From Cyclobacterium sp. SYSU L10401 (GTDB lineage: Bacteria; Bacteroidota; Bacteroidia; Cytophagales; Cyclobacteriaceae): a stretch of 63,442 bases of DNA. The notes beneath the pieces are model-generated. The model did no database searches and was not told the DNA's origin. It was given only the letters and a program-made list of their open reading frames with translations. Within the stretch, counting starts at the first letter, position 1; every line of letters starts with the position of its first letter. Positions 1-63,442 of the stretch are shown piece by piece. The stretch covers positions 1 to 63,442 of the forward strand of contig NZ_WOFO01000017.1 of NCBI RefSeq assembly GCF_010993705.1, in the 5' to 3' direction. Position numbers and translations under genes: made by a program.

Positions 1-22
1 TAGGTCCGGACCTGCTTCAGTA

Positions 23-78
23 AACTGGCACAGTTTGGACCGGAATCACTGGCACGCAAAAACCGGAATGGGTGGCAC
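23..78. repeat. IS21-like terminal repeats
   Basis: Three tandem short repeats end in TGGCAC at 31, 55 and 78, a period of 23-24 bases. The two complete copies are CCGGAATCACTGGCAC (40-55) and CCGGAATGGGTGGCAC (63-78); the first copy keeps only its end. IS21-family elements carry several spaced copies of a terminal motif bound by their transposase, and CCGGAAT...TGGCAC motifs of this look occur at such ends in Bacteroidota. No istA or istB gene is inside the window, so this would be the right-hand end of an element lying to the left, or a solo remnant. The element assignment is inference; the repeats are directly visible. Confidence 0.5.
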
Positions 79-101
79 AAGACGAACCGTTATATCCACA
101 A

Positions 102-1757
102 GTGAACCAATGATGAAGCCCCGAAAGGGCAAGATGGAGAGAAAAGCGGGTGGGTACGTTTGCACCCGCGACCAAGCACAACGGAAACCGGATTTACTGG
201 TTGTGTCTCTCCCGGGGTTAAGTTGGCAGGACATCAAGACAGGCGGTACATTGGAACAAGTGAAATCATTGTCGTGCTGTAAAACCGTAAAAGGGGAAGC
301 AGCCACCGTAGGTTGCGGTGAGACAATGGTGGCAGACCGAATCGTAGTAGCGATAAAGGTGCTGTAATGGCATCGGAGCGAAGGGTTCGGCATGTTTGTG
401 TTTTTATAGGCCCTACAACCGGAAACGGGATGATAGACTACTATGAGACAAAGTCGCAACCGATCACCAAAGTGATGGTATGGCAGGCTTACAAGAAAGT
501 ACGAAAGAACAAAGGCAGTTCCGGCGTGGACGGAATGACCTGGGCATTGCTTGAGAGCGATCTGTCCGGTCATTTGTACAAACTTTGGAACCGTTTGAGT
601 TCAGGAAGTTACTTTCCACAGCCTGTCAAAGCTGTACTGATACCGAAGAAAGGGGGAGGGAGTAGGCCACTTGGCATACCCACCCTTCTGGATCGCATCG
701 CGCAGCAAGTGGTTAAGCACCACTTAGAAAAGCAGATGGAGCCGTTGTTTCATGATGCCTCGTTTGGGTACCGTCCCGGACGAAGTGCTCATGATGCAGT
801 AGCCCAAAGTCACCGGAATTGTTTCAACCACGACTTTGCCATAGACCTGGACATCAAAGGCTACTTCGATAATATCGACCATGACCTTATGATGCAGGCA
901 TTGGGGCATTACTGCAATGACAAGTGGGTGCAACTGTACGTATCGCGTTGGCTCAAAGCGGACGTGATGCAAGAGATGAAAATTCGCAAGCGCTTAAACG
1001 GCACACCACAGGGAGGAGTGATCAGTCCACTTTTGGCTAATCTTTTTCTTCACGTGGTATTCGACAAATGGATGGATAAATTTCATCCAGAAAAGCCATT
1101 TGAGCGATATGCGGATGACATCGTGGTGCACTGCAAAACAGAAAAGCAGGCTCAATTTATGCTACGGGTCATAGACCAACGTATGCGGACTTGTAAACTG
1201 ACTTTACATCCTGACAAAACCAAGATTGTGAACCTGCGAGGTCACTCGGAGAATAGTTATCCTAGAAAGTACGACTTTTTGGGATTTAGTATACGACCGG
1301 TGATGCGCGAAGTGAAAGGTGGGCGTAGGTTGTTACCCGGCATCTTTGTGAGCAATAATGCGAAGAAGGCCATCCGGGAGAAGTTCAAGGAACTGGAGAT
1401 TCACAAGCGCAGGATTTCCGTAAAGGAGCTTGCAAAAAAGTTGAACCCAATAATTCGTGGACTAATGAACTACTACCACAAATTTTGGCTGGCGGGAATG
1501 CGCCCTGTATGGAATGGCCTAAACCATCGACTACTCAAATGGGTAAAATGGGAAAAGGGCTTGTACAAATATGCGTCAGTTCGCTGGCTCAAGAAGCAGT
1601 TCAAGCAACATCCCGGCCTTTTCGAGCATTGGAAATTGGTCCAACCATGAATATACCTATATTCACAGTGACAAAAACATGAAGAGCCGTGTGAAGGGAG
1701 ACTTTCACGCACGGTTCTGTGGGAAGGCAAGGGTGAAATTCCCTTGCCTGACCCGAT
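102..1757 (+). mobile_element. Group II intron
   Basis: A self-splicing retroelement. The reverse transcriptase sits in domain IV. Downstream, bases 1682-1718 fold as a domain V hairpin (GAGCCGTGTG pairing with CACGCACGGTTC), followed by a domain VI hairpin with arms GGCAAGGG and CCCTTGCC at 1725-1748. The intron probably ends in ...CCGAT at 1757. The 5' end is uncertain. I place it at GTGAACC near 102, because the preceding exon bases CACAA could pair with TTGTG near 200 as IBS1/EBS1; a start between 89 and 160 is also possible. Domain V and the enzyme are clear; the left boundary is weak. Confidence 0.8.
367..1650 (+). CDS. ltrA: Group II intron reverse transcriptase/maturase
   Basis: This 427-residue protein copies the intron into DNA and helps it splice. 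The N-terminal and palm blocks are visible: KGSSGVDGMTW, the block with LGIPTLLDRIAQQVV, GTPQGGVISPLLANL, and the catalytic YADD at 248-251. A maturase X domain follows (KKLNPIIRGLMNYYHKFW). It ends soon after the X domain and has no HNH endonuclease domain, so target entry would rely on a nick or single-stranded DNA. The reading frame is intact, so the intron may still be mobile. The first ATG is at 367; the family usually starts near Met22 (430), which is a credible alternative. Confidence 0.93.
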   Translation: MASERRVRHVCVFIGPTTGNGMIDYYETKSQPITKVMVWQAYKKVRKNKGSSGVDGMTWALLESDLSGHLYKLWNRLSSGSYFPQPVKAVLIPKKGGGSRPLGIPTLLDRIAQQVVKHHLEKQMEPLFHDASFGYRPGRSAHDAVAQSHRNCFNHDFAIDLDIKGYFDNIDHDLMMQALGHYCNDKWVQLYVSRWLKADVMQEMKIRKRLNGTPQGGVISPLLANLFLHVVFDKWMDKFHPEKPFERYADDIVVHCKTEKQAQFMLRVIDQRMRTCKLTLHPDKTKIVNLRGHSENSYPRKYDFLGFSIRPVMREVKGGRRLLPGIFVSNNAKKAIREKFKELEIHKRRISVKELAKKLNPIIRGLMNYYHKFWLAGMRPVWNGLNHRLLKWVKWEKGLYKYASVRWLKKQFKQHPGLFEHWKLVQP

Positions 1758-1771
1758 TGTGAGTAATTTAA

Positions 1772-2881
1772 ATGAACGACAAAAATCACATACCAATAAT
1801 AATCGGAAACTGTTTGCCTTTCAGAATAATTGAAAGAGAAACGGATGAATGGAATGCGACATTAGAAGAAATTAATAGTCGAGAATACGATTATGTAAAA
1901 CTCAATCGAATGTCAACCTTCATTGACATTGGAATAGCTCCTTTTTCATTAGGTATTGGTTTTGATGGAAGCTTGGTTTTACCTGCAACGGAAGATTACA
2001 GGACAAAAGAAAGTGCACTTGAAAAATTTAATCAAACACTAGGTATTCTCTTGCTTGGGGGAATTTATTCAGAGTCTGTTCAACCCGACAATATTTCATA
2101 TGGGACGCTATTTTTTGATGGGTATATTAAAATTCACGGAGGCAGTAGTGGATTGGTTGCGGGATTTCATAAGTCAATCCGTTCAAAACTTGTTGGTACA
2201 CTTGATTCTATCAAATTATTAGAACCTAAGTCGATTAAGACAAGTGAAATTGAAAGTGCTTATAAAATCGGAAAAAGTATAATTGAAAATCTCCCAAATT
2301 TATCAGCTAATATGTTACTCGATGGAACTTCTCATTACGTCAGGAGTCAATGGTCAGAGAGTTTAATATTTCTGTGGACTTCAATTGAACAACTGATAAA
2401 TCAAATATGGGAGCAAGAAATTATTAAAAGTGAAATTGAAGGTGTAATAGAGGGCAGAACAGACTTTCTAAAAGACTATCGTACTTGGACTACTTCTACT
2501 AGAATTGAAACATTGTTTCAAAAAGGGTTTATTCCATTCGGAGTTTATAAATTCTTAAACCTCGCAAGAAAAACAAGGAACGACTTCATTCACAACGGAA
2601 AACCTCTGACTAAAGAAAAAGTTGAAAATGCCTTAATTGGTCTATTCCAAGTTGTTTCTTTGATAATTAGCGATTACAAATCAACTGATAAGTTGGACGA
2701 AACACTAGAGGTTATCAGACAAAACCAAAGAGGAGGATTGTTTCCTAAAAAGACTAAACTCGAAAAAAATGAAGTAACTCATTGGCTTGAAACTCCACCT
2801 ATTCCAGGAGATAGTCATTGGGGTAAAAAAGAATATGAAATTATTGAAGAATTAGTTCTTAAACCAATTAGAAAAGAATGA
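1772..2881 (+). CDS. HEPN-domain protein, cassette-borne
   Basis: A 369-residue protein that I do not recognise by name. The C-terminal half is helical and looks like a HEPN domain. A segment rich in Trp, Ser and Glu (about 208-228) resembles the first HEPN helix pair, and R269-NDFI-H274 fits the RX4-6H ribonuclease motif. The N-terminal part (1-180) is a mixed alpha/beta domain of unknown role. HEPN nucleases often act in abortive defence or toxin systems, but here that is inference. The gene is AT-rich compared with its surroundings. It begins 14 bases after the intron end and is followed by an attC-like palindrome, so it reads as a mobile cassette with no promoter of its own seen. Confidence 0.72.
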   Translation: MNDKNHIPIIIGNCLPFRIIERETDEWNATLEEINSREYDYVKLNRMSTFIDIGIAPFSLGIGFDGSLVLPATEDYRTKESALEKFNQTLGILLLGGIYSESVQPDNISYGTLFFDGYIKIHGGSSGLVAGFHKSIRSKLVGTLDSIKLLEPKSIKTSEIESAYKIGKSIIENLPNLSANMLLDGTSHYVRSQWSESLIFLWTSIEQLINQIWEQEIIKSEIEGVIEGRTDFLKDYRTWTTSTRIETLFQKGFIPFGVYKFLNLARKTRNDFIHNGKPLTKEKVENALIGLFQVVSLIISDYKSTDKLDETLEVIRQNQRGGLFPKKTKLEKNEVTHWLETPPIPGDSHWGKKEYEIIEELVLKPIRKE

Positions 2882-2888
2882 AAACTAC

Positions 2889-3018
2889 TCACAACAAAGC
2901 ATATAGCTTATGGCGGGTAGTCGGCTACCAGCAAGGCTTTAGCTCCGTAGCAAGCTTTGGTTTCGGGGGACAGAAAAGTGCTTCGAAACCGCCACAAGCC
3001 ATATGCAAAACGTTATCG
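2889..3018 (+). repeat. attC-like palindromic site A
   Basis: An imperfect palindrome of about 125 bases directly follows the HEPN gene. The left arm starts with AAC (2893-2895) and the right arm ends with GTT (3012-3014). The arms GCATATAGCTTATGGCGG (2899-2916) and CCGCCACAAGCCATATGC (2989-3006) pair at 16 of 18 positions. AAC and GTT at the outer ends, with a long variable centre, is the architecture of integron attC sites, where IntI cuts inside GTT. The inner right half is closely matched by site B. The outer boxes fit the attC consensus only partly, so the identification is inference. Confidence 0.6.
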
Positions 3019-3052
3019 GTCAGGCTAGAATGACAAACCAACAAAGAATAAC

Positions 3053-3817
3053 ATGTCAATAACAAAAGAATCAGAACTAATAGGAATGAAAAAGGTAAGT
3101 GATGTAGTTGCTTACACTTTAAAAGCAATGAAAAATTATGCTCGACCAGGTATATCAACCAAGCAACTTGACGACTATGGAGCAGAGATATTGAAAGATT
3201 TTGGTGCAAATTCAGCACCTCACAAAACATACAAATTTCCGGGTTGGACTTGCATAAGTGTAGACAATGAATTTTGCCACGGAATACCTTCAACGAACAG
3301 AATATTAAAAGAAGCTGACCTCATAAATATTGATGTTTCGGCAGAACTTGACGGTTTTTGGTCAGACAATGGCGCTTCGTTTGTTCTCGGAGACGACAAA
3401 TACGGACATCAAAAACTAGTGGAAGCTTCTAAAGAAATTCTGAAAAAAGCCGTGTCAAATATCAAAGGTGGTATTAAAGTATCAGACATTGGACTTCTAA
3501 TAGAAACAGAAGCAAAAAGACGTGGTTACAAGGTGATTAAAAACCTCACAGGACACGGAATAGGTAGAAGTCTGCACGAAGAACCATCTGAAATAGCAAA
3601 TTTTAAAGACCGATTTAATCTGTCTCGATTTAAGAAAAACTCTGTGGTAGCTATTGAGACTTTTATATCTACACACTCAAACTATGCAGTATCTTTGAAT
3701 GATGGATGGACAATGGTTGGAAATAAAGGCGGTTATATGGCTCAACACGAACATACAATTGTAGTGACAGACAACAAACCAATTATACTGACTGAAAAGA
3801 ATGAAATTTGGAATTGA
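3053..3817 (+). CDS. map: Type I methionine aminopeptidase
   Basis: This 254-residue enzyme removes the starting methionine from new proteins using two metal ions. All five metal ligands of the family are visible in order: the two Asp residues in NIDVSAELDGFWSDNG, His in GHGIGRSLHEEP, Glu in VVAIETF and Glu in QHEHTIVV. The length is normal for the short bacterial type without extensions. Unlike the usual housekeeping copy, which sits in the ribosomal protein cluster, this gene is isolated, AT-rich and flanked on both sides by related attC-like palindromes. It is therefore probably an extra, horizontally acquired copy. The enzyme call is firm; the cassette origin is inference. Confidence 0.93.
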   Translation: MSITKESELIGMKKVSDVVAYTLKAMKNYARPGISTKQLDDYGAEILKDFGANSAPHKTYKFPGWTCISVDNEFCHGIPSTNRILKEADLINIDVSAELDGFWSDNGASFVLGDDKYGHQKLVEASKEILKKAVSNIKGGIKVSDIGLLIETEAKRRGYKVIKNLTGHGIGRSLHEEPSEIANFKDRFNLSRFKKNSVVAIETFISTHSNYAVSLNDGWTMVGNKGGYMAQHEHTIVVTDNKPIILTEKNEIWN

Positions 3818-3828
3818 AAATTAAAAAC

Positions 3829-3970
3829 AGCCCGAACCGCTAAAAGCATATTTAACTTATACCGGGGAAATTGGTAAATTCAAGGTTGGTGCTTTTAAGT
3901 AAATTTGGTGCAGGCGGACAGGAAAGTGCTTTGAAAACCGCCACAAGTAATGTATGCGGGAAGTTACCAA
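3829..3970 (+). repeat. attC-like palindromic site B
   Basis: A second imperfect palindrome lies 12 bases after map. The left arm opens with AAC (3835-3837) and then GCATATTTAACTTATACCGG. The right arm, CCGCCACAAGTAATGTATGC, leads to GTT at 3963-3965. The arms pair at about 14 of 20 positions. Its inner right half shares ACAG, AAAGTGCTT, GAAA and CCGCCACAAG in the same order and spacing as site A, so the two are copies of one repeat family. The site ends right where the truncated higB begins. Confidence 0.58.
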
Positions 3971-3983
3971 CCTTGGTTCAAAC

Positions 3984-4174
3984 TGGCTGAGGACCAATGA
4001 TGTAAAACAATCCTATGCAAATGCCAGCATATTGAAAGACAGTAGGATTGTTTTAAGATAAAGGGAAATTCTTTCAGGCTGGTGGCAAAATTCAATTTTG
4101 AGAAACGGTGGGTTTTCATTCTGTTCATCGGGACTCATAGTGAATATGACAGGATTGATGCAGATACGATTTAA
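3984..4174 (+). pseudogene. higB: Broken higB-type toxin
   Basis: Translation in two frames gives the last two thirds of a HigB-type mRNA interferase. The first piece (3984-4052) reads WLRTNDVKQSYANASILK and on to DSRIV. The second (from about 4052) reads FKIKGNSFRLVAKFNFEK and then RWVFILFIGTHSEYDRID, ending at TAA 4172-4174. One missing T in the run at 4051-4054 explains the frame change. The first 35-40 residues of the family are absent, and the sequence joins directly to the GTT of site B. The toxin is therefore dead through truncation and frameshift. The intact antitoxin starts 11 bases downstream, which supports the identity. Confidence 0.82.
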
Positions 4175-4185
4175 TTGAAAAGCAA

Positions 4186-4572
4186 ATGGAACTAATACCA
4201 ATAAAATCAGCAACAGATTATCAAAAAGCACTTGAAAGGCTTGGGAGTATTTTCGATGCCTCTAAAGGTACATCGGAAAGTGATGAAGCGGATATTATTG
4301 GATTAATGGTGGATGATTATGAAAAGAAACATTATCTGATCGATTCCCCCGATCCCATTGAAGCCATAAAAATAAGGATGGAAGAGCTGCAATTAAAACA
4401 AAAGGATCTGGGAAATGAGATCGGTGGAAAAAGCAGGGTTTCTGAAATACTCGATAAGAAAAGGAAATTAACTGTAGAAATGATAAGGAATTTAACCGAA
4501 AAGCTAAATCTTTCACCTGGGGTATTGATTACAGATTATCCAGATAAAGGTACGGTTGGCAACAACGGTTAA
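4186..4572 (+). CDS. higA: HigA-type antitoxin, helix-turn-helix
   Basis: A 128-residue HigA-family antitoxin and transcription repressor. The N-terminal part (1-55) is the helical region typical of HigA. From about residue 60 there is an XRE-like helix-turn-helix (IKIRMEELQLKQKDLGNEI followed by GGKSRVSEILDKKRKLT). In intact systems this protein binds HigB and represses the shared promoter. Here the toxin partner just upstream is truncated and frameshifted, so higA is an orphan that may persist as an anti-addiction factor or simply await decay. The last codons (Asn-Asn-Gly) overlap the left arm of a third attC-like palindrome. Confidence 0.85.
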   Translation: MELIPIKSATDYQKALERLGSIFDASKGTSESDEADIIGLMVDDYEKKHYLIDSPDPIEAIKIRMEELQLKQKDLGNEIGGKSRVSEILDKKRKLTVEMIRNLTEKLNLSPGVLITDYPDKGTVGNNG

Positions 4573-4683
4573 AGCAAATGCGGCAGGCCAATCGAAAATG
4601 GCATTTTTGAGTACCTTTATAAATCGAAATTAAGAGATCAATTTCGTTTTCCAACCCCGCACGTCAATGCTATTAAGTTAAGA
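4561..4683 (+). repeat. attC-like palindromic site C, weak
   Basis: A weaker palindrome follows higA. The left side reads AACGGTTAAAGCAAATGCGG (from 4564) and the right side is CCGCACGTCAATGCTATTAA followed by GTT (4677-4679). AAC, AGCA and TGCGG recur in order when the right arm is reverse-complemented, with gaps between them. The central GGACAG...GTGCTT segment of sites A and B is missing. It is listed because it sits in the same place relative to its gene. Confidence 0.35.
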
Positions 4684-4851
4684 AAAAAATGGCCTCAGGA
4701 GATAAAATAAGTTGTGGGTAGCCTTGAAGGCACTGGACAGGATTCCATAATGCCATTCCAGCCCTTGCACCTAGCAACATGGGATTGGCGGCAAATAAAA
4801 TAGCGAATTCAATAAAAATGTAATTGAATTCAATTTTTTTCGTTAAATTAC

Positions 4852-4869
4852 TGACTGAACGGTCAGTCA
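4852..4869. promoter_or_regulatory. TetR operator palindrome
   Basis: A perfect inverted repeat, TGACTGA and TCAGTCA separated by four bases, ends two bases before the ATG at 4872. Palindromes of GACTGA/TCAGTC type next to a TetR-family gene are classic operators for that regulator. Its position over the start region implies autorepression. It also shows that translation starts at 4872 and not at the upstream in-frame ATG at 4824, which would put the operator inside the gene. Confidence 0.75.
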
Positions 4870-4871
4870 GT

Positions 4872-5396
4872 ATGCTTAAAAGAGAAAAAATAATAGTATC
4901 AGCCTTGCATCTATTTGCAAAAAATGGTTTTTCAGAAACCTCTGTAGATGCTATTGCAAAACACGCCAATGTATCGAAAGGATTAACCTATAGTCATTTT
5001 AAAAACAAAGAGGATTTATTAAGGGTCGTTATTGAAAGTACAATAACCGAAATGACTGCGAAAATGATGCAAATTGAAGATCATTCTATTTCATCATTGC
5101 TGCAAAATTTGAAAACAAGCCTAATAAAAGATAAGGAGATTATACGTTTGTCAATTCTTTTGCTAATTCATCCACAGACACCCGCTTCAGTAACAGCAAT
5201 GCTAAATAAGCAAAAATTAGAATTGATCGAATTACTCTCATCACTTTTGGAAGTTAAATTCAATGACAAAGCAAGAATTGAATCCGAATTGCTTCTCGCA
5301 ACAATTGATGGAATAACCATGGATTATGTATTGAATCCTGATATAGAAAATTTTGAGGATAAAATAGATCATATAATAAATAGGTATGAATCATGA
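4872..5396 (+). CDS. TetR family transcriptional regulator
   Basis: A 174-residue one-component repressor. The N-terminal helix-turn-helix is typical: KIIVSALHLFAKNGFSETSV, then AIAKHANVSKGLTYSHFKNKE (about residues 5-45). The C-terminal helical domain would bind an unknown ligand. The start at 4872 is chosen because a perfect palindromic operator lies immediately upstream, so the gene probably represses itself. Such regulators usually control a neighbouring efflux or detoxification gene. The next 450 bases hold only debris, and the following intact gene is a short-chain dehydrogenase that could be the target. Regulator family is firm; target is unknown. Confidence 0.88.
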   Translation: MLKREKIIVSALHLFAKNGFSETSVDAIAKHANVSKGLTYSHFKNKEDLLRVVIESTITEMTAKMMQIEDHSISSLLQNLKTSLIKDKEIIRLSILLLIHPQTPASVTAMLNKQKLELIELLSSLLEVKFNDKARIESELLLATIDGITMDYVLNPDIENFEDKIDHIINRYES

Positions 5397-5852
5397 GATC
5401 AATAATCATAAAGGGATGTACGAAGGTGGTGAATACGGAGGAAGCCTATTTACTGTCTGTACGGAAGGTGTCTTCAGGCTGGCGTAGCCTGCTCCGCAGT
5501 CATTCGGGAAACCCTATTCGAGCTCGATTATCCCTATAACAAAAACATTGAAAATCATGTGAATCAATCTTAAACCGGTACTGATAGCAAGGCATGCTGA
5601 CGGGTTTGAATGCCGTGTGGAACCCTTGTATAGCTCAACATAAATGAACCGTTGAGCATGTGCCGGGAATTTGCGGAGATGGTTTTTTCCTTTTATTTTT
5701 AAAGCACTAGATAGTAAAAGTAGCTGTTTTTAAGTGGGTTATTTGTCCGAACTCCGGGCCTGGTTCATGTGGGTACTTTGGCTTTTACCCTATGGGATGA
5801 TGGATCTAGCGTAAGCAAAATGATTCAAGCCAACTGCACAGTAAAAATACGT
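5397..5852 (+). pseudogene. Gap with gene remnant
   Basis: No intact gene is visible in this stretch of about 450 bases. Protein-like pieces remain. From ATG 5416 one frame reads MYEGGEYGGSLFTVCTEGVF. After a stop, another frame (5487-5573) reads ACSAVIRETLFELDYPYNKN and ends ENHVNQS before a stop. Together they look like one small gene broken by a frameshift, but I cannot name the family. A separate short frame starting at 5395 overlaps the TetR stop and reads less like protein. The remainder, to 5852, shows nothing I recognise. Confidence 0.35.
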
Positions 5853-6716
5853 ATGATGAGGTTTGAAAAGGTATGTCTGATAACTGGTGGGAATTCTGGA
5901 ATTGGCAAGCAAGCTGCCATTCAATTGGCTAAAATTGGGTTTCATGTCATAATCGGTGTCAGGAATCTGGAACGAGGAGAAGTTGCAGACATTAGAGAGA
6001 AATCGGGTAAAGATGACGTTGAATTATTACAGATTGATTTGTCATCAAAGAAATCAATAATAGATGCCTCACATGAACTAAACAATCGCGTAGTGAAGCT
6101 GGATGTCCTCATTCATAATGCAGCGGACTTTGATATTTCACGTAAGCAACCTGAAAAATCGGTCGATGGCATGGAGTCTATTTGGGCAACCAACCACATT
6201 GGCCCGGTATTGCTGACTGATTTGCTTTTGGATTTGATTAAGAAAAGTGAGCAAGGCAGAATCATTACAATTGCTTCACAGGGCTTGGTTATGCATCCAA
6301 CAATGACAGTAGATTTGGATGATCCAGAATTTAAAAATAGAAAATTTAGCGTGTCCAATGCGTATTATCAATCAAAACTTGCCCAGGTAATGTATACCTA
6401 TTGGCTAGCGGATCAGTTAAAAGATACAAACGTTACCGTAAACGGCATTCGAGTAACCAATGTGAAGGTAGATATAAGCCGGTATCCAAATATTTCGGGA
6501 TTGATGAAATTGCTTTACTCCATAAAAAGTAAATTCTCCATCTCCCCTGAAAATATGGCGAGAACCTATACTTACTTAGCAAGTTCTACAGATTTAAGTA
6601 AAACGACTGGAAAATACTTCAATGAGAAAAATAAACCAGTTACTTCATCTGCCTACAGTATGAAAAAAGAAAATATTGATGCAGTCATGGAATTAACGAT
6701 GAAGTACCTTAATTAA
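5853..6716 (+). CDS. Short-chain dehydrogenase/reductase
   Basis: A cytoplasmic NAD(P)-dependent oxidoreductase of about 288 residues. The cofactor loop TGGNSGIG is at 11-18, the structural HNAA at 88-91, the catalytic Ser in TIASQG near 142, and Y171-x3-K175 completes the active site. The overall layout resembles retinol dehydrogenase/WW-domain oxidoreductase-like members. The substrate is not predictable. An in-frame ATG at 5769 would add 28 residues before the Rossmann strand with no family match, so the start is placed at 5853 or 5856. The gene may be regulated by the upstream TetR protein. Confidence 0.86.
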   Translation: MMRFEKVCLITGGNSGIGKQAAIQLAKIGFHVIIGVRNLERGEVADIREKSGKDDVELLQIDLSSKKSIIDASHELNNRVVKLDVLIHNAADFDISRKQPEKSVDGMESIWATNHIGPVLLTDLLLDLIKKSEQGRIITIASQGLVMHPTMTVDLDDPEFKNRKFSVSNAYYQSKLAQVMYTYWLADQLKDTNVTVNGIRVTNVKVDISRYPNISGLMKLLYSIKSKFSISPENMARTYTYLASSTDLSKTTGKYFNEKNKPVTSSAYSMKKENIDAVMELTMKYLN

Positions 6717-6848
6717 ATCAACGCGTTCCGTTCAGCAAACCATCCATATAGTTTTGACGGTCTTCTGTAATTAGTGAAGAATTAAGTTCTTTCTTCAACA
6801 TTCTGATCAGCAAAAGGGGTGTTTTTTTCGATATGCTATCGGGAATGG

Positions 6849-6887
6849 CAAAAAAAAGCCCCGCAACTGAGACAGATACAGGGCTTT
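6849..6887 (-). terminator. Terminator after tRNA-Ala
   Basis: On the minus strand AAAGCCCTG pairs with CGGGGCTTT (nine pairs including one G-U), followed by a run of eight T. It lies just past the 3' end of the tRNA-Ala and is a standard intrinsic terminator. Confidence 0.75.
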
Positions 6888-6902
6888 GTAAATTGCATAA
6901 AG

Positions 6903-6976
6903 TGGAGGATAACGGATTCGAACCGATGACCTCTACACTGCCAGTGTAGCGCTCTAGCCAACTGAGCTAATCCCCC
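6903..6976 (-). tRNA. tRNA-Ala (GGC)
   Basis: Read on the minus strand, the 74 bases fold into a normal cloverleaf. The acceptor stem pairs GGGGGAT with ATCCTCC. The D arm is AGCTCAGTTGGCTAGAGC. The anticodon stem CTACA/TGTAG holds loop CTGGCAG with anticodon GGC, and the T arm carries GGTTCGAATCC. The discriminator is A and CCA is not encoded. Anticodon GGC reads GCC and GCU alanine codons. Confidence 0.96.
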
Positions 6977-7018
6977 GAATGGGAGTGCAAATATATGTAG
7001 GGAATTCTATTCCCCAAA

Positions 7019-7642
7019 TTATTCCGCAGAATATTTTATTCGGGAAAGGATACTGCGGCCCAGGGTGATTTCGTCTGTATACTCCAATTCACTGCCAACA
7101 GGTATCCCCCTGGCAATGGTGCTCACTTTGATTCCCCGGTCCTTGAGCTTTCTGGTGATAAAAAAAGAGGTGGTATCTCCTTCCATGGTAGCCGGAAGGG
7201 CCAGTATGACCTCCACTACTGCCTGACCCGATGGGGGGCTTTCAATTCTTTTCATCAGAGAGGCAATGTTGATTTCATCAGGTCCTATGCCCTGTATGGG
7301 TGAAATCACCCCACCGAGAATATGGTACAGTCCGGCGTATTGGTTGGTATTTTCTATGGCCAGTACATCAGGAAGATCCTCCACCACACAGATCAGGCTT
7401 TTATCCCGTTTGATCCCTTCACAAATACTACATACAGCCTTATCTGATACATTGTGACAAATGGAGCAGTACTGGATGTCATGTCGAAGTTTGATAAGGG
7501 CATCTGTCAGCGCAGTGGTGACCGGTTCTTTTTGCTTGAGCAGATGTAGGGTTAACCTGAGGGCTGTTTTTTTACCTATGCCAGGCAGTCGGCTGATTTC
7601 AGCAACAGCATCCTCAATAAGTTTGGAAGAGAAATTCACCAA
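7019..7642 (-). CDS. recR: Recombination protein RecR
   Basis: RecR works with RecO and RecF to load RecA on gapped DNA. The 207 residues show the expected order: a helix-hairpin-helix with LPGIGKKTALRLTLHLL (19-35), a four-cysteine zinc finger (C59, C62, C71, C74), and a Toprim domain starting near CVVEDLPDVLAIE (85-97) and extending to about 175. Length and all motifs are normal. It lies eight bases downstream of clpS in the same direction, so both are probably transcribed together. Confidence 0.97.
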   Translation of the reverse strand: MVNFSSKLIEDAVAEISRLPGIGKKTALRLTLHLLKQKEPVTTALTDALIKLRHDIQYCSICHNVSDKAVCSICEGIKRDKSLICVVEDLPDVLAIENTNQYAGLYHILGGVISPIQGIGPDEINIASLMKRIESPPSGQAVVEVILALPATMEGDTTSFFITRKLKDRGIKVSTIARGIPVGSELEYTDEITLGRSILSRIKYSAE

Positions 7643-7650
7643 AGGAGAAT

Positions 7651-7938
7651 TTAAACGATGGTAGCCTGAATCCCTGCATCAAGGATGGATTCACACATGG
7701 GCTTTAACTTGCTGATGCTGCCTTTTTTTACAGAGCATTTGCCTTTGTAATGAATGATCATCGTACATTGTTCTGCTTGCTCCTGGCTATGTTTACAAAC
7801 CTTGATCAGGATCTTGGTGACGTGATCAAAAGTGTTGAAATCATCATTGAAAACAACCAGATCATGCTCCTCCTTATCTACCAGCTCATCAAGTAGTAAT
7901 TCTTCTTCTGTTTCCACTAAATGTTCTAAAGGTTTCAT
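7651..7938 (-). CDS. clpS: ClpS protease adaptor
   Basis: ClpS delivers proteins with N-degron residues to the Clp protease. The 95 residues contain the family core: LVVFNDDFNTFDHVTKIL (28-45), whose Asn-Asp pair contacts the free amino group, and the MIIHYKGKCSV strand (60-70), which carries the conserved His. The acidic first 25 residues form the flexible tail that reaches into the ClpA or ClpC ATPase. It is upstream of recR and divergent from the symporter gene. Confidence 0.93.
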   Translation of the reverse strand: MKPLEHLVETEEELLLDELVDKEEHDLVVFNDDFNTFDHVTKILIKVCKHSQEQAEQCTMIIHYKGKCSVKKGSISKLKPMCESILDAGIQATIV

Positions 7939-7991
7939 TTTGCAAAGTTAATAATTAATCACAACTTTATCGGCCTTTAGCCTCAGTCAAT

Positions 7992-9437
7992 ATGGATTCA
8001 AATTTAGTACTAATTGTTATAACGTCCTATTTTTTGCTGTTGTTCCTTATTTCCTGGCTTACTTCCAGAAAATTGACTGCAGACACATTTTTTACCGGTG
8101 ACCGGCAATCTCCCTGGTTTTTGGTAGCCTTTGGTATGATTGGAGCATCCTTATCCGGGGTGACTTTTATCTCAGTACCTGGCGAGGTAGGGAATAGTAA
8201 CTTTTATTATTTTCAGCTGGTGCTGGGCTACACGGTGGGTTATACGGTGATCGCAAAGGTACTGTTGCCCCTTTACTACCGGCTAAACCTGGTTTCCATT
8301 TATGCCTACCTGGAGGGCAGGTTTGGTTTCTGGTCATATAAGACCGGTGCTTTCTTTTTTATTCTTTCCAGAACTCTGGGTTCTTCCATCAGGGTTTTTC
8401 TGGTAGCCGGGGTCTTGCAGCTGATCCTGTTCGATCGCTGGGGCATTCCCTTTTGGGGTTCGGTATTGATTACCGTCAGCCTGATTTGGTTGTATACCTT
8501 TCGGGGGGGGATAAAAACAGTGGTATGGACCGATACCCTGCAAACCTTTTTCATGTTACTGGCGGTGGTGGTCAGTATAATCCTGGTGGCAAAGGAACTG
8601 GGATTAACCGGTTTGGGGGATTTGATGGTTATTGTTTCTGAGCAGCCTTATTCCAGGGTTTTTGACTGGGACTGGAAGTCGGGCACCAATTTTTTCAAGC
8701 AGTTTTTTTCCGGGGCATTTATTGTCATCGTGATGACCGGTTTGGACCAGGACATGATGCAAAAAAACCTGACCTGCAGAAACCTTAAGGATGCCCAGAA
8801 AAACATGTTTTGGTTTACCAATATCCTGGTTGTTGTCAACCTGGTCTTTATGGCCCTGGGAGTTTTGCTGTACCTGTATGCGGCAGAAAACCAAATCTCC
8901 ATTCCGGAGCGAACGGATGACTTGTACCCGCTTTTGGCCACCTCCTATTTTTCCACCTTTGTGGGACTGGTTTTTGTGCTGGGCATCACTGCAGCGGCAT
9001 ACAGCAGCGCAGACTCTACGTTAACGGCTCTTACGACATCTTTTTGTTATGATTTTCTGGAAATCGATAAGAGATATTCCAAAAAGGAAGCAGTAAGCAT
9101 GAGGAAAAAGGTGCACCTGGGATTCACCTTTATCATGTTTTTGGTCATCCTGGTATTCCGGTGGATCAACGATCAAAGTGTAATCAATGCGGTTTTCACC
9201 ATTGCAGGTTATACCTATGGCCCTTTGCTGGGATTGTACTCCTTTGGCTTGTTTACCAAATTCCAGGTCAGGGATAAGTGGGTGCCGGTGATGGCTATTT
9301 TGGCCCCTTTGATTTCTTTTGTGCTTTCCCTACAATCCGAAAAGTGGCTGGGAGGTTATCAATTTGGGTTTGAATTACTGATATTAAATGGGCTTTTGAT
9401 GTTTCTGGGTTTGCTGATCGCCAGGAAAAAGCAGTAA
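7992..9437 (+). CDS. Sodium/solute symporter (SSS family)
   Basis: A membrane transporter of 481 residues with about 13 predicted transmembrane helices, importing a small solute with sodium. Family signs include the N-terminal helix with SWLTSRKLTADTFFTGDRQS and the following SWFLVAFGMIGASLSGV-like region, the GGIKTVVWTDTLQ segment near residue 170, and ITAAAYSSADSTLTALTT near 335, whose serines and threonines form the sodium site. The substrate cannot be assigned from sequence alone; sugars, sialic acid, proline and pantothenate are all used by relatives. It is divergent from clpS across 53 bases. Confidence 0.9.
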   Translation: MDSNLVLIVITSYFLLLFLISWLTSRKLTADTFFTGDRQSPWFLVAFGMIGASLSGVTFISVPGEVGNSNFYYFQLVLGYTVGYTVIAKVLLPLYYRLNLVSIYAYLEGRFGFWSYKTGAFFFILSRTLGSSIRVFLVAGVLQLILFDRWGIPFWGSVLITVSLIWLYTFRGGIKTVVWTDTLQTFFMLLAVVVSIILVAKELGLTGLGDLMVIVSEQPYSRVFDWDWKSGTNFFKQFFSGAFIVIVMTGLDQDMMQKNLTCRNLKDAQKNMFWFTNILVVVNLVFMALGVLLYLYAAENQISIPERTDDLYPLLATSYFSTFVGLVFVLGITAAAYSSADSTLTALTTSFCYDFLEIDKRYSKKEAVSMRKKVHLGFTFIMFLVILVFRWINDQSVINAVFTIAGYTYGPLLGLYSFGLFTKFQVRDKWVPVMAILAPLISFVLSLQSEKWLGGYQFGFELLILNGLLMFLGLLIARKKQ

Positions 9438-9459
9438 ACATTTCCAATCAATAGGTTTT

Positions 9460-10149
9460 TCAATAGGCTTTGTCCTTGTCCATAAGCAAAGATACTATGG
9501 TCCAGAAAATGATCTTTAAATCCAGGAGCGGAGACCAGTTGTTGACATAAAAGATATCCAGCTTACACCTGGAATAAATGTCATAAAAGTCTTTGGTTTC
9601 TCCCCTGAAGCCCTTGGCCTGCGCAAGGCCCGTAATGCCGGGCTTTACCGTATGCCTGAACATGAAATTATCAATTTCTTCTGAAAACTTGTAATTCATG
9701 GGAACAGCATGTGGTCGGGGACCCACTATGGACATGTTGCCCTTGATGACATTAAAAAACTGAGGCAATTCATCCAAACTGGATTTTCTCAAAAATTTTC
9801 CGATCCAGGTGACCCTTGGATCATCTTTGGTTGCCTGTTGCACATCGGCCTTTTCATTTACGTACATGGTCCTGAATTTGAAACAGTAAAAAGGAACATT
9901 GTCCTTACCATGCCTGAGTTGTTGGAAAAATATGGGACCTTTGGAAGTAGCTTTTATCAACAGACCAATGATGGGGAAAAGCCAGGAAAAAACAAAAATC
10001 ACCAGGCCTATGCTGATGGATAAATCAAATGCCCGCTTTACTACCAACTGAGATTCGTCAAAAAATACAACAGGAAAAGATTTGAAGAAACTCCTCTTGG
10101 TATTGATGTTTTTTAATGCTGGTTTTCTCTCCGTAATTGTAGAGGCCAT
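9460..10149 (-). CDS. Undecaprenyl-phosphate sugar phosphotransferase
   Basis: A 229-residue initiating sugar transferase that moves a sugar phosphate from UDP-sugar onto undecaprenyl phosphate to begin an exopolysaccharide or capsule unit. One hydrophobic membrane segment (about 43-67) precedes the conserved catalytic core: GPIFFQQLRHG, FYCFKFRTM, RKSSLDELPQFFNVIKG, MSIVGPRPH and the C-terminal KPGITGLAQAKGFRGET. It is the short form without the extra N-terminal membrane domain of WbaP. No other polysaccharide genes lie nearby, so it is an isolated copy. It converges with the symporter gene at 9437. Confidence 0.93.
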   Translation of the reverse strand: MASTITERKPALKNINTKRSFFKSFPVVFFDESQLVVKRAFDLSISIGLVIFVFSWLFPIIGLLIKATSKGPIFFQQLRHGKDNVPFYCFKFRTMYVNEKADVQQATKDDPRVTWIGKFLRKSSLDELPQFFNVIKGNMSIVGPRPHAVPMNYKFSEEIDNFMFRHTVKPGITGLAQAKGFRGETKDFYDIYSRCKLDIFYVNNWSPLLDLKIIFWTIVSLLMDKDKAY

Positions 10150-10476
10150 AATATTTTCAGATTAAAATAATTGAATGTAAGATGTTCCCCTAACCATTAT
10201 CGTGCCATAATACCAATCATGTAATTTTGTATTTTTAAAAATGTATTTCAAATGTAGAATAAAGGCTTTTAATTTCCTAATTTTTATTCTTAGTAATTGT
10301 ATTTAATAACATAAAAAGCTTATTTTTTAACAAATGATTAATTTTTTGGCAGATCACATAAATATTTGGTAATTTTTAATCTTTTTCTGTCAGAAATAAA
10401 AAGATGACCGTTTGTAAAATTTTTTCCCAAAATAATGAGAAAGGCAGTTTCCAGCCAAAAGTTACCGGTCTCCGGT
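10150..10476. other. AT-rich intergenic region
   Basis: 327 very AT-rich bases lie between two minus-strand genes. I see no gene here. A TAcaTTTG match on the minus strand (10249-10256) could be the -7 box of a promoter for the sugar transferase, but no well-placed TTG lies upstream, so it is only a candidate. Confidence 0.4.
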
Positions 10477-10815
10477 TTATATCTGGAGGTTTTGGCAGGG
10501 ATCCCAGAAATGTTTTTCAAAATCCTGAACCCGGTCATTGACTACTTTTACACCTTCCTCTTCCAGCAGCTGCTGCATCCGGTTGTTGTCAGCAAAGTGA
10601 AATTTTCCTGTCAGCAGCCCTTGCCTGTTGACTACTCTGTGGGCAGGGATGTTTTTGTGCTGATGGGCAGCATTCATGGCCCACCCGACCATTCTGGCAC
10701 TCCCTTTACTGCCAAGGTAGCTTGCGATGGCACCGTAGGTACTTACCCTGCCTTCAGGTATCAGCCTGACTACCTGGTATACCAGATCAAAAAAGTTCGT
10801 TTTTTCTTCATTCAT
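10477..10815 (-). CDS. Alkyltransferase-like protein (ATL)
   Basis: A 112-residue relative of O6-methylguanine-DNA methyltransferase. The DNA-binding helix-turn-helix fold is kept (EGRVSTYGAIASYLG, 21-35; R41 of RMVGWAM is the arginine finger). The active-site PCHR of the repair enzyme is PAHR (57-60), with alanine in place of the acceptor cysteine. Such ATL proteins cannot remove the alkyl group; they flip out and tightly bind O6-alkylguanine and hand the lesion to nucleotide excision repair. ATG 10815 is chosen: it overlaps the stop of the upstream mscS by eight bases, whereas the longer version would need a TTG start. Confidence 0.9.
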   Translation of the reverse strand: MNEEKTNFFDLVYQVVRLIPEGRVSTYGAIASYLGSKGSARMVGWAMNAAHQHKNIPAHRVVNRQGLLTGKFHFADNNRMQQLLEEEGVKVVNDRVQDFEKHFWDPCQNLQI

Positions 10816-11686
10816 GCCCCAAATCAATGATACTTTGGTTGATGCTTCTCCTTATTTTCTTTTCCAGTTCCTTAGAAGTGGTGTTAAGTTGGACCTGGAG
10901 TTTCATTTTCACTGTATCTTTATGGATTTCCAGTGCTTTCAGGCTCATACTTTGTAATTTTATTTCCTTTCCAAAAGGTTTGATGGCTTTCTTAAGCTTT
11001 TGTTCCGTCTGGTCTACATTTAAACCCGCCTGGTTTTTGACTTCAAACTCAAAAGTGAGCCTTCGTACACTTTGCCTGCTGTGGTTGATTACGTGAGAAG
11101 CGAGGATCAGGCTATTGGGTACCATGACCAGGTCGCTGTCATCGTTGATCAATACTACATTGAGTAGGGTAATGTCCTGGATTTTTCCTTTGTGCTCTGC
11201 CACCTGAATGAAATCCCCAAGTGTGATCTGGTCAGAAAACATGATGATCAGACCATTGATCATATTGGTGATATAATCCTTAGACAATAAGGCAATGGCT
11301 GCCGCTACCAGGGTGATGCTTCCCAGAAATTCAAAGGGTTTGATCTGGAAAAAGATCATGATAGCAAAAAGAAAGACAATCACATTTAGCAGGCTGGCGA
11401 TGTGATTGATGCCCAAAACAAAATTGCTGTGCAGGGAATCCGATTTCTTTTTTCTCAGGTAAAACCGAACCAAAAACAAGCGGGCAAGTGAAATCAACAC
11501 ACTTCCTGCCAGCAGAAGAGATAGGGCATCCATCAAAGGGATCAGCCGGGTAAGCAAGGGCTCCTTTTCCCATTCCAGAAATTCCCGCAGAAATACCAGA
11601 ATCAGATAGGTGATGACTTTTAGGACAAAAAGAATTCGCTTTCTTTTCTCCGTAGCTTCTATTTTGCTTTTTCCCAATTCCACCAT
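10808..11686 (-). CDS. MscS-type mechanosensitive channel
   Basis: A 292-residue membrane channel that opens under membrane tension to release solutes during osmotic downshock. Three to four transmembrane helices occupy 20-155. The pore helix is at about 120-140 (SITLVAAAIALLSKDYITNM), and the beta domain begins with ITLGDFIQVAEHKGKIQDI. A C-terminal alpha/beta domain follows. Pore and beta-domain motifs fit the family well. It is upstream of, and translationally coupled by eight bases to, the ATL gene. Confidence 0.91.
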   Translation of the reverse strand: MVELGKSKIEATEKRKRILFVLKVITYLILVFLREFLEWEKEPLLTRLIPLMDALSLLLAGSVLISLARLFLVRFYLRKKKSDSLHSNFVLGINHIASLLNVIVFLFAIMIFFQIKPFEFLGSITLVAAAIALLSKDYITNMINGLIIMFSDQITLGDFIQVAEHKGKIQDITLLNVVLINDDSDLVMVPNSLILASHVINHSRQSVRRLTFEFEVKNQAGLNVDQTEQKLKKAIKPFGKEIKLQSMSLKALEIHKDTVKMKLQVQLNTTSKELEKKIRRSINQSIIDLGHE

Positions 11687-11768
11687 GTTTCTTAAAAATA
11701 AATCTTAATTTTATGTTTTTGCATTTGCCATGCAAAAGTATCGGATTGTAACCAAACTAAATAATAGC

Positions 11769-12449
11769 ATGAATAGAAATATTATCATCACCGGTAGTGC
11801 AGGGAATCTGGGTCGAGCAGTAGTGACCAAATTCAAGCGGGAAGGTTTTAAGGTCATTGCCATTATAGCACCTGAGAGTGGAGATGAGGTGGAAGATGCA
11901 GATGATGTATACCAGGTGGATGTTACCGATGAGTACGCTGTGCAGGAATTTAGTAAAGAATATCAGGTACAATATGGGGAGCTGGAATGTATGGCATTAC
12001 TTGTAGGAGGCTTTGGTATGGGAGGCATAGAAGATACCAGCACCCGTGACCTGGATAAAATGATTCGCCTGAATTTTTTCAGTGCCTTTAACATGGTGAA
12101 ATTTTTCCTTCCCCTGATGAAAAAGGCCAACAACGGAACCTTTCTTTTTGTAGGAGCCAAACCGGCCCTGCAACCTAATGAAGGTAAAGATGTTCTGGCA
12201 TATGCTTTGAGTAAAGGATTGGTGATAGACCTGGCTGAGTTCACTGCCAATGAAACAGCAGATATCAAAGTCCGTTCTCATGTATTTGTTCCCAGCATCA
12301 TCGATACTCCCCAAAACAGGGAGGCCATGCCGGATGCGGATCACGGTCAATGGGTAAAACCATCTGAAATAGCAGAGGCCATGCACTATGCGGCCAGCAA
12401 TGCCTCGCTAAGAAACATGACCTTTAAACTATACGGAGGCGTATATTAA
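11769..12449 (+). CDS. Short-chain dehydrogenase-like protein
   Basis: A 226-residue Rossmann-fold protein of the short-chain dehydrogenase family. The cofactor motif is TGSAGNLG (8-15), and Y145-x3-K149 supplies the catalytic Tyr and Lys. The usual catalytic Ser is not in its place: the strand before it reads FLFVGAKPAL, giving Gly or Ala. It may be a reductase using a different helper residue, or only a nucleotide-binding protein. The start at 11769 puts the Rossmann strand at the N-terminus; an upstream ATG at 11730 adds 13 residues. The next gene follows in the same direction after 29 bases. Confidence 0.8.
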   Translation: MNRNIIITGSAGNLGRAVVTKFKREGFKVIAIIAPESGDEVEDADDVYQVDVTDEYAVQEFSKEYQVQYGELECMALLVGGFGMGGIEDTSTRDLDKMIRLNFFSAFNMVKFFLPLMKKANNGTFLFVGAKPALQPNEGKDVLAYALSKGLVIDLAEFTANETADIKVRSHVFVPSIIDTPQNREAMPDADHGQWVKPSEIAEAMHYAASNASLRNMTFKLYGGVY

Positions 12450-12478
12450 ATCAAACACCCTTTAATCCAGCTATTGAT

Positions 12479-13159
12479 ATGAGAAATTTGTGCTTAACCT
12501 TTAGTTTACTGTTATCCTTTTCCCTGGTACGGGCCCAGACTTCCTCCGAAACCAGAACATTGAAAGCTTTTGATCAGGTGGTAGTGAGTCATTCCATCGA
12601 GGCGGAGTTTGTTCGTGGGGATCAGCATGAAATAGAAATTACGGCTTCCGGAATCGGATTGGAAGAAATCCTTACCAATGTAAACAAGAGAAAGCTTGAA
12701 ATCAAAATCTCAGGGTCCAATCCCAAATCCAGCTCGGTGAAGGTGAAGGTAACCTATACCAAACTGGAGGTGGTGGAAGTAGAGACTGCTGCCAGGGCTT
12801 TTATCCAGGATCCTCTCGAAAGCAAATCCATTAGCTTGTCTGTTGCTACCAATGCCTACCTGGAGGCAGGTGTAAAAGCCGGAGAATTGAACCTGGATGC
12901 AAAAACCAATTCCAAAATGTATGTCAAAGGAAGTGCAGATCACCTGAACTACAATGCCTTTACCAATGCAGAGATCGATGGGGAAGACCTCGTGGTCAAG
13001 CATGCGGAAGTAAGGACCAATACCAATGCCTATGGTACTTTCGAAGTGTTGGAATCACTGAAGGGTACCGCAGCGACAAGAGGAAGGATCAAATACAAGG
13101 GAGATCCCAATGTGGTGGATATCAAAGAAAGCATTGGTGGAGTGATTGAGAAATTCTGA
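12479..13159 (+). CDS. Exported GIN-domain (DUF2807) protein
   Basis: A 226-residue exported protein. A signal peptide covers about 1-19 (LCLTFSLLLSFSLVRAQ). The rest is the GIN or adhesin-head domain, a right-handed parallel beta-helix in which short strands with Asn, Thr and Gly repeat. The family is abundant in Bacteroidota, its function is not established, and many members are probably periplasmic or surface proteins. It shares direction with the preceding dehydrogenase-like gene. A long hairpin lies downstream. Confidence 0.83.
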   Translation: MRNLCLTFSLLLSFSLVRAQTSSETRTLKAFDQVVVSHSIEAEFVRGDQHEIEITASGIGLEEILTNVNKRKLEIKISGSNPKSSSVKVKVTYTKLEVVEVETAARAFIQDPLESKSISLSVATNAYLEAGVKAGELNLDAKTNSKMYVKGSADHLNYNAFTNAEIDGEDLVVKHAEVRTNTNAYGTFEVLESLKGTAATRGRIKYKGDPNVVDIKESIGGVIEKF

Positions 13160-13171
13160 GCAGTACTGATT

Positions 13172-13228
13172 TTTTCTCCAGGAGCCTGCCTTGTCTGATA
13201 AAAACCTTTATTCAGGCACTGGAGAAAA
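13172..13228. repeat. Long perfect hairpin after GIN gene
   Basis: TTTTCTCCAG (13172-13181) and CTGGAGAAAA (13219-13228) are perfectly complementary over ten bases. Inside them GCCTG (13184-13188) pairs with CAGGC (13213-13217). The T run is on the 5' side of the stem on both strands, so this is not a standard U-tract terminator, though it may still end the GIN transcript or stabilise its 3' end. The rest of the gap to 13388 shows nothing I recognise. Confidence 0.6.
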
Positions 13229-13365
13229 CCTCATCAGGCACCGGTCGGTCAGGAGGGACACAGGTGCAGGATAGATAATAAATAGCTCCCTTTCCAGCAG
13301 CCCATTCCTGGTTTGGCAATCAGGATTTTATCTGCAGCCAGCCGGGTATTTCTAATCAAAAAAAC

Positions 13366-13396
13366 TTGTGATATATAAAATTTGTCCTTAGAATTG
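13366..13396 (+). promoter_or_regulatory. Promoter of the thr operon
   Basis: TTG at 13366-13368, a spacer of 20, and TAgaATTG at 13389-13396 match the Bacteroidota primary sigma consensus (TTG, about 19, TAnnTTTG) with one mismatch in the -7 box. Transcription would begin near 13403, which leaves about 13 bases before the leader peptide ATG at 13416. Confidence 0.5.
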
Positions 13397-13415
13397 TCCC
13401 TTCAAATAAAGAAGC

Positions 13416-13529
13416 ATGGTTTTCGCAGTAAAAATTATTTCAAATCTTTCAAAAACCGGATTTATCCGGGATGCAACCTGCAACGTATTTTTTAGCGGCA
13501 ACACAACTACCACTTTCACCACGGGGTAA
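13416..13529 (+). CDS. thrL: Threonine-rich leader peptide
   Basis: A 37-codon reading frame starts with ATG and ends at TAA 86 bases before thrA. It has eight threonines, six of them in its last eight residues (NTTTTFTTG, 29-37), and three isoleucines. The end resembles the threonine/isoleucine leader peptide ThrL of enterobacteria. The predicted role is to sense charged tRNA-Thr: the ribosome would stall on the Thr codons when threonine is scarce, changing the RNA fold in front of thrA. The frame and codon run are directly visible; regulation is inference. Confidence 0.72.
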   Translation: MVFAVKIISNLSKTGFIRDATCNVFFSGNTTTTFTTG

Positions 13530-13591
13530 TCCCGTGTTTTGATTCATATTGCCTCAATACCAACAGGTCTTCTGCAGACCTTAATGATTAC
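13520..13591 (+). promoter_or_regulatory. Attenuator hairpins before thrA
   Basis: Three hairpins follow or overlap the leader peptide. H1 pairs CACGGG (13520-13525) with CCCGTG (13531-13536), covers the peptide stop codon and is followed by TTTT. H2 is TATTG/CAATA at about 13547-13559. H3 pairs AGGTCT (13565-13570) with AGACCT (13576-13581). GTAATC in H1 could alternatively pair with GATTAC at 13586-13591. Overlap of H1 with the last Thr codons means a ribosome stalled there would block it. Which hairpin is the terminator is not resolved. Confidence 0.55.
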
Positions 13592-13614
13592 ATTTTAACC
13601 GATAATAATTAGCA

Positions 13615-16062
13615 ATGAAAATATTAAAATTCGGAGGTTCGTCAATCGCTGATTTGGAAAGAATAAAAAATGTTCTCTCCATAGTAAAGAATGCTGCTCA
13701 AAAAGATGATATAGCGGTAGTTTTTTCAGCTTTTGGTGGGGTAACAGAGGATTTATTGAAATGTGCAGCACTGGCCAGGCAGAATGATCCTGAATACCAG
13801 CCGCTTTTGCTTTCCATGGAAAAGCGACACCTGCAATTGGTCAAAAACCTGATACCCGTGCAAAAGCAATCAGCTGTGCTGACCTATGTGAAGATCAGGT
13901 TCAATGAACTGGAAGATTTGTATCATGGCATATACCTGATCAAGGAATTTTCCCCCCGGACTTCTGATTATGTGGTCAGTTTTGGAGAGCGCATATCTGC
14001 CTTTATCATGGCGGAAGCCCTCAAGGAGACTGATCTGAACACGCATTATGTGGATGCCAGGGATCTGATCCGCACCAATGACCGGTTTGGAAATGCCAGG
14101 GTAGTTTTCCCTACGACCAATCAATTGATCTACGATTATTACAGCAAAAACAAAGGGCTCCTGGTGATTACAGGTTTTATTGCTTCCACTGATAAGGGAG
14201 AGACCACCACCCTGGGAAGAAGCGGATCCGATTATACGGCTGCCATTTTTGCAGCTGCCCTAAAAGCTGATGCTTTGGAAATCTGGACGGACGTATCAGG
14301 TGTCATGACTGCCGATCCCAAATTGGTGTATTCGGCCATCACCATCCCTCAGCTCAGCTATAGCGAAGCCATGGAGCTTTCCCATTTTGGTGCCAAAGTA
14401 GTTTTCCCAGCTACCATGCAACCTGCCATGAAAAGGAAGGTGCCCATCTATATAAAGAATACTTTCGAACCTGAGGAAGAAGGCACCCTTATTTGTGAAA
14501 CATCAGAGACAAACAAACTGATCAAGGGGATTTCATCACTGAGCCATATCTCCCTGCTCAATGTGCAGGGTTCAGGTCTGGTGGAAGTAGTAGGGGTAAG
14601 CAGCAGGGTGTTCGGGACACTGGCCCAGTCGCTGATCAACGTGGTGCTGATCAGCCAGGCATCCTCTGAGCACAGTATCTGTATCGCCATCAAAAGTGAA
14701 GATGCCGAAGTGGCCAGAGAAGTATTGGAGAAGGAATTTCACTATGAAATTCTGGCCGGGGAAATGGACAAGGTACAGATCATGCCCAATATGGCCGTAA
14801 TAGCCGTGGTAGGGGAAAACATGAAACACTATCCAGGTGCCAGTGGTAGGTTGTTTCAGGCTTTGGGCCGGAACAATATCAATGTTTCAGCCATCGCTCA
14901 GGGAAGCTCCGAGTTAAATATTTCTGCGGTCATCAAACAGTCTGACCTGCAAAAAGGTCTGAATGCGCTGCATGAAGCATTCTTCTTGTCAGACAACAAG
15001 GTACTGCATGTGTTTTTGGTGGGGGTAGGCCTCATAGGTAAGACGCTGATAAAAATGATTCAGAGCCAATTGAATAAATTGCAGGAGGAGTACATGCTGG
15101 ACATCAAAATTCATGGCCTGGCCAATTCCAGGTTTATGGCTTTTGACGAGGACGGTTTTGATTTGTCCACTGTTCCCGTGCCTTCAGAAAAGGACCTACC
15201 GATGAACCTTCCTGTTTTTCTGAACACCATGAACAGCATGAACTTTTCCAACTCTGTTTTGGTGGATTGTACGGCCAGCCAGGAAGTGGCCGATACCTAC
15301 GCCAGGGTGTTGGAATCTAAAGTGGCCATAGTCACCCCAAATAAAAAAGCCAATTCAGGTTCACTGGAAAAATACAAGTCACTCAAAAAACTTTCCGGGC
15401 AGCGCAATATCAAGTTTTTTTATGAGACCAATGTGGCGGCAGGTTTGCCGGTCATCAATACCCTTCAGGACCTGATTTTGAGTGGAGACAAAGTTCTCAA
15501 GATAGAGGGGGTATTGAGTGGGTCAATGAATTATATTTTCAGTGAATTGAGTAAGGGAATTCCTTTCAGCCAGGTAGTGGCTCAGGCCAAGGAAAAGGGC
15601 TACACCGAGCCTGATCCCCGCGATGACCTCAGTGGTATGGATGTGGCCAGAAAAATATTGATTTTAGGCCGGGAAGCCGAGCAGGATTTGCATTTTGAAG
15701 ATGTTTCGGTACAAAGTATGGTGCCGGAAGATTGTGCCCATATCGAGTCTGTGGGGGAGTTTTTGGAAAAACTGGAAGCGCATGACGGCCATTTTAAACA
15801 GCTGCTGGCGGAAGCCGATAAGAAGAAAGAGAAGCTCAGGTTCATGGCCGTTCTGGAAAACGGTAAAGCTACGGTAGGATTGAAGTCGGTGGATAGCAGT
15901 CATCCTTTTTATTCCCTGGTAGGAAGTGACAACATGATATTATTTACTACTGAAAGGTACCACGAATTTCCCATGATCATCAGGGGACCGGGGGCAGGAG
16001 CAGATGTCACCGCAGCGGGAGTTTTTGCAGATATCATCAGGCTAGGCAATTATTCAAGATAA
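13615..16062 (+). CDS. thrA: Aspartokinase/homoserine dehydrogenase, bifunctional
   Basis: An 815-residue fused enzyme that catalyses the first and third steps from aspartate to threonine and methionine. The N-terminal aspartokinase begins with KFGGSS (5-10) and has the TLGRSGSDYTA segment near 200. Two ACT-type regulatory regions lie at about 300-450 and usually give feedback control by threonine. The homoserine dehydrogenase part begins with the Rossmann motif FLVGVGLIG near 467 and includes the GSMNYIFSEL block and KGYTEPDPRDDLSG. The length is typical. It is the first gene of thrABC and is preceded by a threonine-rich leader peptide. Confidence 0.97.
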   Translation: MKILKFGGSSIADLERIKNVLSIVKNAAQKDDIAVVFSAFGGVTEDLLKCAALARQNDPEYQPLLLSMEKRHLQLVKNLIPVQKQSAVLTYVKIRFNELEDLYHGIYLIKEFSPRTSDYVVSFGERISAFIMAEALKETDLNTHYVDARDLIRTNDRFGNARVVFPTTNQLIYDYYSKNKGLLVITGFIASTDKGETTTLGRSGSDYTAAIFAAALKADALEIWTDVSGVMTADPKLVYSAITIPQLSYSEAMELSHFGAKVVFPATMQPAMKRKVPIYIKNTFEPEEEGTLICETSETNKLIKGISSLSHISLLNVQGSGLVEVVGVSSRVFGTLAQSLINVVLISQASSEHSICIAIKSEDAEVAREVLEKEFHYEILAGEMDKVQIMPNMAVIAVVGENMKHYPGASGRLFQALGRNNINVSAIAQGSSELNISAVIKQSDLQKGLNALHEAFFLSDNKVLHVFLVGVGLIGKTLIKMIQSQLNKLQEEYMLDIKIHGLANSRFMAFDEDGFDLSTVPVPSEKDLPMNLPVFLNTMNSMNFSNSVLVDCTASQEVADTYARVLESKVAIVTPNKKANSGSLEKYKSLKKLSGQRNIKFFYETNVAAGLPVINTLQDLILSGDKVLKIEGVLSGSMNYIFSELSKGIPFSQVVAQAKEKGYTEPDPRDDLSGMDVARKILILGREAEQDLHFEDVSVQSMVPEDCAHIESVGEFLEKLEAHDGHFKQLLAEADKKKEKLRFMAVLENGKATVGLKSVDSSHPFYSLVGSDNMILFTTERYHEFPMIIRGPGAGADVTAAGVFADIIRLGNYSR

Positions 16063-16063
16063 G

Positions 16064-17008
16064 ATGGAAAAGCAAAAAGTGACCGCCTTCGCCCCTGCTA
16101 CCGTAGCCAATGTTTCTTGCGGCTTCGATATCCTGGGCTTTGCCGTGGAAGATTTAGGAGACAAAGTCAGTGTATCCCTCTCCGAAAAACCGGGGATTCG
16201 TGTCACCAAAATTGAAGGGGATAAGGGCAAATTACCCTATGAGGCGGAGAAAAACACCTGCAGTGTGGCCATCATGGCCATGATGAAAGAGCTGGATTTT
16301 AATGGAGGATTGGAGATAGAATTGTATAAGGGACTGCCGTTGGGTAGCGGCATGGGTTCCAGTGCGGCCAGTGCTGTGGCGGCCTTGATGGCTACCAATA
16401 CCTTGTTGGGTAATCCATTTGAAAAAAAGGACCTGCTGCCTTTTGCCATGGAGTCTGAGCGAATTGCCTGCGGGGCAGCCCATGCTGACAATGTGTCTCC
16501 GGCACTCTTGGGAGGATTCGTTTTGATCCGGGAATATCATCCCCTGGATGTGATTCCGCTTCATGTTCCCAGGGGATTGTACTGCACCCTGGTGCACCCC
16601 CATCTGGTACTTAACACCTATGATTCCAGAAGCGTATTGAGAAGAAATGTGTCCCTGCAGGATGCTACCACCCAATCGGGCAATATAGCAGGTTTGGTGG
16701 CAGGATTATTTCAGGAAGACATGGCCCTTATCAGCCGATCTCTGAATGATGTCATTGCAGAACCCTCCCGGTCGGTTTTGATTCCGGGATATGATGAGGT
16801 AAAGGAGGGCATCAAGCCTGCCGGTGCCCTGGGATGCGGCATCTCCGGATCCGGCCCCACCATTTTTATTCTGTCTCCATCCGAGGAGATAGCCTGGGAA
16901 GTCAGCCGGCTGGCCCAACAGGTTTTTGACAAAATGCAGCTTCCCATCGACCTTTATGTTTCTGCTATCAATACCCGGGGAGCCTATATTATCGAAGAGG
17001 AAATTTAA
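16064..17008 (+). CDS. thrB: Homoserine kinase
   Basis: A 314-residue GHMP-family kinase that phosphorylates homoserine using ATP. The ATP-binding loop GLPLGSGMGSSAAS lies at about 89-102. The N-terminal strand with FAPATVANVSCGFDILGFA and the C-terminal GCGISGSGPTIFIL glycine-rich motif are both standard. It starts one base after the thrA stop, so translation is probably coupled. Confidence 0.97.
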   Translation: MEKQKVTAFAPATVANVSCGFDILGFAVEDLGDKVSVSLSEKPGIRVTKIEGDKGKLPYEAEKNTCSVAIMAMMKELDFNGGLEIELYKGLPLGSGMGSSAASAVAALMATNTLLGNPFEKKDLLPFAMESERIACGAAHADNVSPALLGGFVLIREYHPLDVIPLHVPRGLYCTLVHPHLVLNTYDSRSVLRRNVSLQDATTQSGNIAGLVAGLFQEDMALISRSLNDVIAEPSRSVLIPGYDEVKEGIKPAGALGCGISGSGPTIFILSPSEEIAWEVSRLAQQVFDKMQLPIDLYVSAINTRGAYIIEEEI

Positions 17009-17036
17009 CATTATTCACCGCCGGGAATCTTTTGCA

Positions 17037-18332
17037 ATGAAATATTACAGTACCAATAACGCCAATCATAAGGTAGATATAAAGGAGGCAGTCATCAAAG
17101 GCCTGGCACCGGATCAGGGCTTGTATATGCCTGAAAACATACCTACTTTGCCTGCTGCTTTTTTTGACCGATTGCCTGGGCTGTCTTTTAGAGAAATGGG
17201 CTATGAAATCATCGGCGCTCTGTTTTCGGAAGACCTCAGTCCTGAACAAATTAAAGCACTGGTCGACCATACGCTGACCTTTGATGCCCCCCTGTTGCAG
17301 GTAGAAGAGGACGTTTACAGCCTGGAATTATTTCACGGGCCCACCCTGGCCTTCAAGGATTTTGGTGCCAGGTTCTGTTCTAAATTAATGAGCATGCTTC
17401 AGGACAAGCGGGAGATCAAAGTTTTGGTGGCTACCTCCGGGGATACGGGCAGTGCAGTGGCCAATGGTTTCTTTGGAGTAGACGGAGTGGAAGTCATCAT
17501 TCTGTATCCTTCAGGCAAAGTAAGTCAATTGCAGGAAAAACAATTCACCACATTGGGAGGAAATATCCGGGCAATAGAGGTAGCAGGTGTATTTGATGAT
17601 TGCCAGAAAATGGTCAAGCAGGCCTTTCTGGATCCGGAGTTGAACAACAAAATGCTTTTGACCTCTGCCAACTCAATCAATATTGCCAGGTGGATTCCGC
17701 AATGCCTCTATTATTTTTATGCCTATTCCCGTTTACCGGAAAAGGATAAAAAAATCGTATTTTCCGTACCTAGTGGAAATTTCGGCAATCTTGCGGCTGG
17801 TATCCTGGCGGAAAGGATGGGATTGCCCATCACTTATTTTGTAGCCGCTACCAATATCAATAAGGTGGTACCGGACTACCTGCAGGGAGAGGAATTTATG
17901 GCCAAACCTTCCCTTCAAACCATCAGCAACAGCATGGATGTAGGGAATCCAAGTAATTTCTATCGCCTGTTGGCACTTTTTGGCAATGATGAATCCAAGT
18001 TGAAGGAAAAAGTGAAGGGCTATTTTTATACCGATAACATGACCCGTGAGTCCATGCTGAAAGTAAAGTCCCAAACCGGTTATACCATGGATCCGCATGG
18101 AGCAGTAGCCTATCTGGGATTAAAGGATTTTATGAGTGCGCATCCAGGGACCTTTTCGGGGGTATTTCTGGAAACAGCTCATCCGGGGAAGTTCCGCCAG
18201 GTGGTGGAAGAAACCTTAGCCATTCAGCTGGATTTACCTGAGCGCTTACAGGCTTTTATGGAAAAGGAGAAAAAGGCGGAAAAAATGGAAAACGATTACC
18301 TTGAATTCAAGAAATATTTATTGACCATTTGA
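17037..18332 (+). CDS. thrC: Threonine synthase
   Basis: A 431-residue PLP enzyme that converts phosphohomoserine to threonine. The PLP lysine is K107 in GPTLAFKDFGARF. The phosphate-binding SGDTGSAVANGF motif and the SANSINIARWIPQ block follow. The ATG at 17037 matches the family N-terminus (MKYYSTNN); an upstream in-frame ATG would start inside thrB. It ends the thrABC operon, with a short hairpin and T-rich stretch downstream. Confidence 0.97.
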   Translation: MKYYSTNNANHKVDIKEAVIKGLAPDQGLYMPENIPTLPAAFFDRLPGLSFREMGYEIIGALFSEDLSPEQIKALVDHTLTFDAPLLQVEEDVYSLELFHGPTLAFKDFGARFCSKLMSMLQDKREIKVLVATSGDTGSAVANGFFGVDGVEVIILYPSGKVSQLQEKQFTTLGGNIRAIEVAGVFDDCQKMVKQAFLDPELNNKMLLTSANSINIARWIPQCLYYFYAYSRLPEKDKKIVFSVPSGNFGNLAAGILAERMGLPITYFVAATNINKVVPDYLQGEEFMAKPSLQTISNSMDVGNPSNFYRLLALFGNDESKLKEKVKGYFYTDNMTRESMLKVKSQTGYTMDPHGAVAYLGLKDFMSAHPGTFSGVFLETAHPGKFRQVVEETLAIQLDLPERLQAFMEKEKKAEKMENDYLEFKKYLLTI

Positions 18333-18343
18333 CCGATTACAGC

Positions 18344-18366
18344 AAAGGGTTTTGAACCTTTATTTT
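18344..18366 (+). terminator. Probable terminator of thrABC
   Basis: AAAGG and CCTTT pair with an extra GTT/AA pairing inside and one bulged G, followed by ATTTT. It is short but well placed 12 bases after thrC. Confidence 0.45.
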
Positions 18367-18493
18367 ACCTTCAGGGACTTAAAGCTGGTTTGGGCAGGTA
18401 GGTATAAAGCGGATTGATCTTTTTTTATCATATTTGTGAAAAGGTTCCTGTCGGGACTTTTTTTATGATACCAGACACTACAAATTTACATCT

Positions 18494-19408
18494 ATGGTTA
18501 AGGGCACTCACCAGGCAAAGGAAGACAAAAGAAATCAATCGGTTAAAATATTTATCAATGGAGAGTTTCTTCCAAGAGAGGAAGCCAAAATATCTGTTTT
18601 TGACAGCGGGTACCTGGTAGGGGATGGGGTCTGGGAGGCTTTCCGCGTCCATGATGGGCGCATGATTTTTATTGATCTGCACCTGGACCGCTTGTGGCAA
18701 TCGGCAAAAGTCGTTGGCATAACCATTCCCTTCAGTAGGGAAGTGTTGGTAGATAAAATCCGGAAGACACTTGCGATCAATGAGATGAAAGACCACATCC
18801 ATGTCCGGGTGATGCTGACCCGAGGTATAAAAGCAACACCCTCTCAGGATCCCAGACTTACCATTTCAGGACCTAACCTGGTGATCATTGCTGAGCACAA
18901 AGAAGCGGCTGATGAAAGTAAAAACCAGGGAATCAGCTTGTTTACCAGCACCATCAGGAGAGGTTCTCCGGATTACCTGGACCCAAGGCTGAATTGCCAC
19001 AGTAAACTTCACGAGGTTCAGGCCCTGATACAAGCCATAGAAGCCGGAGCCGATGAAGCCTTAATGTTGGATATTAACGGTTTTGTGGCTACTTGTAATG
19101 CCACCAATTTTTTCATGGTAAAAAACGGAGAGGTCTGGACGTCTACCGGCGAATACTGCATGAACGGCATCACCAGAGGAAACATCATCCGGGTTTGTGC
19201 GCAAAATAACATTACCTGTCACCAAAAGAATTTTTCTTTATTTGATGTTTATGGAGCGGATGAAGCGTTCGTTACCGGAACCTTTGGCGGGCTTACACCG
19301 GTCATAAAAATTGATGGCAAGCCTGTAGGACAGCCTGAAGCCGGACCTTTGACCAGGCAGCTGAGGAAGGGATATGAAAAGTTAATTGAAAAAGAGATCC
19401 AGTCATGA
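18494..19408 (+). CDS. Class IV aminotransferase, atypical
   Basis: A 304-residue PLP enzyme of fold type IV, related to branched-chain and D-amino-acid aminotransferases. The N-terminal block FDSGYLVGDGVWEAFRVHDG is clear, and K171 in CHSKLHEVQ is the probable PLP lysine. The usual Glu that contacts the PLP ring nitrogen (in G-x-V-x-E) is missing: the block reads NGFVATCNATNFFMV. The substrate is therefore uncertain, and an ilvE label would be unsafe. The stop overlaps the start of the next gene by four bases (ATGA), pointing to a joint function with the sulfotransferase-like protein. Confidence 0.85.
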   Translation: MVKGTHQAKEDKRNQSVKIFINGEFLPREEAKISVFDSGYLVGDGVWEAFRVHDGRMIFIDLHLDRLWQSAKVVGITIPFSREVLVDKIRKTLAINEMKDHIHVRVMLTRGIKATPSQDPRLTISGPNLVIIAEHKEAADESKNQGISLFTSTIRRGSPDYLDPRLNCHSKLHEVQALIQAIEAGADEALMLDINGFVATCNATNFFMVKNGEVWTSTGEYCMNGITRGNIIRVCAQNNITCHQKNFSLFDVYGADEAFVTGTFGGLTPVIKIDGKPVGQPEAGPLTRQLRKGYEKLIEKEIQS

Positions 19409-20136
19409 GGAGCCTGCAATACCCCAAAAGACTTTTCCTCTGGTCTGGCCCCAGAAATATTTCTACGGCCCTGATGTATGGTTTTGCCCAAAGAAAGGAT
19501 ACTGTGGTAGCGGACGAGCCTCTCTATGCCCATTACCTGAAGATATCGCCTGCCAAGCCCTATCACCCCGGAGCCAATGAAATCCTGGCCTGTATGGAGA
19601 ATGAAGGGGAAAAAGTGGTTCAACAAATGCTTGGAAAATTCGAGCAGCCCATCGCCTTCTTTAAAAACATGACCCATCACCTGATTGGATTGGATTGGTC
19701 CTTTATGGAGGAAGGTGTCAATATTATCCTGACCCGGGAACCCAAAGAAATGCTGTTGTCATTCTCCAAAATCATAGAAAAGCCGGTCATGGAGGATATA
19801 GGCTATGCCATGCAATGGGAACTGCTTCAATACCTACAGTCCAATAATTATCCCTATGTGGTTTTGGATGCCAAAAAATTCCTGATGGATACAGCCGGCC
19901 AACTGCGTAAATTATGTGCGGCCTGTGGGATACCTTATGATCAAGGTATGCTCCAATGGACGGCCGGTCCCCTTCCGGAAGATGGGGTCTGGGCCAGGTA
20001 TTGGTACCAAAATGTGCACAAGTCTACCGGATTTCAGCCTTATCAGGAAAAAAATGAAGCCATGCCTGAACATTTGCTACCCCTTTTGGCTACCTGTGAA
20101 CCCCTGTATCAAAAGCTTTTGGCTTTTTCTATTTAA
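19405..20136 (+). CDS. Sulfotransferase-like P-loop protein
   Basis: A 243-residue protein of the sulfotransferase fold. The N-terminal LFLWSGPRNISTALMYGF (about 10-27) is the phosphate-binding loop of the group, followed by the conserved DEPLYAHYL and the mid-protein LTREPKEMLLSF, equivalent to the 3'-phosphate-binding region. Whether it transfers sulfate is unknown. It is translationally coupled to the class IV aminotransferase. Plants carry proteins annotated as branched-chain aminotransferase-like in which, as I recall, these same two domains are fused. Confidence 0.8.
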   Translation: MRSLQYPKRLFLWSGPRNISTALMYGFAQRKDTVVADEPLYAHYLKISPAKPYHPGANEILACMENEGEKVVQQMLGKFEQPIAFFKNMTHHLIGLDWSFMEEGVNIILTREPKEMLLSFSKIIEKPVMEDIGYAMQWELLQYLQSNNYPYVVLDAKKFLMDTAGQLRKLCAACGIPYDQGMLQWTAGPLPEDGVWARYWYQNVHKSTGFQPYQEKNEAMPEHLLPLLATCEPLYQKLLAFSI

Positions 20137-20295
20137 AGATCCAGTTATACCAGGGCAGGCAGATAGGACATTTAAATCAGACCAATTTTGCAGGTTTAGG
20201 GGGCAATTGCACTCATTTTCAGGTTACCTTGATTTATTTCATAAATTCATTGGTAAGCAGGAAGCTTGATACCTTATACGGGTTTAATGCTGTCA

Positions 20296-21312
20296 TTAAC
20301 GGGACTCCAGGCTACTCAGCTGTTTCCGTCTTTCATGCACTTCCCTCCAGGTGGTGAGGATGATGCCTTCTTTTTCCAGGAATTGTTGGAACCGGGGGTC
20401 CATCATGGCCAGCATATCGCCTTTCCTCAATGGGGCACTTGGGGTAATGATTTCAAAATGTGGGGTGGAATTCGTGCTGTGCAGGATGATTTGTGTGAGT
20501 CCCGGTTCGAGCATTTGAATGGCTTCAATAAATTTATCCGTCTTATACCTTTGGATTTTTTGGTCATCTCCTGCTATGTCCGGGCTTATTTTCCAACTGT
20601 AGCTGTCCGCATGCAGGTCATCCAGTACAGGAAGACCGGCATTCCATAGTTTTTCACCTATTTGTTGAAACTGTTCGATCCTTTCTTCCGGAGCATCGAT
20701 TTCTTGTTGAATCCAGCTGGCATGACCACCGGGAAACATGACCGGAACCTGTTCTTCTATCCCAAGCTGTATGTATTTTTCCAAAAACGTTTCCGTCGCA
20801 AATAAGGTACCCATATGGGAGTCCATATGGGTAGGCTCCACGCCCATCTTTCTGAATTTCTCCAATTGAGCTTTGATCTCCTCATACAATTCCTCAGGAT
20901 CAGCATGGTTGACCACCTCCGCTACAGAAGGCCAAAAGTACCCCTCTTCGTCCATCAGGCTGGCTCCCCCGCTAGTTCCGGTCAGGGGACTCCATCGGTA
21001 CCCTTTCCATTCTGAAGTGAGTGTGAGGTGGACGCCCGCATCTGTAGCCGTGTTTTTTTTCAGGTATTGGAAATAATCCGGTACCCAGGCACAGGGCATC
21101 ATGACAGAGGAAGAGTTGGCCATGCCTTCATCCATGGATAGGATGGTGCCCTCATTGGCTTCCCGGGACATCCCGGCATCATCTACATGGAGGATAAGTA
21201 CCTTTCTGCCTTTTGGAAACCCAAGTTTTTCGGCATAGGTTTGACCATTTACTGGTACAGCCTGACATAGAGCCAGCAGGATGGGAAAGTAACAAAATAT
21301 TTTGACCATCAT
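20296..21312 (-). CDS. Exported YdjC/ChbG-type deacetylase
   Basis: A protein of about 338 residues of the YdjC (ChbG/HpnK) carbohydrate deacetylase family, which removes acetyl groups from sugars with a metal ion. HVDDAGMS holds the metal-binding Asp pair, and HMDSHMGTL provides the His ligands. GVHLTLTSEW is another family block. A signal peptide is visible after Met (KIFCYFPILLALCQAVPVNG), so the enzyme acts in the periplasm or outside. The start is set at 21312 (or 21309) because the longer frame to 21417 would bury the signal peptide. It is a single gene, divergent from the next. Confidence 0.87.
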   Translation of the reverse strand: MMVKIFCYFPILLALCQAVPVNGQTYAEKLGFPKGRKVLILHVDDAGMSREANEGTILSMDEGMANSSSVMMPCAWVPDYFQYLKKNTATDAGVHLTLTSEWKGYRWSPLTGTSGGASLMDEEGYFWPSVAEVVNHADPEELYEEIKAQLEKFRKMGVEPTHMDSHMGTLFATETFLEKYIQLGIEEQVPVMFPGGHASWIQQEIDAPEERIEQFQQIGEKLWNAGLPVLDDLHADSYSWKISPDIAGDDQKIQRYKTDKFIEAIQMLEPGLTQIILHSTNSTPHFEIITPSAPLRKGDMLAMMDPRFQQFLEKEGIILTTWREVHERRKQLSSLESR

Positions 21313-21563
21313 TATCAGGGGGTGTTTCCCATGTAGTACCAGGATTTGTCCATTTGGACTAATCAACCTTAAATTTATGATGGAAATTGAGATTATTTCA
21401 GAAAGGTTGGGTTTCATACTTGCTTTGTGGTTTTTTAAAACATAATTTTGAATATTATTCCTTCCGCCCGGAAATTCAGGAGATAATGGAATGATTATCC
21501 GGGCCAGCTCATCGGTAATGTACCTGAGCCAGGTACATCCTCAAATTTGAAAATACTATAGCA

Positions 21564-22610
21564 ATGGAAAACGACCAGCCTGTTGATGTTAATGTTACGC
21601 CCAAGGGATTGATTTACCTGCCAGAACCTGCCAAAGGATTAAAATTTGTCAGTGAAGGTACTATTGAGCCCCTGTTTTATGATCCGGAAAAGACCTCCGA
21701 TGAAAACCTCAACTACAAGTTTTTGTTGCCCGCTCTGGAGAAAATAAAGGGGCAAGATTTCGACTTTGTGCTGGGTTTTGATCATGAATTGAAGCGAACC
21801 ATTATCGGATACCCGAATGCTGAAGGGCGGTTTCTGGTTTTCAATGCCCATCAACAGGCTGCTTTGTTTGCCCATACTTTTTTGGCAGGCGAGGGATATC
21901 CGGTAATGGAGGAAGAAAAGACGAAAATTGTAATCAAAAGTATTGTCCTTTCTCAGCAAATTGATAAAATCATCACCAAAAACAATGGGGCTTACAAAGA
22001 ATCCCATGCCGGATATGATGACCTTAAAGAAAAAATCATGAGCATGGATGATGATATCCGTGAATTCCTGGCTTTTGATGAGAAAAACCATGTCATCATG
22101 GATTTGGATAAGGACATCAACGTGGAAAAGCAGCTTGATTTGATCAATTCCCTGGTTAAAAAATTGAAAGGGGAGGAGAAAAGCCTGTTTGATTTTCATG
22201 TAGACCTTCAGATCCGGTATAAATTATATGGAGAGAAGTCCTTCAATATAAGCTCTGAGGGAGAGAATAAAAAAATATTTGATCGCTTCAGAAACAAGCC
22301 GCCCTCAGACGCGATGCATGAAGAATTGGTGAGCATATCGGACTACAAAAAGCAATTGTTTTTCAATAAACTGACTGGTAGGAAAAGTGAGCCCGAACTC
22401 AGACAAATGGATATGGTGCAACTGGAATACAGCAGCGGGCTTAAGATCAGTGTAGAGCTGACAGACGGGGGCGACAAGCTGTTTCTTCACCTGAGTGATT
22501 TTACTGATTGTTATAACAAAGAGTCTTACGCCACTTCAAGGAAAAATATCCACGACCGCTTGCTAAAAATTGTGGTTTCCTTAGGTAAGATGGTAATCGA
22601 TGTCAATTGA
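21564..22610 (+). CDS. Conserved-looking protein of unknown function
   Basis: A 348-residue soluble protein that I do not recognise. There is no signal peptide or membrane segment. It is rich in Lys, Glu and Asp, with alternating strands and amphipathic helices. A central basic helix (about 190-215, VEKQLDLINSLVKKLKGEEK) could be coiled coil. Codon usage and base composition match the neighbouring core genes, and the frame is long and clean, so it is a real gene. It stands alone with gaps on both sides. Confidence 0.7.
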   Translation: MENDQPVDVNVTPKGLIYLPEPAKGLKFVSEGTIEPLFYDPEKTSDENLNYKFLLPALEKIKGQDFDFVLGFDHELKRTIIGYPNAEGRFLVFNAHQQAALFAHTFLAGEGYPVMEEEKTKIVIKSIVLSQQIDKIITKNNGAYKESHAGYDDLKEKIMSMDDDIREFLAFDEKNHVIMDLDKDINVEKQLDLINSLVKKLKGEEKSLFDFHVDLQIRYKLYGEKSFNISSEGENKKIFDRFRNKPPSDAMHEELVSISDYKKQLFFNKLTGRKSEPELRQMDMVQLEYSSGLKISVELTDGGDKLFLHLSDFTDCYNKESYATSRKNIHDRLLKIVVSLGKMVIDVN

Positions 22611-23353
22611 TAGAAAGTGATTGTAGCTTGAATGAACAGACCGACAATGGGTCGGCTTTTTCTCTTACTGTTGTTCATTTTTTGACTTTCCCGCAAGGAG
22701 AATAGCACATCAAATGACGCGCTACCCTCAGGTATTCGGGAGGGGAATGCGGGGGAGCAGGCTACCGAAGCTGGAATTCATAAGATGTTACTATCAAAAC
22801 CATCTGGTGCCGATTGGCCATTTACCTTCCTATCAAACGCCTGAGGGGCAACAGCCTAAGAAACCGCTACCTTTCGTTTAGATCCCTGATAGCAAAACCA
22901 TTTACCGGATGTCATTTTTTTTGCTCCTTTTTTTCTGATTTTTCCTTTTTCTTCTCTTCTTGATCGGGATATTCGTTTCTTCTTGGAGGGCGTGGCCCCT
23001 CACCTGCTGTGCCCGGCGTTTTTCTATTGGACCCTTTGTCTACCTTATCTCCATTGAAATACAAGGGAGAATGAATTACTGGATGTGTTTGTGGAGAAAT
23101 CATTTTTTTGTCTTTTGGTTAGGTGATGGAAATTGGCCAAAATCATGCCATATATTGATGTAGCGCTTGGATGGAAGTTTACGTCTCTTATTATAAAGGC
23201 CTGCTACATTTGACCGGATTGCTAATAACTAAACACTTTTCCCGGGTCATGGGGTGGAGCCGGTTTTTTCTTTGGCTGTAGATCTGGAGATCAGCTAAGT
23301 GGTGGTATCAATTCCAGGTGGCAGGCCGGCAAAGGACGATAAAGAAAAATAAA
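22611..23353. other. Gene-poor gap of about 740 bases
   Basis: I see no confident gene here. A short minus-strand frame is treated separately. Other short frames are not protein-like. A moderately GC-rich stretch at 22720-22880 has no fold I can identify as an RNA gene. Confidence 0.5.
22912..23103 (-). CDS. Possible small lysine-rich protein
   Basis: A 63-residue frame whose last 15 residues are almost all Lys and Glu (EEKKKEKSEKKEQKK), after a Pro/Asn/Gly-rich segment. No signal peptide or known motif is present. The poly-A-rich 3' end could produce such a tail by chance, so this is only a candidate small gene. Confidence 0.25.
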   Translation of the reverse strand: MISPQTHPVIHSPLYFNGDKVDKGSNRKTPGTAGEGPRPPRRNEYPDQEEKKKEKSEKKEQKK

Positions 23354-23794
23354 ATGGAAACAAAGTATCTAGCACCTGTTATTTGGACCCTGCTTTTATC
23401 AGGCTTGTATTTACCCATTAAAGAAAAATGGAAGCCAAAGCCCAGGCCATCGGTTTCACTGTCTCAGTCAACATGGGAGTTTGTGCCGGGCAAAGGGGAG
23501 GGGTCGTCGGACAGGCTACTTAAGGGACCCAAATACTTTCTGGAATTTGTCAATGATTCCATCTTTTTTGTTCAGCTGGAGGCCACAATGGTATACGGTT
23601 TGTATACCTATGAAGCAGGTAGTCAAAGTTTTACCTTTGGAAGTTTGCAGCGCATCAATCAACAATGTTGTGACAGCCAATTTTCATTAGACTTGATAGG
23701 AACCCTGCCTTCCATTCATTCCGGTGTGATATCGGGCGGGAAATTGAAATTGTATGGAAAAAAAGATTTAACATTTAAAGCCATGTTTATATGA
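23354..23794 (+). CDS. Small exported protein, META-like
   Basis: A 146-residue protein with a hydrophobic N-terminus (LAPVIWTLLLSGLYLPI) that may be a signal or anchor. The rest looks like a small beta domain resembling META/HslJ or lipocalin-type folds: STWEFV, FLEFVNDSIFFVQL, a conserved-looking QQCCDSQF and a final LKLYGKKDLTFKAMF strand. The similarity is by pattern only. ATG 23354 is chosen because it starts just before the hydrophobic segment. Its stop overlaps the next start by four bases (ATGA), so the two genes form a unit. Confidence 0.6.
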   Translation: METKYLAPVIWTLLLSGLYLPIKEKWKPKPRPSVSLSQSTWEFVPGKGEGSSDRLLKGPKYFLEFVNDSIFFVQLEATMVYGLYTYEAGSQSFTFGSLQRINQQCCDSQFSLDLIGTLPSIHSGVISGGKLKLYGKKDLTFKAMFI

Positions 23795-24564
23795 AAACTG
23801 TAGACAACCTGACATTCGGTAGAAAAATCTTGTTTTCTCATGTATACTTATTGAGTAGGATTGGAATGATCCTTTCTTCCCTGCTGCTGGTCCCAGGCTG
23901 TGTAGAAGATGATTCTCAGCCAGAAGGGGATATCAGGGTTATTTCAGATAGTTTTGTTTCAGGGATGCAGGGATGGGCAGGAGGCTTTGCGGATCTGCCT
24001 GTTGACGGGCTCGATAGCTATGAGTTAGAGGTTGAACTGGATAATTTACCAGAAGAAACAGGGGAAACAGGCCAGGCCATTCGTGTTCAGGGCCACAACA
24101 GAAGTGATGATTTGTTCATGTTTCTGAAAAAGGAAATTTCCGGATTAGAGCCCGGAGCCAGCTATCAGGTAGTATTTAAGGTGAAATTAGCCTCCAGTTA
24201 TCCTGAAAATTCCGTCGGTATAGGAGGAAGCCCCGGAGGTTCGGTTTATTTGAAGGCAGGTGCGGTAAATTTTGAACCCGAGCCGGAGCCTGTAGAGGAG
24301 GCCCAGACCACTTACCATCGGATGAATATTGATAAAGGGAATCAATCCCAGGATGGCTCTGATATGTACGGTTTGGGAACTATTGGGATAGCAGGAGATG
24401 ATTTTGTTTACCAGATCATTTCAAGGGACAATCAGGATCGTCCGCAGCAAGTGACGGCCGATGAGGAAGGGAAACTGTGGCTGATAGTGGGTACAGACTC
24501 TGGGTTTGAGGGGTTGACAGTTTTGTACTATCAGGAAATCGAGGTAACTTTAACCAAAAAGTAG
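23791..24564 (+). CDS. Predicted lipoprotein of unknown function
   Basis: A 257-residue protein with a lipobox-like LLLVPGC (about 31-37) after a hydrophobic stretch, so it is probably a lipoprotein. The mature part is acidic and beta-rich (SYELEVELDNLPEE, YQVVFKVKLASSYPE) and resembles the carbohydrate-binding or choice-of-anchor jelly rolls of outer-membrane lipoproteins. No catalytic motif is seen. A GDIRVISDSFVSGMQGWAGG opening is typical of jelly-roll domains that bind surfaces. It is coupled to the preceding small exported protein. Confidence 0.68.
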   Translation: MKTVDNLTFGRKILFSHVYLLSRIGMILSSLLLVPGCVEDDSQPEGDIRVISDSFVSGMQGWAGGFADLPVDGLDSYELEVELDNLPEETGETGQAIRVQGHNRSDDLFMFLKKEISGLEPGASYQVVFKVKLASSYPENSVGIGGSPGGSVYLKAGAVNFEPEPEPVEEAQTTYHRMNIDKGNQSQDGSDMYGLGTIGIAGDDFVYQIISRDNQDRPQQVTADEEGKLWLIVGTDSGFEGLTVLYYQEIEVTLTKK

Positions 24565-24611
24565 GGAAGGGGAAAAGAATTCCCTACCCAAGGCTTTAAA
24601 TTATAGATGTC

Positions 24612-25172
24612 ATGTCCAGTAAAAAATGGGAGGAATTTCAATGGCTGAATGAGCCCCTGAAATGGAATGCGGACCAGGAATCTCTTGAGATGAAAACCGA
24701 TAGGAAGCGTGATTTTTGGCGCATTACCCATTATGATTTTGTCAAACATGATGGACATTTTTTTTATCGGGAAGTAGCAGGTTTATTTACCTGTCGACTT
24801 AAATTTTCGGGTCAATACCGGGATTTGTATGATCAGGCAGGGCTTATGCTTCGCCTGGATGAGAACAATTGGATCAAGGCAGGCATTGAATATGTAGATG
24901 GATTGGCTAAGGCAAGTGTAGTGGTGACAAGGGATTTTTCAGATTGGTCTGTAAAAAATTTATCAGAAATTCCTTCCGCTTTTTGGATAGAAGCGAGGAG
25001 AGGCAGCGATCATGTAGAAATATCTTACAGCATTGATGGGATAAAGTTTGAATTGCTGCGCTTAGCTTTCTTTCCTCCCTGCAATTTCCTGCAGCTAGGG
25101 ATCATGGCCGCCTCCCCAAAAGGTGATGGATTTGAAGTAATTTTTGATTCTCCGGATATAAAAATGGAGTAA
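24612..25172 (+). CDS. DUF1349 concanavalin-like protein
   Basis: A 186-residue cytoplasmic protein of the DUF1349 family, with a concanavalin A-like beta sandwich. The family pattern is visible: KTDRKRDFWRIT, DLYDQAGLMLRLDENNWIKAGIEYVDG, a valine-rich VVVTRDFSDWS strand and a terminal QLGIMAASPKGDGFEVIF block. Relatives are annotated loosely as regulating enolase or as carbohydrate-binding, but the function is unproven. It converges with the amine oxidase gene, abutting it without a gap. Confidence 0.85.
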   Translation: MSSKKWEEFQWLNEPLKWNADQESLEMKTDRKRDFWRITHYDFVKHDGHFFYREVAGLFTCRLKFSGQYRDLYDQAGLMLRLDENNWIKAGIEYVDGLAKASVVVTRDFSDWSVKNLSEIPSAFWIEARRGSDHVEISYSIDGIKFELLRLAFFPPCNFLQLGIMAASPKGDGFEVIFDSPDIKME

Positions 25173-26537
25173 TCAGGAAAGCATTTGCTCCACCACTTCC
25201 TCTCCCGAGTTGATGGCCCCTTCCATAAATCCCTGCCAGTCTGCCAGATGTTCACCGGCAAAGTAAACCGATTTGAAGGGTCTCTTCAGAATGGGCATCA
25301 AATCAAACCACTGTCCTATCCCGTACTGGGCGTAGGCTCCGTAGGAATATTGGTCTTTGCCCCAATAGTAACTGTTTTCGCCGGCTACCAAATGGCTGAG
25401 ATCTCCAAAGGCGGGTCGAAGGGAATCCAGGATCAGTTTTAGTCTGGCTTCCTTGGGCTGTGCATGTAATACTTCGGCTTTATCGCCAATGGCATAGGCT
25501 ACCAGCACACCTTTTTTGCCGGGTTGGTCTTTGGTGCCATGGTAGAAATAGTGTCCTACTCCATCGGTGACGCAATCAAAATTCTCTCTTCCCCAAAAAC
25601 GTTCGGAGAATACCACTGGAAATTTTCCTATTCTGGCGTATTGAAGCCCTTGAAGCGCCTCAGTCATGCTTACCGGTAAGACAGGCTGCCAGTCAATTTT
25701 CAAGACCATATAAGTAGGAGCCGTGCAAATCAGTTGATCGGCCTGATATACCTCGCCATTGGCACAAGTCAGCCTCACTCCTTCACGGGATTGTTCCACC
25801 TTGGATACTTTTTTTCCCAACATTATCGAATCGCTTCCAATGGCAGCTGCCATTTTTTTAGGAAGCAGGTCATTTCCCCCCTGGATTTTCAGATCCATTT
25901 CGTTTTTTTCGCTACTTTCCGCATACTCTGCCAATGCGCAAAAAGTGGATACCTTGCGGATAGACTCACCAAAATCCGTACTGTCTAAAAGCTCCCTGAT
26001 GTCAATGTCACGGTCAGAAAATCCTTTTCTGGATAAGAATCTCCACCAATCCATTTGATCCATCTTTTCTTTTTCTTTGTCAGACAGCTTATCCCAGTAT
26101 ATTTTTTTATTGTTCCAAAATGTCTCCATCTCAGGAGAAAAGCTCCATTTACCAGCTTTTTCATGTTTGCCATGATAAATCAGATCCGTTTCAAAACGGT
26201 TATCGAAAAGTTTGAGATCAAACTCCTGGCAGAGTTCGATCACCCTTTCATGAGAAGCTCCTACCCATTCTGCTCCCATCTCTATGGTTTGGCTTTCCCC
26301 TTTCACGGGTTGATGGGAAAATACCCGACCACCCACCCTGTTCCTGGCCTCCAGGATGGTAGTCTTGATGCCAGCCTTTTTGAGCTTATAAGCGGCAGCA
26401 AGTCCTGATAAACCGGCTCCGATTATCAGCACATGTTTTGGTTTTTTTCCAGGTAGGATGTTAGGGTATCCTTTTGCAGGCAGGGTCAATGCCCCACCCA
26501 ATAGCGCAGTGGCCTGAAGGAAGTCTCTTCTTTTCAT
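25173..26537 (-). CDS. Flavin monoamine oxidase-like protein
   Basis: A 454-residue FAD-dependent amine oxidase. An N-terminal signal with Arg-Arg ([20 protein letters not shown]) suggests export by the Tat pathway, already folded with FAD. The dinucleotide motif [15 protein letters not shown] is at about 39-53, followed by [11 protein letters not shown]. The C-terminal FAD-binding block [21 protein letters not shown] is present. The substrate could be a polyamine, an amino acid or an aromatic amine. Relatives include putrescine oxidases and L-amino-acid oxidases. Confidence 0.9.
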
Positions 26538-26740
26538 GTGTTTATAATTTGTTTTAAGCGGTCAGATGCCTGTCCCGATACTAAATCGGGAGAATCTTTG
26601 ACGATTAAAATAATCATTGCTCTGTGTGTTTAATGATGATTTTAGTCGTGTCGATTTCATGGGAATAAAATGATTTTCCCTGAAGATAAAAAAAATAATA
26701 ATTTTATTTCACAGCCCGGGTATTATATATCCGTTTAATT

Positions 26741-28126
26741 TTATTGGTCCGCTGTAAGCAGTATTTCTTTGGGTATATCAATTGTACTCAGGATGTAATG
26801 AGCGATTGCTTCGCCTTGTTTCATGCCTTCTTCAATGGCATCTCTGAAATGAATCCCTCCATATAGTCTCGAAATGGCGGCTTCCTCTGAAGCTTGCAGG
26901 AAAGAGTCAAAAGAACGTTCGGGAAGGCCGAAAAAAACCTCCGAGGTATCGACGAATTTGAAATCATCCCCGAAATATGAGCTGAGAATAATGGCACTTG
27001 TTTTGGAAATGACACTATGACCGCTGGTGTACTCTGGAAAAGGCGGGGTTTGTAAAATCGGCCTCCAGCTTTGGTCAATAAATTTATTGATGACAGTAAT
27101 CGGTCGGATCCGGTCACTTCTATATTTTTCATCCCAACAACTGATAAAAGCATCATGTAATCCCATGGCCACCAGGGTGTGGATGTAGATACTGCTTTTT
27201 AAGTCGAGCCCTGCTTTTAGTGCGGCTATGCCCGTGATTCCCATCCAATGTCCTCCGGGGGAAATTTTCTTGAGGCCAATGGCCATATGGCCACTGTAGG
27301 ATACATTGAAAGGGTTGCAATCCCAAAAATTGGCAATCAACTGCTGTTCTTCAGTTAAGGCACTGGTGACCTCATACACTTCATGTACTTGCCGGTAAAA
27401 GGAACTTCCTTCCTCCATGGAAAATTCAGCGGGTGGGTCGGGAGTAAAGGCTTCGGCATCCTTTATAAAAAAAGGCCTGATGGTTCTCCATTCGGGGTCA
27501 ATGGCCGATAGGTATGCCGGTGGTGTAGGGTACCATTTTCCTTCACCGGGACTTGGACTGTAACGCTGTAGGGTGCTCAGGTAGCCATAGCCATCTTCTC
27601 TGGCGTATTTTAATACCAGGGAGGCGACCTCTTCGGCATACCGGATGTTTGCGGGTAGTGCTTTTTTTCTAAGGTATCTGTTTTTGATAAATTGATCAAT
27701 AAGTTTTTCCTGTGACTTTTCCAGTCTCTTACCTGAGGGCATCAGTTTTTTACCCACTTCCAGCATGGCATAAATGCTTGCAAATGACCGGTTAAAAGTA
27801 ACTTCGTCCAAATAGCTTGCTGAGGGTAAATCCGGGAGTGGGGCATTCAGGTTTTTGAGTAGCGGGTCCCTGGAGGTGCTTTGAGTTTCCTGAAAAACCA
27901 AATAGGCCGCTAGTAAGGAGTAACTGTAAAACCTGGCTGCACCAGGAGGGGTGGCTACATCGGTAACCATTACTTCTGTGATGGAAAATAGATGCTCCAC
28001 CATCCAGGCTTCTACCTGGTCTTCTTGTTTAACAAGCGCTTTTTCAGCAGCGGGAATGGCTAATGGCTGGTTATTGCCGGGAAGAAATAGCCATACAAAC
28101 AAAACTAACAACAACTGTTTTCCCAT
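26741..28126 (-). CDS. Vanadium haloperoxidase-like PAP2 protein
   Basis: A 461-residue exported protein of the vanadium haloperoxidase/PAP2 acid phosphatase superfamily, with a signal peptide at its start (LLLVLFVWLFLPGNNQPLA). The three phosphate- or vanadate-binding blocks are seen in order: KYRSDRIRP, EYTSGHS (usually PSGH), and SRLYGGIHF followed by a nearby Asp. Relatives in Bacteroidota are annotated as vanadium-dependent haloperoxidases, but most are untested and some may be phosphatases. It is upstream of the amine oxidase in the same direction, 203 bases away, with a short palindrome in the gap. Confidence 0.85.
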   Translation of the reverse strand: MGKQLLLVLFVWLFLPGNNQPLAIPAAEKALVKQEDQVEAWMVEHLFSITEVMVTDVATPPGAARFYSYSLLAAYLVFQETQSTSRDPLLKNLNAPLPDLPSASYLDEVTFNRSFASIYAMLEVGKKLMPSGKRLEKSQEKLIDQFIKNRYLRKKALPANIRYAEEVASLVLKYAREDGYGYLSTLQRYSPSPGEGKWYPTPPAYLSAIDPEWRTIRPFFIKDAEAFTPDPPAEFSMEEGSSFYRQVHEVYEVTSALTEEQQLIANFWDCNPFNVSYSGHMAIGLKKISPGGHWMGITGIAALKAGLDLKSSIYIHTLVAMGLHDAFISCWDEKYRSDRIRPITVINKFIDQSWRPILQTPPFPEYTSGHSVISKTSAIILSSYFGDDFKFVDTSEVFFGLPERSFDSFLQASEEAAISRLYGGIHFRDAIEEGMKQGEAIAHYILSTIDIPKEILLTADQ

Positions 28127-28247
28127 GTCCTTTCATTTCAATCTTTCAAAGGTATTCAATAATTCTATAAACCTCAACAAGAGATAGGGGTGGGTATACA
28201 GGAGAGATACCTTTGAAAAGGTGATTTTTGCAGCCTTCAAGAAAAGG

Positions 28248-29147
28248 TTAGGCCAAAGATGGTCTGGTGTCGGCCAGATTTTCGTTTTTTATTAAAAATT
28301 CATTTTCCTCTACCATGGATATGGCACCTAGAATGGCTGAATCATCCAGTTCGGAAACATAAATTTTCAAATTTTCCGAAATGGGTTTATAGGGGAAATT
28401 ATTGATGACCTCTTGCAGGCCATTTTTAAAATAGGGATAGGCTTTTCTGATGGAACCACCAATAACAATGGCCTCCGGAGCATAGGTGAGTAATAAGCGG
28501 TAAATCAATTCGCCCAGGTGTCTGCCATAGGCATTAAAAATCTGCAGGGCTTCTGCATTTCCATCTTTCGCTTTTGCGGATAATTTCTTGGCACTGTACC
28601 TGTATTTACTTTTAAAAAATTTACTACTGCAATAATCTTCAAATGTTTGGTCCAGATAGGGCACCGCACCCCATTCTCCTGCCCCACAAAGCCTGCCTGT
28701 GTAAAGGTGTCCGTTTGCGATTATGCCTGTTCCAATACCTGTCCCAAGGGTAATGCCTACCACATGGCGGTGTGCATATGCCGGACCAAATTTGTACTCT
28801 CCCAGGGCAAAGCAATTGGCATCGTTATTTACGGCTACGGGAACCTTAAATTTACTTTCTAAGTATGCTTTTAAATTTACTTTTTGAAAAGAAGGAATAT
28901 TGGCCAGGTTATAAACAATTCCCTGGATAGGGTCTACCAGCCCGGGTATGCCAATGCCTATGGACTTGAAGTTAAATTTATTGTAAGCTGATATTTGTGA
29001 GGAAATGGCATCAAGGATCTCTTCCTGGGGCAAACTGGCAGGGGTTTTACTCTCAATTCTTTCGACTAATTTACCTTCACGGATTATTCCGGAACTGATT
29101 TTTGTACCGCCTATATCCATTCCAAGTACCGTATTGCTTGCTTTCAT
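28248..29147 (-). CDS. ROK-family sugar kinase
   Basis: A 299-residue ROK kinase, probably phosphorylating glucose, GlcNAc or a related hexose. The N-terminal phosphate loop DIGGTKISSGI, the NNDANCFALGEYKFG catalytic block and the GITLGTGIGTGII loop are all present. The zinc-binding CxCGxxGC motif common in the family is absent; the region after GAGEWGAVP reads DYCSSKFFKSKY. It follows a NagB/PIG-L fusion and a ROK repressor, so GlcNAc or N-acetylmannosamine is the favoured substrate. The three genes share one direction, and a terminator separates this one from the fusion gene. Confidence 0.9.
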   Translation of the reverse strand: MKASNTVLGMDIGGTKISSGIIREGKLVERIESKTPASLPQEEILDAISSQISAYNKFNFKSIGIGIPGLVDPIQGIVYNLANIPSFQKVNLKAYLESKFKVPVAVNNDANCFALGEYKFGPAYAHRHVVGITLGTGIGTGIIANGHLYTGRLCGAGEWGAVPYLDQTFEDYCSSKFFKSKYRYSAKKLSAKAKDGNAEALQIFNAYGRHLGELIYRLLLTYAPEAIVIGGSIRKAYPYFKNGLQEVINNFPYKPISENLKIYVSELDDSAILGAISMVEENEFLIKNENLADTRPSLA

Positions 29148-29231
29148 TTTTTTGTTTGTTTTCGGAATTACCCCGATTAATTTTTTACCCCGAATGACCT
29201 GCGCCTGCCAGGCATTATTTTGCTTACAAAA

Positions 29232-29267
29232 GAAAATATCCGCAGGATGCTTTTTACACCTGCGGAT
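29232..29267 (-). terminator. Terminator of the nagB fusion gene
   Basis: On the minus strand ATCCGCAGG pairs perfectly with CCTGCGGAT across a 12-base loop, followed by ATTTTCTTTT. It lies about 20 bases past the fusion gene stop. The ROK kinase gene further downstream must then be read through or use its own promoter. Confidence 0.75.
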
Positions 29268-29288
29268 AAAACGATTCAGTAAGTAGGT

Positions 29289-31616
29289 TTACAACATGCC
29301 TTCGGTAGATTTTTCCAGCTCTCTGGCTTCCACCAGAAAATCCTCTACACCCATCTCGCGGAAAAAAATCAATCCATGACTGGACCTGACTTTTGCCGTA
29401 TGGTGTTGGTAAAAATAGTTTTTACCTAATAAAAGCTGCACATCGCTCAATTGGTTTACCCAGGTTCTCCTTGCAAGCGTGCTGAATTTACCATTGTGGG
29501 CATAGCTGGGAAAGGAAGCATTTACCTGGCTCATGTAACAGTTGGTAAAAGAATCTTCCATAACAGACATGTCACCTAGGGAAACGGGCACGATTACATT
29601 GGACTCAGCCGCATCAAATTTGAACCAGACATTTCGATATCCTATAATCTTAAAATTACTTAGGTCCTCTTCCAGACTCCATTGTCTAACCGCTTCAGCT
29701 GTGGCCTGCAATACCTTGTAATGAGTGTCTGGACCACTTCCTTCGGGATCCAGGGTGAGGCTGAGCTTGGTAGGCTTGATCTCCCTTAACATATTTAAAA
29801 TGGGCTCCACATCTCTTTTCTTATCCGGCTGCTCGGTAAATATATCTCCGGTATAAAAACCCAATCGTAAATGATGAACGTTCTTTACCTGCACCCCAAA
29901 ATGTGCCCATACCAATTCCTCTTCAAATTCCCTGATCATCCCTTTTAAGGTTTGGATGTTTTTTGGGTTTTTCTCCCCATCATAGGAATTTTTTAGTACG
30001 GTGATGATTTCATTGATCTGATCCCGCAGCTGCATGGTGGACTTGATGCCAAAAGTAAATACAATCGCTCTTACTACCCTGTGACACAATCCTCGTAGCC
30101 TTTCTTCCGCATTTTCAGAAGCTACATTGGTCAGGTAATGATAGACGTCCTTGTCCATTTTCAGTTTGTAGCCAGACTCATAGAAATCTTCGAACTTGAC
30201 CATCTGTATGCGGCCCTCATCCAAAAACTTCTTGGTACTTTTCAGCGTGTCGATTACAAAAGAATTGGTAACTGCAGTAAAACCGGAGGTCAACACAGCA
30301 AAATGAGCCTCGTTACTGTTTTCATGGAGCTGTTTCGTTATTTGGGGTAAGATTCCGAGAGATATGTCATCATGGTGGGGACCGGTATGAAGAAAAACCT
30401 CATTCTTTTCCTCTTCCATTCCCTTGTCGATCTTACTGCTGATACTTTGAATGACTTCATTGACAGTATTTTCATTCAGATCGGGTATCTGACTGGTATA
30501 TTTGTCATTCTTCAGGTCTTCCAGGGTGATCCTGTGGCCGTATTTTTGTAATTTTTTACAAAGGTCCAATACTGCCCGCTCCGTTTTGGTGAAATCCCAT
30601 TTTCCGGTGAAGTAATACTGATCCACACTGTCAGTCAATTTGGAAGCGGCACCTTTGGTAAGATAAAACCGACCATTTTTCAGTTTCTGAAGTACTGTGG
30701 CGGGATAGACATTGGTCATGGATTGCTCCAGGGACTGTTTGACAATGGGCGCTTTGGCTTCCCCGGCAGCAATGATGATGGCCACTGCTTCCGGATTGTG
30801 AACGATGGTGTCCAATCCTATGGTGATTACCAGCCGATTGGCAGAAATTTCAATGCCACCCAGATCCCCTGCGGCCACAGCCTGGGTTTCAAAATTGGTT
30901 TCCGTTAGCCGGGTAGTGGAAAAGATATCGGAGCCCCTGGTATTGAAAGCAATGTGTCCATCCGGACCAATACCCCCAACAAAGAAGCCAATACCGCCTT
31001 TTTCCCGGATTTTGGCCTCATACTCCCCACACCACTGATCGATAAGGTAGATGGATTCCTGTTGTAGCCTTTCCTGATTATTGGTGTATTCCCTATAGCG
31101 CAAGGATAAATCTACCCTTGAGTCTGGGAAAATTTCCTTATAGGATTTCCCTTCTGCCAATTTGATTTCATCCGAATTTATCAGCAGGGCCTTTTTGGGG
31201 TCCAGGCCAAAGCCTTCTATGTAGAACTTGTTTACATAATGATAAAAACTATTTTTTTGCTCGGAGGAGATAGGGTAAAATTCATCAATTTGAACAAACT
31301 GAAGGTCTTTCAGTACAGGTTTTTTGCATTCTTTCAGACCATACTTTTCCCTTAATTCCAGTCCTTTTTTCTTATCCCAATTTTCCAGCAGAAACTTGGT
31401 CCATTTGATAAAGTATTCCGGTGTTTTACCTGTAGGTAAGCTGATGACACCATCGGGATTGGTAGAAACCCATTCTAAAAACCTGCATGCGGTAAGCAAT
31501 CCCAGTTTTGGGAAATTATCTACCGTGAGGTAAGGAATCCTGGTGGTGACGGTCTCTGTTTCTGAATCCTCGAAAAAAGCCTCTTCAGTTTTCGAAAGTG
31601 GATAGTTTGCTAACAT
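29289..31616 (-). CDS. NagB-like deaminase fused to PIG-L
   Basis: A 775-residue fusion. The N-terminal part (about 20-345) matches glucosamine-6-phosphate deaminase: SLPTGKTPEYF binds the phosphate, QIDEFYPI carries the proposed catalytic Asp, and GPDGHIAFN (about 217) the Asp/His pair. The Glu that follows in E. coli NagB is Thr here (FNTRGS), so activity may differ. The C-terminal part (about 405-690) is a PIG-L/LmbE zinc deacetylase: HHDD (about 411-414) is the metal motif and HLRLGF a later His. One chain could thus deacetylate an N-acetyl sugar and deaminate it. It lies 24 bases after the ROK repressor. Confidence 0.9.
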   Translation of the reverse strand: MLANYPLSKTEEAFFEDSETETVTTRIPYLTVDNFPKLGLLTACRFLEWVSTNPDGVISLPTGKTPEYFIKWTKFLLENWDKKKGLELREKYGLKECKKPVLKDLQFVQIDEFYPISSEQKNSFYHYVNKFYIEGFGLDPKKALLINSDEIKLAEGKSYKEIFPDSRVDLSLRYREYTNNQERLQQESIYLIDQWCGEYEAKIREKGGIGFFVGGIGPDGHIAFNTRGSDIFSTTRLTETNFETQAVAAGDLGGIEISANRLVITIGLDTIVHNPEAVAIIIAAGEAKAPIVKQSLEQSMTNVYPATVLQKLKNGRFYLTKGAASKLTDSVDQYYFTGKWDFTKTERAVLDLCKKLQKYGHRITLEDLKNDKYTSQIPDLNENTVNEVIQSISSKIDKGMEEEKNEVFLHTGPHHDDISLGILPQITKQLHENSNEAHFAVLTSGFTAVTNSFVIDTLKSTKKFLDEGRIQMVKFEDFYESGYKLKMDKDVYHYLTNVASENAEERLRGLCHRVVRAIVFTFGIKSTMQLRDQINEIITVLKNSYDGEKNPKNIQTLKGMIREFEEELVWAHFGVQVKNVHHLRLGFYTGDIFTEQPDKKRDVEPILNMLREIKPTKLSLTLDPEGSGPDTHYKVLQATAEAVRQWSLEEDLSNFKIIGYRNVWFKFDAAESNVIVPVSLGDMSVMEDSFTNCYMSQVNASFPSYAHNGKFSTLARRTWVNQLSDVQLLLGKNYFYQHHTAKVRSSHGLIFFREMGVEDFLVEARELEKSTEGML

Positions 31617-31640
31617 ATCTTTTGTATGAGTTTTAATTTT

Positions 31641-32885
31641 CTAGTGTGAGTTGATCGTGTCTTCAAATATATGTTCATTCACAATAGCTATGGCTCCCCT
31701 GAGACCGACTTCCTTACCCAATTTGGAAAGTTCGATGGAAGTCTTTTCTCTAAGCTTGGCCATAGAGTAAATGTTCAATGCCTGTTGTATAGGAGTGGTG
31801 ATGTATTGATTTGCTTCAGCAATGGCACCACCTAAAATAATTAGCTCTGGATTAAACAACTGAATAAGAATGGCAATCCCTCTGCCCAGGTCAAGCCCCA
31901 CATCAGACAGGATACTGATCGCTCGCTGGTCTCCGGCACTGGCGGCTTCCACTACAATGGATGGGTCAATATTCTCTTCTTTCCCTTCAGATAACCGGGC
32001 CAGGATGGAGTCTTTGTCTAATTCTATGGCCTCCTTTGCCAACCGTACCACCGCTCCTCCGGAAGCCACTGATTCCAGACAGCCTCTTTTGCCACAGGAA
32101 CAACTGATTTCCTTGGCATCAAATAAGGGGGAATGACTGAATTCACCGGCAAACCCTGAATAACCTCTGTACAGTTTTCCATCAATGATAATGCCTAAAC
32201 CTATTCCCCAATCGACAAAAATGCCCAATACATTTTTATGACCACTATTATTACCAAATTTAAATTCGGCCAATGTTTTCGCTCTGGCATCATTCTCAAT
32301 AAAAACCTTTCTCCCAAACTTGGATTCCAACTGATCTTTGAGCGGTTTTTTTCCCGATTTCAAATGGGTATGATTGATGCCTGCAACACCATCTACCAGG
32401 CCTGGCATGCTGATCCCTACGGCTATGACTTTTTCTTCCGGTATGCCGGATGAGGCGATTACTTCCATAGAAAAATCATAGATGCTGTCCAGGGTTTTTG
32501 GCTCATTATTCAGGGTTAGTTTGACCGTTTTTATTTTTGAGACCCTTTCATTTTTGGTGTTGTAAACAGCTGCCTTCGCTCCATAGCGACTGAGGTCTAT
32601 CCCCAAAATAAAAAAAGAATCGGGTGCAAGTCCGTAAAGGTCTGGTTTCCTTCCTCCCTGAGATTGACCTCTTCCTTCCTTTATGACTATATTTTCTTCC
32701 AAAAGGTCTGCCAATAACAAATTTACTGTCGGTAAACTGATGCCTACCAGCTGGCAAATGTTATTGGCGGTGTTATTACCAAGGGTGTACAACTCCTTGA
32801 CGATTTTTAGCTTGTTGATATAATTTTTAATCTCAACAACCCCTTCCTTTTTTTCAAGGACTATATTTGGATCAATCAGGTTCAT
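31641..32885 (-). CDS. ROK-family transcription repressor, NagC-like
   Basis: A 414-residue regulator. A winged helix-turn-helix (about 25-90: VKELYTLGNNTANNICQLVG, then ISLPTVNLLLADLLEE) precedes a ROK sugar-sensing domain with LGIDLSRYGAKAAVYN, NDARAKTLAEFKFG and the zinc motif CSCGKRGCLES. NagC and Mlc work this way: they bind DNA until a sugar phosphate or partner releases them. Here the likely targets are its own promoter and the following deaminase fusion and kinase. A perfect AT-rich palindrome sits 19 bases upstream of its start. Its true inducer is not known. Confidence 0.92.
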   Translation of the reverse strand: MNLIDPNIVLEKKEGVVEIKNYINKLKIVKELYTLGNNTANNICQLVGISLPTVNLLLADLLEENIVIKEGRGQSQGGRKPDLYGLAPDSFFILGIDLSRYGAKAAVYNTKNERVSKIKTVKLTLNNEPKTLDSIYDFSMEVIASSGIPEEKVIAVGISMPGLVDGVAGINHTHLKSGKKPLKDQLESKFGRKVFIENDARAKTLAEFKFGNNSGHKNVLGIFVDWGIGLGIIIDGKLYRGYSGFAGEFSHSPLFDAKEISCSCGKRGCLESVASGGAVVRLAKEAIELDKDSILARLSEGKEENIDPSIVVEAASAGDQRAISILSDVGLDLGRGIAILIQLFNPELIILGGAIAEANQYITTPIQQALNIYSMAKLREKTSIELSKLGKEVGLRGAIAIVNEHIFEDTINSH

Positions 32886-32903
32886 CAGGTTAATTTTTGT
32901 GCA

Positions 32904-32957
32904 AATTAATAAAAAATTTTATTAATTAGCTATTACTTACATTAAAAAATTTATGTA
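32904..32957. promoter_or_regulatory. Candidate ROK operator palindromes
   Basis: AATTAATAAAA (32904-32914) and TTTTATTAATT (32917-32927) form a perfect 11-base inverted repeat with a two-base spacer, 19 bases from the repressor ATG. A second weaker palindrome follows (TTACAT...ATGTAA, about 32936-32957). NagC/Mlc-type operators are likewise AT-rich palindromes. It lies between the divergent repressor and glycosylasparaginase genes and so could control both. Confidence 0.6.
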
Positions 32958-33158
32958 ATTTTAGACAGATTTTTTTTGATTTTGTCCGAAAACGATTTTT
33001 TTCTCAAAATACCGGCAGTAAAAGGGAAAAAGGTTTTTTATGGTCTAGCGAATTTTAAGTTATTTATAAAAATATATAAAGCCAAGGTATTTATTGAAAA
33101 TATTTTATCATGTTTGTTATTTATTTTGACCAAATACAACCTTTAACACAAAAAATTT

Positions 33159-34151
33159 ATGGGAGGAAGAAGAAAATTCATCAAGCATTCCCTGCTATCC
33201 ACATTGGCAGGAATTCCTTTGGCAGGAAATGCTGGGTCTTTGCAAACCTTTCGAAAGGAAGAAAAAACAGTAAAAAATTTCACTCCGCAGGTATTGTCCA
33301 CCTGGAACCATGGTATGCCGGCCAATGACAAAGCCTGGGAAGTGCTGAACAGTGGAGGGACCATAGTGGATGCCGTGGAGCAAGGCGTCATGGTGACTGA
33401 AAATGATTTAAGTAACCTTTCTGTAGGGCTTCAGGGATTGCCAGACAGGGAAGGGATCGTGACATTGGATGCTTCGATAATGAAAGGAGATGGCTCTTGC
33501 GGTTCTGTAGCATTTGTAAGGCAGGTAAAGCATCCCATTACATTGGCAAGAAAAGTCATGGAAAAGACACCCCATGTCATGCTTGCCGGGGAAGGAGCAA
33601 GGCTGTTTGCCATTTCTGAAGGAATGCCCATAGAGCAAGAGGAGCTTAGTCCCAAGGCCCGGGAGGCCTACATGCGATGGAAGGAAAATGCCAAGTACCA
33701 GCCTGTCATCAATATAGAAAATCACGATACCATTGGCATGGTGGGTATGGATGAAAATGGTGCAATGGCTGGCTCTTGTACTACCAGTGGACTTGCCTAT
33801 AAAATGCATGGAAGGGTAGGGGATAGTCCCATCATTGGAGCAGGCTTGTTTGTGGATGAAGAAGTGGGGGCAGCTACCGCTACGGGCCTGGGAGAGGAAG
33901 TTATCAGGATTTGTGGCGCCTTCCTGATAGTGGAGTTGATGCGTCAGGGCCGGACACCTCAGGAAGCCTGTGAAGAAGCAGTGAAAAGGGCGGTGTCCAA
34001 AAGTAAAGACATAGACAATACCCAAATCGGATTTTTGGCCTTAAACAAAGAAGGTGAATTTGGGGCTTTTGCCATACGGCCGGGGTTCAATTTTGCCCGG
34101 CATCACGGACAGGGCAAATCGTTGACGGATGCCAGAAGCTGGTATAAATAG
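33159..34151 (+). CDS. Glycosylasparaginase (N-terminal nucleophile hydrolase)
   Basis: A 330-residue enzyme that cleaves the bond between GlcNAc and asparagine in glycoproteins. It has a Tat-like signal (GRRKFIKHSLLSTLAGIPLAG). HDTIGMVGMDENG contains the autocleavage site: the chain cuts before Thr, which becomes the nucleophile, giving alpha and beta subunits. GRVGDSPIIGAGLF and the GLGEEVIRICGAF block match the family. Freed sugars would feed the amino-sugar genes encoded divergently. It overlaps nothing, and cutC follows six bases after its stop. Confidence 0.93.
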   Translation: MGGRRKFIKHSLLSTLAGIPLAGNAGSLQTFRKEEKTVKNFTPQVLSTWNHGMPANDKAWEVLNSGGTIVDAVEQGVMVTENDLSNLSVGLQGLPDREGIVTLDASIMKGDGSCGSVAFVRQVKHPITLARKVMEKTPHVMLAGEGARLFAISEGMPIEQEELSPKAREAYMRWKENAKYQPVINIENHDTIGMVGMDENGAMAGSCTTSGLAYKMHGRVGDSPIIGAGLFVDEEVGAATATGLGEEVIRICGAFLIVELMRQGRTPQEACEEAVKRAVSKSKDIDNTQIGFLALNKEGEFGAFAIRPGFNFARHHGQGKSLTDARSWYK

Positions 34152-34157
34152 GAGGCC

Positions 34158-34913
34158 ATGTCTAAAGGAAACATTGTTTTTGAAGCCCCTGTATATACCA
34201 TAGAAGCTGCCCTCCTTGCCGTGGAACATGGAGCAGACCGAGTCGAATTGTGTGCGGATTTCGGTGAAGGGGGGACTACACCCAGTCCCGGATTGCTAAA
34301 AGAAATAAAGAAACATGTCCCTGTTCCTGTGTTTGTAATGATCAGGTGCAGAGGTGGAGATTTCCTCTACTCCGAAAGGGAATTGCAGGCCATGCAAACC
34401 GATATGGGGATATTGTTGGAAAACGGAGCTGATGGCTTTGTATTTGGAGCGTTGACCTCATCCGGGGAAGTAGATGAAAGCGCCTGCAACAAACTGATTC
34501 AGGGGGCTAAGGGAAAACCCTGCACTTTTCACCGTGCTTTTGACCTGATTCTGGATAAAAAATCAGCATTGGAAAAGATTGTTTCCCTTGGTTTTGAAAG
34601 GATCCTTACTTCAGGAGGGGCACCAAATGTAGCCGCAGGAAGCGAAATCATAGCGAAATTATTTTTGTGGGCATGCGACAGGATCATCATTATCCCTGGA
34701 GGCGGGCTAAATGCAGCAGATTTGCGAGATCTGCACCAATCCTGGCCCTTAAAAGAAGTTCACAGTTCCTGTAAGGCTTTTAGGAAATCAGCCATGAACC
34801 TGCCCCCCACAGGTTTAAAGCTATCTTTGATAGAAGAGATGGAAGGCAAGGTGCTGACGGTTGATCCACAACTTATCCGCTCCTTCAGGGCAGCTTTGGA
34901 TGACTTGGATTGA
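34158..34913 (+). CDS. cutC: CutC family protein
   Basis: A 251-residue TIM-barrel protein of the CutC family, first linked to copper homeostasis. Family blocks include ADRVELCADFGEGGTTPSPG (about 24-43), VFVMIRCRGGDFLYSE and HRAFDLILD. The copper role is based on old genetic data and is not well supported for all members. Its close position six bases after the glycosylasparaginase suggests a catabolic context instead. Family call is firm; role is open. Confidence 0.92.
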   Translation: MSKGNIVFEAPVYTIEAALLAVEHGADRVELCADFGEGGTTPSPGLLKEIKKHVPVPVFVMIRCRGGDFLYSERELQAMQTDMGILLENGADGFVFGALTSSGEVDESACNKLIQGAKGKPCTFHRAFDLILDKKSALEKIVSLGFERILTSGGAPNVAAGSEIIAKLFLWACDRIIIIPGGGLNAADLRDLHQSWPLKEVHSSCKAFRKSAMNLPPTGLKLSLIEEMEGKVLTVDPQLIRSFRAALDDLD

Positions 34914-35187
34914 CATTGCTTGCCTTTTTGGCAGAGTACCTCACAGGAGGTAAAAGAATGTCGGGTGAAAAAAAATTACCTTTAACATTGCCAATCAGGG
35001 TAAGTAAGGGGATTGTATCCTATTCTGGTCCACATGGCCTCGTTCGCCCATTTGCTGTTCTTTAGATGGGGTTTTTATACAGCATCCAAAGCCAATTTAA
35101 TTTTTTCTACTAGCCTTCATTAGTAGATTATGTTTGCATTTATCTGTCTGTTTTGCTATATTATCTGTTCAATAAACCCTATAACAT

Positions 35188-35655
35188 ATGGTAAAGAGTT
35201 TTCAGGGGGTACGGGAGGCCCCTATCAAAAAAAGCAATCAGCCCCTGTTGGTGAGGGATCACATGAGCACCAACCTGATAACATTTCATCCCAAAGATAC
35301 TATCGATCATGTAATCTCGGTGCTGACAAGAAAGCATATTTCAGGAGCCCCGGTCGTTGATGACAATGGTGCACTGGTGGGTATGATTTCTGAAGGAGAC
35401 TGTCTGAAAGAGATCATCAAGGGGCAATATACCAATACACCCAAATTTCCAGGTACAGTGGAAGACCAAATGACCAAAGAGGTCATCACCATGCCGCCGG
35501 ATATTTCCATTTTTGATGCTGCAGATCAGTTCCTGACCCTTAGGATACGAAGGTTCCCTGTTGTAAAAAATGGAGAATTACTGGGACAGATCAGTGTGAG
35601 TGATATTATCCGGGCCATGCCCAAACTCAAGGCATCCACCTGGGAAAAGCATTAG
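35188..35655 (+). CDS. Two-CBS-domain protein
   Basis: A 155-residue soluble protein made of two CBS domains (about 23-80 and 87-145), each with the typical VRDHMSTNLITF... and VEDQMTKEVITM... starts and the GAPVVDDNGALVGMISEGD and RRFPVVKNGELLGQIS repeats. CBS pairs bind adenine nucleotides and act as energy sensors. There is no attached enzyme or channel domain. The partner protein is unknown. Confidence 0.93.
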   Translation: MVKSFQGVREAPIKKSNQPLLVRDHMSTNLITFHPKDTIDHVISVLTRKHISGAPVVDDNGALVGMISEGDCLKEIIKGQYTNTPKFPGTVEDQMTKEVITMPPDISIFDAADQFLTLRIRRFPVVKNGELLGQISVSDIIRAMPKLKASTWEKH

Positions 35656-35678
35656 CACATCACACGGGTGAAGTTCTT

Positions 35679-36455
35679 TTAGATGTATCCAAGGGTTTTA
35701 TAAGCCAGTATGCCTACCCATTCCTTGACCAGTTTATGCCAAACCAAAATGGCATTTATGCTGGGTTGAAAAATGGTTTTAATGTTAAATTTGGGAGTAG
35801 CGGCATAGTAGTCTACCGGAAAGGTATCCGGATTCAGGCCTGTTTTTACAAAGCAGGCCTTTGCTCTTTTCATGTGAAAAGCCGAAGTAATCAATAAGAA
35901 AGAGGAGTTTTGCTGGTCCAGGATACCTTTTTCCTTCAACAGTTGTTGGGTATAGACGGCATTTTCTCTGGTGTTTTTGGCTGCTGTTTCCAGTATCAGG
36001 TCAGCTCTTTTTACCCCTGCCCAAACCATGAAATCTCCCAGGGATGCTGCCTCGGAAATCTCATCTGAGGGATCAAAGCCCAAACCTCCTGTGATGAGGA
36101 TTTTTTTAATTTTACCCATTTTGTACAGTTGCACGGCATGGGTAACCCGGTCTGCACCTTTATTGAAATAGGTCCGGTCCTTCGGGGTTTTATCAATATT
36201 AGTAACCCCTGTCAATATGATCCCTACTTCATAATCCGGCAGGCTATGGAAATCCTTTGGTGGCGGCTCCCAATCATACATCAGCCAATTGGAAAGATAG
36301 CTGTTGGAGAAAAATACGGTTAGCAGAAAACCCGTCAGCACCAGCTTTTTACCCCAGGAGCGGTGGATGGCAAATGTCCCTACACCTATCAGGAAGAGGC
36401 AAATGGTAAATGGCATGACGAGAAAGCTAAATAATTGCGAGATATAAAAAAACAT
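35679..36455 (-). CDS. YdcF/DUF218 membrane protein
   Basis: A 258-residue protein of the YdcF (DUF218) family. Two N-terminal transmembrane helices (about 10-30 and 37-55) anchor a Rossmann-like domain with VGIILTGVTN, ILITGGLGFDPSDEISEAA and LETAAKNTRENAVYTQQLL. Relatives include SanA, which affects vancomycin permeability, and ElyC, which affects envelope synthesis. It probably acts on the outer face of the inner membrane. It converges with the CBS gene. Confidence 0.9.
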   Translation of the reverse strand: MFFYISQLFSFLVMPFTICLFLIGVGTFAIHRSWGKKLVLTGFLLTVFFSNSYLSNWLMYDWEPPPKDFHSLPDYEVGIILTGVTNIDKTPKDRTYFNKGADRVTHAVQLYKMGKIKKILITGGLGFDPSDEISEAASLGDFMVWAGVKRADLILETAAKNTRENAVYTQQLLKEKGILDQQNSSFLLITSAFHMKRAKACFVKTGLNPDTFPVDYYAATPKFNIKTIFQPSINAILVWHKLVKEWVGILAYKTLGYI

Positions 36456-36617
36456 GTCTTTCCTTTTTGGCTGGTTTTACTATTGGATGAAACCACTTCC
36501 GACAAAATTATCTAATAATTCTCTTTGTACGCAATATTTATTTTTAACTTCACATCATTCCTTTGACTTGACATCGTAGCTGTTATCCTACTGTTTTAAA
36601 ATTCCGGTTTTTCGTTG

Positions 36618-39600
36618 ATGCAAATGACTCCCTTTCAAATTTATAAATCTTCTGCTGGTTCAGGAAAAACCTACACCCTGACTACTGCCTATCTGAAATT
36701 GGCCCTGGAGCAACCTACTGCATTCAGGCAAGTGCTGGCCGTTACCTTTACCAATAAGGCAACGCAGGAGATGAAGGAGCGGATAATAAAAGAACTGAAA
36801 AGAATCAAACACAGGGTAGATCCTCAGCAGCAGATGGACCAGGATCTCCTGGAAAAATGGCACCTGGACCCACCTGAATTAGCACAAAGGGCTTCCGGGG
36901 TTTTGACGGCCATTCTGCATGATTATTCGGCCTTTTCAGTAAGCACCATTGATAGTTTTTTTCAGCGCGTAATCCGTGCTTTTGCGAGAGAAATAGACCT
37001 GCAGGCCAAATTTGATGTAGAGATGGACCTGGAGGCTGTCATGTCCAGGTTGGTAGATCGCCTGATGCTGCGGGTAGTGGATGATCCGGAACTGCACCGT
37101 TGGATGGTAGATTTTTCCATAGCCAGAATCACGGACGGGGGATCCTGGGATATCAGAAAGCCCATTCATGATTTGGGAAAAAAAATGTTTCAGGAAGATT
37201 TTAAAAACGTCCAGCATGAAGTCAAAGCCTTTCTGGAAGAACCTGATATGCTGCATCAGTTCAGGCAGCAATTGTATTTAAAAAAGAAATTGATTTTCGA
37301 GCAGGCACATGCCATGAAGGATCTGGCTACGCAGATCAGGCAGCAACATGGCCTGAATTGGGAGGATTTTACGGGGGGACAAAAAACCTTTGCCCGCTGC
37401 TTTGATCAGTTAGGGGCCCCTTTGAAGCCTATACCGGAACTTTCGGATGCCCAAAAAAAGAAGATAGGTGATCCGGACGGATGGGCCACCAAAACAAGTA
37501 AAAATAAAGCTGCCATTCATGCAGCCTATCATGACGGACTGGGAGACCTGCTGGCCAAAATGGAATCTCAGGAAAAGGAATGGATTACCCTGGAGGTCAT
37601 TTCCAAAAACTTGTACGTATTTGGATTGTTTGGATACCTGCTACAGGAATTGGCAGAGCTGAAGGATGAGGAAAATTTATTGTTGATTTCAGAAACCAAT
37701 GATTTTCTCCGCTCCATCACCGCTGACAATGAAGCTCCCTTCATTTATGAAAAGGTGGGCAATCAATTTCAGCACTTTTTACTGGATGAATTTCAGGATA
37801 CCTCAGGCTTTCAATGGGCAAGTTTCAGGCCTCTGCTCATCAACTCCCTGTCAATGGGTAAGAAGAACCTGATTGTTGGAGATGTAAAGCAATCCATCTA
37901 CCGATGGCGTGGGGGAGAAATGAGGCTGCTTATGGAAAAGGTAGAGCAGGAAATAGGGCATTTCGGGGTGTCAATAAAACAATTGGCTACCAATTACCGC
38001 AGCTTGCCCCAGGTGGTTTATTTTAATAATACCTTATTCAGGCAACTTTCCAGACTTTTGGCTGATTCCTTGTCCGCAAAACTGGGTTCCGATCATGGGG
38101 AAACCATCCGGAAGGCCTATGCCGAGGTGCACCAGCATGTGGCGCCACGACAAGCCGAAAAGGGAATCTCCGGAAAGGTGAAATTGGAATTTATTGCACC
38201 CGAGGCAGATCAGTCCTACAATGATAAGGTTTTGGGCGCCTTGCCCGGTCAGGTGGAGCAATTAATGGCCCTTGGATACAGGTTGAGGGATATTGCCATT
38301 CTGGTCAGAAAAAACGGCCAGGCAGCAGAAATTGCAGATGCCTTTATGTTGCATGGACATAAAGAACCAAACCAACGCTACGAAGTGCTGTCTGACGAAG
38401 CCTTGTTTTTACATAAATCTTCTGTAGTGAAATGCCTCCTGGCGGCCTTAAAGGCCATAGATGATCCGGAGGATAGATTGTCCGAAAGGAGTATCTGGAT
38501 CCATTGGGCCAGAATCGGGGGAATTGAATTGGGTTCTGAACTTTTCGAGGAAGGGTCCATGCCTGAAAACCTGAAGCCGCTTCGGGAAAACTTTATCCTC
38601 AAAATGCCATTATTCAGGCGATTGCCTTTAATGGATTTGTTGGAGGCAGTGGTTGATTTGTTAGGTTTCAATGAGGAATTGCAGGAAAAAGCTTACCTGT
38701 CCGGACTGAAAGAAGCTTTTTATGATTTTGCAGAAAAAAACAGAGCTGACCTGGGGAATTTTCTCGAGTGGTGGGAGCAGCAAGGGCATAAAAGGACCAT
38801 AAAACTCCCGGAAGCTCACGACGCCATCAGGATTTTAACCATTCATAAGTCCAAGGGGCTACAATTTAAAGTGGTCTTATTGCCCTTTTTGGATTGGAAG
38901 CTTTTTGATACCGCCAAGGATAATATCGTTTGGGCACGCTATAACTGGGATAAAAATCACTCTCAGGTCACCATACCCTTAACCTTGAGGAATAATTTAC
39001 TAAAATCCGATTTTGCCTCTATATTTCTGGAAGAAAGTCTGCTTCATCACCTGGATAATCTGAACATGCTATATGTGGCATTTACCAGAGCTGAGGAGGT
39101 CATCTGGGGAATGACTCCCCTAAAGCTTAAAGAGGGAAAGGGTACAGCAAATTTAAGCACAGTGGCGGATTTGTTGATTCAGGCCATGAGTCTTCCATCA
39201 GTAGCAGGCATGGAGTTGGATCTTCCCAGCCATTTTGACCAGGAAAAGCAGCTGTTTGAAACCGGGGAATGGCACTCCTTACCCCCGATAAAAGAGCCAA
39301 AGAAGGATATTCAACCTTTGCTCTGGCAATACAGGCCCTGGGAACAAAGCCTACAGGTAAAAAATGTTTTTGGCAGTTTTGAGGATGCCGGATTATTCAG
39401 AAAAAGGGACTTTGGTTTGCTGGTTCATGCCCTGATAGAAAGATCAAAGGATGTTAAGGATTTTATGTTGGAACTGGATACGCTTTATTTTGAAGGGGGA
39501 ATTGATGCAAAGGAAAAGAAGGCGCTTGAAAGTCAATTTATAGAACTCTGCAAGCTGGAAAAGTTTAGTGGCTGGTTTGATGGCAGACACAGGGTTTTGA

Positions 39601-39827
39601 CAGAACAAGGCATTTTGTTGCCGGGTGGAGAAAGCAAAAGACCAGACAGGTTGGTTTTTAAAGGGAAGAGAGTGGAAGTAGTCGATTTCAAGACGGGTAA
39701 GGAAAGCAAATTACATAGTCAACAGATCATTGGATATGTGGACCTGGTCAGACAAATGGAAAAAGAAGCGGAAGTGGAAGGCTATCTCTGCTACCTTGAG
39801 TTGGGCTCAATAATTAAAGTGAATTAA
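36618..39827 (+). CDS. AddA-like helicase-nuclease
   Basis: A UvrD-type helicase of about 1069 residues with a C-terminal nuclease, resembling AddA of RecBCD/AddAB systems that process double-strand breaks. SSAGSGKTYTLTTAYLKLAL is the ATP loop (about 12-31). VTFTNKATQEMKERI, LDEFQDTSGFQW (about 389-400), VGDVKQSIYRWRGGE and LTIHKSKGLQFKVV are helicase motifs. VEVVDFKTGKES near 1020 is the RecB-type nuclease. Its stop abuts the start of an AddB-like gene. The start is the ATG at 36618 (or 36624). Confidence 0.93.
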   Translation: MQMTPFQIYKSSAGSGKTYTLTTAYLKLALEQPTAFRQVLAVTFTNKATQEMKERIIKELKRIKHRVDPQQQMDQDLLEKWHLDPPELAQRASGVLTAILHDYSAFSVSTIDSFFQRVIRAFAREIDLQAKFDVEMDLEAVMSRLVDRLMLRVVDDPELHRWMVDFSIARITDGGSWDIRKPIHDLGKKMFQEDFKNVQHEVKAFLEEPDMLHQFRQQLYLKKKLIFEQAHAMKDLATQIRQQHGLNWEDFTGGQKTFARCFDQLGAPLKPIPELSDAQKKKIGDPDGWATKTSKNKAAIHAAYHDGLGDLLAKMESQEKEWITLEVISKNLYVFGLFGYLLQELAELKDEENLLLISETNDFLRSITADNEAPFIYEKVGNQFQHFLLDEFQDTSGFQWASFRPLLINSLSMGKKNLIVGDVKQSIYRWRGGEMRLLMEKVEQEIGHFGVSIKQLATNYRSLPQVVYFNNTLFRQLSRLLADSLSAKLGSDHGETIRKAYAEVHQHVAPRQAEKGISGKVKLEFIAPEADQSYNDKVLGALPGQVEQLMALGYRLRDIAILVRKNGQAAEIADAFMLHGHKEPNQRYEVLSDEALFLHKSSVVKCLLAALKAIDDPEDRLSERSIWIHWARIGGIELGSELFEEGSMPENLKPLRENFILKMPLFRRLPLMDLLEAVVDLLGFNEELQEKAYLSGLKEAFYDFAEKNRADLGNFLEWWEQQGHKRTIKLPEAHDAIRILTIHKSKGLQFKVVLLPFLDWKLFDTAKDNIVWARYNWDKNHSQVTIPLTLRNNLLKSDFASIFLEESLLHHLDNLNMLYVAFTRAEEVIWGMTPLKLKEGKGTANLSTVADLLIQAMSLPSVAGMELDLPSHFDQEKQLFETGEWHSLPPIKEPKKDIQPLLWQYRPWEQSLQVKNVFGSFEDAGLFRKRDFGLLVHALIERSKDVKDFMLELDTLYFEGGIDAKEKKALESQFIELCKLEKFSGWFDGRHRVLTEQGILLPGGESKRPDRLVFKGKRVEVVDFKTGKESKLHSQQIIGYVDLVRQMEKEAEVEGYLCYLELGSIIKVN

Positions 39828-42704
39828 ATGAATGGTTTTTTAAAACAGACAGCGCGTACGCTTTTGCAGCGCGAGGGAGGCTTAAAGGGAGTAAAAGTCA
39901 TTTTGCCGAATCGTCGGGCAGGCTTGTTTTTTAAAAAATACCTGGGGCAATTGATCGCAAAACCCATTTGGATGCCGCAGGTAGTTACGATTGAGGACCT
40001 TTTTTATGAAATTGCCCGGAAAAGACCGGCCGATAAACTGCGGCTGATTTACGAAATGTATCAGGTCTATTCCTCCCTGTCTCAGGTGGAAGAAAGTTTT
40101 GACCGCTTTTATTTTTGGGGAGAAATGATACTGAAGGATTTCAATGACCTGGATCAGTTTCTGGTCAATCCTGAAAAATTATTCACCAATCTCAAGGAGC
40201 AAAAGGTTCTGGAAAGTGACTGGAGCTTTCTGAATCCGGAGCAGGTGGCCCTGATCAAGGCTTTTTGGGCTTCATTTGAAGAAAGGGACCAATACCATCA
40301 GGAAAAATTCCTGAAATTCTGGGATCTGCTCTTTCCGCTATACCTGCAATTCAATGCCAGGCTGGAGAGCAGGGGACTGGCCTATGGAGGAGGCATCTAC
40401 AGAGAGGTGACACAAGGCTTGTCAGACATGGATGCACCTGGAGCCCATCATGTATTTGTCGGTTTTAATGCTTTTACAACCACGGAAGAAAAACTGATCA
40501 AACATTTAATTTCCCAACATGGAGCGGAAATATTCTGGGACATCGACAGCTACTACCTCAGCGACCCGGCCCAGGAGGCAGGACTTTTTTTCAGGGATTA
40601 CCAGAAAGACCCGGTTTTTGGTCCAACCTTTCCTGAAAGTATACCCCGACAAATTGAGGAGAAAAGGGCCCCCGTAAAAACCTATACGGTACCTTTAAAG
40701 ATCAACCAGGCTAATGTAGTAGCCGGCCTTCTGGAACAAGTGGTAGCAGATAAGGAAAACTGGGAAGAAACAGTGGTGATTCTTCCTGAAGAACAGCTGC
40801 TCTTTCCCATATTGAATTTGTTACCAGACAAGGTAAATCGGGTGAATGTTACCATGGGGTATCCCGTAAAACAGACTCCCGTCTATACCTTTCTGGAAGC
40901 AGTGCTGGAATTACAGCGCTACACAAAATCAGAAAATGGGGAGGTTATGTTCTACCACAAACCAGTAAGGGAACTGCTCCATACGGTATATCTTCGGGAA
41001 ATCAATCCGGATTTTGTGGCACAGCTGATAGAGGAATTGACCCGTACCAATACCATATACCTGCCAGCAAAGAAATTGGTCAGAGGAGGGGCGCTTTTTT
41101 CACTGGTTTTTCAAAAATTAACCTCATCAAACCTATTGGAAGTGGTTTTGGATCTGATCCGCAAGCTGGCTGCCGGACTGGATGAGCAAAGCATGGAGCA
41201 AAGCTACCTGTTGCAATGTTTCAAACAAATGAACCGGCTCAAGGATATTTTCGAGCAGGACATCAGAGAGGAAGTCAGTGTAGAATTTTTTATCCGGATT
41301 TTCAGGCAGGTCTTTGGAGAAATAAAATTGCCCTTTCAGGGTGAACCCCTGGAAGGGCTTCAGCTCATGGGCGTTTTGGAATCCAGAAACCTGGATTTCA
41401 AACGAGTGATAGTCTGTAACATGAATGAAGGAAGTTTTCCTCCCTCCAACAGCATGAATTCTATGGTGCCGTTTAACCTCAGGCGTGCTTTCGGAATGCC
41501 TGTTCAGGAGCAAAATGATGCCATTTATGCCTATACATTTTATCGTTTACTCCATCAGGCAGAGGAAGTTCACCTGCTGTATACCACTGCTGGATCCAAT
41601 GGTCAGGTGGGTGAAAAAAGCAGGTACATTCATCAATTGCAGATCGAAATGGCTCATGAGGGCCTTGTAAAAGAGGATGAGGTGATACATGTACCTGTCA
41701 ATTTGACCTCAGCCGGACCCATTACCATTCCCAAGGATGCCAGGATCATGGATTTTTTAAACAGGTACACAGACAGGATTTCCGAAGGTCAGCAACCCAT
41801 TACATTTTCTCCTTCAGCAATTAATATCTGGCTGGACTGCCGGCTGAAGTTTTACCTTACCTATATCGCAGGTCTGGAGGTACCCGAAGAGGTACAGGAA
41901 GAGGTAGACCCCGCCATATTTGGTAACCTGGTTCACCTTTCTTTGGAAAATCTGTATGGAGGGTATTTGCAAACCAAACATAACCGGCGGGTAGAAGCAA
42001 CAGATATTGATAGACTTAAGGATTATATATATCCGGCAGTGGAAAAGGCCATCTTCACCCAGTATTTTTTGGAAAACAAAGAGGGGTACAAATTAACCGG
42101 ACAGCTGACCATTGCCAGGGATGTGCTGCAGAAATATCTACTAGGGGTACTGGAAAAAGATGAAGCAGTGGTGCCATTTGAAATCATATCGCTGGAAGCA
42201 GCCCGGAAATACAAAGCGCAGTTGCCGGTAAAGACATCCGACGGGATATCCATGGTTTCCCTGGGAGGAATTATTGACAGGGTGGATAATATCGGAGATT
42301 CCATCAGGCTTATTGATTACAAATCGGGGGCAGACAAGAAGGAATTCAAAAGTGTGGAGAGTTTGTTTGACAGGAATGACAAATCCAGAAATAAAGCAGC
42401 CATGCAGACCTTTTTTTATGGTCTGCTTTATGAGGCCAATTTCCCTGCCAACCGTTTACCCCTCAAACCCGCCCTGTTTAATCTCAGGGAAATCTTCAAG
42501 GAAGACTTTAATCCTTACCTGCAGGAAGTAATCGGCAGGGGGGAAAGAAAAGAAGTCAATGATTACGGGGCATACAGAGAGGAATATGTGGCAAGGCTTA
42601 AGCTAAGCCTGGAAGAAATATTTGATCCCAACCAGGTTTTTGATCAGACAGAGGACCATCAAAAATGTCAGTTTTGTCCTTTTTCAGCAATATGTTGCAG
42701 ATAG
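39828..42704 (+). CDS. AddB-like PD-(D/E)XK nuclease
   Basis: A 958-residue protein that pairs with the preceding helicase, like AddB. The N-terminal part (GVKVILPNRRAGLFFKKYL) is a degenerate helicase-like domain. The C-terminal nuclease has PSAINIWLDCRLKFYLTYI (Cys near 670), IDYKSGADKK near 828 and a terminal CQFCPFSAIC. Cysteines at these positions hold the iron-sulfur cluster in AddB proteins. It directly follows its partner (0-base gap). Together they should resect broken ends and recognise a Chi-like site. Confidence 0.9.
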   Translation: MNGFLKQTARTLLQREGGLKGVKVILPNRRAGLFFKKYLGQLIAKPIWMPQVVTIEDLFYEIARKRPADKLRLIYEMYQVYSSLSQVEESFDRFYFWGEMILKDFNDLDQFLVNPEKLFTNLKEQKVLESDWSFLNPEQVALIKAFWASFEERDQYHQEKFLKFWDLLFPLYLQFNARLESRGLAYGGGIYREVTQGLSDMDAPGAHHVFVGFNAFTTTEEKLIKHLISQHGAEIFWDIDSYYLSDPAQEAGLFFRDYQKDPVFGPTFPESIPRQIEEKRAPVKTYTVPLKINQANVVAGLLEQVVADKENWEETVVILPEEQLLFPILNLLPDKVNRVNVTMGYPVKQTPVYTFLEAVLELQRYTKSENGEVMFYHKPVRELLHTVYLREINPDFVAQLIEELTRTNTIYLPAKKLVRGGALFSLVFQKLTSSNLLEVVLDLIRKLAAGLDEQSMEQSYLLQCFKQMNRLKDIFEQDIREEVSVEFFIRIFRQVFGEIKLPFQGEPLEGLQLMGVLESRNLDFKRVIVCNMNEGSFPPSNSMNSMVPFNLRRAFGMPVQEQNDAIYAYTFYRLLHQAEEVHLLYTTAGSNGQVGEKSRYIHQLQIEMAHEGLVKEDEVIHVPVNLTSAGPITIPKDARIMDFLNRYTDRISEGQQPITFSPSAINIWLDCRLKFYLTYIAGLEVPEEVQEEVDPAIFGNLVHLSLENLYGGYLQTKHNRRVEATDIDRLKDYIYPAVEKAIFTQYFLENKEGYKLTGQLTIARDVLQKYLLGVLEKDEAVVPFEIISLEAARKYKAQLPVKTSDGISMVSLGGIIDRVDNIGDSIRLIDYKSGADKKEFKSVESLFDRNDKSRNKAAMQTFFYGLLYEANFPANRLPLKPALFNLREIFKEDFNPYLQEVIGRGERKEVNDYGAYREEYVARLKLSLEEIFDPNQVFDQTEDHQKCQFCPFSAICCR

Positions 42705-42758
42705 GTAAAGCTTTAATTTACAGACTTATTTATTATATTTACGCCTTTGATTTTGAAA

Positions 42759-43928
42759 ATGAAACCAACCATTCAAACAGTTTGGGTATTTGGAATAGGA
42801 TTAGCGGGAGGAATGGTGATTTTAATTGCTCCTTATTTGTTGCGAAGCTTCAACCTGATACCTCAGAGTACAGATTCCTGGCAATTTATCAGGAATTACG
42901 GGTTTATATCCAGTTTTTTTTTAATAGGGTATTCATTCTTCTTTTTTCATTCCATCAAGAGAATCAGGGATTTGGAAGCAACTACCCGCTTTCAGATATT
43001 CAATAAATTGCCAAATTGTGTTTGGGTGTTTTCTCAAGAGAGCCAAAAGCTGGTCATGTCAAATGAGATGGCATCCACTGTTTATGGCATTGAGGAGAAT
43101 GACAAATCAGCGGAAATATTCAAGTCTCAGTTTTATGACTTAAAAATTGCGGAAAAAGTACTTGGTGGGAAAAACCAGGTGTACCGAAACATCGTGATGA
43201 TTGATAAGTTTTATGAACCCAGATATGTAGATCTATTTGGGATACCCTTTAGACGCAGGCGGGAAAACCTGGTATTGGTAATGGTGGTAGATCATTCGGA
43301 GGTTCACCAATCGCTGAATCAAATCCAGAAATTGTCTCAGTCCCTTATGGTACAAAACCAGCAGTTAAAGGATTTTTCATTTATGAATTCACATAAAATC
43401 AGGTCTCATTTGTCAAATATCCTTGGGTTGATCAGCGTAGAAGAAAAAGGCCTAAGTGGGAAGGCCATGGAAATGCTGAAAGTTGCAGCCGGTAATCTGG
43501 ATAGTGAAGTTCAAAAAATGAATAAATTATTGATGGAAAAAAACTTAAATGGAAAAGAGGTGGAGCAAAAAGAGCAGCGGATCGTATTCGTGGATGACGA
43601 CAAGGTGCAGCACATGATCAACAAGAGGGTTTTACTTAAGGTAAACAAGCACCTTAAATTGTTCTTTTTTGAAAACCCTTATGAAGCTTTGGAATGGCTG
43701 GCCATTCATCCGGCGGATGTGTTATTACTGGACATCAATATGCCTGAAATGGATGGGTGGTTTTTTCTGAAATTGATGGAAGAAAGGGGCATCCGCCTGG
43801 ACGTAAAAATGCTCACTTCTTCGCTTGATCCCGATGATTTGGAAAAAAGCAAAACCTTTGATCAGGTAAGTGGATTTTTAATTAAGCCATTAAAAGATGA
43901 AAATATTGCGGAATTTTTGGCCAATTAG
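42759..43928 (+). CDS. Membrane PAS/HisKA/receiver protein, no ATPase
   Basis: A 389-residue signalling protein. Two transmembrane helices (about 7-28 and 46-65), a PAS-like domain (75-180), and a HisKA-like helix with LKDFSFMNSHKIRSHLSNIL, where H212 is the expected phosphohistidine. A receiver domain starts at about 273 (RIVFVDDDKVQH) with phospho-Asp D325 in LLLDINMPEMDGW and Lys in FLIKPL. Between HisKA and receiver (about 262-272) there is no HATPase domain. It therefore cannot autophosphorylate alone and may take phosphate from another kinase. The in-frame TTG at 42747 was rejected as the start. Confidence 0.88.
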   Translation: MKPTIQTVWVFGIGLAGGMVILIAPYLLRSFNLIPQSTDSWQFIRNYGFISSFFLIGYSFFFFHSIKRIRDLEATTRFQIFNKLPNCVWVFSQESQKLVMSNEMASTVYGIEENDKSAEIFKSQFYDLKIAEKVLGGKNQVYRNIVMIDKFYEPRYVDLFGIPFRRRRENLVLVMVVDHSEVHQSLNQIQKLSQSLMVQNQQLKDFSFMNSHKIRSHLSNILGLISVEEKGLSGKAMEMLKVAAGNLDSEVQKMNKLLMEKNLNGKEVEQKEQRIVFVDDDKVQHMINKRVLLKVNKHLKLFFFENPYEALEWLAIHPADVLLLDINMPEMDGWFFLKLMEERGIRLDVKMLTSSLDPDDLEKSKTFDQVSGFLIKPLKDENIAEFLAN

Positions 43929-43983
43929 AAGTATTGATTGATTTTTGTATTCATATTGCAATTAAAACTAAAACGACCTTTCT

Positions 43984-44781
43984 ATGGCGGGTGACCCCAA
44001 TAATAAAGATAAAGTAATCGGGAAGCGTATTGATAAATTTTTTATCGGACTTGAGAGTGCCTACAAGTTTGTTAAAAGGTTTTTTCAGGAAGTTTGGTTT
44101 CCTCCCTACGAATTCAAGGAAGTCATTCGGCAGTGTTACCAAATTGGTTGGAATTCCCTGCCTTTGATTTCCCTGACAGGGTTTATTGTAGGGGTGGTGT
44201 TTACCAATCAGTCCCGGCCTTCTCTTGCCGAATTCGGGGCAACTTCCTGGCTTCCGGCTTTGATTTCGATTGCTGTGGTACGGGCCATGGGGCCTTTGGT
44301 GACCGCTTTGATTGCTGCCGGTAAGGTGGGATCGAGTATTGGGGCCGAGATAGGATCTATGAAAGTGACCGAGCAGATTGACGCCATGGAAGTCTCTGCC
44401 ACCAATCCCTTTAAGTTTCTGGTGGTATCGCGGGTACTGGCAAGTACATTTATGATTCCGATATTGGTATTGTACACCGACTTTGTAGCGCTATTGGGAG
44501 CTTTTGTAAACGTTCATTTTAATGAAATGGTGAGTTTGAGCACGTTTTTTGTACAGGTGTTTGATGCCATATCCTTTCTTGATGTGTCTTCCTCCATGGT
44601 GAAATCCCTGTTTTTCGGTTTTACTATTGGTATTGTAGGCTGTTACAAAGGTTATAATTCAACCAAAGGAACGGAAGGAGTAGGAAAAGCAGCCAATTCT
44701 GCGGTGGTTATGGCCATGTTTTTAATTTTCATTGAAGAGTTACTTTCTCTACAGGTAACCAATTTCTTTAGACAATTGTAA
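43984..44781 (+). CDS. mlaE: MlaE-family lipid transport permease
   Basis: A 265-residue inner-membrane permease of the MCE lipid transporter that shuttles phospholipids between membranes. Five or six helices are visible, with the family segments QCYQIGWNSLPLISLTGFIVG, ALIAAGKVGSSIGAEIGSM and EQIDAMEV. It is followed one base later by mlaF and then mlaD, the standard order. It is preceded by a short gap after the sensor gene. Confidence 0.93.
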   Translation: MAGDPNNKDKVIGKRIDKFFIGLESAYKFVKRFFQEVWFPPYEFKEVIRQCYQIGWNSLPLISLTGFIVGVVFTNQSRPSLAEFGATSWLPALISIAVVRAMGPLVTALIAAGKVGSSIGAEIGSMKVTEQIDAMEVSATNPFKFLVVSRVLASTFMIPILVLYTDFVALLGAFVNVHFNEMVSLSTFFVQVFDAISFLDVSSSMVKSLFFGFTIGIVGCYKGYNSTKGTEGVGKAANSAVVMAMFLIFIEELLSLQVTNFFRQL

Positions 44782-44782
44782 G

Positions 44783-45535
44783 ATGAGAGAAACCGTAATA
44801 CAGGTAAAAAATCTGGTCAAGTCCTTTGGAGATCTGGATGTATTGAAGGGTGTAGACCTGGATTTATATAGAGGGGAAAACCTGGTAGTCCTTGGAAAAT
44901 CAGGAAGTGGAAAGTCTGTACTCATCAAAATCATGGTGGGTTTGCTCACACAAGATGAGGGTTCGGTGATGGTATTGGGTAAAGAGGTAAAAAATCTTCG
45001 CCAGAAGGAACTCAATGAATTGCGCCTGAAAATTGGATTTTCCTTTCAGGCCAGTGCCTTGTATGATAGCATGACCGTAAGGGAAAACCTGGAATTTCCC
45101 CTGGTGAGAAATGTCAAAAACCTGAATAAAGCGGATAAAGATAAGCTGGTGGAGGAAGTTTTGGACAGTGTAGGGCTTTTGGCTACCATCAACCAAATGC
45201 CATCGGAACTTTCGGGAGGTCAAAGAAAAAGGATAGGAATAGCCAGAACCCTCATTTTGAAACCCGAAATCATGTTGTATGATGAGCCAACAGCGGGACT
45301 GGATCCCATTACCTGTATGGACATCAACAACCTAATCAATCAGGTGAACGAGAAATACCAGACAACCTCAATTATTATTACACATGACCTTACCTGTGCC
45401 AAGGTAACCGGAGACCGCATGGCAGTACTGCTCGATGGTGTCTTCGGGGCCAAGGGAAAATTTGAAGAAGTGTTTGAGCAAGCACAGGATGGCAGAGTTA
45501 AATCATTTTATGACTATAATTTCATCAAACAATGA
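44783..45535 (+). CDS. mlaF: MlaF-type ABC ATPase
   Basis: A 250-residue ATPase driving MCE lipid transport. Walker A is VVLGKSGSGKSVLIK (about 35-50), the signature is ELSGGQRKRIGIARTL (about 147-162), Walker B is IMLYDEPTAGLDP, and a switch His lies in IIITHDLTCAK. Length and motifs are normal. It begins one base after the mlaE stop and overlaps mlaD by four bases (ATGA). Confidence 0.94.
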   Translation: MRETVIQVKNLVKSFGDLDVLKGVDLDLYRGENLVVLGKSGSGKSVLIKIMVGLLTQDEGSVMVLGKEVKNLRQKELNELRLKIGFSFQASALYDSMTVRENLEFPLVRNVKNLNKADKDKLVEEVLDSVGLLATINQMPSELSGGQRKRIGIARTLILKPEIMLYDEPTAGLDPITCMDINNLINQVNEKYQTTSIIITHDLTCAKVTGDRMAVLLDGVFGAKGKFEEVFEQAQDGRVKSFYDYNFIKQ

Positions 45536-46500
45536 GAAATGACAATAAAAAATCGGTTACTGTCGGCATATTTGTGCTGGTAGGAATCATTATCCTGGTT
45601 ACTGGAATTCTTACCCTGGGTGCGCAGCAAAAAGCCTTCGTTAAAAGCATTAGGGTGTTTGCTGTTTTCGATGATGTAGGAGGACTGCAGACAGGCAATA
45701 ATGTTTGGTTTTCAGGGGTAAAGATTGGTACCGTAAAAAAGATTAACTTTTATGGGAATTCTCAGGTGGAAATCGAATTGAATATCGAGTCCTCAGCCAA
45801 GGATTATATCAAAAAGAATTCAAAAGCCACCATCAGCTCAGATGGTCTGATCGGAAATAAAATTATCGTCATTTATGGCGGCACGGGGGATGGTCCTTCG
45901 GTGGAAGAAGGAGACAGACTCACGGCAGAAATGCCGCTGGATACCGATAAAATGATGGAAACCCTGCAGGTAAACAATAATAACCTGGTTTCCATCACAG
46001 AAGACCTGAAAGTGCTTACCCAAAAAATTGCCAATGGAGAGGGTATTGTAGGTTCCATGCTTACCGACAGTACCCTGGCCCGGGATTTCAGACAAATGAT
46101 GGACAACCTGGAAAGTACGGCAATCAATAGCAACCGGATGACATCGGAATTGGCCGATTTTTCCAATAAGCTGAACCAGAAGGGGGGGCTGGTGGATGAT
46201 TTGATCAATGATACCACGGTTTTTGCCAGCCTTAGGAATACAGCCAGGGGATTGGAAGCTACCGGAGCAGAAGTAAACCATGCAGCGGCCAACTTTAATT
46301 CGGCCAGCGAAAGCCTGAGCCAAAACGACAATGCGCTGGGCATGTTACTGAATGATGAAGAATTTGCTGCTTATTTAAAAAGTACCATGAGCAACCTGGA
46401 TACAGGCACGGTCCGTATGAATGAAACGTTGGAAGCCATGCGCTATCATTGGTTCTTTCGGGGAGCTTTTAGAAAAAGAGATAAAGCCAACGAAGAGTAA
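45532..46500 (+). CDS. mlaD: MlaD-type MCE substrate-binding protein
   Basis: A 322-residue MCE protein that binds lipid in the periplasm. One N-terminal transmembrane helix (about 8-28: TVGIFVLVGIIILVTGIL) precedes the MCE domain (about 37-115: VRVFAVFDDVGGLQTGNNVW-type strand). The C-terminal 180 residues are helical and contain NG/LTDSTLARDFRQMMDNLE-like repeats that may form a tube. This is typical of Bacteroidota MlaD. A terminator follows. Confidence 0.93.
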   Translation: MRNDNKKSVTVGIFVLVGIIILVTGILTLGAQQKAFVKSIRVFAVFDDVGGLQTGNNVWFSGVKIGTVKKINFYGNSQVEIELNIESSAKDYIKKNSKATISSDGLIGNKIIVIYGGTGDGPSVEEGDRLTAEMPLDTDKMMETLQVNNNNLVSITEDLKVLTQKIANGEGIVGSMLTDSTLARDFRQMMDNLESTAINSNRMTSELADFSNKLNQKGGLVDDLINDTTVFASLRNTARGLEATGAEVNHAAANFNSASESLSQNDNALGMLLNDEEFAAYLKSTMSNLDTGTVRMNETLEAMRYHWFFRGAFRKRDKANEE

Positions 46501-46506
46501 AACATC

Positions 46507-46533
46507 AAAAGCGGAGTATCTTCCGCTTTTTTT
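46507..46533 (+). terminator. Terminator of mlaEFD
   Basis: AAAAGCGGA and TCCGCTTTT pair perfectly over nine bases across a six-base loop, then TTT. It sits seven bases after the mlaD stop. Confidence 0.85.
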
Positions 46534-46634
46534 ATGTTCCATATTTGTCAAAAAAAACTTATATTGGTGCGACAGGGTGATTTTATCCCTGTATCAGAAA
46601 AAAATCTTTTTTTATCATTAAATCTACTTGAAAT

Positions 46635-49418
46635 ATGCCTAATGATCCTTATAAAATCATAAAGAAACTTCCTACTGCTCAGGGGGATCTCCGGTACTGG
46701 AGTTTGAAAGCCCTGGAAGAGCAAGGATATCCTATCAAAAAACTGCCATTTTCCATCCGTATACTCCTGGAAAATGCGCTTAGAAATTTCGATGATTTTG
46801 CGATTACCAAAGAGAATATAGAAACCCTGCTGAACTGGAAACCAGCCGCCTCTGAAAAGGACATTCCCTATAAACCTGCCCGGGTGCTGATGCAGGATTT
46901 TACCGGTGTTCCGGCTGTGGTGGATATTGCCTCCCTGAGGGCTGAGGCTGTCAGGAAAGGGAAAGATCCGGGAAAGATCAATCCACTCATTCCTGTAGAT
47001 TTAGTAGTAGACCATTCGGTACAGGTAGATTTTTTTGGAACCAATTATTCCTACAAGAGGAATGTGGATGTAGAGTATGAGCGGAATGGAGAGCGGTATG
47101 AGTTCCTGAAATGGGCACAAAAATCCTTCAATAATTTTGCAGTAGTGCCTCCTGGAATGGGTATTTGTCACCAGGTGAACCTGGAGTACCTGGCCCAGGG
47201 AGTAATAGCCAGGGAAGGGAATGTGTTTCCGGATACCCTGGTGGGGACAGATTCCCATACCCCCATGGTCAATGGAATCGGTGTCGTAGGCTGGGGAGTA
47301 GGCGGGATTGAAGCGGAAGCAGCCCTTCTCGGTCAGCCGATATACTTTATTATGCCGGAGGTGGTAGGGCTTAGACTTACCGGATCCCTGCCCCTGGGAA
47401 CCACTGCTACGGATATGGTACTGACCATTACCGAATTGTTAAGGCGAAATGGAGTAGTGGGCAAGTTTGTGGAAGTTTTTGGTCCGGGTTTGGATAATTT
47501 ATCAGTTCCGGACAGGGCTACTATATCAAATATGTCTCCGGAGTTTGGATGTACAGTTACCTATTTCCCCATTGATGACAGGACATTGGATTACATGTCC
47601 AAAACCAATCGTTCAGAAGCACAGATAAAATTGGTTGAAGAGTATACCAAAGCCAACATGCTTTGGAGGGCTAATGAAGATGAGATCAATTATTCCACAG
47701 TAGTCGAATTGGACCTTGGAACAGTCGAACCAACCGTATCAGGTCCCAAGAGACCTCAGGATAAAATCCTCATGCGGGAGTTTAAGGAGAAATTTGGTCA
47801 CCTGCTCAAAGAGGTGCACGGGAGAGAATACATTCCCATTGACAAAAGAGATGATGTGGGCAGGTGGTATGCAGAAGGTGGGGGAAATCAACCTGTCAAA
47901 GACCAAAAGACAAATGTTAACACGGATGTTGAAATCGAAACCAAGGTCAAAAATGGACTGAAGTCAGTGGTCATTAAACTCCACAACGAGAAATTTGCCT
48001 TGCATGATGGTTCCATTGTGATCGCAGCCATTACCTCCTGCACCAATACATCCAATCCAAGTGTGATGATAGGTGCTGGTTTGATAGCCAGAAAAGCCAG
48101 AGAAAAAGGGCTGGATGTAAAACCATGGGTCAAAACTTCCCTGGCACCCGGATCAAAAGTGGTGACGGATTACCTGGAAAATGCAGGTTTGCTGGATGAT
48201 TTGGAGGCTTTGCGCTTCCATGTAGTAGGCTATGGATGTACCAGTTGTATCGGCAACTCCGGCCCATTGCCCAGGCACATTGCCAAAGCAGTGGAGGAAA
48301 ATGACCTGGTAGTGGCTTCCGTCTTGTCCGGAAACAGAAACTTTGAGGCAAGGGTACACCCCCAGGTGAAAATGAATTACCTGATGTCGCCCATGCTGGT
48401 AGTGGCGTATGCCTTGGCAGGAAGGGTGGATGTGGACTTAAACAATGAGCCCCTGGGATATGACCCCAACCTCGAGCCGGTATACCTCAAGGATATCTGG
48501 CCATCCAATGAAGAGATTTTCGAGGTATCCAACAGGGTACTCTCTCCCAATGATTACAAAAAAAATTATGGGGAAATTTTTGAAGGAAATGAACAATGGC
48601 GCTCCTTGAAAGCACCAGAGGATAAAGTTTATCAGTGGTCCGATAAGTCTACCTATATCAAAGAGGCCCCTTTCTTTAAGGGTATCTCAGAGACGGTAAC
48701 AGAACCCAGTGATATAGAAAGTAGCAGGGTGCTGTTGAAACTTGGTGATTCCATTACCACGGACCACATCTCTCCTGCAGGTTCATTCTCTCCCAACTCC
48801 CCTGCCGGCAAATACCTGATAAGTAAGGGTGTAGAGCAGGCCATGTTCAACTCGTATGGTTCCAGAAGAGGAAACGACGAGGTAATGGTCAGGGGTACTT
48901 TTGCCAATGTGCGCATCAAGAATCAGCTGACCGGAAAGGAGGGGGGATATACTACCCATATGCCTTCCGGTGAAGAGATGACCATCTATGAGGCTGCCAG
49001 CAAATACCAGGAAGATCAGGTACCATTGATCGTGCTGGCAGGCAAGGAATACGGGAGCGGTTCCTCCAGAGACTGGGCAGCCAAAGGGACGACCCTGCTT
49101 GGAATCAAGGGTGTGATTGCAGAAAGTTATGAGCGGATTCACCGTTCCAACCTGGTGGGTATGGGTGTGCTTCCCATGCAATATACCAAAGGACAATCAG
49201 CTGCATCACTGGGTTTAACCGGTAAAGAAGAAATATCCATTAAGGGAATAAAAGAAGGCTTAAGCCCATTGAAAGTACTGAAAGCCACGGCAAAAAAGGA
49301 TGATGGATCAGTGGTTAATTTCGAGGTAATCGCCCGTCTGGATTCAGCCATTGAGATTGAATACTATAAGAATGGAGGCATTCTCCACTATGTGTTGCGG
49401 CAATTCCTTAAAGCTTGA
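46635..49418 (+). CDS. acnA: Aconitate hydratase, AcnA type
   Basis: A 927-residue iron-sulfur enzyme that isomerises citrate and isocitrate in the citric acid cycle. Cluster cysteines lie in AITSCTNTSNPSVM and in YGCTSCIGNSGPL. The substrate motifs GVGGIEAEAALLGQP and AGKEYGSGSSRDWAAKG (swivel domain) are clear. It is the long AcnA/IRP1-like type, not AcnB. It is a single-gene unit between two strong terminators. Confidence 0.96.
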   Translation: MPNDPYKIIKKLPTAQGDLRYWSLKALEEQGYPIKKLPFSIRILLENALRNFDDFAITKENIETLLNWKPAASEKDIPYKPARVLMQDFTGVPAVVDIASLRAEAVRKGKDPGKINPLIPVDLVVDHSVQVDFFGTNYSYKRNVDVEYERNGERYEFLKWAQKSFNNFAVVPPGMGICHQVNLEYLAQGVIAREGNVFPDTLVGTDSHTPMVNGIGVVGWGVGGIEAEAALLGQPIYFIMPEVVGLRLTGSLPLGTTATDMVLTITELLRRNGVVGKFVEVFGPGLDNLSVPDRATISNMSPEFGCTVTYFPIDDRTLDYMSKTNRSEAQIKLVEEYTKANMLWRANEDEINYSTVVELDLGTVEPTVSGPKRPQDKILMREFKEKFGHLLKEVHGREYIPIDKRDDVGRWYAEGGGNQPVKDQKTNVNTDVEIETKVKNGLKSVVIKLHNEKFALHDGSIVIAAITSCTNTSNPSVMIGAGLIARKAREKGLDVKPWVKTSLAPGSKVVTDYLENAGLLDDLEALRFHVVGYGCTSCIGNSGPLPRHIAKAVEENDLVVASVLSGNRNFEARVHPQVKMNYLMSPMLVVAYALAGRVDVDLNNEPLGYDPNLEPVYLKDIWPSNEEIFEVSNRVLSPNDYKKNYGEIFEGNEQWRSLKAPEDKVYQWSDKSTYIKEAPFFKGISETVTEPSDIESSRVLLKLGDSITTDHISPAGSFSPNSPAGKYLISKGVEQAMFNSYGSRRGNDEVMVRGTFANVRIKNQLTGKEGGYTTHMPSGEEMTIYEAASKYQEDQVPLIVLAGKEYGSGSSRDWAAKGTTLLGIKGVIAESYERIHRSNLVGMGVLPMQYTKGQSAASLGLTGKEEISIKGIKEGLSPLKVLKATAKKDDGSVVNFEVIARLDSAIEIEYYKNGGILHYVLRQFLKA

Positions 49419-49441
49419 CACTGCAGCTGGATTGATTGAAT

Positions 49442-49481
49442 AAAGCAGTATCATTCCTGGAATGGTACTGCTTTATTTTTT
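49442..49481 (+). terminator. Terminator after acnA
   Basis: AAAGCAGTA and TACTGCTTT pair perfectly, with CATTCC and GGAATG extending the stem inside, followed by ATTTTTT. The rest of the gap to 49745 shows no gene or RNA that I recognise. Confidence 0.9.
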
Positions 49482-49745
49482 AAGGGTGGACTCAAATCTC
49501 TGGTCTGCCTACCTGTCTTCGAGAGTTTTTTCTGCGAAGAAGGACTTGTATAATTTGCGGAGGAGTTTGTTTCTGATATTTAAAGGTAAGCAGGCCATCT
49601 TATCTGCTGATCAGTCTCCTGGGAGTAATTGACCGCTTTGTAAGTAGCAGGTAAATCACCAGGGCTGGGCTTATTTTGTTTTGCCACAGACAGCCGGGAA
49701 TCTTTTTATTTTTTGTTTAACTTTGCAGCCTAATTGAAAATTGAG

Positions 49746-50165
49746 ATGGTACACGTTTGTAGGAAGGAGCACTTTAATGCAGCGCATAAACTGTGGAATC
49801 CGAAATGGTCTGAAGAGAAAAACAAATCCGTTTTTGGTCCCTGTGCCAATGAAAACTGGCACGGCCACAACTTTGAGTTGATTGTCACCATCAAGGGAAG
49901 GCCGGATGAGGATACCGGATTTGTGGTGGATTTAAAGCAGCTGAGTACCTTGATCCGCAGGGAAGTCATCGACAAAGTAGATCATAAAAACCTCAATGTA
50001 GACGTACCCTTTATGGCTGGAAAAATGGCCAGCTGTGAAAACCTGGTCATGGAATTCTGGAAAATACTGCAGCCATTGGTGGGCGAACTGGTCAAGGAAG
50101 GAGGCTTGTACAAGCTTACCCTGTATGAAACTCCCCGTAATTTTGTGGAATACTATGGTGAATAG
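49746..50165 (+). CDS. 6-pyruvoyltetrahydropterin synthase/QueD family
   Basis: A 139-residue zinc enzyme that converts dihydroneopterin triphosphate to a pterin used either for queuosine (QueD) or for tetrahydrobiopterin-like cofactors. Zinc ligands are His in EHFNAAHKL and the pair in NWHGHNFEL. GPCANENWHGH carries the catalytic Cys. Near the C-terminus YKLTLYETPRN holds a conserved Glu. No queC or queE lies nearby, so queuosine is not established. The start is ATG 49746; the upstream TTG was rejected. It precedes lpxB by 30 bases. Confidence 0.92.
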   Translation: MVHVCRKEHFNAAHKLWNPKWSEEKNKSVFGPCANENWHGHNFELIVTIKGRPDEDTGFVVDLKQLSTLIRREVIDKVDHKNLNVDVPFMAGKMASCENLVMEFWKILQPLVGELVKEGGLYKLTLYETPRNFVEYYGE

Positions 50166-50195
50166 CCCCAATCGCAACCAACAAACTTCAGTCTG

Positions 50196-51311
50196 GTGAG
50201 ATATTATATTATCGCAGGCGAGCGATCCGGCGACCTGCACGCATCCAACCTGCTCTATTCCCTGAAAAGGGAGGACCCCCAAGCGGAATTTCGAGGCATG
50301 GGAGGGGACTACATGCAGGCAGCGGGTTGCCACCTGACAGCTCATTACAGGGAAATGGCCCTAATGGGCTTTGTTGAGGTGCTGCTTCACTTCAGAAGGG
50401 TTTTCAGATACCTTGATTTAATAAAAGCTGACTTGCTAAAACACCGGCCGGATGCACTAGTACTGGTTGATTTTGGCGGATTTAACATGAAGATGGCGGC
50501 ATTTGCCAGTAAAAACGGGATACCTGTTCATTATTATATTGCGCCCAAAGTCTGGGCCTGGAACCAAAACCGGGCATTTAAGCTAAAGAAACGGGTCGAT
50601 CACCTTTACTGCATCTTGCCATTTGAACCCGAATTTTTTGAGAAATTTGATTGGCAGGTGGAATACGTAGGTAATCCGCTGTTGGATGAGAAGGAGAAAT
50701 TTCAACCCGACCCCGATTTTTTGCAGAGGAATAGGCTGCAGGCAGGGAAACTGGTGGCATTGCTTCCAGGAAGCAGGAAGCAGGAGATCAACCAAATGCT
50801 CCGAACCATGATTCATTTAAAAACAGAATTTAATGAAGTAGATTGGGTGGTGGCAGGCGTAAGAAACCTTCCGGAGGAAGTTTACCAGGAGGCCATGGCT
50901 GCCGGACTGAAGGTAGTTTTTGACCAAACATACGATGTATTGCATCATGCCCGGGCTGCTATAGTAACTTCTGGTACGGCTACCCTGGAAACGGCCTTGT
51001 TTAAGGTGCCCCAGGTGGTGGTATACAAGACCAGTGGGATTTCCTATGCCATTGCCAAAAGATTGATCCGGGTGCCTTACATTTCCCTGGTAAATTTAAT
51101 TGCCGGTAGAGAAGTGGTAAAAGAGCTGATTCAGGATGACTATAATCCGGCTTCCGTGAAATCTGAGTTACAACAGATCCTCGCCGATGGTCCGGTGAGG
51201 ACAGAAGTATTGAAAGGTTATCAATTACTTTTTGACTCAATAGGCCATAAAAAAGCCTCGCAGGAAACTGCAAGGCTGATTTATACAAGTTTGGGAGGAA
51301 AGACCTCCTGA
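50196..51311 (+). CDS. lpxB: Lipid-A-disaccharide synthase
   Basis: A 371-residue inner-membrane-associated glycosyltransferase that joins two UDP-diacylglucosamine-derived units in lipid A synthesis. IIAGERSGDLHASNLL (about 5-20) and FRGMGGDYMQAAG are family signatures, as are VDFGGFNMKMA, YIAPKVWAWNQNR, LLPGSRKQEI and VTSGTATLETAL. The GTG at 50196 is used as the start because it gives the family N-terminus directly. The protein confirms a Gram-negative outer membrane. It converges with clpX. Confidence 0.95.
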   Translation: MRYYIIAGERSGDLHASNLLYSLKREDPQAEFRGMGGDYMQAAGCHLTAHYREMALMGFVEVLLHFRRVFRYLDLIKADLLKHRPDALVLVDFGGFNMKMAAFASKNGIPVHYYIAPKVWAWNQNRAFKLKKRVDHLYCILPFEPEFFEKFDWQVEYVGNPLLDEKEKFQPDPDFLQRNRLQAGKLVALLPGSRKQEINQMLRTMIHLKTEFNEVDWVVAGVRNLPEEVYQEAMAAGLKVVFDQTYDVLHHARAAIVTSGTATLETALFKVPQVVVYKTSGISYAIAKRLIRVPYISLVNLIAGREVVKELIQDDYNPASVKSELQQILADGPVRTEVLKGYQLLFDSIGHKKASQETARLIYTSLGGKTS

Positions 51312-51333
51312 TAAAACCATTCAGGCCACGGCT

Positions 51334-52560
51334 TTATGCTACCTGAAGCTTTTTAAATTTTGATTTTTCAAATTGAGAGTTGGCATAGTCACGGTCGATG
51401 ATCAGGGTTTGTTCTTCTTCTATGGAAGGGAACTCATACATGGCATCGGTGATAATGGCTTCACAAATTGACCTCAGGCCCCTGGCCCCCAGATTGAATT
51501 CCACTGCTTTTTCCACGATAAAGTCAATTCCTGATTCCTCAAACTCTAAGATGACATTTTCCATTTTCATCAGTTTGATGTATTGCTTCGTCAATGCATT
51601 TTTAGGTTCTGTGAGGATTCTTTTCAGGGTAGCCTTGTCTAGCGGATCCAGGTGAGTAATGACAGGCAGCCTGCCGATCAATTCCGGTATCAGACCATAT
51701 GCCTTGAGATCCTGGGCCGTTACATATTGCAATAAATTGTTTCGATCAATTACTTCAGCATTGGTTTTTTTGCTGAAGCCCATGGGTTGGGTATTCAGCC
51801 TGCTGGCAATGTGTCGGCCAATACCGTCGAAAGCACCACCACAAATGAAAAGAATGTTCTCTGTATTGACAGAGATCATTTTTTGATCCGGATGTTTTCT
51901 TCCTCCCTGTGGGGGAACGTTTACGGTTGTGCCTTCCAGCAACTTGAGCATGGCCTGCTGTACACCTTCACCGCTGACATCCCTTGTAATGGAAGGATTG
52001 TCTGATTTCCTGGCAATTTTATCCAGCTCATCTATGTACACAATGCCCCTTTCAGCTGCTTCTACATTGTAGTCTGCTGCTTGCAATAAGCGGGTAAGGA
52101 TACTTTCTACATCTTCACCTACATAGCCGGCCTCTGTGAGCACGGTGGCATCTGCAATACAAAAGGGGACTTCAAGTGTTTTGGCAAGTGTTTTCGCCAG
52201 GTAAGTTTTACCGGTTCCGGTGTCTCCTACCATGATGATGTTTGATTTTTCGATCTTTACATCATCATCCATTTCTTCTTTTTGCCCCAATCTCTTGTAA
52301 TGATTGTATACGGCTACTGTCAGCACCTTCTTGGCCTCCTGTTGGCTGATGACATACTCATCCAGGTAAGCGGTCAGCTCCTTGGGCTTTTTCAGCTTGA
52401 ATTTTGGCTTTTTGGAATGTTTTTTCGTTTTGTCCTCTTCACCCAAAATCTGAAAAGCCTGTTCGATACAATAATTACATATATGAGCAGAAATACCGGA
52501 AACCATCAGGTCCACGTCTTTTTTATTTCTGCCACAAAAGGAACACGTTACTTGAGCCAT
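51334..52560 (-). CDS. clpX: ClpX ATPase
   Basis: A 408-residue AAA+ unfoldase that feeds substrates to ClpP. The N-terminal zinc-binding domain has four cysteines (C6, C9, C28, C31). Walker A is [16 protein letters not shown] (near 115), Walker B is [11 protein letters not shown], and the [11 protein letters not shown] region and sensor motifs follow. The length is typical. It starts eight bases after clpP; tig-clpP-clpX is the classic order. Confidence 0.97.
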
Positions 52561-52567
52561 CCGGTAT

Positions 52568-53239
52568 TTATTTTTCTTTTTTCGTCAAAACTTCATCTAT
52601 CAAGCCATATTCTTTGGCATCAGAAGCCCTCATCCAGTAATCCCGGTCTGAGTCTTTTTCAATTTCCTCAATAGATTTGCCGCTATGGTTGGCCAGAATC
52701 TCATACAACTCCGCCCTTAACTCCAGAATTTGCCTAACAGATATTTCCATATCTTTTGATTGACCCTGCATACCGCCGGAAGGCTGGTGGATCATGACAC
52801 GGGAGTGTGGTAATGCTGCTCTTTTTCCTGCAGCTCCCCCTGCCAGTAACACTGCTCCCATAGAAGCTGCCAAACCGGTACAAATGGTGCCTACTTCCGG
52901 GTTGATGTATTGCATGGTGTCATAAATACCCAAACCCGCATAAACAGATCCGCCGGGACTGTTGATATAAAGCAAGATATCCTTTTTGGAGTCTACTGAC
53001 TCCAAAAACAAGAGCTGAGCAGTGATGATATTGGCAATATGGTCATCCACAGCAGTGCCTAAAAAGATGATCCTATCCATGATCAATCTGGAAAATACAT
53101 CAATTTCCCTGAAATTGGTGGGTCTTTCTTCGATGACTGCCCGTGTCATGTTTTCGACCCCTTGCGTATATTGGTCAAAAGTATTGCCACTGATGCCCTG
53201 TCCTTTTACTGCGAATTTTCTAAATTCTTCTTTATTCAT
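52568..53239 (-). CDS. clpP: ClpP protease subunit
   Basis: A 223-residue serine protease subunit. The catalytic triad is S126 ([10 protein letters not shown]), H151 (VMIHQPSGG) and D200 (SDRDYWM). [11 protein letters not shown] is the substrate-side motif. An ATG at 53239 matches the family; a longer frame to 53308 adds a hydrophobic stretch with no match. It lies between tig and clpX on the same strand. Confidence 0.96.
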
Positions 53240-53321
53240 TTTTTGCTTTCTTAATGATAATGATACAAAAATAAAAAAAGCCCTTACAAAAGGACTTTTT
53301 AAGAACAAATAATTTCTTTAA

Positions 53322-54650
53322 TTAGTTTTCGAGGAGTTCTTTAAACTTTTCCACGGCTATTTTTTCCTCCTTGATATTGACCTTGTTTTTTACAAAATCG
53401 AGTACCTTTTCATTTTGTACAGCTGTGAGCATCTGCATGTAGTTTTTACCTTCATTGCCTTGCAGGTAATTTTGAAGGAACATGTCCATGTTTTCTTCCA
53501 TTTGGGAGCCCATACCCGAGGAAGCGAGTTGTTCACGGATCATTTCCTTGGTCTTTTCAATGACATCTTCGTGTTCCGCCTTGATTTCGTTCTCCTTGGC
53601 AATCTGGTTTGAGAGCAAAGACCAGGTCAGTTGCTTGGTGTAGGCTGGAAATTCGTTTTCTACTTCTTCTTCACTGAATTTCCCCTCATTGGCACGGAGC
53701 AACCAGTCTTTCAAAAATTCCTCAGGTAGATCCAGCTTATGGTTGGCTACCAGGCTATCTTTTAATTGCTCCTCATTGAATAGCTTGACCTCTTTCTGGT
53801 AATTTTCAGTTAATATGGTTTTGATTTTTTCCAAAAACTCTTCTTCTGTGGATACCTGCTCCGGACCGAATACCTTGTCAAATAACTCCTGATCTAATTG
53901 TGCTTCTTCGGTTCTGTTGATATTCTGTACTGTAAAAGTAAAGTCGCCTTTCAGTTTCTCGGCATCTTCCTTGCTGATATTCAGTACTTCAGCCAAATCT
54001 CCTTTTATCGCTTTGGAAGGATCAAATGATATGACATCCTCCTTTTTGACTCCTACAAACTTTTTCAATGAGCGTCCGTCCATGGCATTCAATGGCAGGG
54101 AAAGGGTTTCCTCATAAGAACCATCTTCTGCTTTCAGATCGCCGTAGAGAAAGTCATTTTCTTCACTGACCTCCGGATTGGACATCTTTCCATATTGCTT
54201 CTTGATATTGTCCAGGGCTTCATTCACCTCTTTATCAGAAAGCTCCACCTGGTAATTTTTGGCATCCAGTTTTTGATCCAGGTTTACATTGATTTTTTCT
54301 ACAAAACCGATTTTATATTCGAAAGCAAATTCTTTTTGTTTTTTCCAATCGATGGTCTCACCTTCTTCTTCCTGCGGAATCGGATCACCCAAAACTTCAA
54401 ACTCCTGTTCCTTTAAATAGTCGTTCAGGGTCTTGGATAAAATATTATTGATTTCTTCTACCAGTACAGAGGTGCCATACAGGTTTTTTACCATAGCAAA
54501 GGGAGCCTTGCCTGGACGGAAGCCTTTGATGTTGGATTTTTTGGCATAGTCCTTTATTTTGGCATCAACTTTTTGCTGGTAATCAGCCTCATTAATTTCT
54601 ATTTTGACTAAAGCCTCATTGGCAGCATGTTTGTCTAATGTAATTTCCAA
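53322..54650 (-). CDS. tig: Trigger factor chaperone
   Basis: A 442-residue ribosome-bound chaperone. The N-terminal ribosome-binding domain has the hallmark GFRPGKAPF (about 41-49). The middle peptidyl-prolyl isomerase domain is divergent and hard to align. The C-terminal helical arms (270-430) are lysine/glutamate-rich. It begins the tig-clpP-clpX run. The tRNA-Leu lies upstream on the same strand. Confidence 0.94.
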   Translation of the reverse strand: MEITLDKHAANEALVKIEINEADYQQKVDAKIKDYAKKSNIKGFRPGKAPFAMVKNLYGTSVLVEEINNILSKTLNDYLKEQEFEVLGDPIPQEEEGETIDWKKQKEFAFEYKIGFVEKINVNLDQKLDAKNYQVELSDKEVNEALDNIKKQYGKMSNPEVSEENDFLYGDLKAEDGSYEETLSLPLNAMDGRSLKKFVGVKKEDVISFDPSKAIKGDLAEVLNISKEDAEKLKGDFTFTVQNINRTEEAQLDQELFDKVFGPEQVSTEEEFLEKIKTILTENYQKEVKLFNEEQLKDSLVANHKLDLPEEFLKDWLLRANEGKFSEEEVENEFPAYTKQLTWSLLSNQIAKENEIKAEHEDVIEKTKEMIREQLASSGMGSQMEENMDMFLQNYLQGNEGKNYMQMLTAVQNEKVLDFVKNKVNIKEEKIAVEKFKELLEN

Positions 54651-54737
54651 GGGATTTGTATTTAATGTTTACCAATAACAAAAACCCTCCATCCTGAAAT
54701 TTTAGTAAAATCAAGATCGAGGGATTCTAAAAGGGTG

Positions 54738-54819
54738 TGCGGATGGAGGGACTCGAACCCCCATGCCTCGCGGCGCTAGATCCTAAGTCTAGTGCGTCTA
54801 CCAATTTCGCCACATCCGC
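54738..54819 (-). tRNA. tRNA-Leu (UAG)
   Basis: Read on the minus strand, the acceptor GCGGATG pairs with CATCCGC. The anticodon stem CTAGA/TCTAG holds loop CTTAGGA with anticodon TAG, followed by a short variable arm (CGCCGCGAGGC) and T arm GGGTTCGAGTCCC. Total length is 82 with discriminator A and no encoded CCA. Anticodon UAG reads CUN leucine codons. Confidence 0.95.
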
Positions 54820-55061
54820 TAAATGTTAAGATAAGAATAATGATAAGTCTTTAAACTTATACGCTTAAAACTTAAATAATCTGAAAATTCTTCAGCTCAC
54901 TCAAATAAAGTGCCACCACTTCTTGATTGCAACCCCGTTTTTTACGTGGATGCAAAGGTAATCATCAATTTTAAAGTTTCAATAACTTGATCCAAAAAAA
55001 TTACAAATATTACTTTAGAATTTGATTCCTTCAACTGGAATAATTTTATAACTTGTACCAT

Positions 55062-57281
55062 ATGATCAAAGTTGATATAGAAGAAGAGCGAAAGGAAATA
55101 CTCAAACGGTACCGCAAACTTTTGAAGGTAGCCAAGCCATTGCTCAAATCCGGGGATGCCAAACTGATCAAAAAGGCCTTTAATGTGTCTAGTGATGCGC
55201 ATAAGGAAATGCGGAGAAAATCTGGTGAACCTTACATTTACCATCCGCTTGAAGTGGCACTGATCTGTGTGGAAGAAATAGGGCTGGGAACCACCAGCAT
55301 CATCGCAGCCTTGCTTCATGATGTAGTGGAAGACACCGATTTGGAGCTGGATGACATCGAAAGGGAGTTTGGGACCAAGGTGGCGCAAATCATAGATGGC
55401 CTTACCAAGATTGCTGGTGTTTTCGATTACGGGACATCCCAGCAAGCAGAGAATTTCCGAAAAATGTTGATTACACTTTCAGATGATGTGCGGGTAATCC
55501 TCATTAAATTGGCTGACCGGCTAAATAACATGCGCACATTGGATGCCATGCCCAGGCACAAACAATTAAAAATAGCCTCTGAAACCAAATTTCTTTATGC
55601 CCCCTTGGCACACCGACTGGGGTTGTATTCCATTAAATCTGAATTGGAGGATTTGCATTTAAAATTCATGGACCAGGAGGCTTATGGGTACATCGTTAAG
55701 AAGATCAATGATTCCAGGATTTCAAGAAATAAATTTATCAAAACCTTTATTGCGCCCATAGAAAAGGAACTTGAGGATCAGGGTTTTAAATTCGTCATCA
55801 AAGGAAGGCCGAAATCTGTCTATTCCATCTACAATAAAATGAAATCCCAAAACATTCCTTTTGAAGAGGTTTATGACTTGTTTGCCATTCGGATCATTAT
55901 CGACACCGAGTATGAAAATGAAAAGGCAGATTGCTGGCAGGTATATTCCACGGTCACGGATTTTTACCGACCCAATCCGGATAGACTCAGAGATTGGATA
56001 AGTACCCCAAGATCCAATGGATACGAATCCCTTCATACCACCGTGATGAGTCAAACCGGGCAATGGGTAGAAGTTCAGATCAGGACCCAACGCATGGATG
56101 ATATAGCAGAGCGGGGTTATGCCGCTCATTGGAAATACAAGGAAAAAGAGAATGCCCCGGAAAAAGCGGCAGGAAGCCTGGACGAATGGATCACTCAGGT
56201 GAGGACCTTACTTGAAAACAATGATGGCTCAGCCATAGAGTTTATGGATGATTTCAGGGGAAATCTCTTCCAGGATGAGGTCTTTGTTTTCACGCCAAAA
56301 GGAGACCTAAAGGTTTTACCCTTTGGTGCCACCGCCCTGGACTTTGCCTTTGAAATCCATTCTGAGGTGGGGGCAAAGTGTATAGGGGCCAAGGTCAATC
56401 AAAAATTGGTTTCCATCGGCCATAAATTGAAAAATGGTGATCAGGTGGAAATTCTAACTTCCAATAAACAAAAACCCACTGAGGACTGGCTCAAATCGGT
56501 GGTTACTTCCAGAGCAAAAGCAAAAATCAAAGATGCCCTGAAAGAGGAAAAAAAGGGCTACATGCTGGATGGGAAGGAAATTGTTCAAAGGAAGCTCAAG
56601 CAGATGAAAATTGATTTTTCATCAGAGGTAGTGGAGCAGCTGAGGGCCTTTTTTGAAACCAAGACCACCTCCGAATTTTATTATAAGGTGGGAAGGGGGA
56701 TCATTGACCCCACAGCCATCAAAACTTTCAGGGATTTTAAGCAAAAAAAGAAATCCAGGAAAGGGCCATTGCTGCATGTTACCGATGAAAAATCATTTAC
56801 CAAAGAGATCAAAAACCTGAAAGGTCCGGAACACGATCAACTCTTGATAGGAGAGGACATGGATGTGGTGGATTACGTATTGGCAAAATGTTGTAATCCC
56901 ATTCCCGGAGATGATGTTTTTGGCTTTGTGACCGTAAATGAGGGAATTAAAATCCACAGAACTGCATGTCCCAATGCCCTTGAATTGCTCTCCAATCATG
57001 GAAACCGGGTCATCAAAGCCAGGTGGACCAGTCAGCAGCAGATCGCGTTTTTAGCAGGATTAAAAATTGTGGGTACGGACCGGGTAGGTTTGATTAGCGA
57101 TCTCACCAAAGTCATTTCTAATGAATTAAAGGTAAACATGCGTTCCATAACGGTGGATTCGGATAGCGGAATCTTTGAAGGCAGCATCAAATTGTATGTA
57201 CACAGCACCAACCATCTCGAAAATTTGATTGAAAACTTATCCAGGGTACCGGGTGTTTTAAAAGTATCCAGGTTCGATTAG
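55062..57281 (+). CDS. relA/spoT: (p)ppGpp synthetase/hydrolase
   Basis: A 739-residue bifunctional Rel enzyme that makes and breaks the starvation signal ppGpp. The hydrolase HD motif is intact (H61, H86-D87, E90-D91), so it can degrade the signal. The synthetase has GRPKSVYSIYNKM and RSNGYESLHTTV, and the TGS domain has VFVFTPKGDLKVLP. The C-terminal zinc-finger/ACT regions have CCNPIPGDDVFGFVT. A single long Rel is usual in Bacteroidota. ATG 55062 is chosen over an upstream TTG. Confidence 0.95.
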   Translation: MIKVDIEEERKEILKRYRKLLKVAKPLLKSGDAKLIKKAFNVSSDAHKEMRRKSGEPYIYHPLEVALICVEEIGLGTTSIIAALLHDVVEDTDLELDDIEREFGTKVAQIIDGLTKIAGVFDYGTSQQAENFRKMLITLSDDVRVILIKLADRLNNMRTLDAMPRHKQLKIASETKFLYAPLAHRLGLYSIKSELEDLHLKFMDQEAYGYIVKKINDSRISRNKFIKTFIAPIEKELEDQGFKFVIKGRPKSVYSIYNKMKSQNIPFEEVYDLFAIRIIIDTEYENEKADCWQVYSTVTDFYRPNPDRLRDWISTPRSNGYESLHTTVMSQTGQWVEVQIRTQRMDDIAERGYAAHWKYKEKENAPEKAAGSLDEWITQVRTLLENNDGSAIEFMDDFRGNLFQDEVFVFTPKGDLKVLPFGATALDFAFEIHSEVGAKCIGAKVNQKLVSIGHKLKNGDQVEILTSNKQKPTEDWLKSVVTSRAKAKIKDALKEEKKGYMLDGKEIVQRKLKQMKIDFSSEVVEQLRAFFETKTTSEFYYKVGRGIIDPTAIKTFRDFKQKKKSRKGPLLHVTDEKSFTKEIKNLKGPEHDQLLIGEDMDVVDYVLAKCCNPIPGDDVFGFVTVNEGIKIHRTACPNALELLSNHGNRVIKARWTSQQQIAFLAGLKIVGTDRVGLISDLTKVISNELKVNMRSITVDSDSGIFEGSIKLYVHSTNHLENLIENLSRVPGVLKVSRFD

Positions 57282-57314
57282 ACAGGGAAGGCACCCATAT
57301 TCAAATAAGAACCG

Positions 57315-57322
57315 TATATTTG
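57315..57322 (+). promoter_or_regulatory. Candidate -7 box of fur
   Basis: TAtaTTTG matches the Bacteroidota -7 consensus exactly and lies 17 bases before the fur ATG. No clear TTG lies at the expected -33 position, so the call is partial. Confidence 0.4.
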
Positions 57323-57338
57323 TAAAAAAAATGAAAGT

Positions 57339-57836
57339 ATGGCTTCAAATGAAAGTCTTTACGAAAAGGTAAAGAAAATATTTACTGCCTATCTGGAAAA
57401 CAAGAAGCTCAGGAAAACCCCGGAAAGGTATGCTATTTTAGAAGAGATTTACAGCAGGGGAGGGCATTTTGATGTAGAAGGGCTGTATATAAGTATGAAA
57501 AATAAAAATTACCGGGTAAGTCGGGCCACAGTTTACAATACCCTGGACCTGCTGGTGGAATGTGATCTGGTCACCAAACATCAATTTGGAAAGAACCTGG
57601 CACAGTATGAAAAGTCTTATGGTTACAAGCAGCATGATCACCTCATTTGTACGGAATGCCACCAGGTGAAAGAATTTTGCGATCCTCGTATTCAAAATAT
57701 TCAAAACACAGTCGGAGAGGTGTTGAATTTCACCATTATTCACCACTCCTTGTTGTTGTATGGCAATTGTACGGATGAGAATTGTGAATTTAAAAATGAA
57801 AACGCAGCAGAAAAAAATCTAAAACCCAGTCGATGA
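57339..57836 (+). CDS. Fur-family metal regulator
   Basis: A 165-residue repressor of the Fur family. A winged helix (about 15-85) includes [23 protein letters not shown] and the recognition segment [17 protein letters not shown]. The C-terminal dimer domain carries zinc and metal ligands: [17 protein letters not shown] and a CxxxxC pair (NCTDENCEF). Whether it senses iron, zinc or peroxide cannot be told from sequence alone. It overlaps the STAS gene by four bases. Confidence 0.92.
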
Positions 57837-58177
57837 AAGCAGCATTTGAATCCTATATAGAAAACAAAATTTTGGTTTTAAAAATTAAGGGGGATTTGAT
57901 CGGAGATGAGTCTGGTCCTCATTTAGTGGGCTTGGTTTCAGATGGTATTCAGGAGGGTATTCAAACTTGTATCGTTGACCTCAGTGAGGTAAGGTATATC
58001 AGTTCCAGCGGGATTGGTGTTTTGATTACCATATTAACCAAAATGAGAAACAAAGGCGGGGAGGTTTACCTGACTTCACCTTCCGAGCATGTGAAGAAAC
58101 TGTTGATCATAACCAAGCTGAATAATATTTTTAATGTTTTCGACTCTTTGGAAGAAGCACTAAATCAATCAAAATAG
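57833..58177 (+). CDS. STAS-domain protein
   Basis: A 114-residue STAS domain, like anti-sigma factor antagonists. [20 protein letters not shown] contains the Ser (SSSG) that is phosphorylated by a partner kinase in SpoIIAA-type proteins. No partner kinase or phosphatase lies nearby. Overlap with Fur suggests joint translation. Confidence 0.92.
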
Positions 58178-58262
58178 ACTTATTAACCTTTTTCTCCTGA
58201 ATAAATTTTGGTCTGGAGTTGTATGTTTTTACAATACTGGCAATCTTCACGGCTGATTTTAA

Positions 58263-59564
<1,302 letters not shown>

Positions 59565-59583
59565 TAACGCTTTTTCCCCATTG

Positions 59584-59622
59584 AAAAGGGCTTCTTTTAT
59601 TTTTATAAAGGGAGCCTTTTTT
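59584..59622 (+). terminator. Probable terminator after purA
   Basis: AAAAGG(G)CT pairs with AGCCTTTT with one bulged G across a T/A-rich loop that can also pair, then TT. It is 20 bases past the purA stop. The remaining gap to 59807 is empty. Confidence 0.5.
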
Positions 59623-59807
59623 GATTTATTTTTTATTTGCCTATCTTAACTACCGGATCTTGCCAAGGAAAAGGTTACCGGCCAGTATTTGATCATCATT
59701 CAGGGGCATGAATAGAGTAAACCTTTTCATCACCAAATGGCTTATAGATTCAAGGTGCCGGGTAATTCCAGCAACTGACTCAAAATGTGAACATCCCGGA
59801 TTGAAGC

Positions 59808-62129
59808 ATGCCTAAAATATACCTGATTGCTTTTCTCATAGTCACTATCTTCTTGCCTTATTCAGTAAAGGGGCAGCAGGGATTTCCCTATTGTGAATCC
59901 TTTCAGGGACAAATAGAAAGGGAACAAACCGTTTTTGGGGGAGATGCCAGGTTATTTGATGGGGTTCTCAGGCTTACGGAAGCAGTGATGGACCAAAGTG
60001 GCTATGTCTACATCGATATTCCCTTTTCTTCCAGATTTGGAGTCAAAGCCTCATTTGAATATTTTAGTTACGGTGGGGATGGGGCAGATGGGCTTACCGT
60101 TTTTTTGTTTGATGGTGCCAGTAATTTCTTTGCTCCAGGCGGCTTCGGAGGATCTCTTGGATATGCTCCCAGAATGGGTGGTACGGGTTTAACCCGGGCT
60201 TACATGGGAATAGGTTTTGATAGTTTTGGTAATTTTGGCAATACTTCAGAAGGTAAAATAGGAGGCTTTCCGGGCCAGGCCATTCAGCTTCATCCCAACA
60301 GTATTGTGGTAAGAGGACCCGGTCAGGGAACCAATGGTTACCCATTTGTTGCAGGTGTCAAAACAAACGAAGGAGGCATGCTTGGATTGCCAGAAGATCA
60401 GCGTTTTCCCATTAGCTCTGGTGGTATAGGCACCAGGAGGGTAACCGACCCTGATCAACCCGGGTATCGGAAGGTTATTGTCAAATTACGACCAAAAGAT
60501 TCTGGTATAGGTTTCGAATTGGATGTAGAGATGATCTTTACTACTGTCAGGGGAAACCCCAGACAAATTAGCCTACTGGAAAATATTGATTACCCTTATC
60601 CTGCACCCGAAACCTTGAAAATTGGATTTGCTGCTTCTACCGGAGGACAAACGAATATCCACGAAATACGCAACTTGTTGGTAGAAGTGGCTGACGAAGA
60701 CAATCTTCAGCAACCTGAAGCCGCTCCTTTGGAAGACTTGGTTGTCTGTCTGGGACAGGAAAATTTCCTGGAGTTGCCAGCAGATTTGATTCAATTGAAA
60801 AATGATAACTCCAGGATCAGCTGTATGAATTTCTTTCAAACACAGGAGGAAATTTCTGAACAGATCGCAGATCCATGCCTTCAGGATGATTGCGAGTCAA
60901 GGGTATTGCGTTTGCAGGAAGGTGATTTCAAATATCTGGGACAGGGCGGACGGTTTTCATTCACTCCGGATGAGGAATTCAGTGGGGATGTGGTACAGGT
61001 GTTTTACACGGTCACCGACAATTATGGGAAGACATCAACCGGTGATCCGTTAACCCTTCGCGTTAATGAAGCTCCGGATCCGGTAACTGTTTTCATCAAT
61101 GACCTACCATTAGATTCACTGGCAGCGTGTCCAGGTGATGAGGTGGAATTAAGCCTTTATTCGGCGGACGAGGTATCAGAACTGGAATGGTACCTGGATG
61201 GGGAATTGCTGGAGGGACAAACTGGTTTAGATCTTACCATTACCGGGCCTGGGGAGTATCAGGCCAGAGCAATTTCTGCACAGGGTTGCCCGTTGATTTC
61301 CGGGTCCGTTGAAATAAACTATCCGGAATTCCCTGGGTTGGAAATTCCATCTACCATATTTGTTTGCCAACCCGACCTTTTTCCGGATATCAGGTCTTAT
61401 ATCACCGCATTCGACGGTGATCTATTCGACTACCAGATTGAAAATGAGGCAGGGGATACTTTCGAAAATCAAGCAATTCCGGAAATAAACATGGAAGGCT
61501 TGTATTATTTACGTGTAAAACCAAAAGAGATCGATTGCTGGTCTGATCCGGTTACATTCAGGCTAAGTGTTCCTGATGAACCGTTGGAGGCTTCATTTGA
61601 TTATGTGCTCAATGCCACAGGGCTTAAGGAGGAGGCTCCGGAGGGAATTTTAGCCGATGACAGGATTCGGTTTCTGGATCAATCTTCCGGTTCTCCACAA
61701 AGCTGGCAATGGGATTTTGGGGATGGTAATACCAGTAATCAGAGGTCTCCGGCACATGTATTTGGTGACAAGGGAGAATTTTTGGTGACGCTAACTGTGC
61801 AGACAGGTCCTGATTGTGAAGCGAGTTATCAAATGTTGATCACGATTACCCGGACCTACCGGGTGATGTTTCCTTCAGGCTTTACGCCAACCCGGGAGGA
61901 GGATAATTTCTTTATTCCCAAAACCAAAGCGATTGCTGAAATGGATCTGAAGATTTTCAGTGCCTGGGGCGAGTTTTTGTACCAGACTACGGATCTAAAT
62001 GGGGATGGTTGGGATGGAACCCTGGAAGGTAATCCCCTGCCGCCTGGCACTTACGCCTACCGAGCAGATTTTTTAACCACCAGAGGGGAGCAGGTAACCC
62101 GTTCAGGAAAATTTCTATTAATACGGTGA
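59808..62129 (+). CDS. T9SS type-B lectin/PKD cell-surface protein
   Basis: A 773-residue exported protein. A signal peptide covers about 1-22. Residues 25-300 form an L-type lectin-like domain (GDGADGLTVFLFDG and a GGSLGYAPR-like region). Middle modules include an Ig-like ACPGDEVELSLYSADE segment. A PKD domain (about 620-690) has WQWDFGDGNTSNQRSPAHVF. The C-terminal 85 residues are the type-B sorting signal of the type IX secretion system (FPSGFTPTREEDNF to FLTTRGEQVTRSGKFLLIR). It should be carried to the cell surface, perhaps to bind glycans. Its stop overlaps the PorP/SprF-like gene by four bases. Confidence 0.92.
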   Translation: MPKIYLIAFLIVTIFLPYSVKGQQGFPYCESFQGQIEREQTVFGGDARLFDGVLRLTEAVMDQSGYVYIDIPFSSRFGVKASFEYFSYGGDGADGLTVFLFDGASNFFAPGGFGGSLGYAPRMGGTGLTRAYMGIGFDSFGNFGNTSEGKIGGFPGQAIQLHPNSIVVRGPGQGTNGYPFVAGVKTNEGGMLGLPEDQRFPISSGGIGTRRVTDPDQPGYRKVIVKLRPKDSGIGFELDVEMIFTTVRGNPRQISLLENIDYPYPAPETLKIGFAASTGGQTNIHEIRNLLVEVADEDNLQQPEAAPLEDLVVCLGQENFLELPADLIQLKNDNSRISCMNFFQTQEEISEQIADPCLQDDCESRVLRLQEGDFKYLGQGGRFSFTPDEEFSGDVVQVFYTVTDNYGKTSTGDPLTLRVNEAPDPVTVFINDLPLDSLAACPGDEVELSLYSADEVSELEWYLDGELLEGQTGLDLTITGPGEYQARAISAQGCPLISGSVEINYPEFPGLEIPSTIFVCQPDLFPDIRSYITAFDGDLFDYQIENEAGDTFENQAIPEINMEGLYYLRVKPKEIDCWSDPVTFRLSVPDEPLEASFDYVLNATGLKEEAPEGILADDRIRFLDQSSGSPQSWQWDFGDGNTSNQRSPAHVFGDKGEFLVTLTVQTGPDCEASYQMLITITRTYRVMFPSGFTPTREEDNFFIPKTKAIAEMDLKIFSAWGEFLYQTTDLNGDGWDGTLEGNPLPPGTYAYRADFLTTRGEQVTRSGKFLLIR

Positions 62130-63154
62130 TGAAAAACATGCACATAGTGGCCCTTCTGTTTTCTGGACTGGTTTTGCAACGACTTGAAGCCCAGGACATG
62201 CAGTTTTCCCAGTTTTATGCAGCTCCCATTTATTTGAATCCAGCATTTACTGGAAGTACAGAATGGACCAGAATAGGGGTAAATTACAGGAACCAATGGC
62301 CTGGCCTGGACCATAGTTTCAACACATTTTCTGCTTATTTTGATCATTTTATTGATCACAGAAACAGTGGTATAGGTGTCATTGCCAATGGTACCCGGGA
62401 TACCTTTGCCCAGCTGCAAAACATGGAAATAGGCCTCACATATGCCTATAGGGTTCAATTGGGGGAAGAACGGTTTTTGCATGCCGGCTTTCAGGCTAGT
62501 TTTGTCAATAGGAATGTCAATGTGGAAAGTATCATTCTTGGAACGCAGTTAGACATAGACAGAGGAATTGTGGTAGGTGAAGGAATCAATTGGGTAACGG
62601 ATGTCAGCCAGAGAAGCCATGAAGACATCAATGCAGGTTTGTATTATTATGATGATAAATTTTGGCTGGGAATGGCTGCACATCACCTCACCAGGCCCTA
62701 TACCTCATTTCTTCAAATGGATGAAAACAAACTTTCGGTCCGGTATGCTGTTCATGGGGGAATTACCTTTGATCTATTTAGCCCCGCTATCGGAGATGTA
62801 ATCAACAATACTTTACAGGAAAGGAACTTGTCATTGGCATTCAATTACAAAAGACAGGGACTTTTTGATCAGCTTGATTTGGGTGCAGAGTTGTTTTATG
62901 CGCCGGTAATGGTGGGAATTTGGTATCGGGGCTTGCCAACCAAAAATGCCTTACCGAACAATGAGGCTTTGATAGCACTTTTGGGGTTTTCCCTGCCCAA
63001 CGACCTGCAGGTAGGCTACAGTTATGACTTTACGATTTCCAGGCTGGGCTGGAGAAATTCAGGTGGTGCCCATGAGTTATCTGTGCGCTATACTTTTCGA
63101 AATTACAAAACGGGTAAAAAGCATGACAGGGCCATACCAGGATTCAAATATTAA
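62126..63154 (+). CDS. PorP/SprF-family outer membrane protein
   Basis: A 342-residue outer-membrane beta-barrel of the PorP/SprF family. It has an N-terminal signal (HIVALLFSGLVLQRLEAQ) and the family opening FSQFYAAPIYLNPAFTGS. Strand repeats with RIGVNYRNQWPGL and an aromatic-rich C-terminus (VRYTFRNY) follow. Members partner with individual type-B T9SS substrates during surface attachment. The four-base overlap with the preceding substrate gene fits that role well. Confidence 0.94.
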   Translation: MMKNMHIVALLFSGLVLQRLEAQDMQFSQFYAAPIYLNPAFTGSTEWTRIGVNYRNQWPGLDHSFNTFSAYFDHFIDHRNSGIGVIANGTRDTFAQLQNMEIGLTYAYRVQLGEERFLHAGFQASFVNRNVNVESIILGTQLDIDRGIVVGEGINWVTDVSQRSHEDINAGLYYYDDKFWLGMAAHHLTRPYTSFLQMDENKLSVRYAVHGGITFDLFSPAIGDVINNTLQERNLSLAFNYKRQGLFDQLDLGAELFYAPVMVGIWYRGLPTKNALPNNEALIALLGFSLPNDLQVGYSYDFTISRLGWRNSGGAHELSVRYTFRNYKTGKKHDRAIPGFKY

Positions 63155-63349
63155 CCCGTTTAGACAAGGCTGTAAGTGCTTCAATATTTTTCTGCTTGAT
63201 AGTCAGATATTTTGAACCATTCTCTTACTTTTATTTGTTAAATCCATTGGGAACTGGAAAAAAGATATCATCTTTGTGATCCCAAAAGGGGGAAAAGTGA
63301 AGGGATAAAGTTTAGGGTTGAAAAAGTTTTAAATTTCACACTAAATATT

Positions 63350-63379
63350 TTGCGGGGGTAGAAAAACTGATTACCTTTG
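63350..63379 (+). promoter_or_regulatory. Strong promoter, rRNA/tRNA-like
   Basis: TTG at 63350-63352, a 19-base spacer and TAccTTTG at 63372-63379 match the Bacteroidota consensus perfectly. It is preceded by an A/T-rich stretch resembling an UP element and followed by GCACTCCC. No reading frame starts before the window end, and 63155-63349 is otherwise empty. Such perfect promoters commonly drive stable RNA operons, so an rRNA or tRNA operon may start just beyond 63442. Confidence 0.65.
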
Positions 63380-63442
63380 CACTCCCTTACAGAAAAGCAG
63401 TTAAAAAAAGGCTGTTAGGAGTAAGGTCAACCCGGCAGGAGA

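Follow-up and report, generated by a model that had tools for sequence, protein, structure and literature searches.

The thrABC locus and its leader peptide

The window, by which we mean the whole stretch of 63,442 nucleotides that was analysed, comes from a genome of 5.9 Mb whose nearest relatives are Cyclobacterium (Bacteroidota, Cyclobacteriaceae). Its plus strand carries the operon thrABC, in which thrA (13615..16062, ATG at 13615; PRK09436, 1050 bits) encodes bifunctional aspartate kinase / homoserine dehydrogenase I, thrB (16064..17008) homoserine kinase, and thrC (about 17040..18332, start provisional; TIGR00260) threonine synthase. All three exceed the NCBIfam cut-offs. ThrA shares 96% identity with its C. 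plantarum counterpart and 87–96% with those of seven other Cyclobacterium loci. The aminotransferase encoded after thrC (18494–19405) resembles branched-chain aminotransferases and scores under the curated cut-offs of the families shown. Elsewhere in the window, at 1682–1757, lies a group II catalytic intron RNA (Rfam, 64.1 bits).

Upstream of thrA, an ORF of 37 codons (13416..13529, plus strand; MVFAVKIISNLSKTGFIRDATCNVFFSGNTTTTFTTG) ends in NTTTTFTTG with the stop codon TAA at 13527–13529, as the original prediction had it. The presumed regulatory codons, ACA ACT ACC ACT TTC ACC ACG GGG (13503..13526, plus strand), directly precede the stop, and six of these last eight leader codons specify Thr. 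This Thr excess is, as claimed, far above chance: when the upstream region was shuffled 100 times by dinucleotides, no ORF carrying 6 Thr within 9 codons appeared. A short ORF with a run of Thr codons upstream of a Thr biosynthetic operon is the arrangement expected of an attenuator.

Conservation of the Thr codons in relatives had been set beforehand as a test. In our genus sample of 12 Cyclobacterium genomes, the window's own counted, a Thr-rich leader end precedes thrA in all 12; the peptides start with MVFAV and end in ...TTG or ...ITG, and the leader stop codon ends 83–85 nt 5' of thrA in every genome. Across the family, where this distance ranges from 70 to 200 nt, the leaders usually end in ...TTTITG or similar. 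A model built from 39 loci found matches in 106 of 344 family genomes. Seventy further matches were read individually, and all end in ...TG followed by a stop codon. The 107 distinct family loci have Thr at codon −2 without exception, at −5 in 95 cases, at −4 in 70 and at −6 in 53; as this set was found partly with a model containing the leader end, the invariance of the last codons is partly an effect of how the loci were chosen. All four Thr codons are used at −3 to −8 (ACC 171, ACT 64, ACA 48, ACG 23) and vary synonymously among relatives, the amino acid being kept and the codon free. Three loci with unrecognised thrA starts (L087, L091, L095) were excluded from all upstream counts, and for L048, which lacks a stop codon at the usual place, the stop was placed manually. 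A Thr-rich leader peptide before thrABC, kept in the genus and widely in the family, is thus confirmed.

The leader promoter

The promoter first proposed was a TTGTGA-17-TAGAAT match starting at 13366. Alone it carries little weight, because the scanned region holds five such matches against 2.5 expected. Both hexamers also agree with TTG-N20-TAGAATTG, the Bacteroidota form (13366..13396, plus strand; TTG at 13366–13368 and TAGAATTG at 13389–13396). Promoters of this phylum have a −33 part. Their −7 box is given as TAnnTTTG (PMC9723704). The pattern TTG-N19..22-TAnnnTTG occurs in 31 of 40 family loci, 12 of which are close relatives within the genus, and in 1 of 40 on the reverse strand; one of the 31 (L056) is doubtful. 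An in-frame ATG lies 15–22 nt 3' of this form in 30 of the 31. An upstream promoter is accordingly retained in its conserved form, the hexamer match by itself is not, and, judged from this conservation, the promoter is predicted to put the leader on the operon transcript.

The stop-codon hairpin and a motif at fixed distance

The leader stop codon lies within a hairpin, P2 (13520..13536, plus strand), CACGGGG-TAA-TCCCGTG (CACGGGGTAATCCCGTG), with a core of ACGGG/CCCGT at 13521–13535; in the window it is followed by TTTTG. Of 107 family loci, 103 have a P2 of −5 kcal/mol or better. Its arms pair better with their own partners than across loci (0 of 2000 permutations with 69 representatives; P 0.002 with 42), in tests that leave shared ancestry in place. 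Other families have the sequence inverted, ACCCC/GGGGT versus ACGGG/CCCGT. The rows of alignment A2 were chosen for all five pairs, so that its 100% pairing is by construction and the evidence it offers is the swaps between families.

Nine nucleotides past the P2 core lies a conserved motif, CATATTGCC (13545..13553, plus strand), a candidate RNA polymerase pause site. At +8..+38 from the stop, YATAY was found in 79 of 107 loci, where single-base shuffles predict 19. In the 78 family loci that have both parts, the motif starts 9 nt after the end of P2 in 38 and 8 or 10 nt after it in 22 more. This spacing stays constant both where the stop codon lies beyond the end of the hairpin and where it precedes that end; it tracks the hairpin and not the stop codon, which suggests that the motif is read by RNA polymerase. 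With a hairpin lying about 9 nt upstream of a conserved motif, the unit is arranged like a hairpin-stabilised pause, and we regard it as a candidate for one by analogy. The his and trp leaders of E. coli have such a pause near the leader stop, where about 11 nt separate the hairpin from the RNA 3' end; the thr unit is alike in its hairpin geometry near the stop and differs in motif sequence and in the missing terminator, and its pause is putative.

Other stems and alternative pairings

Two further hairpins, both anticipated, are present. The first is a small one within the leader ORF, CCGGATTTATCCGG (13456..13469, plus strand), with similar short inverted repeats seen by eye in genus loci. The second, P3 (13565..13581, plus strand), AGGTCT-TCTGC-AGACCT, has no U-tract after it in the window. 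For P3, too, the arms pair best within their own locus (0 of 3000 permutations), again in a test that leaves shared ancestry in place. The segment +28..+68 exceeds shuffles in stability (mean z −1.97, 73 representatives). The best second hairpins mostly begin 31–42 nt past the stop, and at several genus loci the 3' arm of the second hairpin is itself U-rich.

A possible stem P1 (13425..13481, plus strand) would join GCAG (13425–13428, codons 4–5) to CTGC in mid-leader (13478–13481). It has only 4 pairs in this species and is longer in relatives. Own pairing exceeded cross-pairing with P 0.002 in a window picked post hoc and with P 0.09 in the first, wide one, so that a stem between leader codons 3–6 and mid-leader is suggestive only.

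The fold of the whole upstream region is not unusually stable compared with shuffles (z −1.1). RNAalifold returned only 3 pairs for the 39-row alignment A1 (L059 omitted from 40), and the model R1 is therefore close to a sequence profile. Searched against 39 genomes, model R2 had a single clear match, at thr, in each of 11 of the 12 genus genomes and reached only E 3.0 in the twelfth (G011); the 15 weaker matches, when read as possible further copies in the 39 genomes, looked like background.

Candidate antiterminator and terminator pairings found no support, being no better than cross-paired controls among 69 representatives, where some segments hardly vary. The values were P 0.14 for the first P2 arm with the motif segment, P 0.40 for the motif segment with the P3 arm, P 0.29 for the second P2 arm with P3, and P 0.56 and P 0.06 for the upstream leader with the motif and with the second P2 arm, respectively. 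As alternative helices are unsupported, the anatomy does not explain antitermination by a stalled ribosome.

Terminators at thr, ilv, trp and his

A uniform test for U-tract terminators, applied to the 12 genus genomes, was passed before ilvD in 12, trpE in 11, hisG in 2 and thrA in 2. Predicted energies at ilv and trp range from −14.4 to −20.1 kcal/mol; both his cases, at −6.0, are weak. The two thr matches are weak too, one at the stop hairpin of the window (−9.1 kcal/mol, TTTTGATT) and one elsewhere, in L020 (−8.4). Outside the genus the same test was passed by ilv in 7 of 18, trp in 12 of 18, his in 7 of 18 and thr in 1 of 5. Between the thr leader and thrA, no conserved intrinsic terminator was found, 3 of 107 family loci passing the family terminator test.

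In the window's genome, the ilvD leader MFILVSLVVLIVIII (L215) and the trpE leader ...IQIWWWLTYFF (L246) both come with strong U-tract terminators. Before hisG, peptides such as ...HHAGHHCS* occur in relatives and a weaker one, ...HHANHMVTGK* (L180), with no terminator, in the window's genome. The class sample contains further hisG leaders (L356–L381) with His leader peptides, and strong terminators were seen by eye in 21 of these 26 loci. Four of five hand-picked family his leaders (L195, L197, L201 and L203; not L196) have the thr-type hairpin and motif. The presence of ilv, trp and his leaders in the phylum argues that leader-peptide attenuation is general there and that the thr leader is the exception. 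All these leaders resemble the thr leader in encoding, ahead of the operon, a peptide with runs of the amino acid concerned; those of ilv and trp in the genus differ from it in their strong U-tract terminators. TATTG, a motif of the ilv, trp and his leaders, was considered as an equivalent pause mark and dropped by eye, as its spacing disagrees.

These data bear on a first alternative, an ordinary enterobacterial-type attenuator in which P2 with TTTT, or else P3, is a weak intrinsic terminator and the usual 1:2, 2:3 and 3:4 pairing decides. The stop hairpin of the window, with its T run, does pass the loose terminator test as cited above; U-rich stretches follow the downstream hairpin in some relatives, two of which (L071, L352) have AGGC-TTTT-GCC and six T; and 16 of 73 representatives pass the loosest test after the downstream hairpin (E<=−3 with at least 5 T in 8), a count that falls to 5 of 73 when at least 6 T are required. 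Leaders of enterobacterial type are moreover present in other Bacteroidota. However, of the 105 family loci with a measurable hairpin, only three (the window, L052 and L335) have a run of 4 T after P2, and within the genus the window is the only one. TTTT directly after P3 occurs in 0 of 73 for hairpins of at least 13 nt; admitting shorter or weaker ones raises this to 3 of 73. Given also the few passes in the family test, the cross-pairing results and the strong terminators that the same genomes use at ilv and trp, we consider this alternative unlikely. For the original prediction, the hairpin over the stop codon stands, and covaries, while TTTT as part of a conserved terminator is not supported.

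A second alternative is that the leader governs translation or stability of the thrA mRNA and not transcription. A structure, or else a site of cleavage, would be opened or protected as the leader is translated, CATAT being an AU-rich cleavage site between two hairpins. The lack of a conserved terminator is in keeping with this, as are the position of CATAT between two conserved hairpins and the stretch +8..+40, which is no more folded than shuffles (z −0.10). Nearer to thrA, however, there is no conserved structure, +40..+80 being no more stable than shuffles (z 0.19, 73 representatives), the distance from stop to thrA varies as given above, and in the genus transcription terminators accompany the ilv and trp leaders; we judge it improbable. 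Finally, the small ORF might encode a functional small protein or have arisen by chance, the conserved DNA being promoter and RNA structure only. This would agree with the conserved first residues MVFAV in the genus and is nevertheless very hard to uphold, as the family shares mainly the Thr/Ile-rich end, no shuffle reached the window's Thr run, and the ORFs before hisG, ilvD and trpE carry runs of His, Ile/Val/Leu and Trp instead.

Distribution of Thr-rich leaders

To survey thrA more widely, 144 upstream regions were tested, of which 40 belong to the window's type and 104 do not; they are a subset of the matches from genus, family and phylum samples, and 43 phylum regions were hand-chosen from a longer list. 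With 200 shuffles per region, a Thr-rich small ORF was found at p<=0.01 in 28 and at p<=0.05 in 33 of the 104 others, and in 27 and 31, respectively, of the 40 of the window's type, so that 13 of these 40 miss p<=0.01 on Thr count alone. Many thrA upstream regions are without a Thr-rich ORF, for example the three tested from family f16 and the one from f12.

For comparisons of anatomy, 33 other leaders were hand-picked (p up to 0.10, some discarded as not leader-like); the unpicked count of 29 leaders at p<=0.02, which includes at least one chance-looking ORF (L160), is preferable. Among these 29, hairpin and motif occur together in 19 of 24 without a terminator and in 0 of 5 with one (Fisher 0.002), although sequences within one family are related and such counts are not independent events. 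The hairpin alone is not clearly tied to the lack of a terminator (20 of 24 versus 2 of 5, P 0.07). As background, 768 other small-ORF stops from the 144 regions include 49 with the hairpin and 5 with hairpin and motif. In 21 leaders of other types that have both parts, the motif lies at 8–10 nt in 16; positions in L154 and L157 (spacing 26 and 21) were mis-picked by the loose pattern.

The stretch at +6..+70 is C-rich and G-poor, with a median C/G ratio of 1.8 over 107 loci. Ratios of 0.69–1.48 in 7 leaders with a terminator and of 1.00–4.25 in 26 without form a biased comparison, because terminator stems balance C and G.

Thr/Ile leaders occur in other Bacteroidota lineages too, and several look enterobacterial and have strong terminators (L067, L097, L132, L147, L148, L155). 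Two of the five of these scanned match the Rfam Thr_leader family weakly (L155, E 0.0015; L147, E 0.015), below the gathering score. As to whether the likeness to ThrL is convergent or reflects a general mechanism, the general mechanism is favoured by the Thr/Ile leaders in several Bacteroidota lineages and by the leaders at his, ilv and trp within the genus; simple convergence does not explain everything, since these two thr leaders weakly match RF00506. The ThrA of a Peregrinibacteria metagenome contig (L010) is 50% identical to that of the window over residues 1–813. In G259 (L092), G255 (L093) and G170, the reported thrA match has one internal in-frame stop codon.

Discussion

Attenuation is textbook knowledge in E. 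coli, and the ThrL attenuator of enterobacteria has a Thr/Ile-rich leader peptide before thrABC and a hairpin near the leader stop. The present locus is alike in these respects; here, however, there is neither a conserved U-tract terminator nor a supported antiterminator pairing, and an additional CATATnnYCC stands at fixed distance. Membership in the Rfam family Thr_leader (RF00506) did not hold up: no match was obtained in the whole window at the gathering score, or in 13330–13620 at up to E 10. Nor did any described Rfam family of T-boxes or riboswitches match, in the whole window or in 13330–13620 to E 10. To our knowledge, little is known of ribosome–RNA polymerase coupling, pausing and termination in Bacteroidota.

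For F. psychrophilum, the main text of PMC9723704 describes strong clues that amino acid operons are preceded by leader peptide attenuation, and structured elements preceding hisG and pheA; the terms threonine and thrA are absent from that main text, and the stop-hairpin/CATAT unit is absent from its section on structured elements. Attenuation surveys by the same group are cited in PMC4833913. Vitreschak and colleagues reportedly predicted, in 2004, attenuators in some Bacteroidetes/Chlorobi. Together with the ilv, trp and weaker his leaders of the same genome, the published Flavobacterium clues make an attenuator in Bacteroidota unsurprising. Among the matches listed in a title search, in which subscription journals mostly fall outside, none but PMC9723704 concerned a Bacteroidota thr attenuator or a stop-hairpin/CATAT element, which is weak evidence of novelty.

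We favour, as the probable reading, ribosome-mediated thr attenuation in which the hairpin–pause unit would replace the intrinsic terminator, so that the earlier attenuator interpretation is supported in part. From what comparison of loci has established, namely the promoter, the leader, Thr-codon conservation, P2, P3, the motif at fixed spacing and the absence of a conserved U-tract terminator, we infer the sensing of Thr, the direction of control and the pause. Transcription would begin just 3' of TAGAATTG, and the leader would be translated at once. The leader, its codons and its position point to tRNA-Thr charging as what the ribosome senses; its speed over the Thr codons (Thr and Ile codons in relatives) would report charging and set read-through into thrA. 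RNA polymerase probably pauses about 10–14 nt past the stop hairpin, at CATATTGCC, and would thereby stay near the leader ribosome. With ample Thr, the ribosome would reach the stop codon, open the hairpin and depart, and the bare C-rich, G-poor stretch before thrA would permit premature termination independent of a U-tract. The simplest candidate for this step would be Rho, on account of the base composition of that stretch, for which the one comparison at hand is the biased one given above; its role as the terminating factor is speculative. With scarce Thr, the ribosome would be held on the Thr codons and the downstream genes would be expressed.

A stop hairpin with a motif at fixed distance and no usual terminator suggests a little-described version of the classic amino-acid switch. 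It is conceivable, if less than probable, that Bacteroidota have a second and so far undescribed kind of attenuator under ribosome control, at thr and, in some lineages, at his, in which the stop hairpin and YATAYnnYCC about 9 nt on form one pause/release signal for RNA polymerase in place of the U-tract; termination would then depend on a factor (Rho or other) and be set by the leader ribosome reaching the stop. The genus carries both sorts, ilv and trp with normal terminators and thr with no conserved one, which offers a direct test of a U-tract substitute, and the element is short and portable (hairpin, 9 nt, CATATnnYCC) and measurable in reporters.

A separate variation was noted at four loci (L092, L093, L134 and L135). 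Their leaders end in TTTTTP or TTTTTTP, the stop hairpin is TACCCCTTAGGGGTA or a close variant, with CATATAATCC, and the second hairpin is large and has a U-rich 5' arm.
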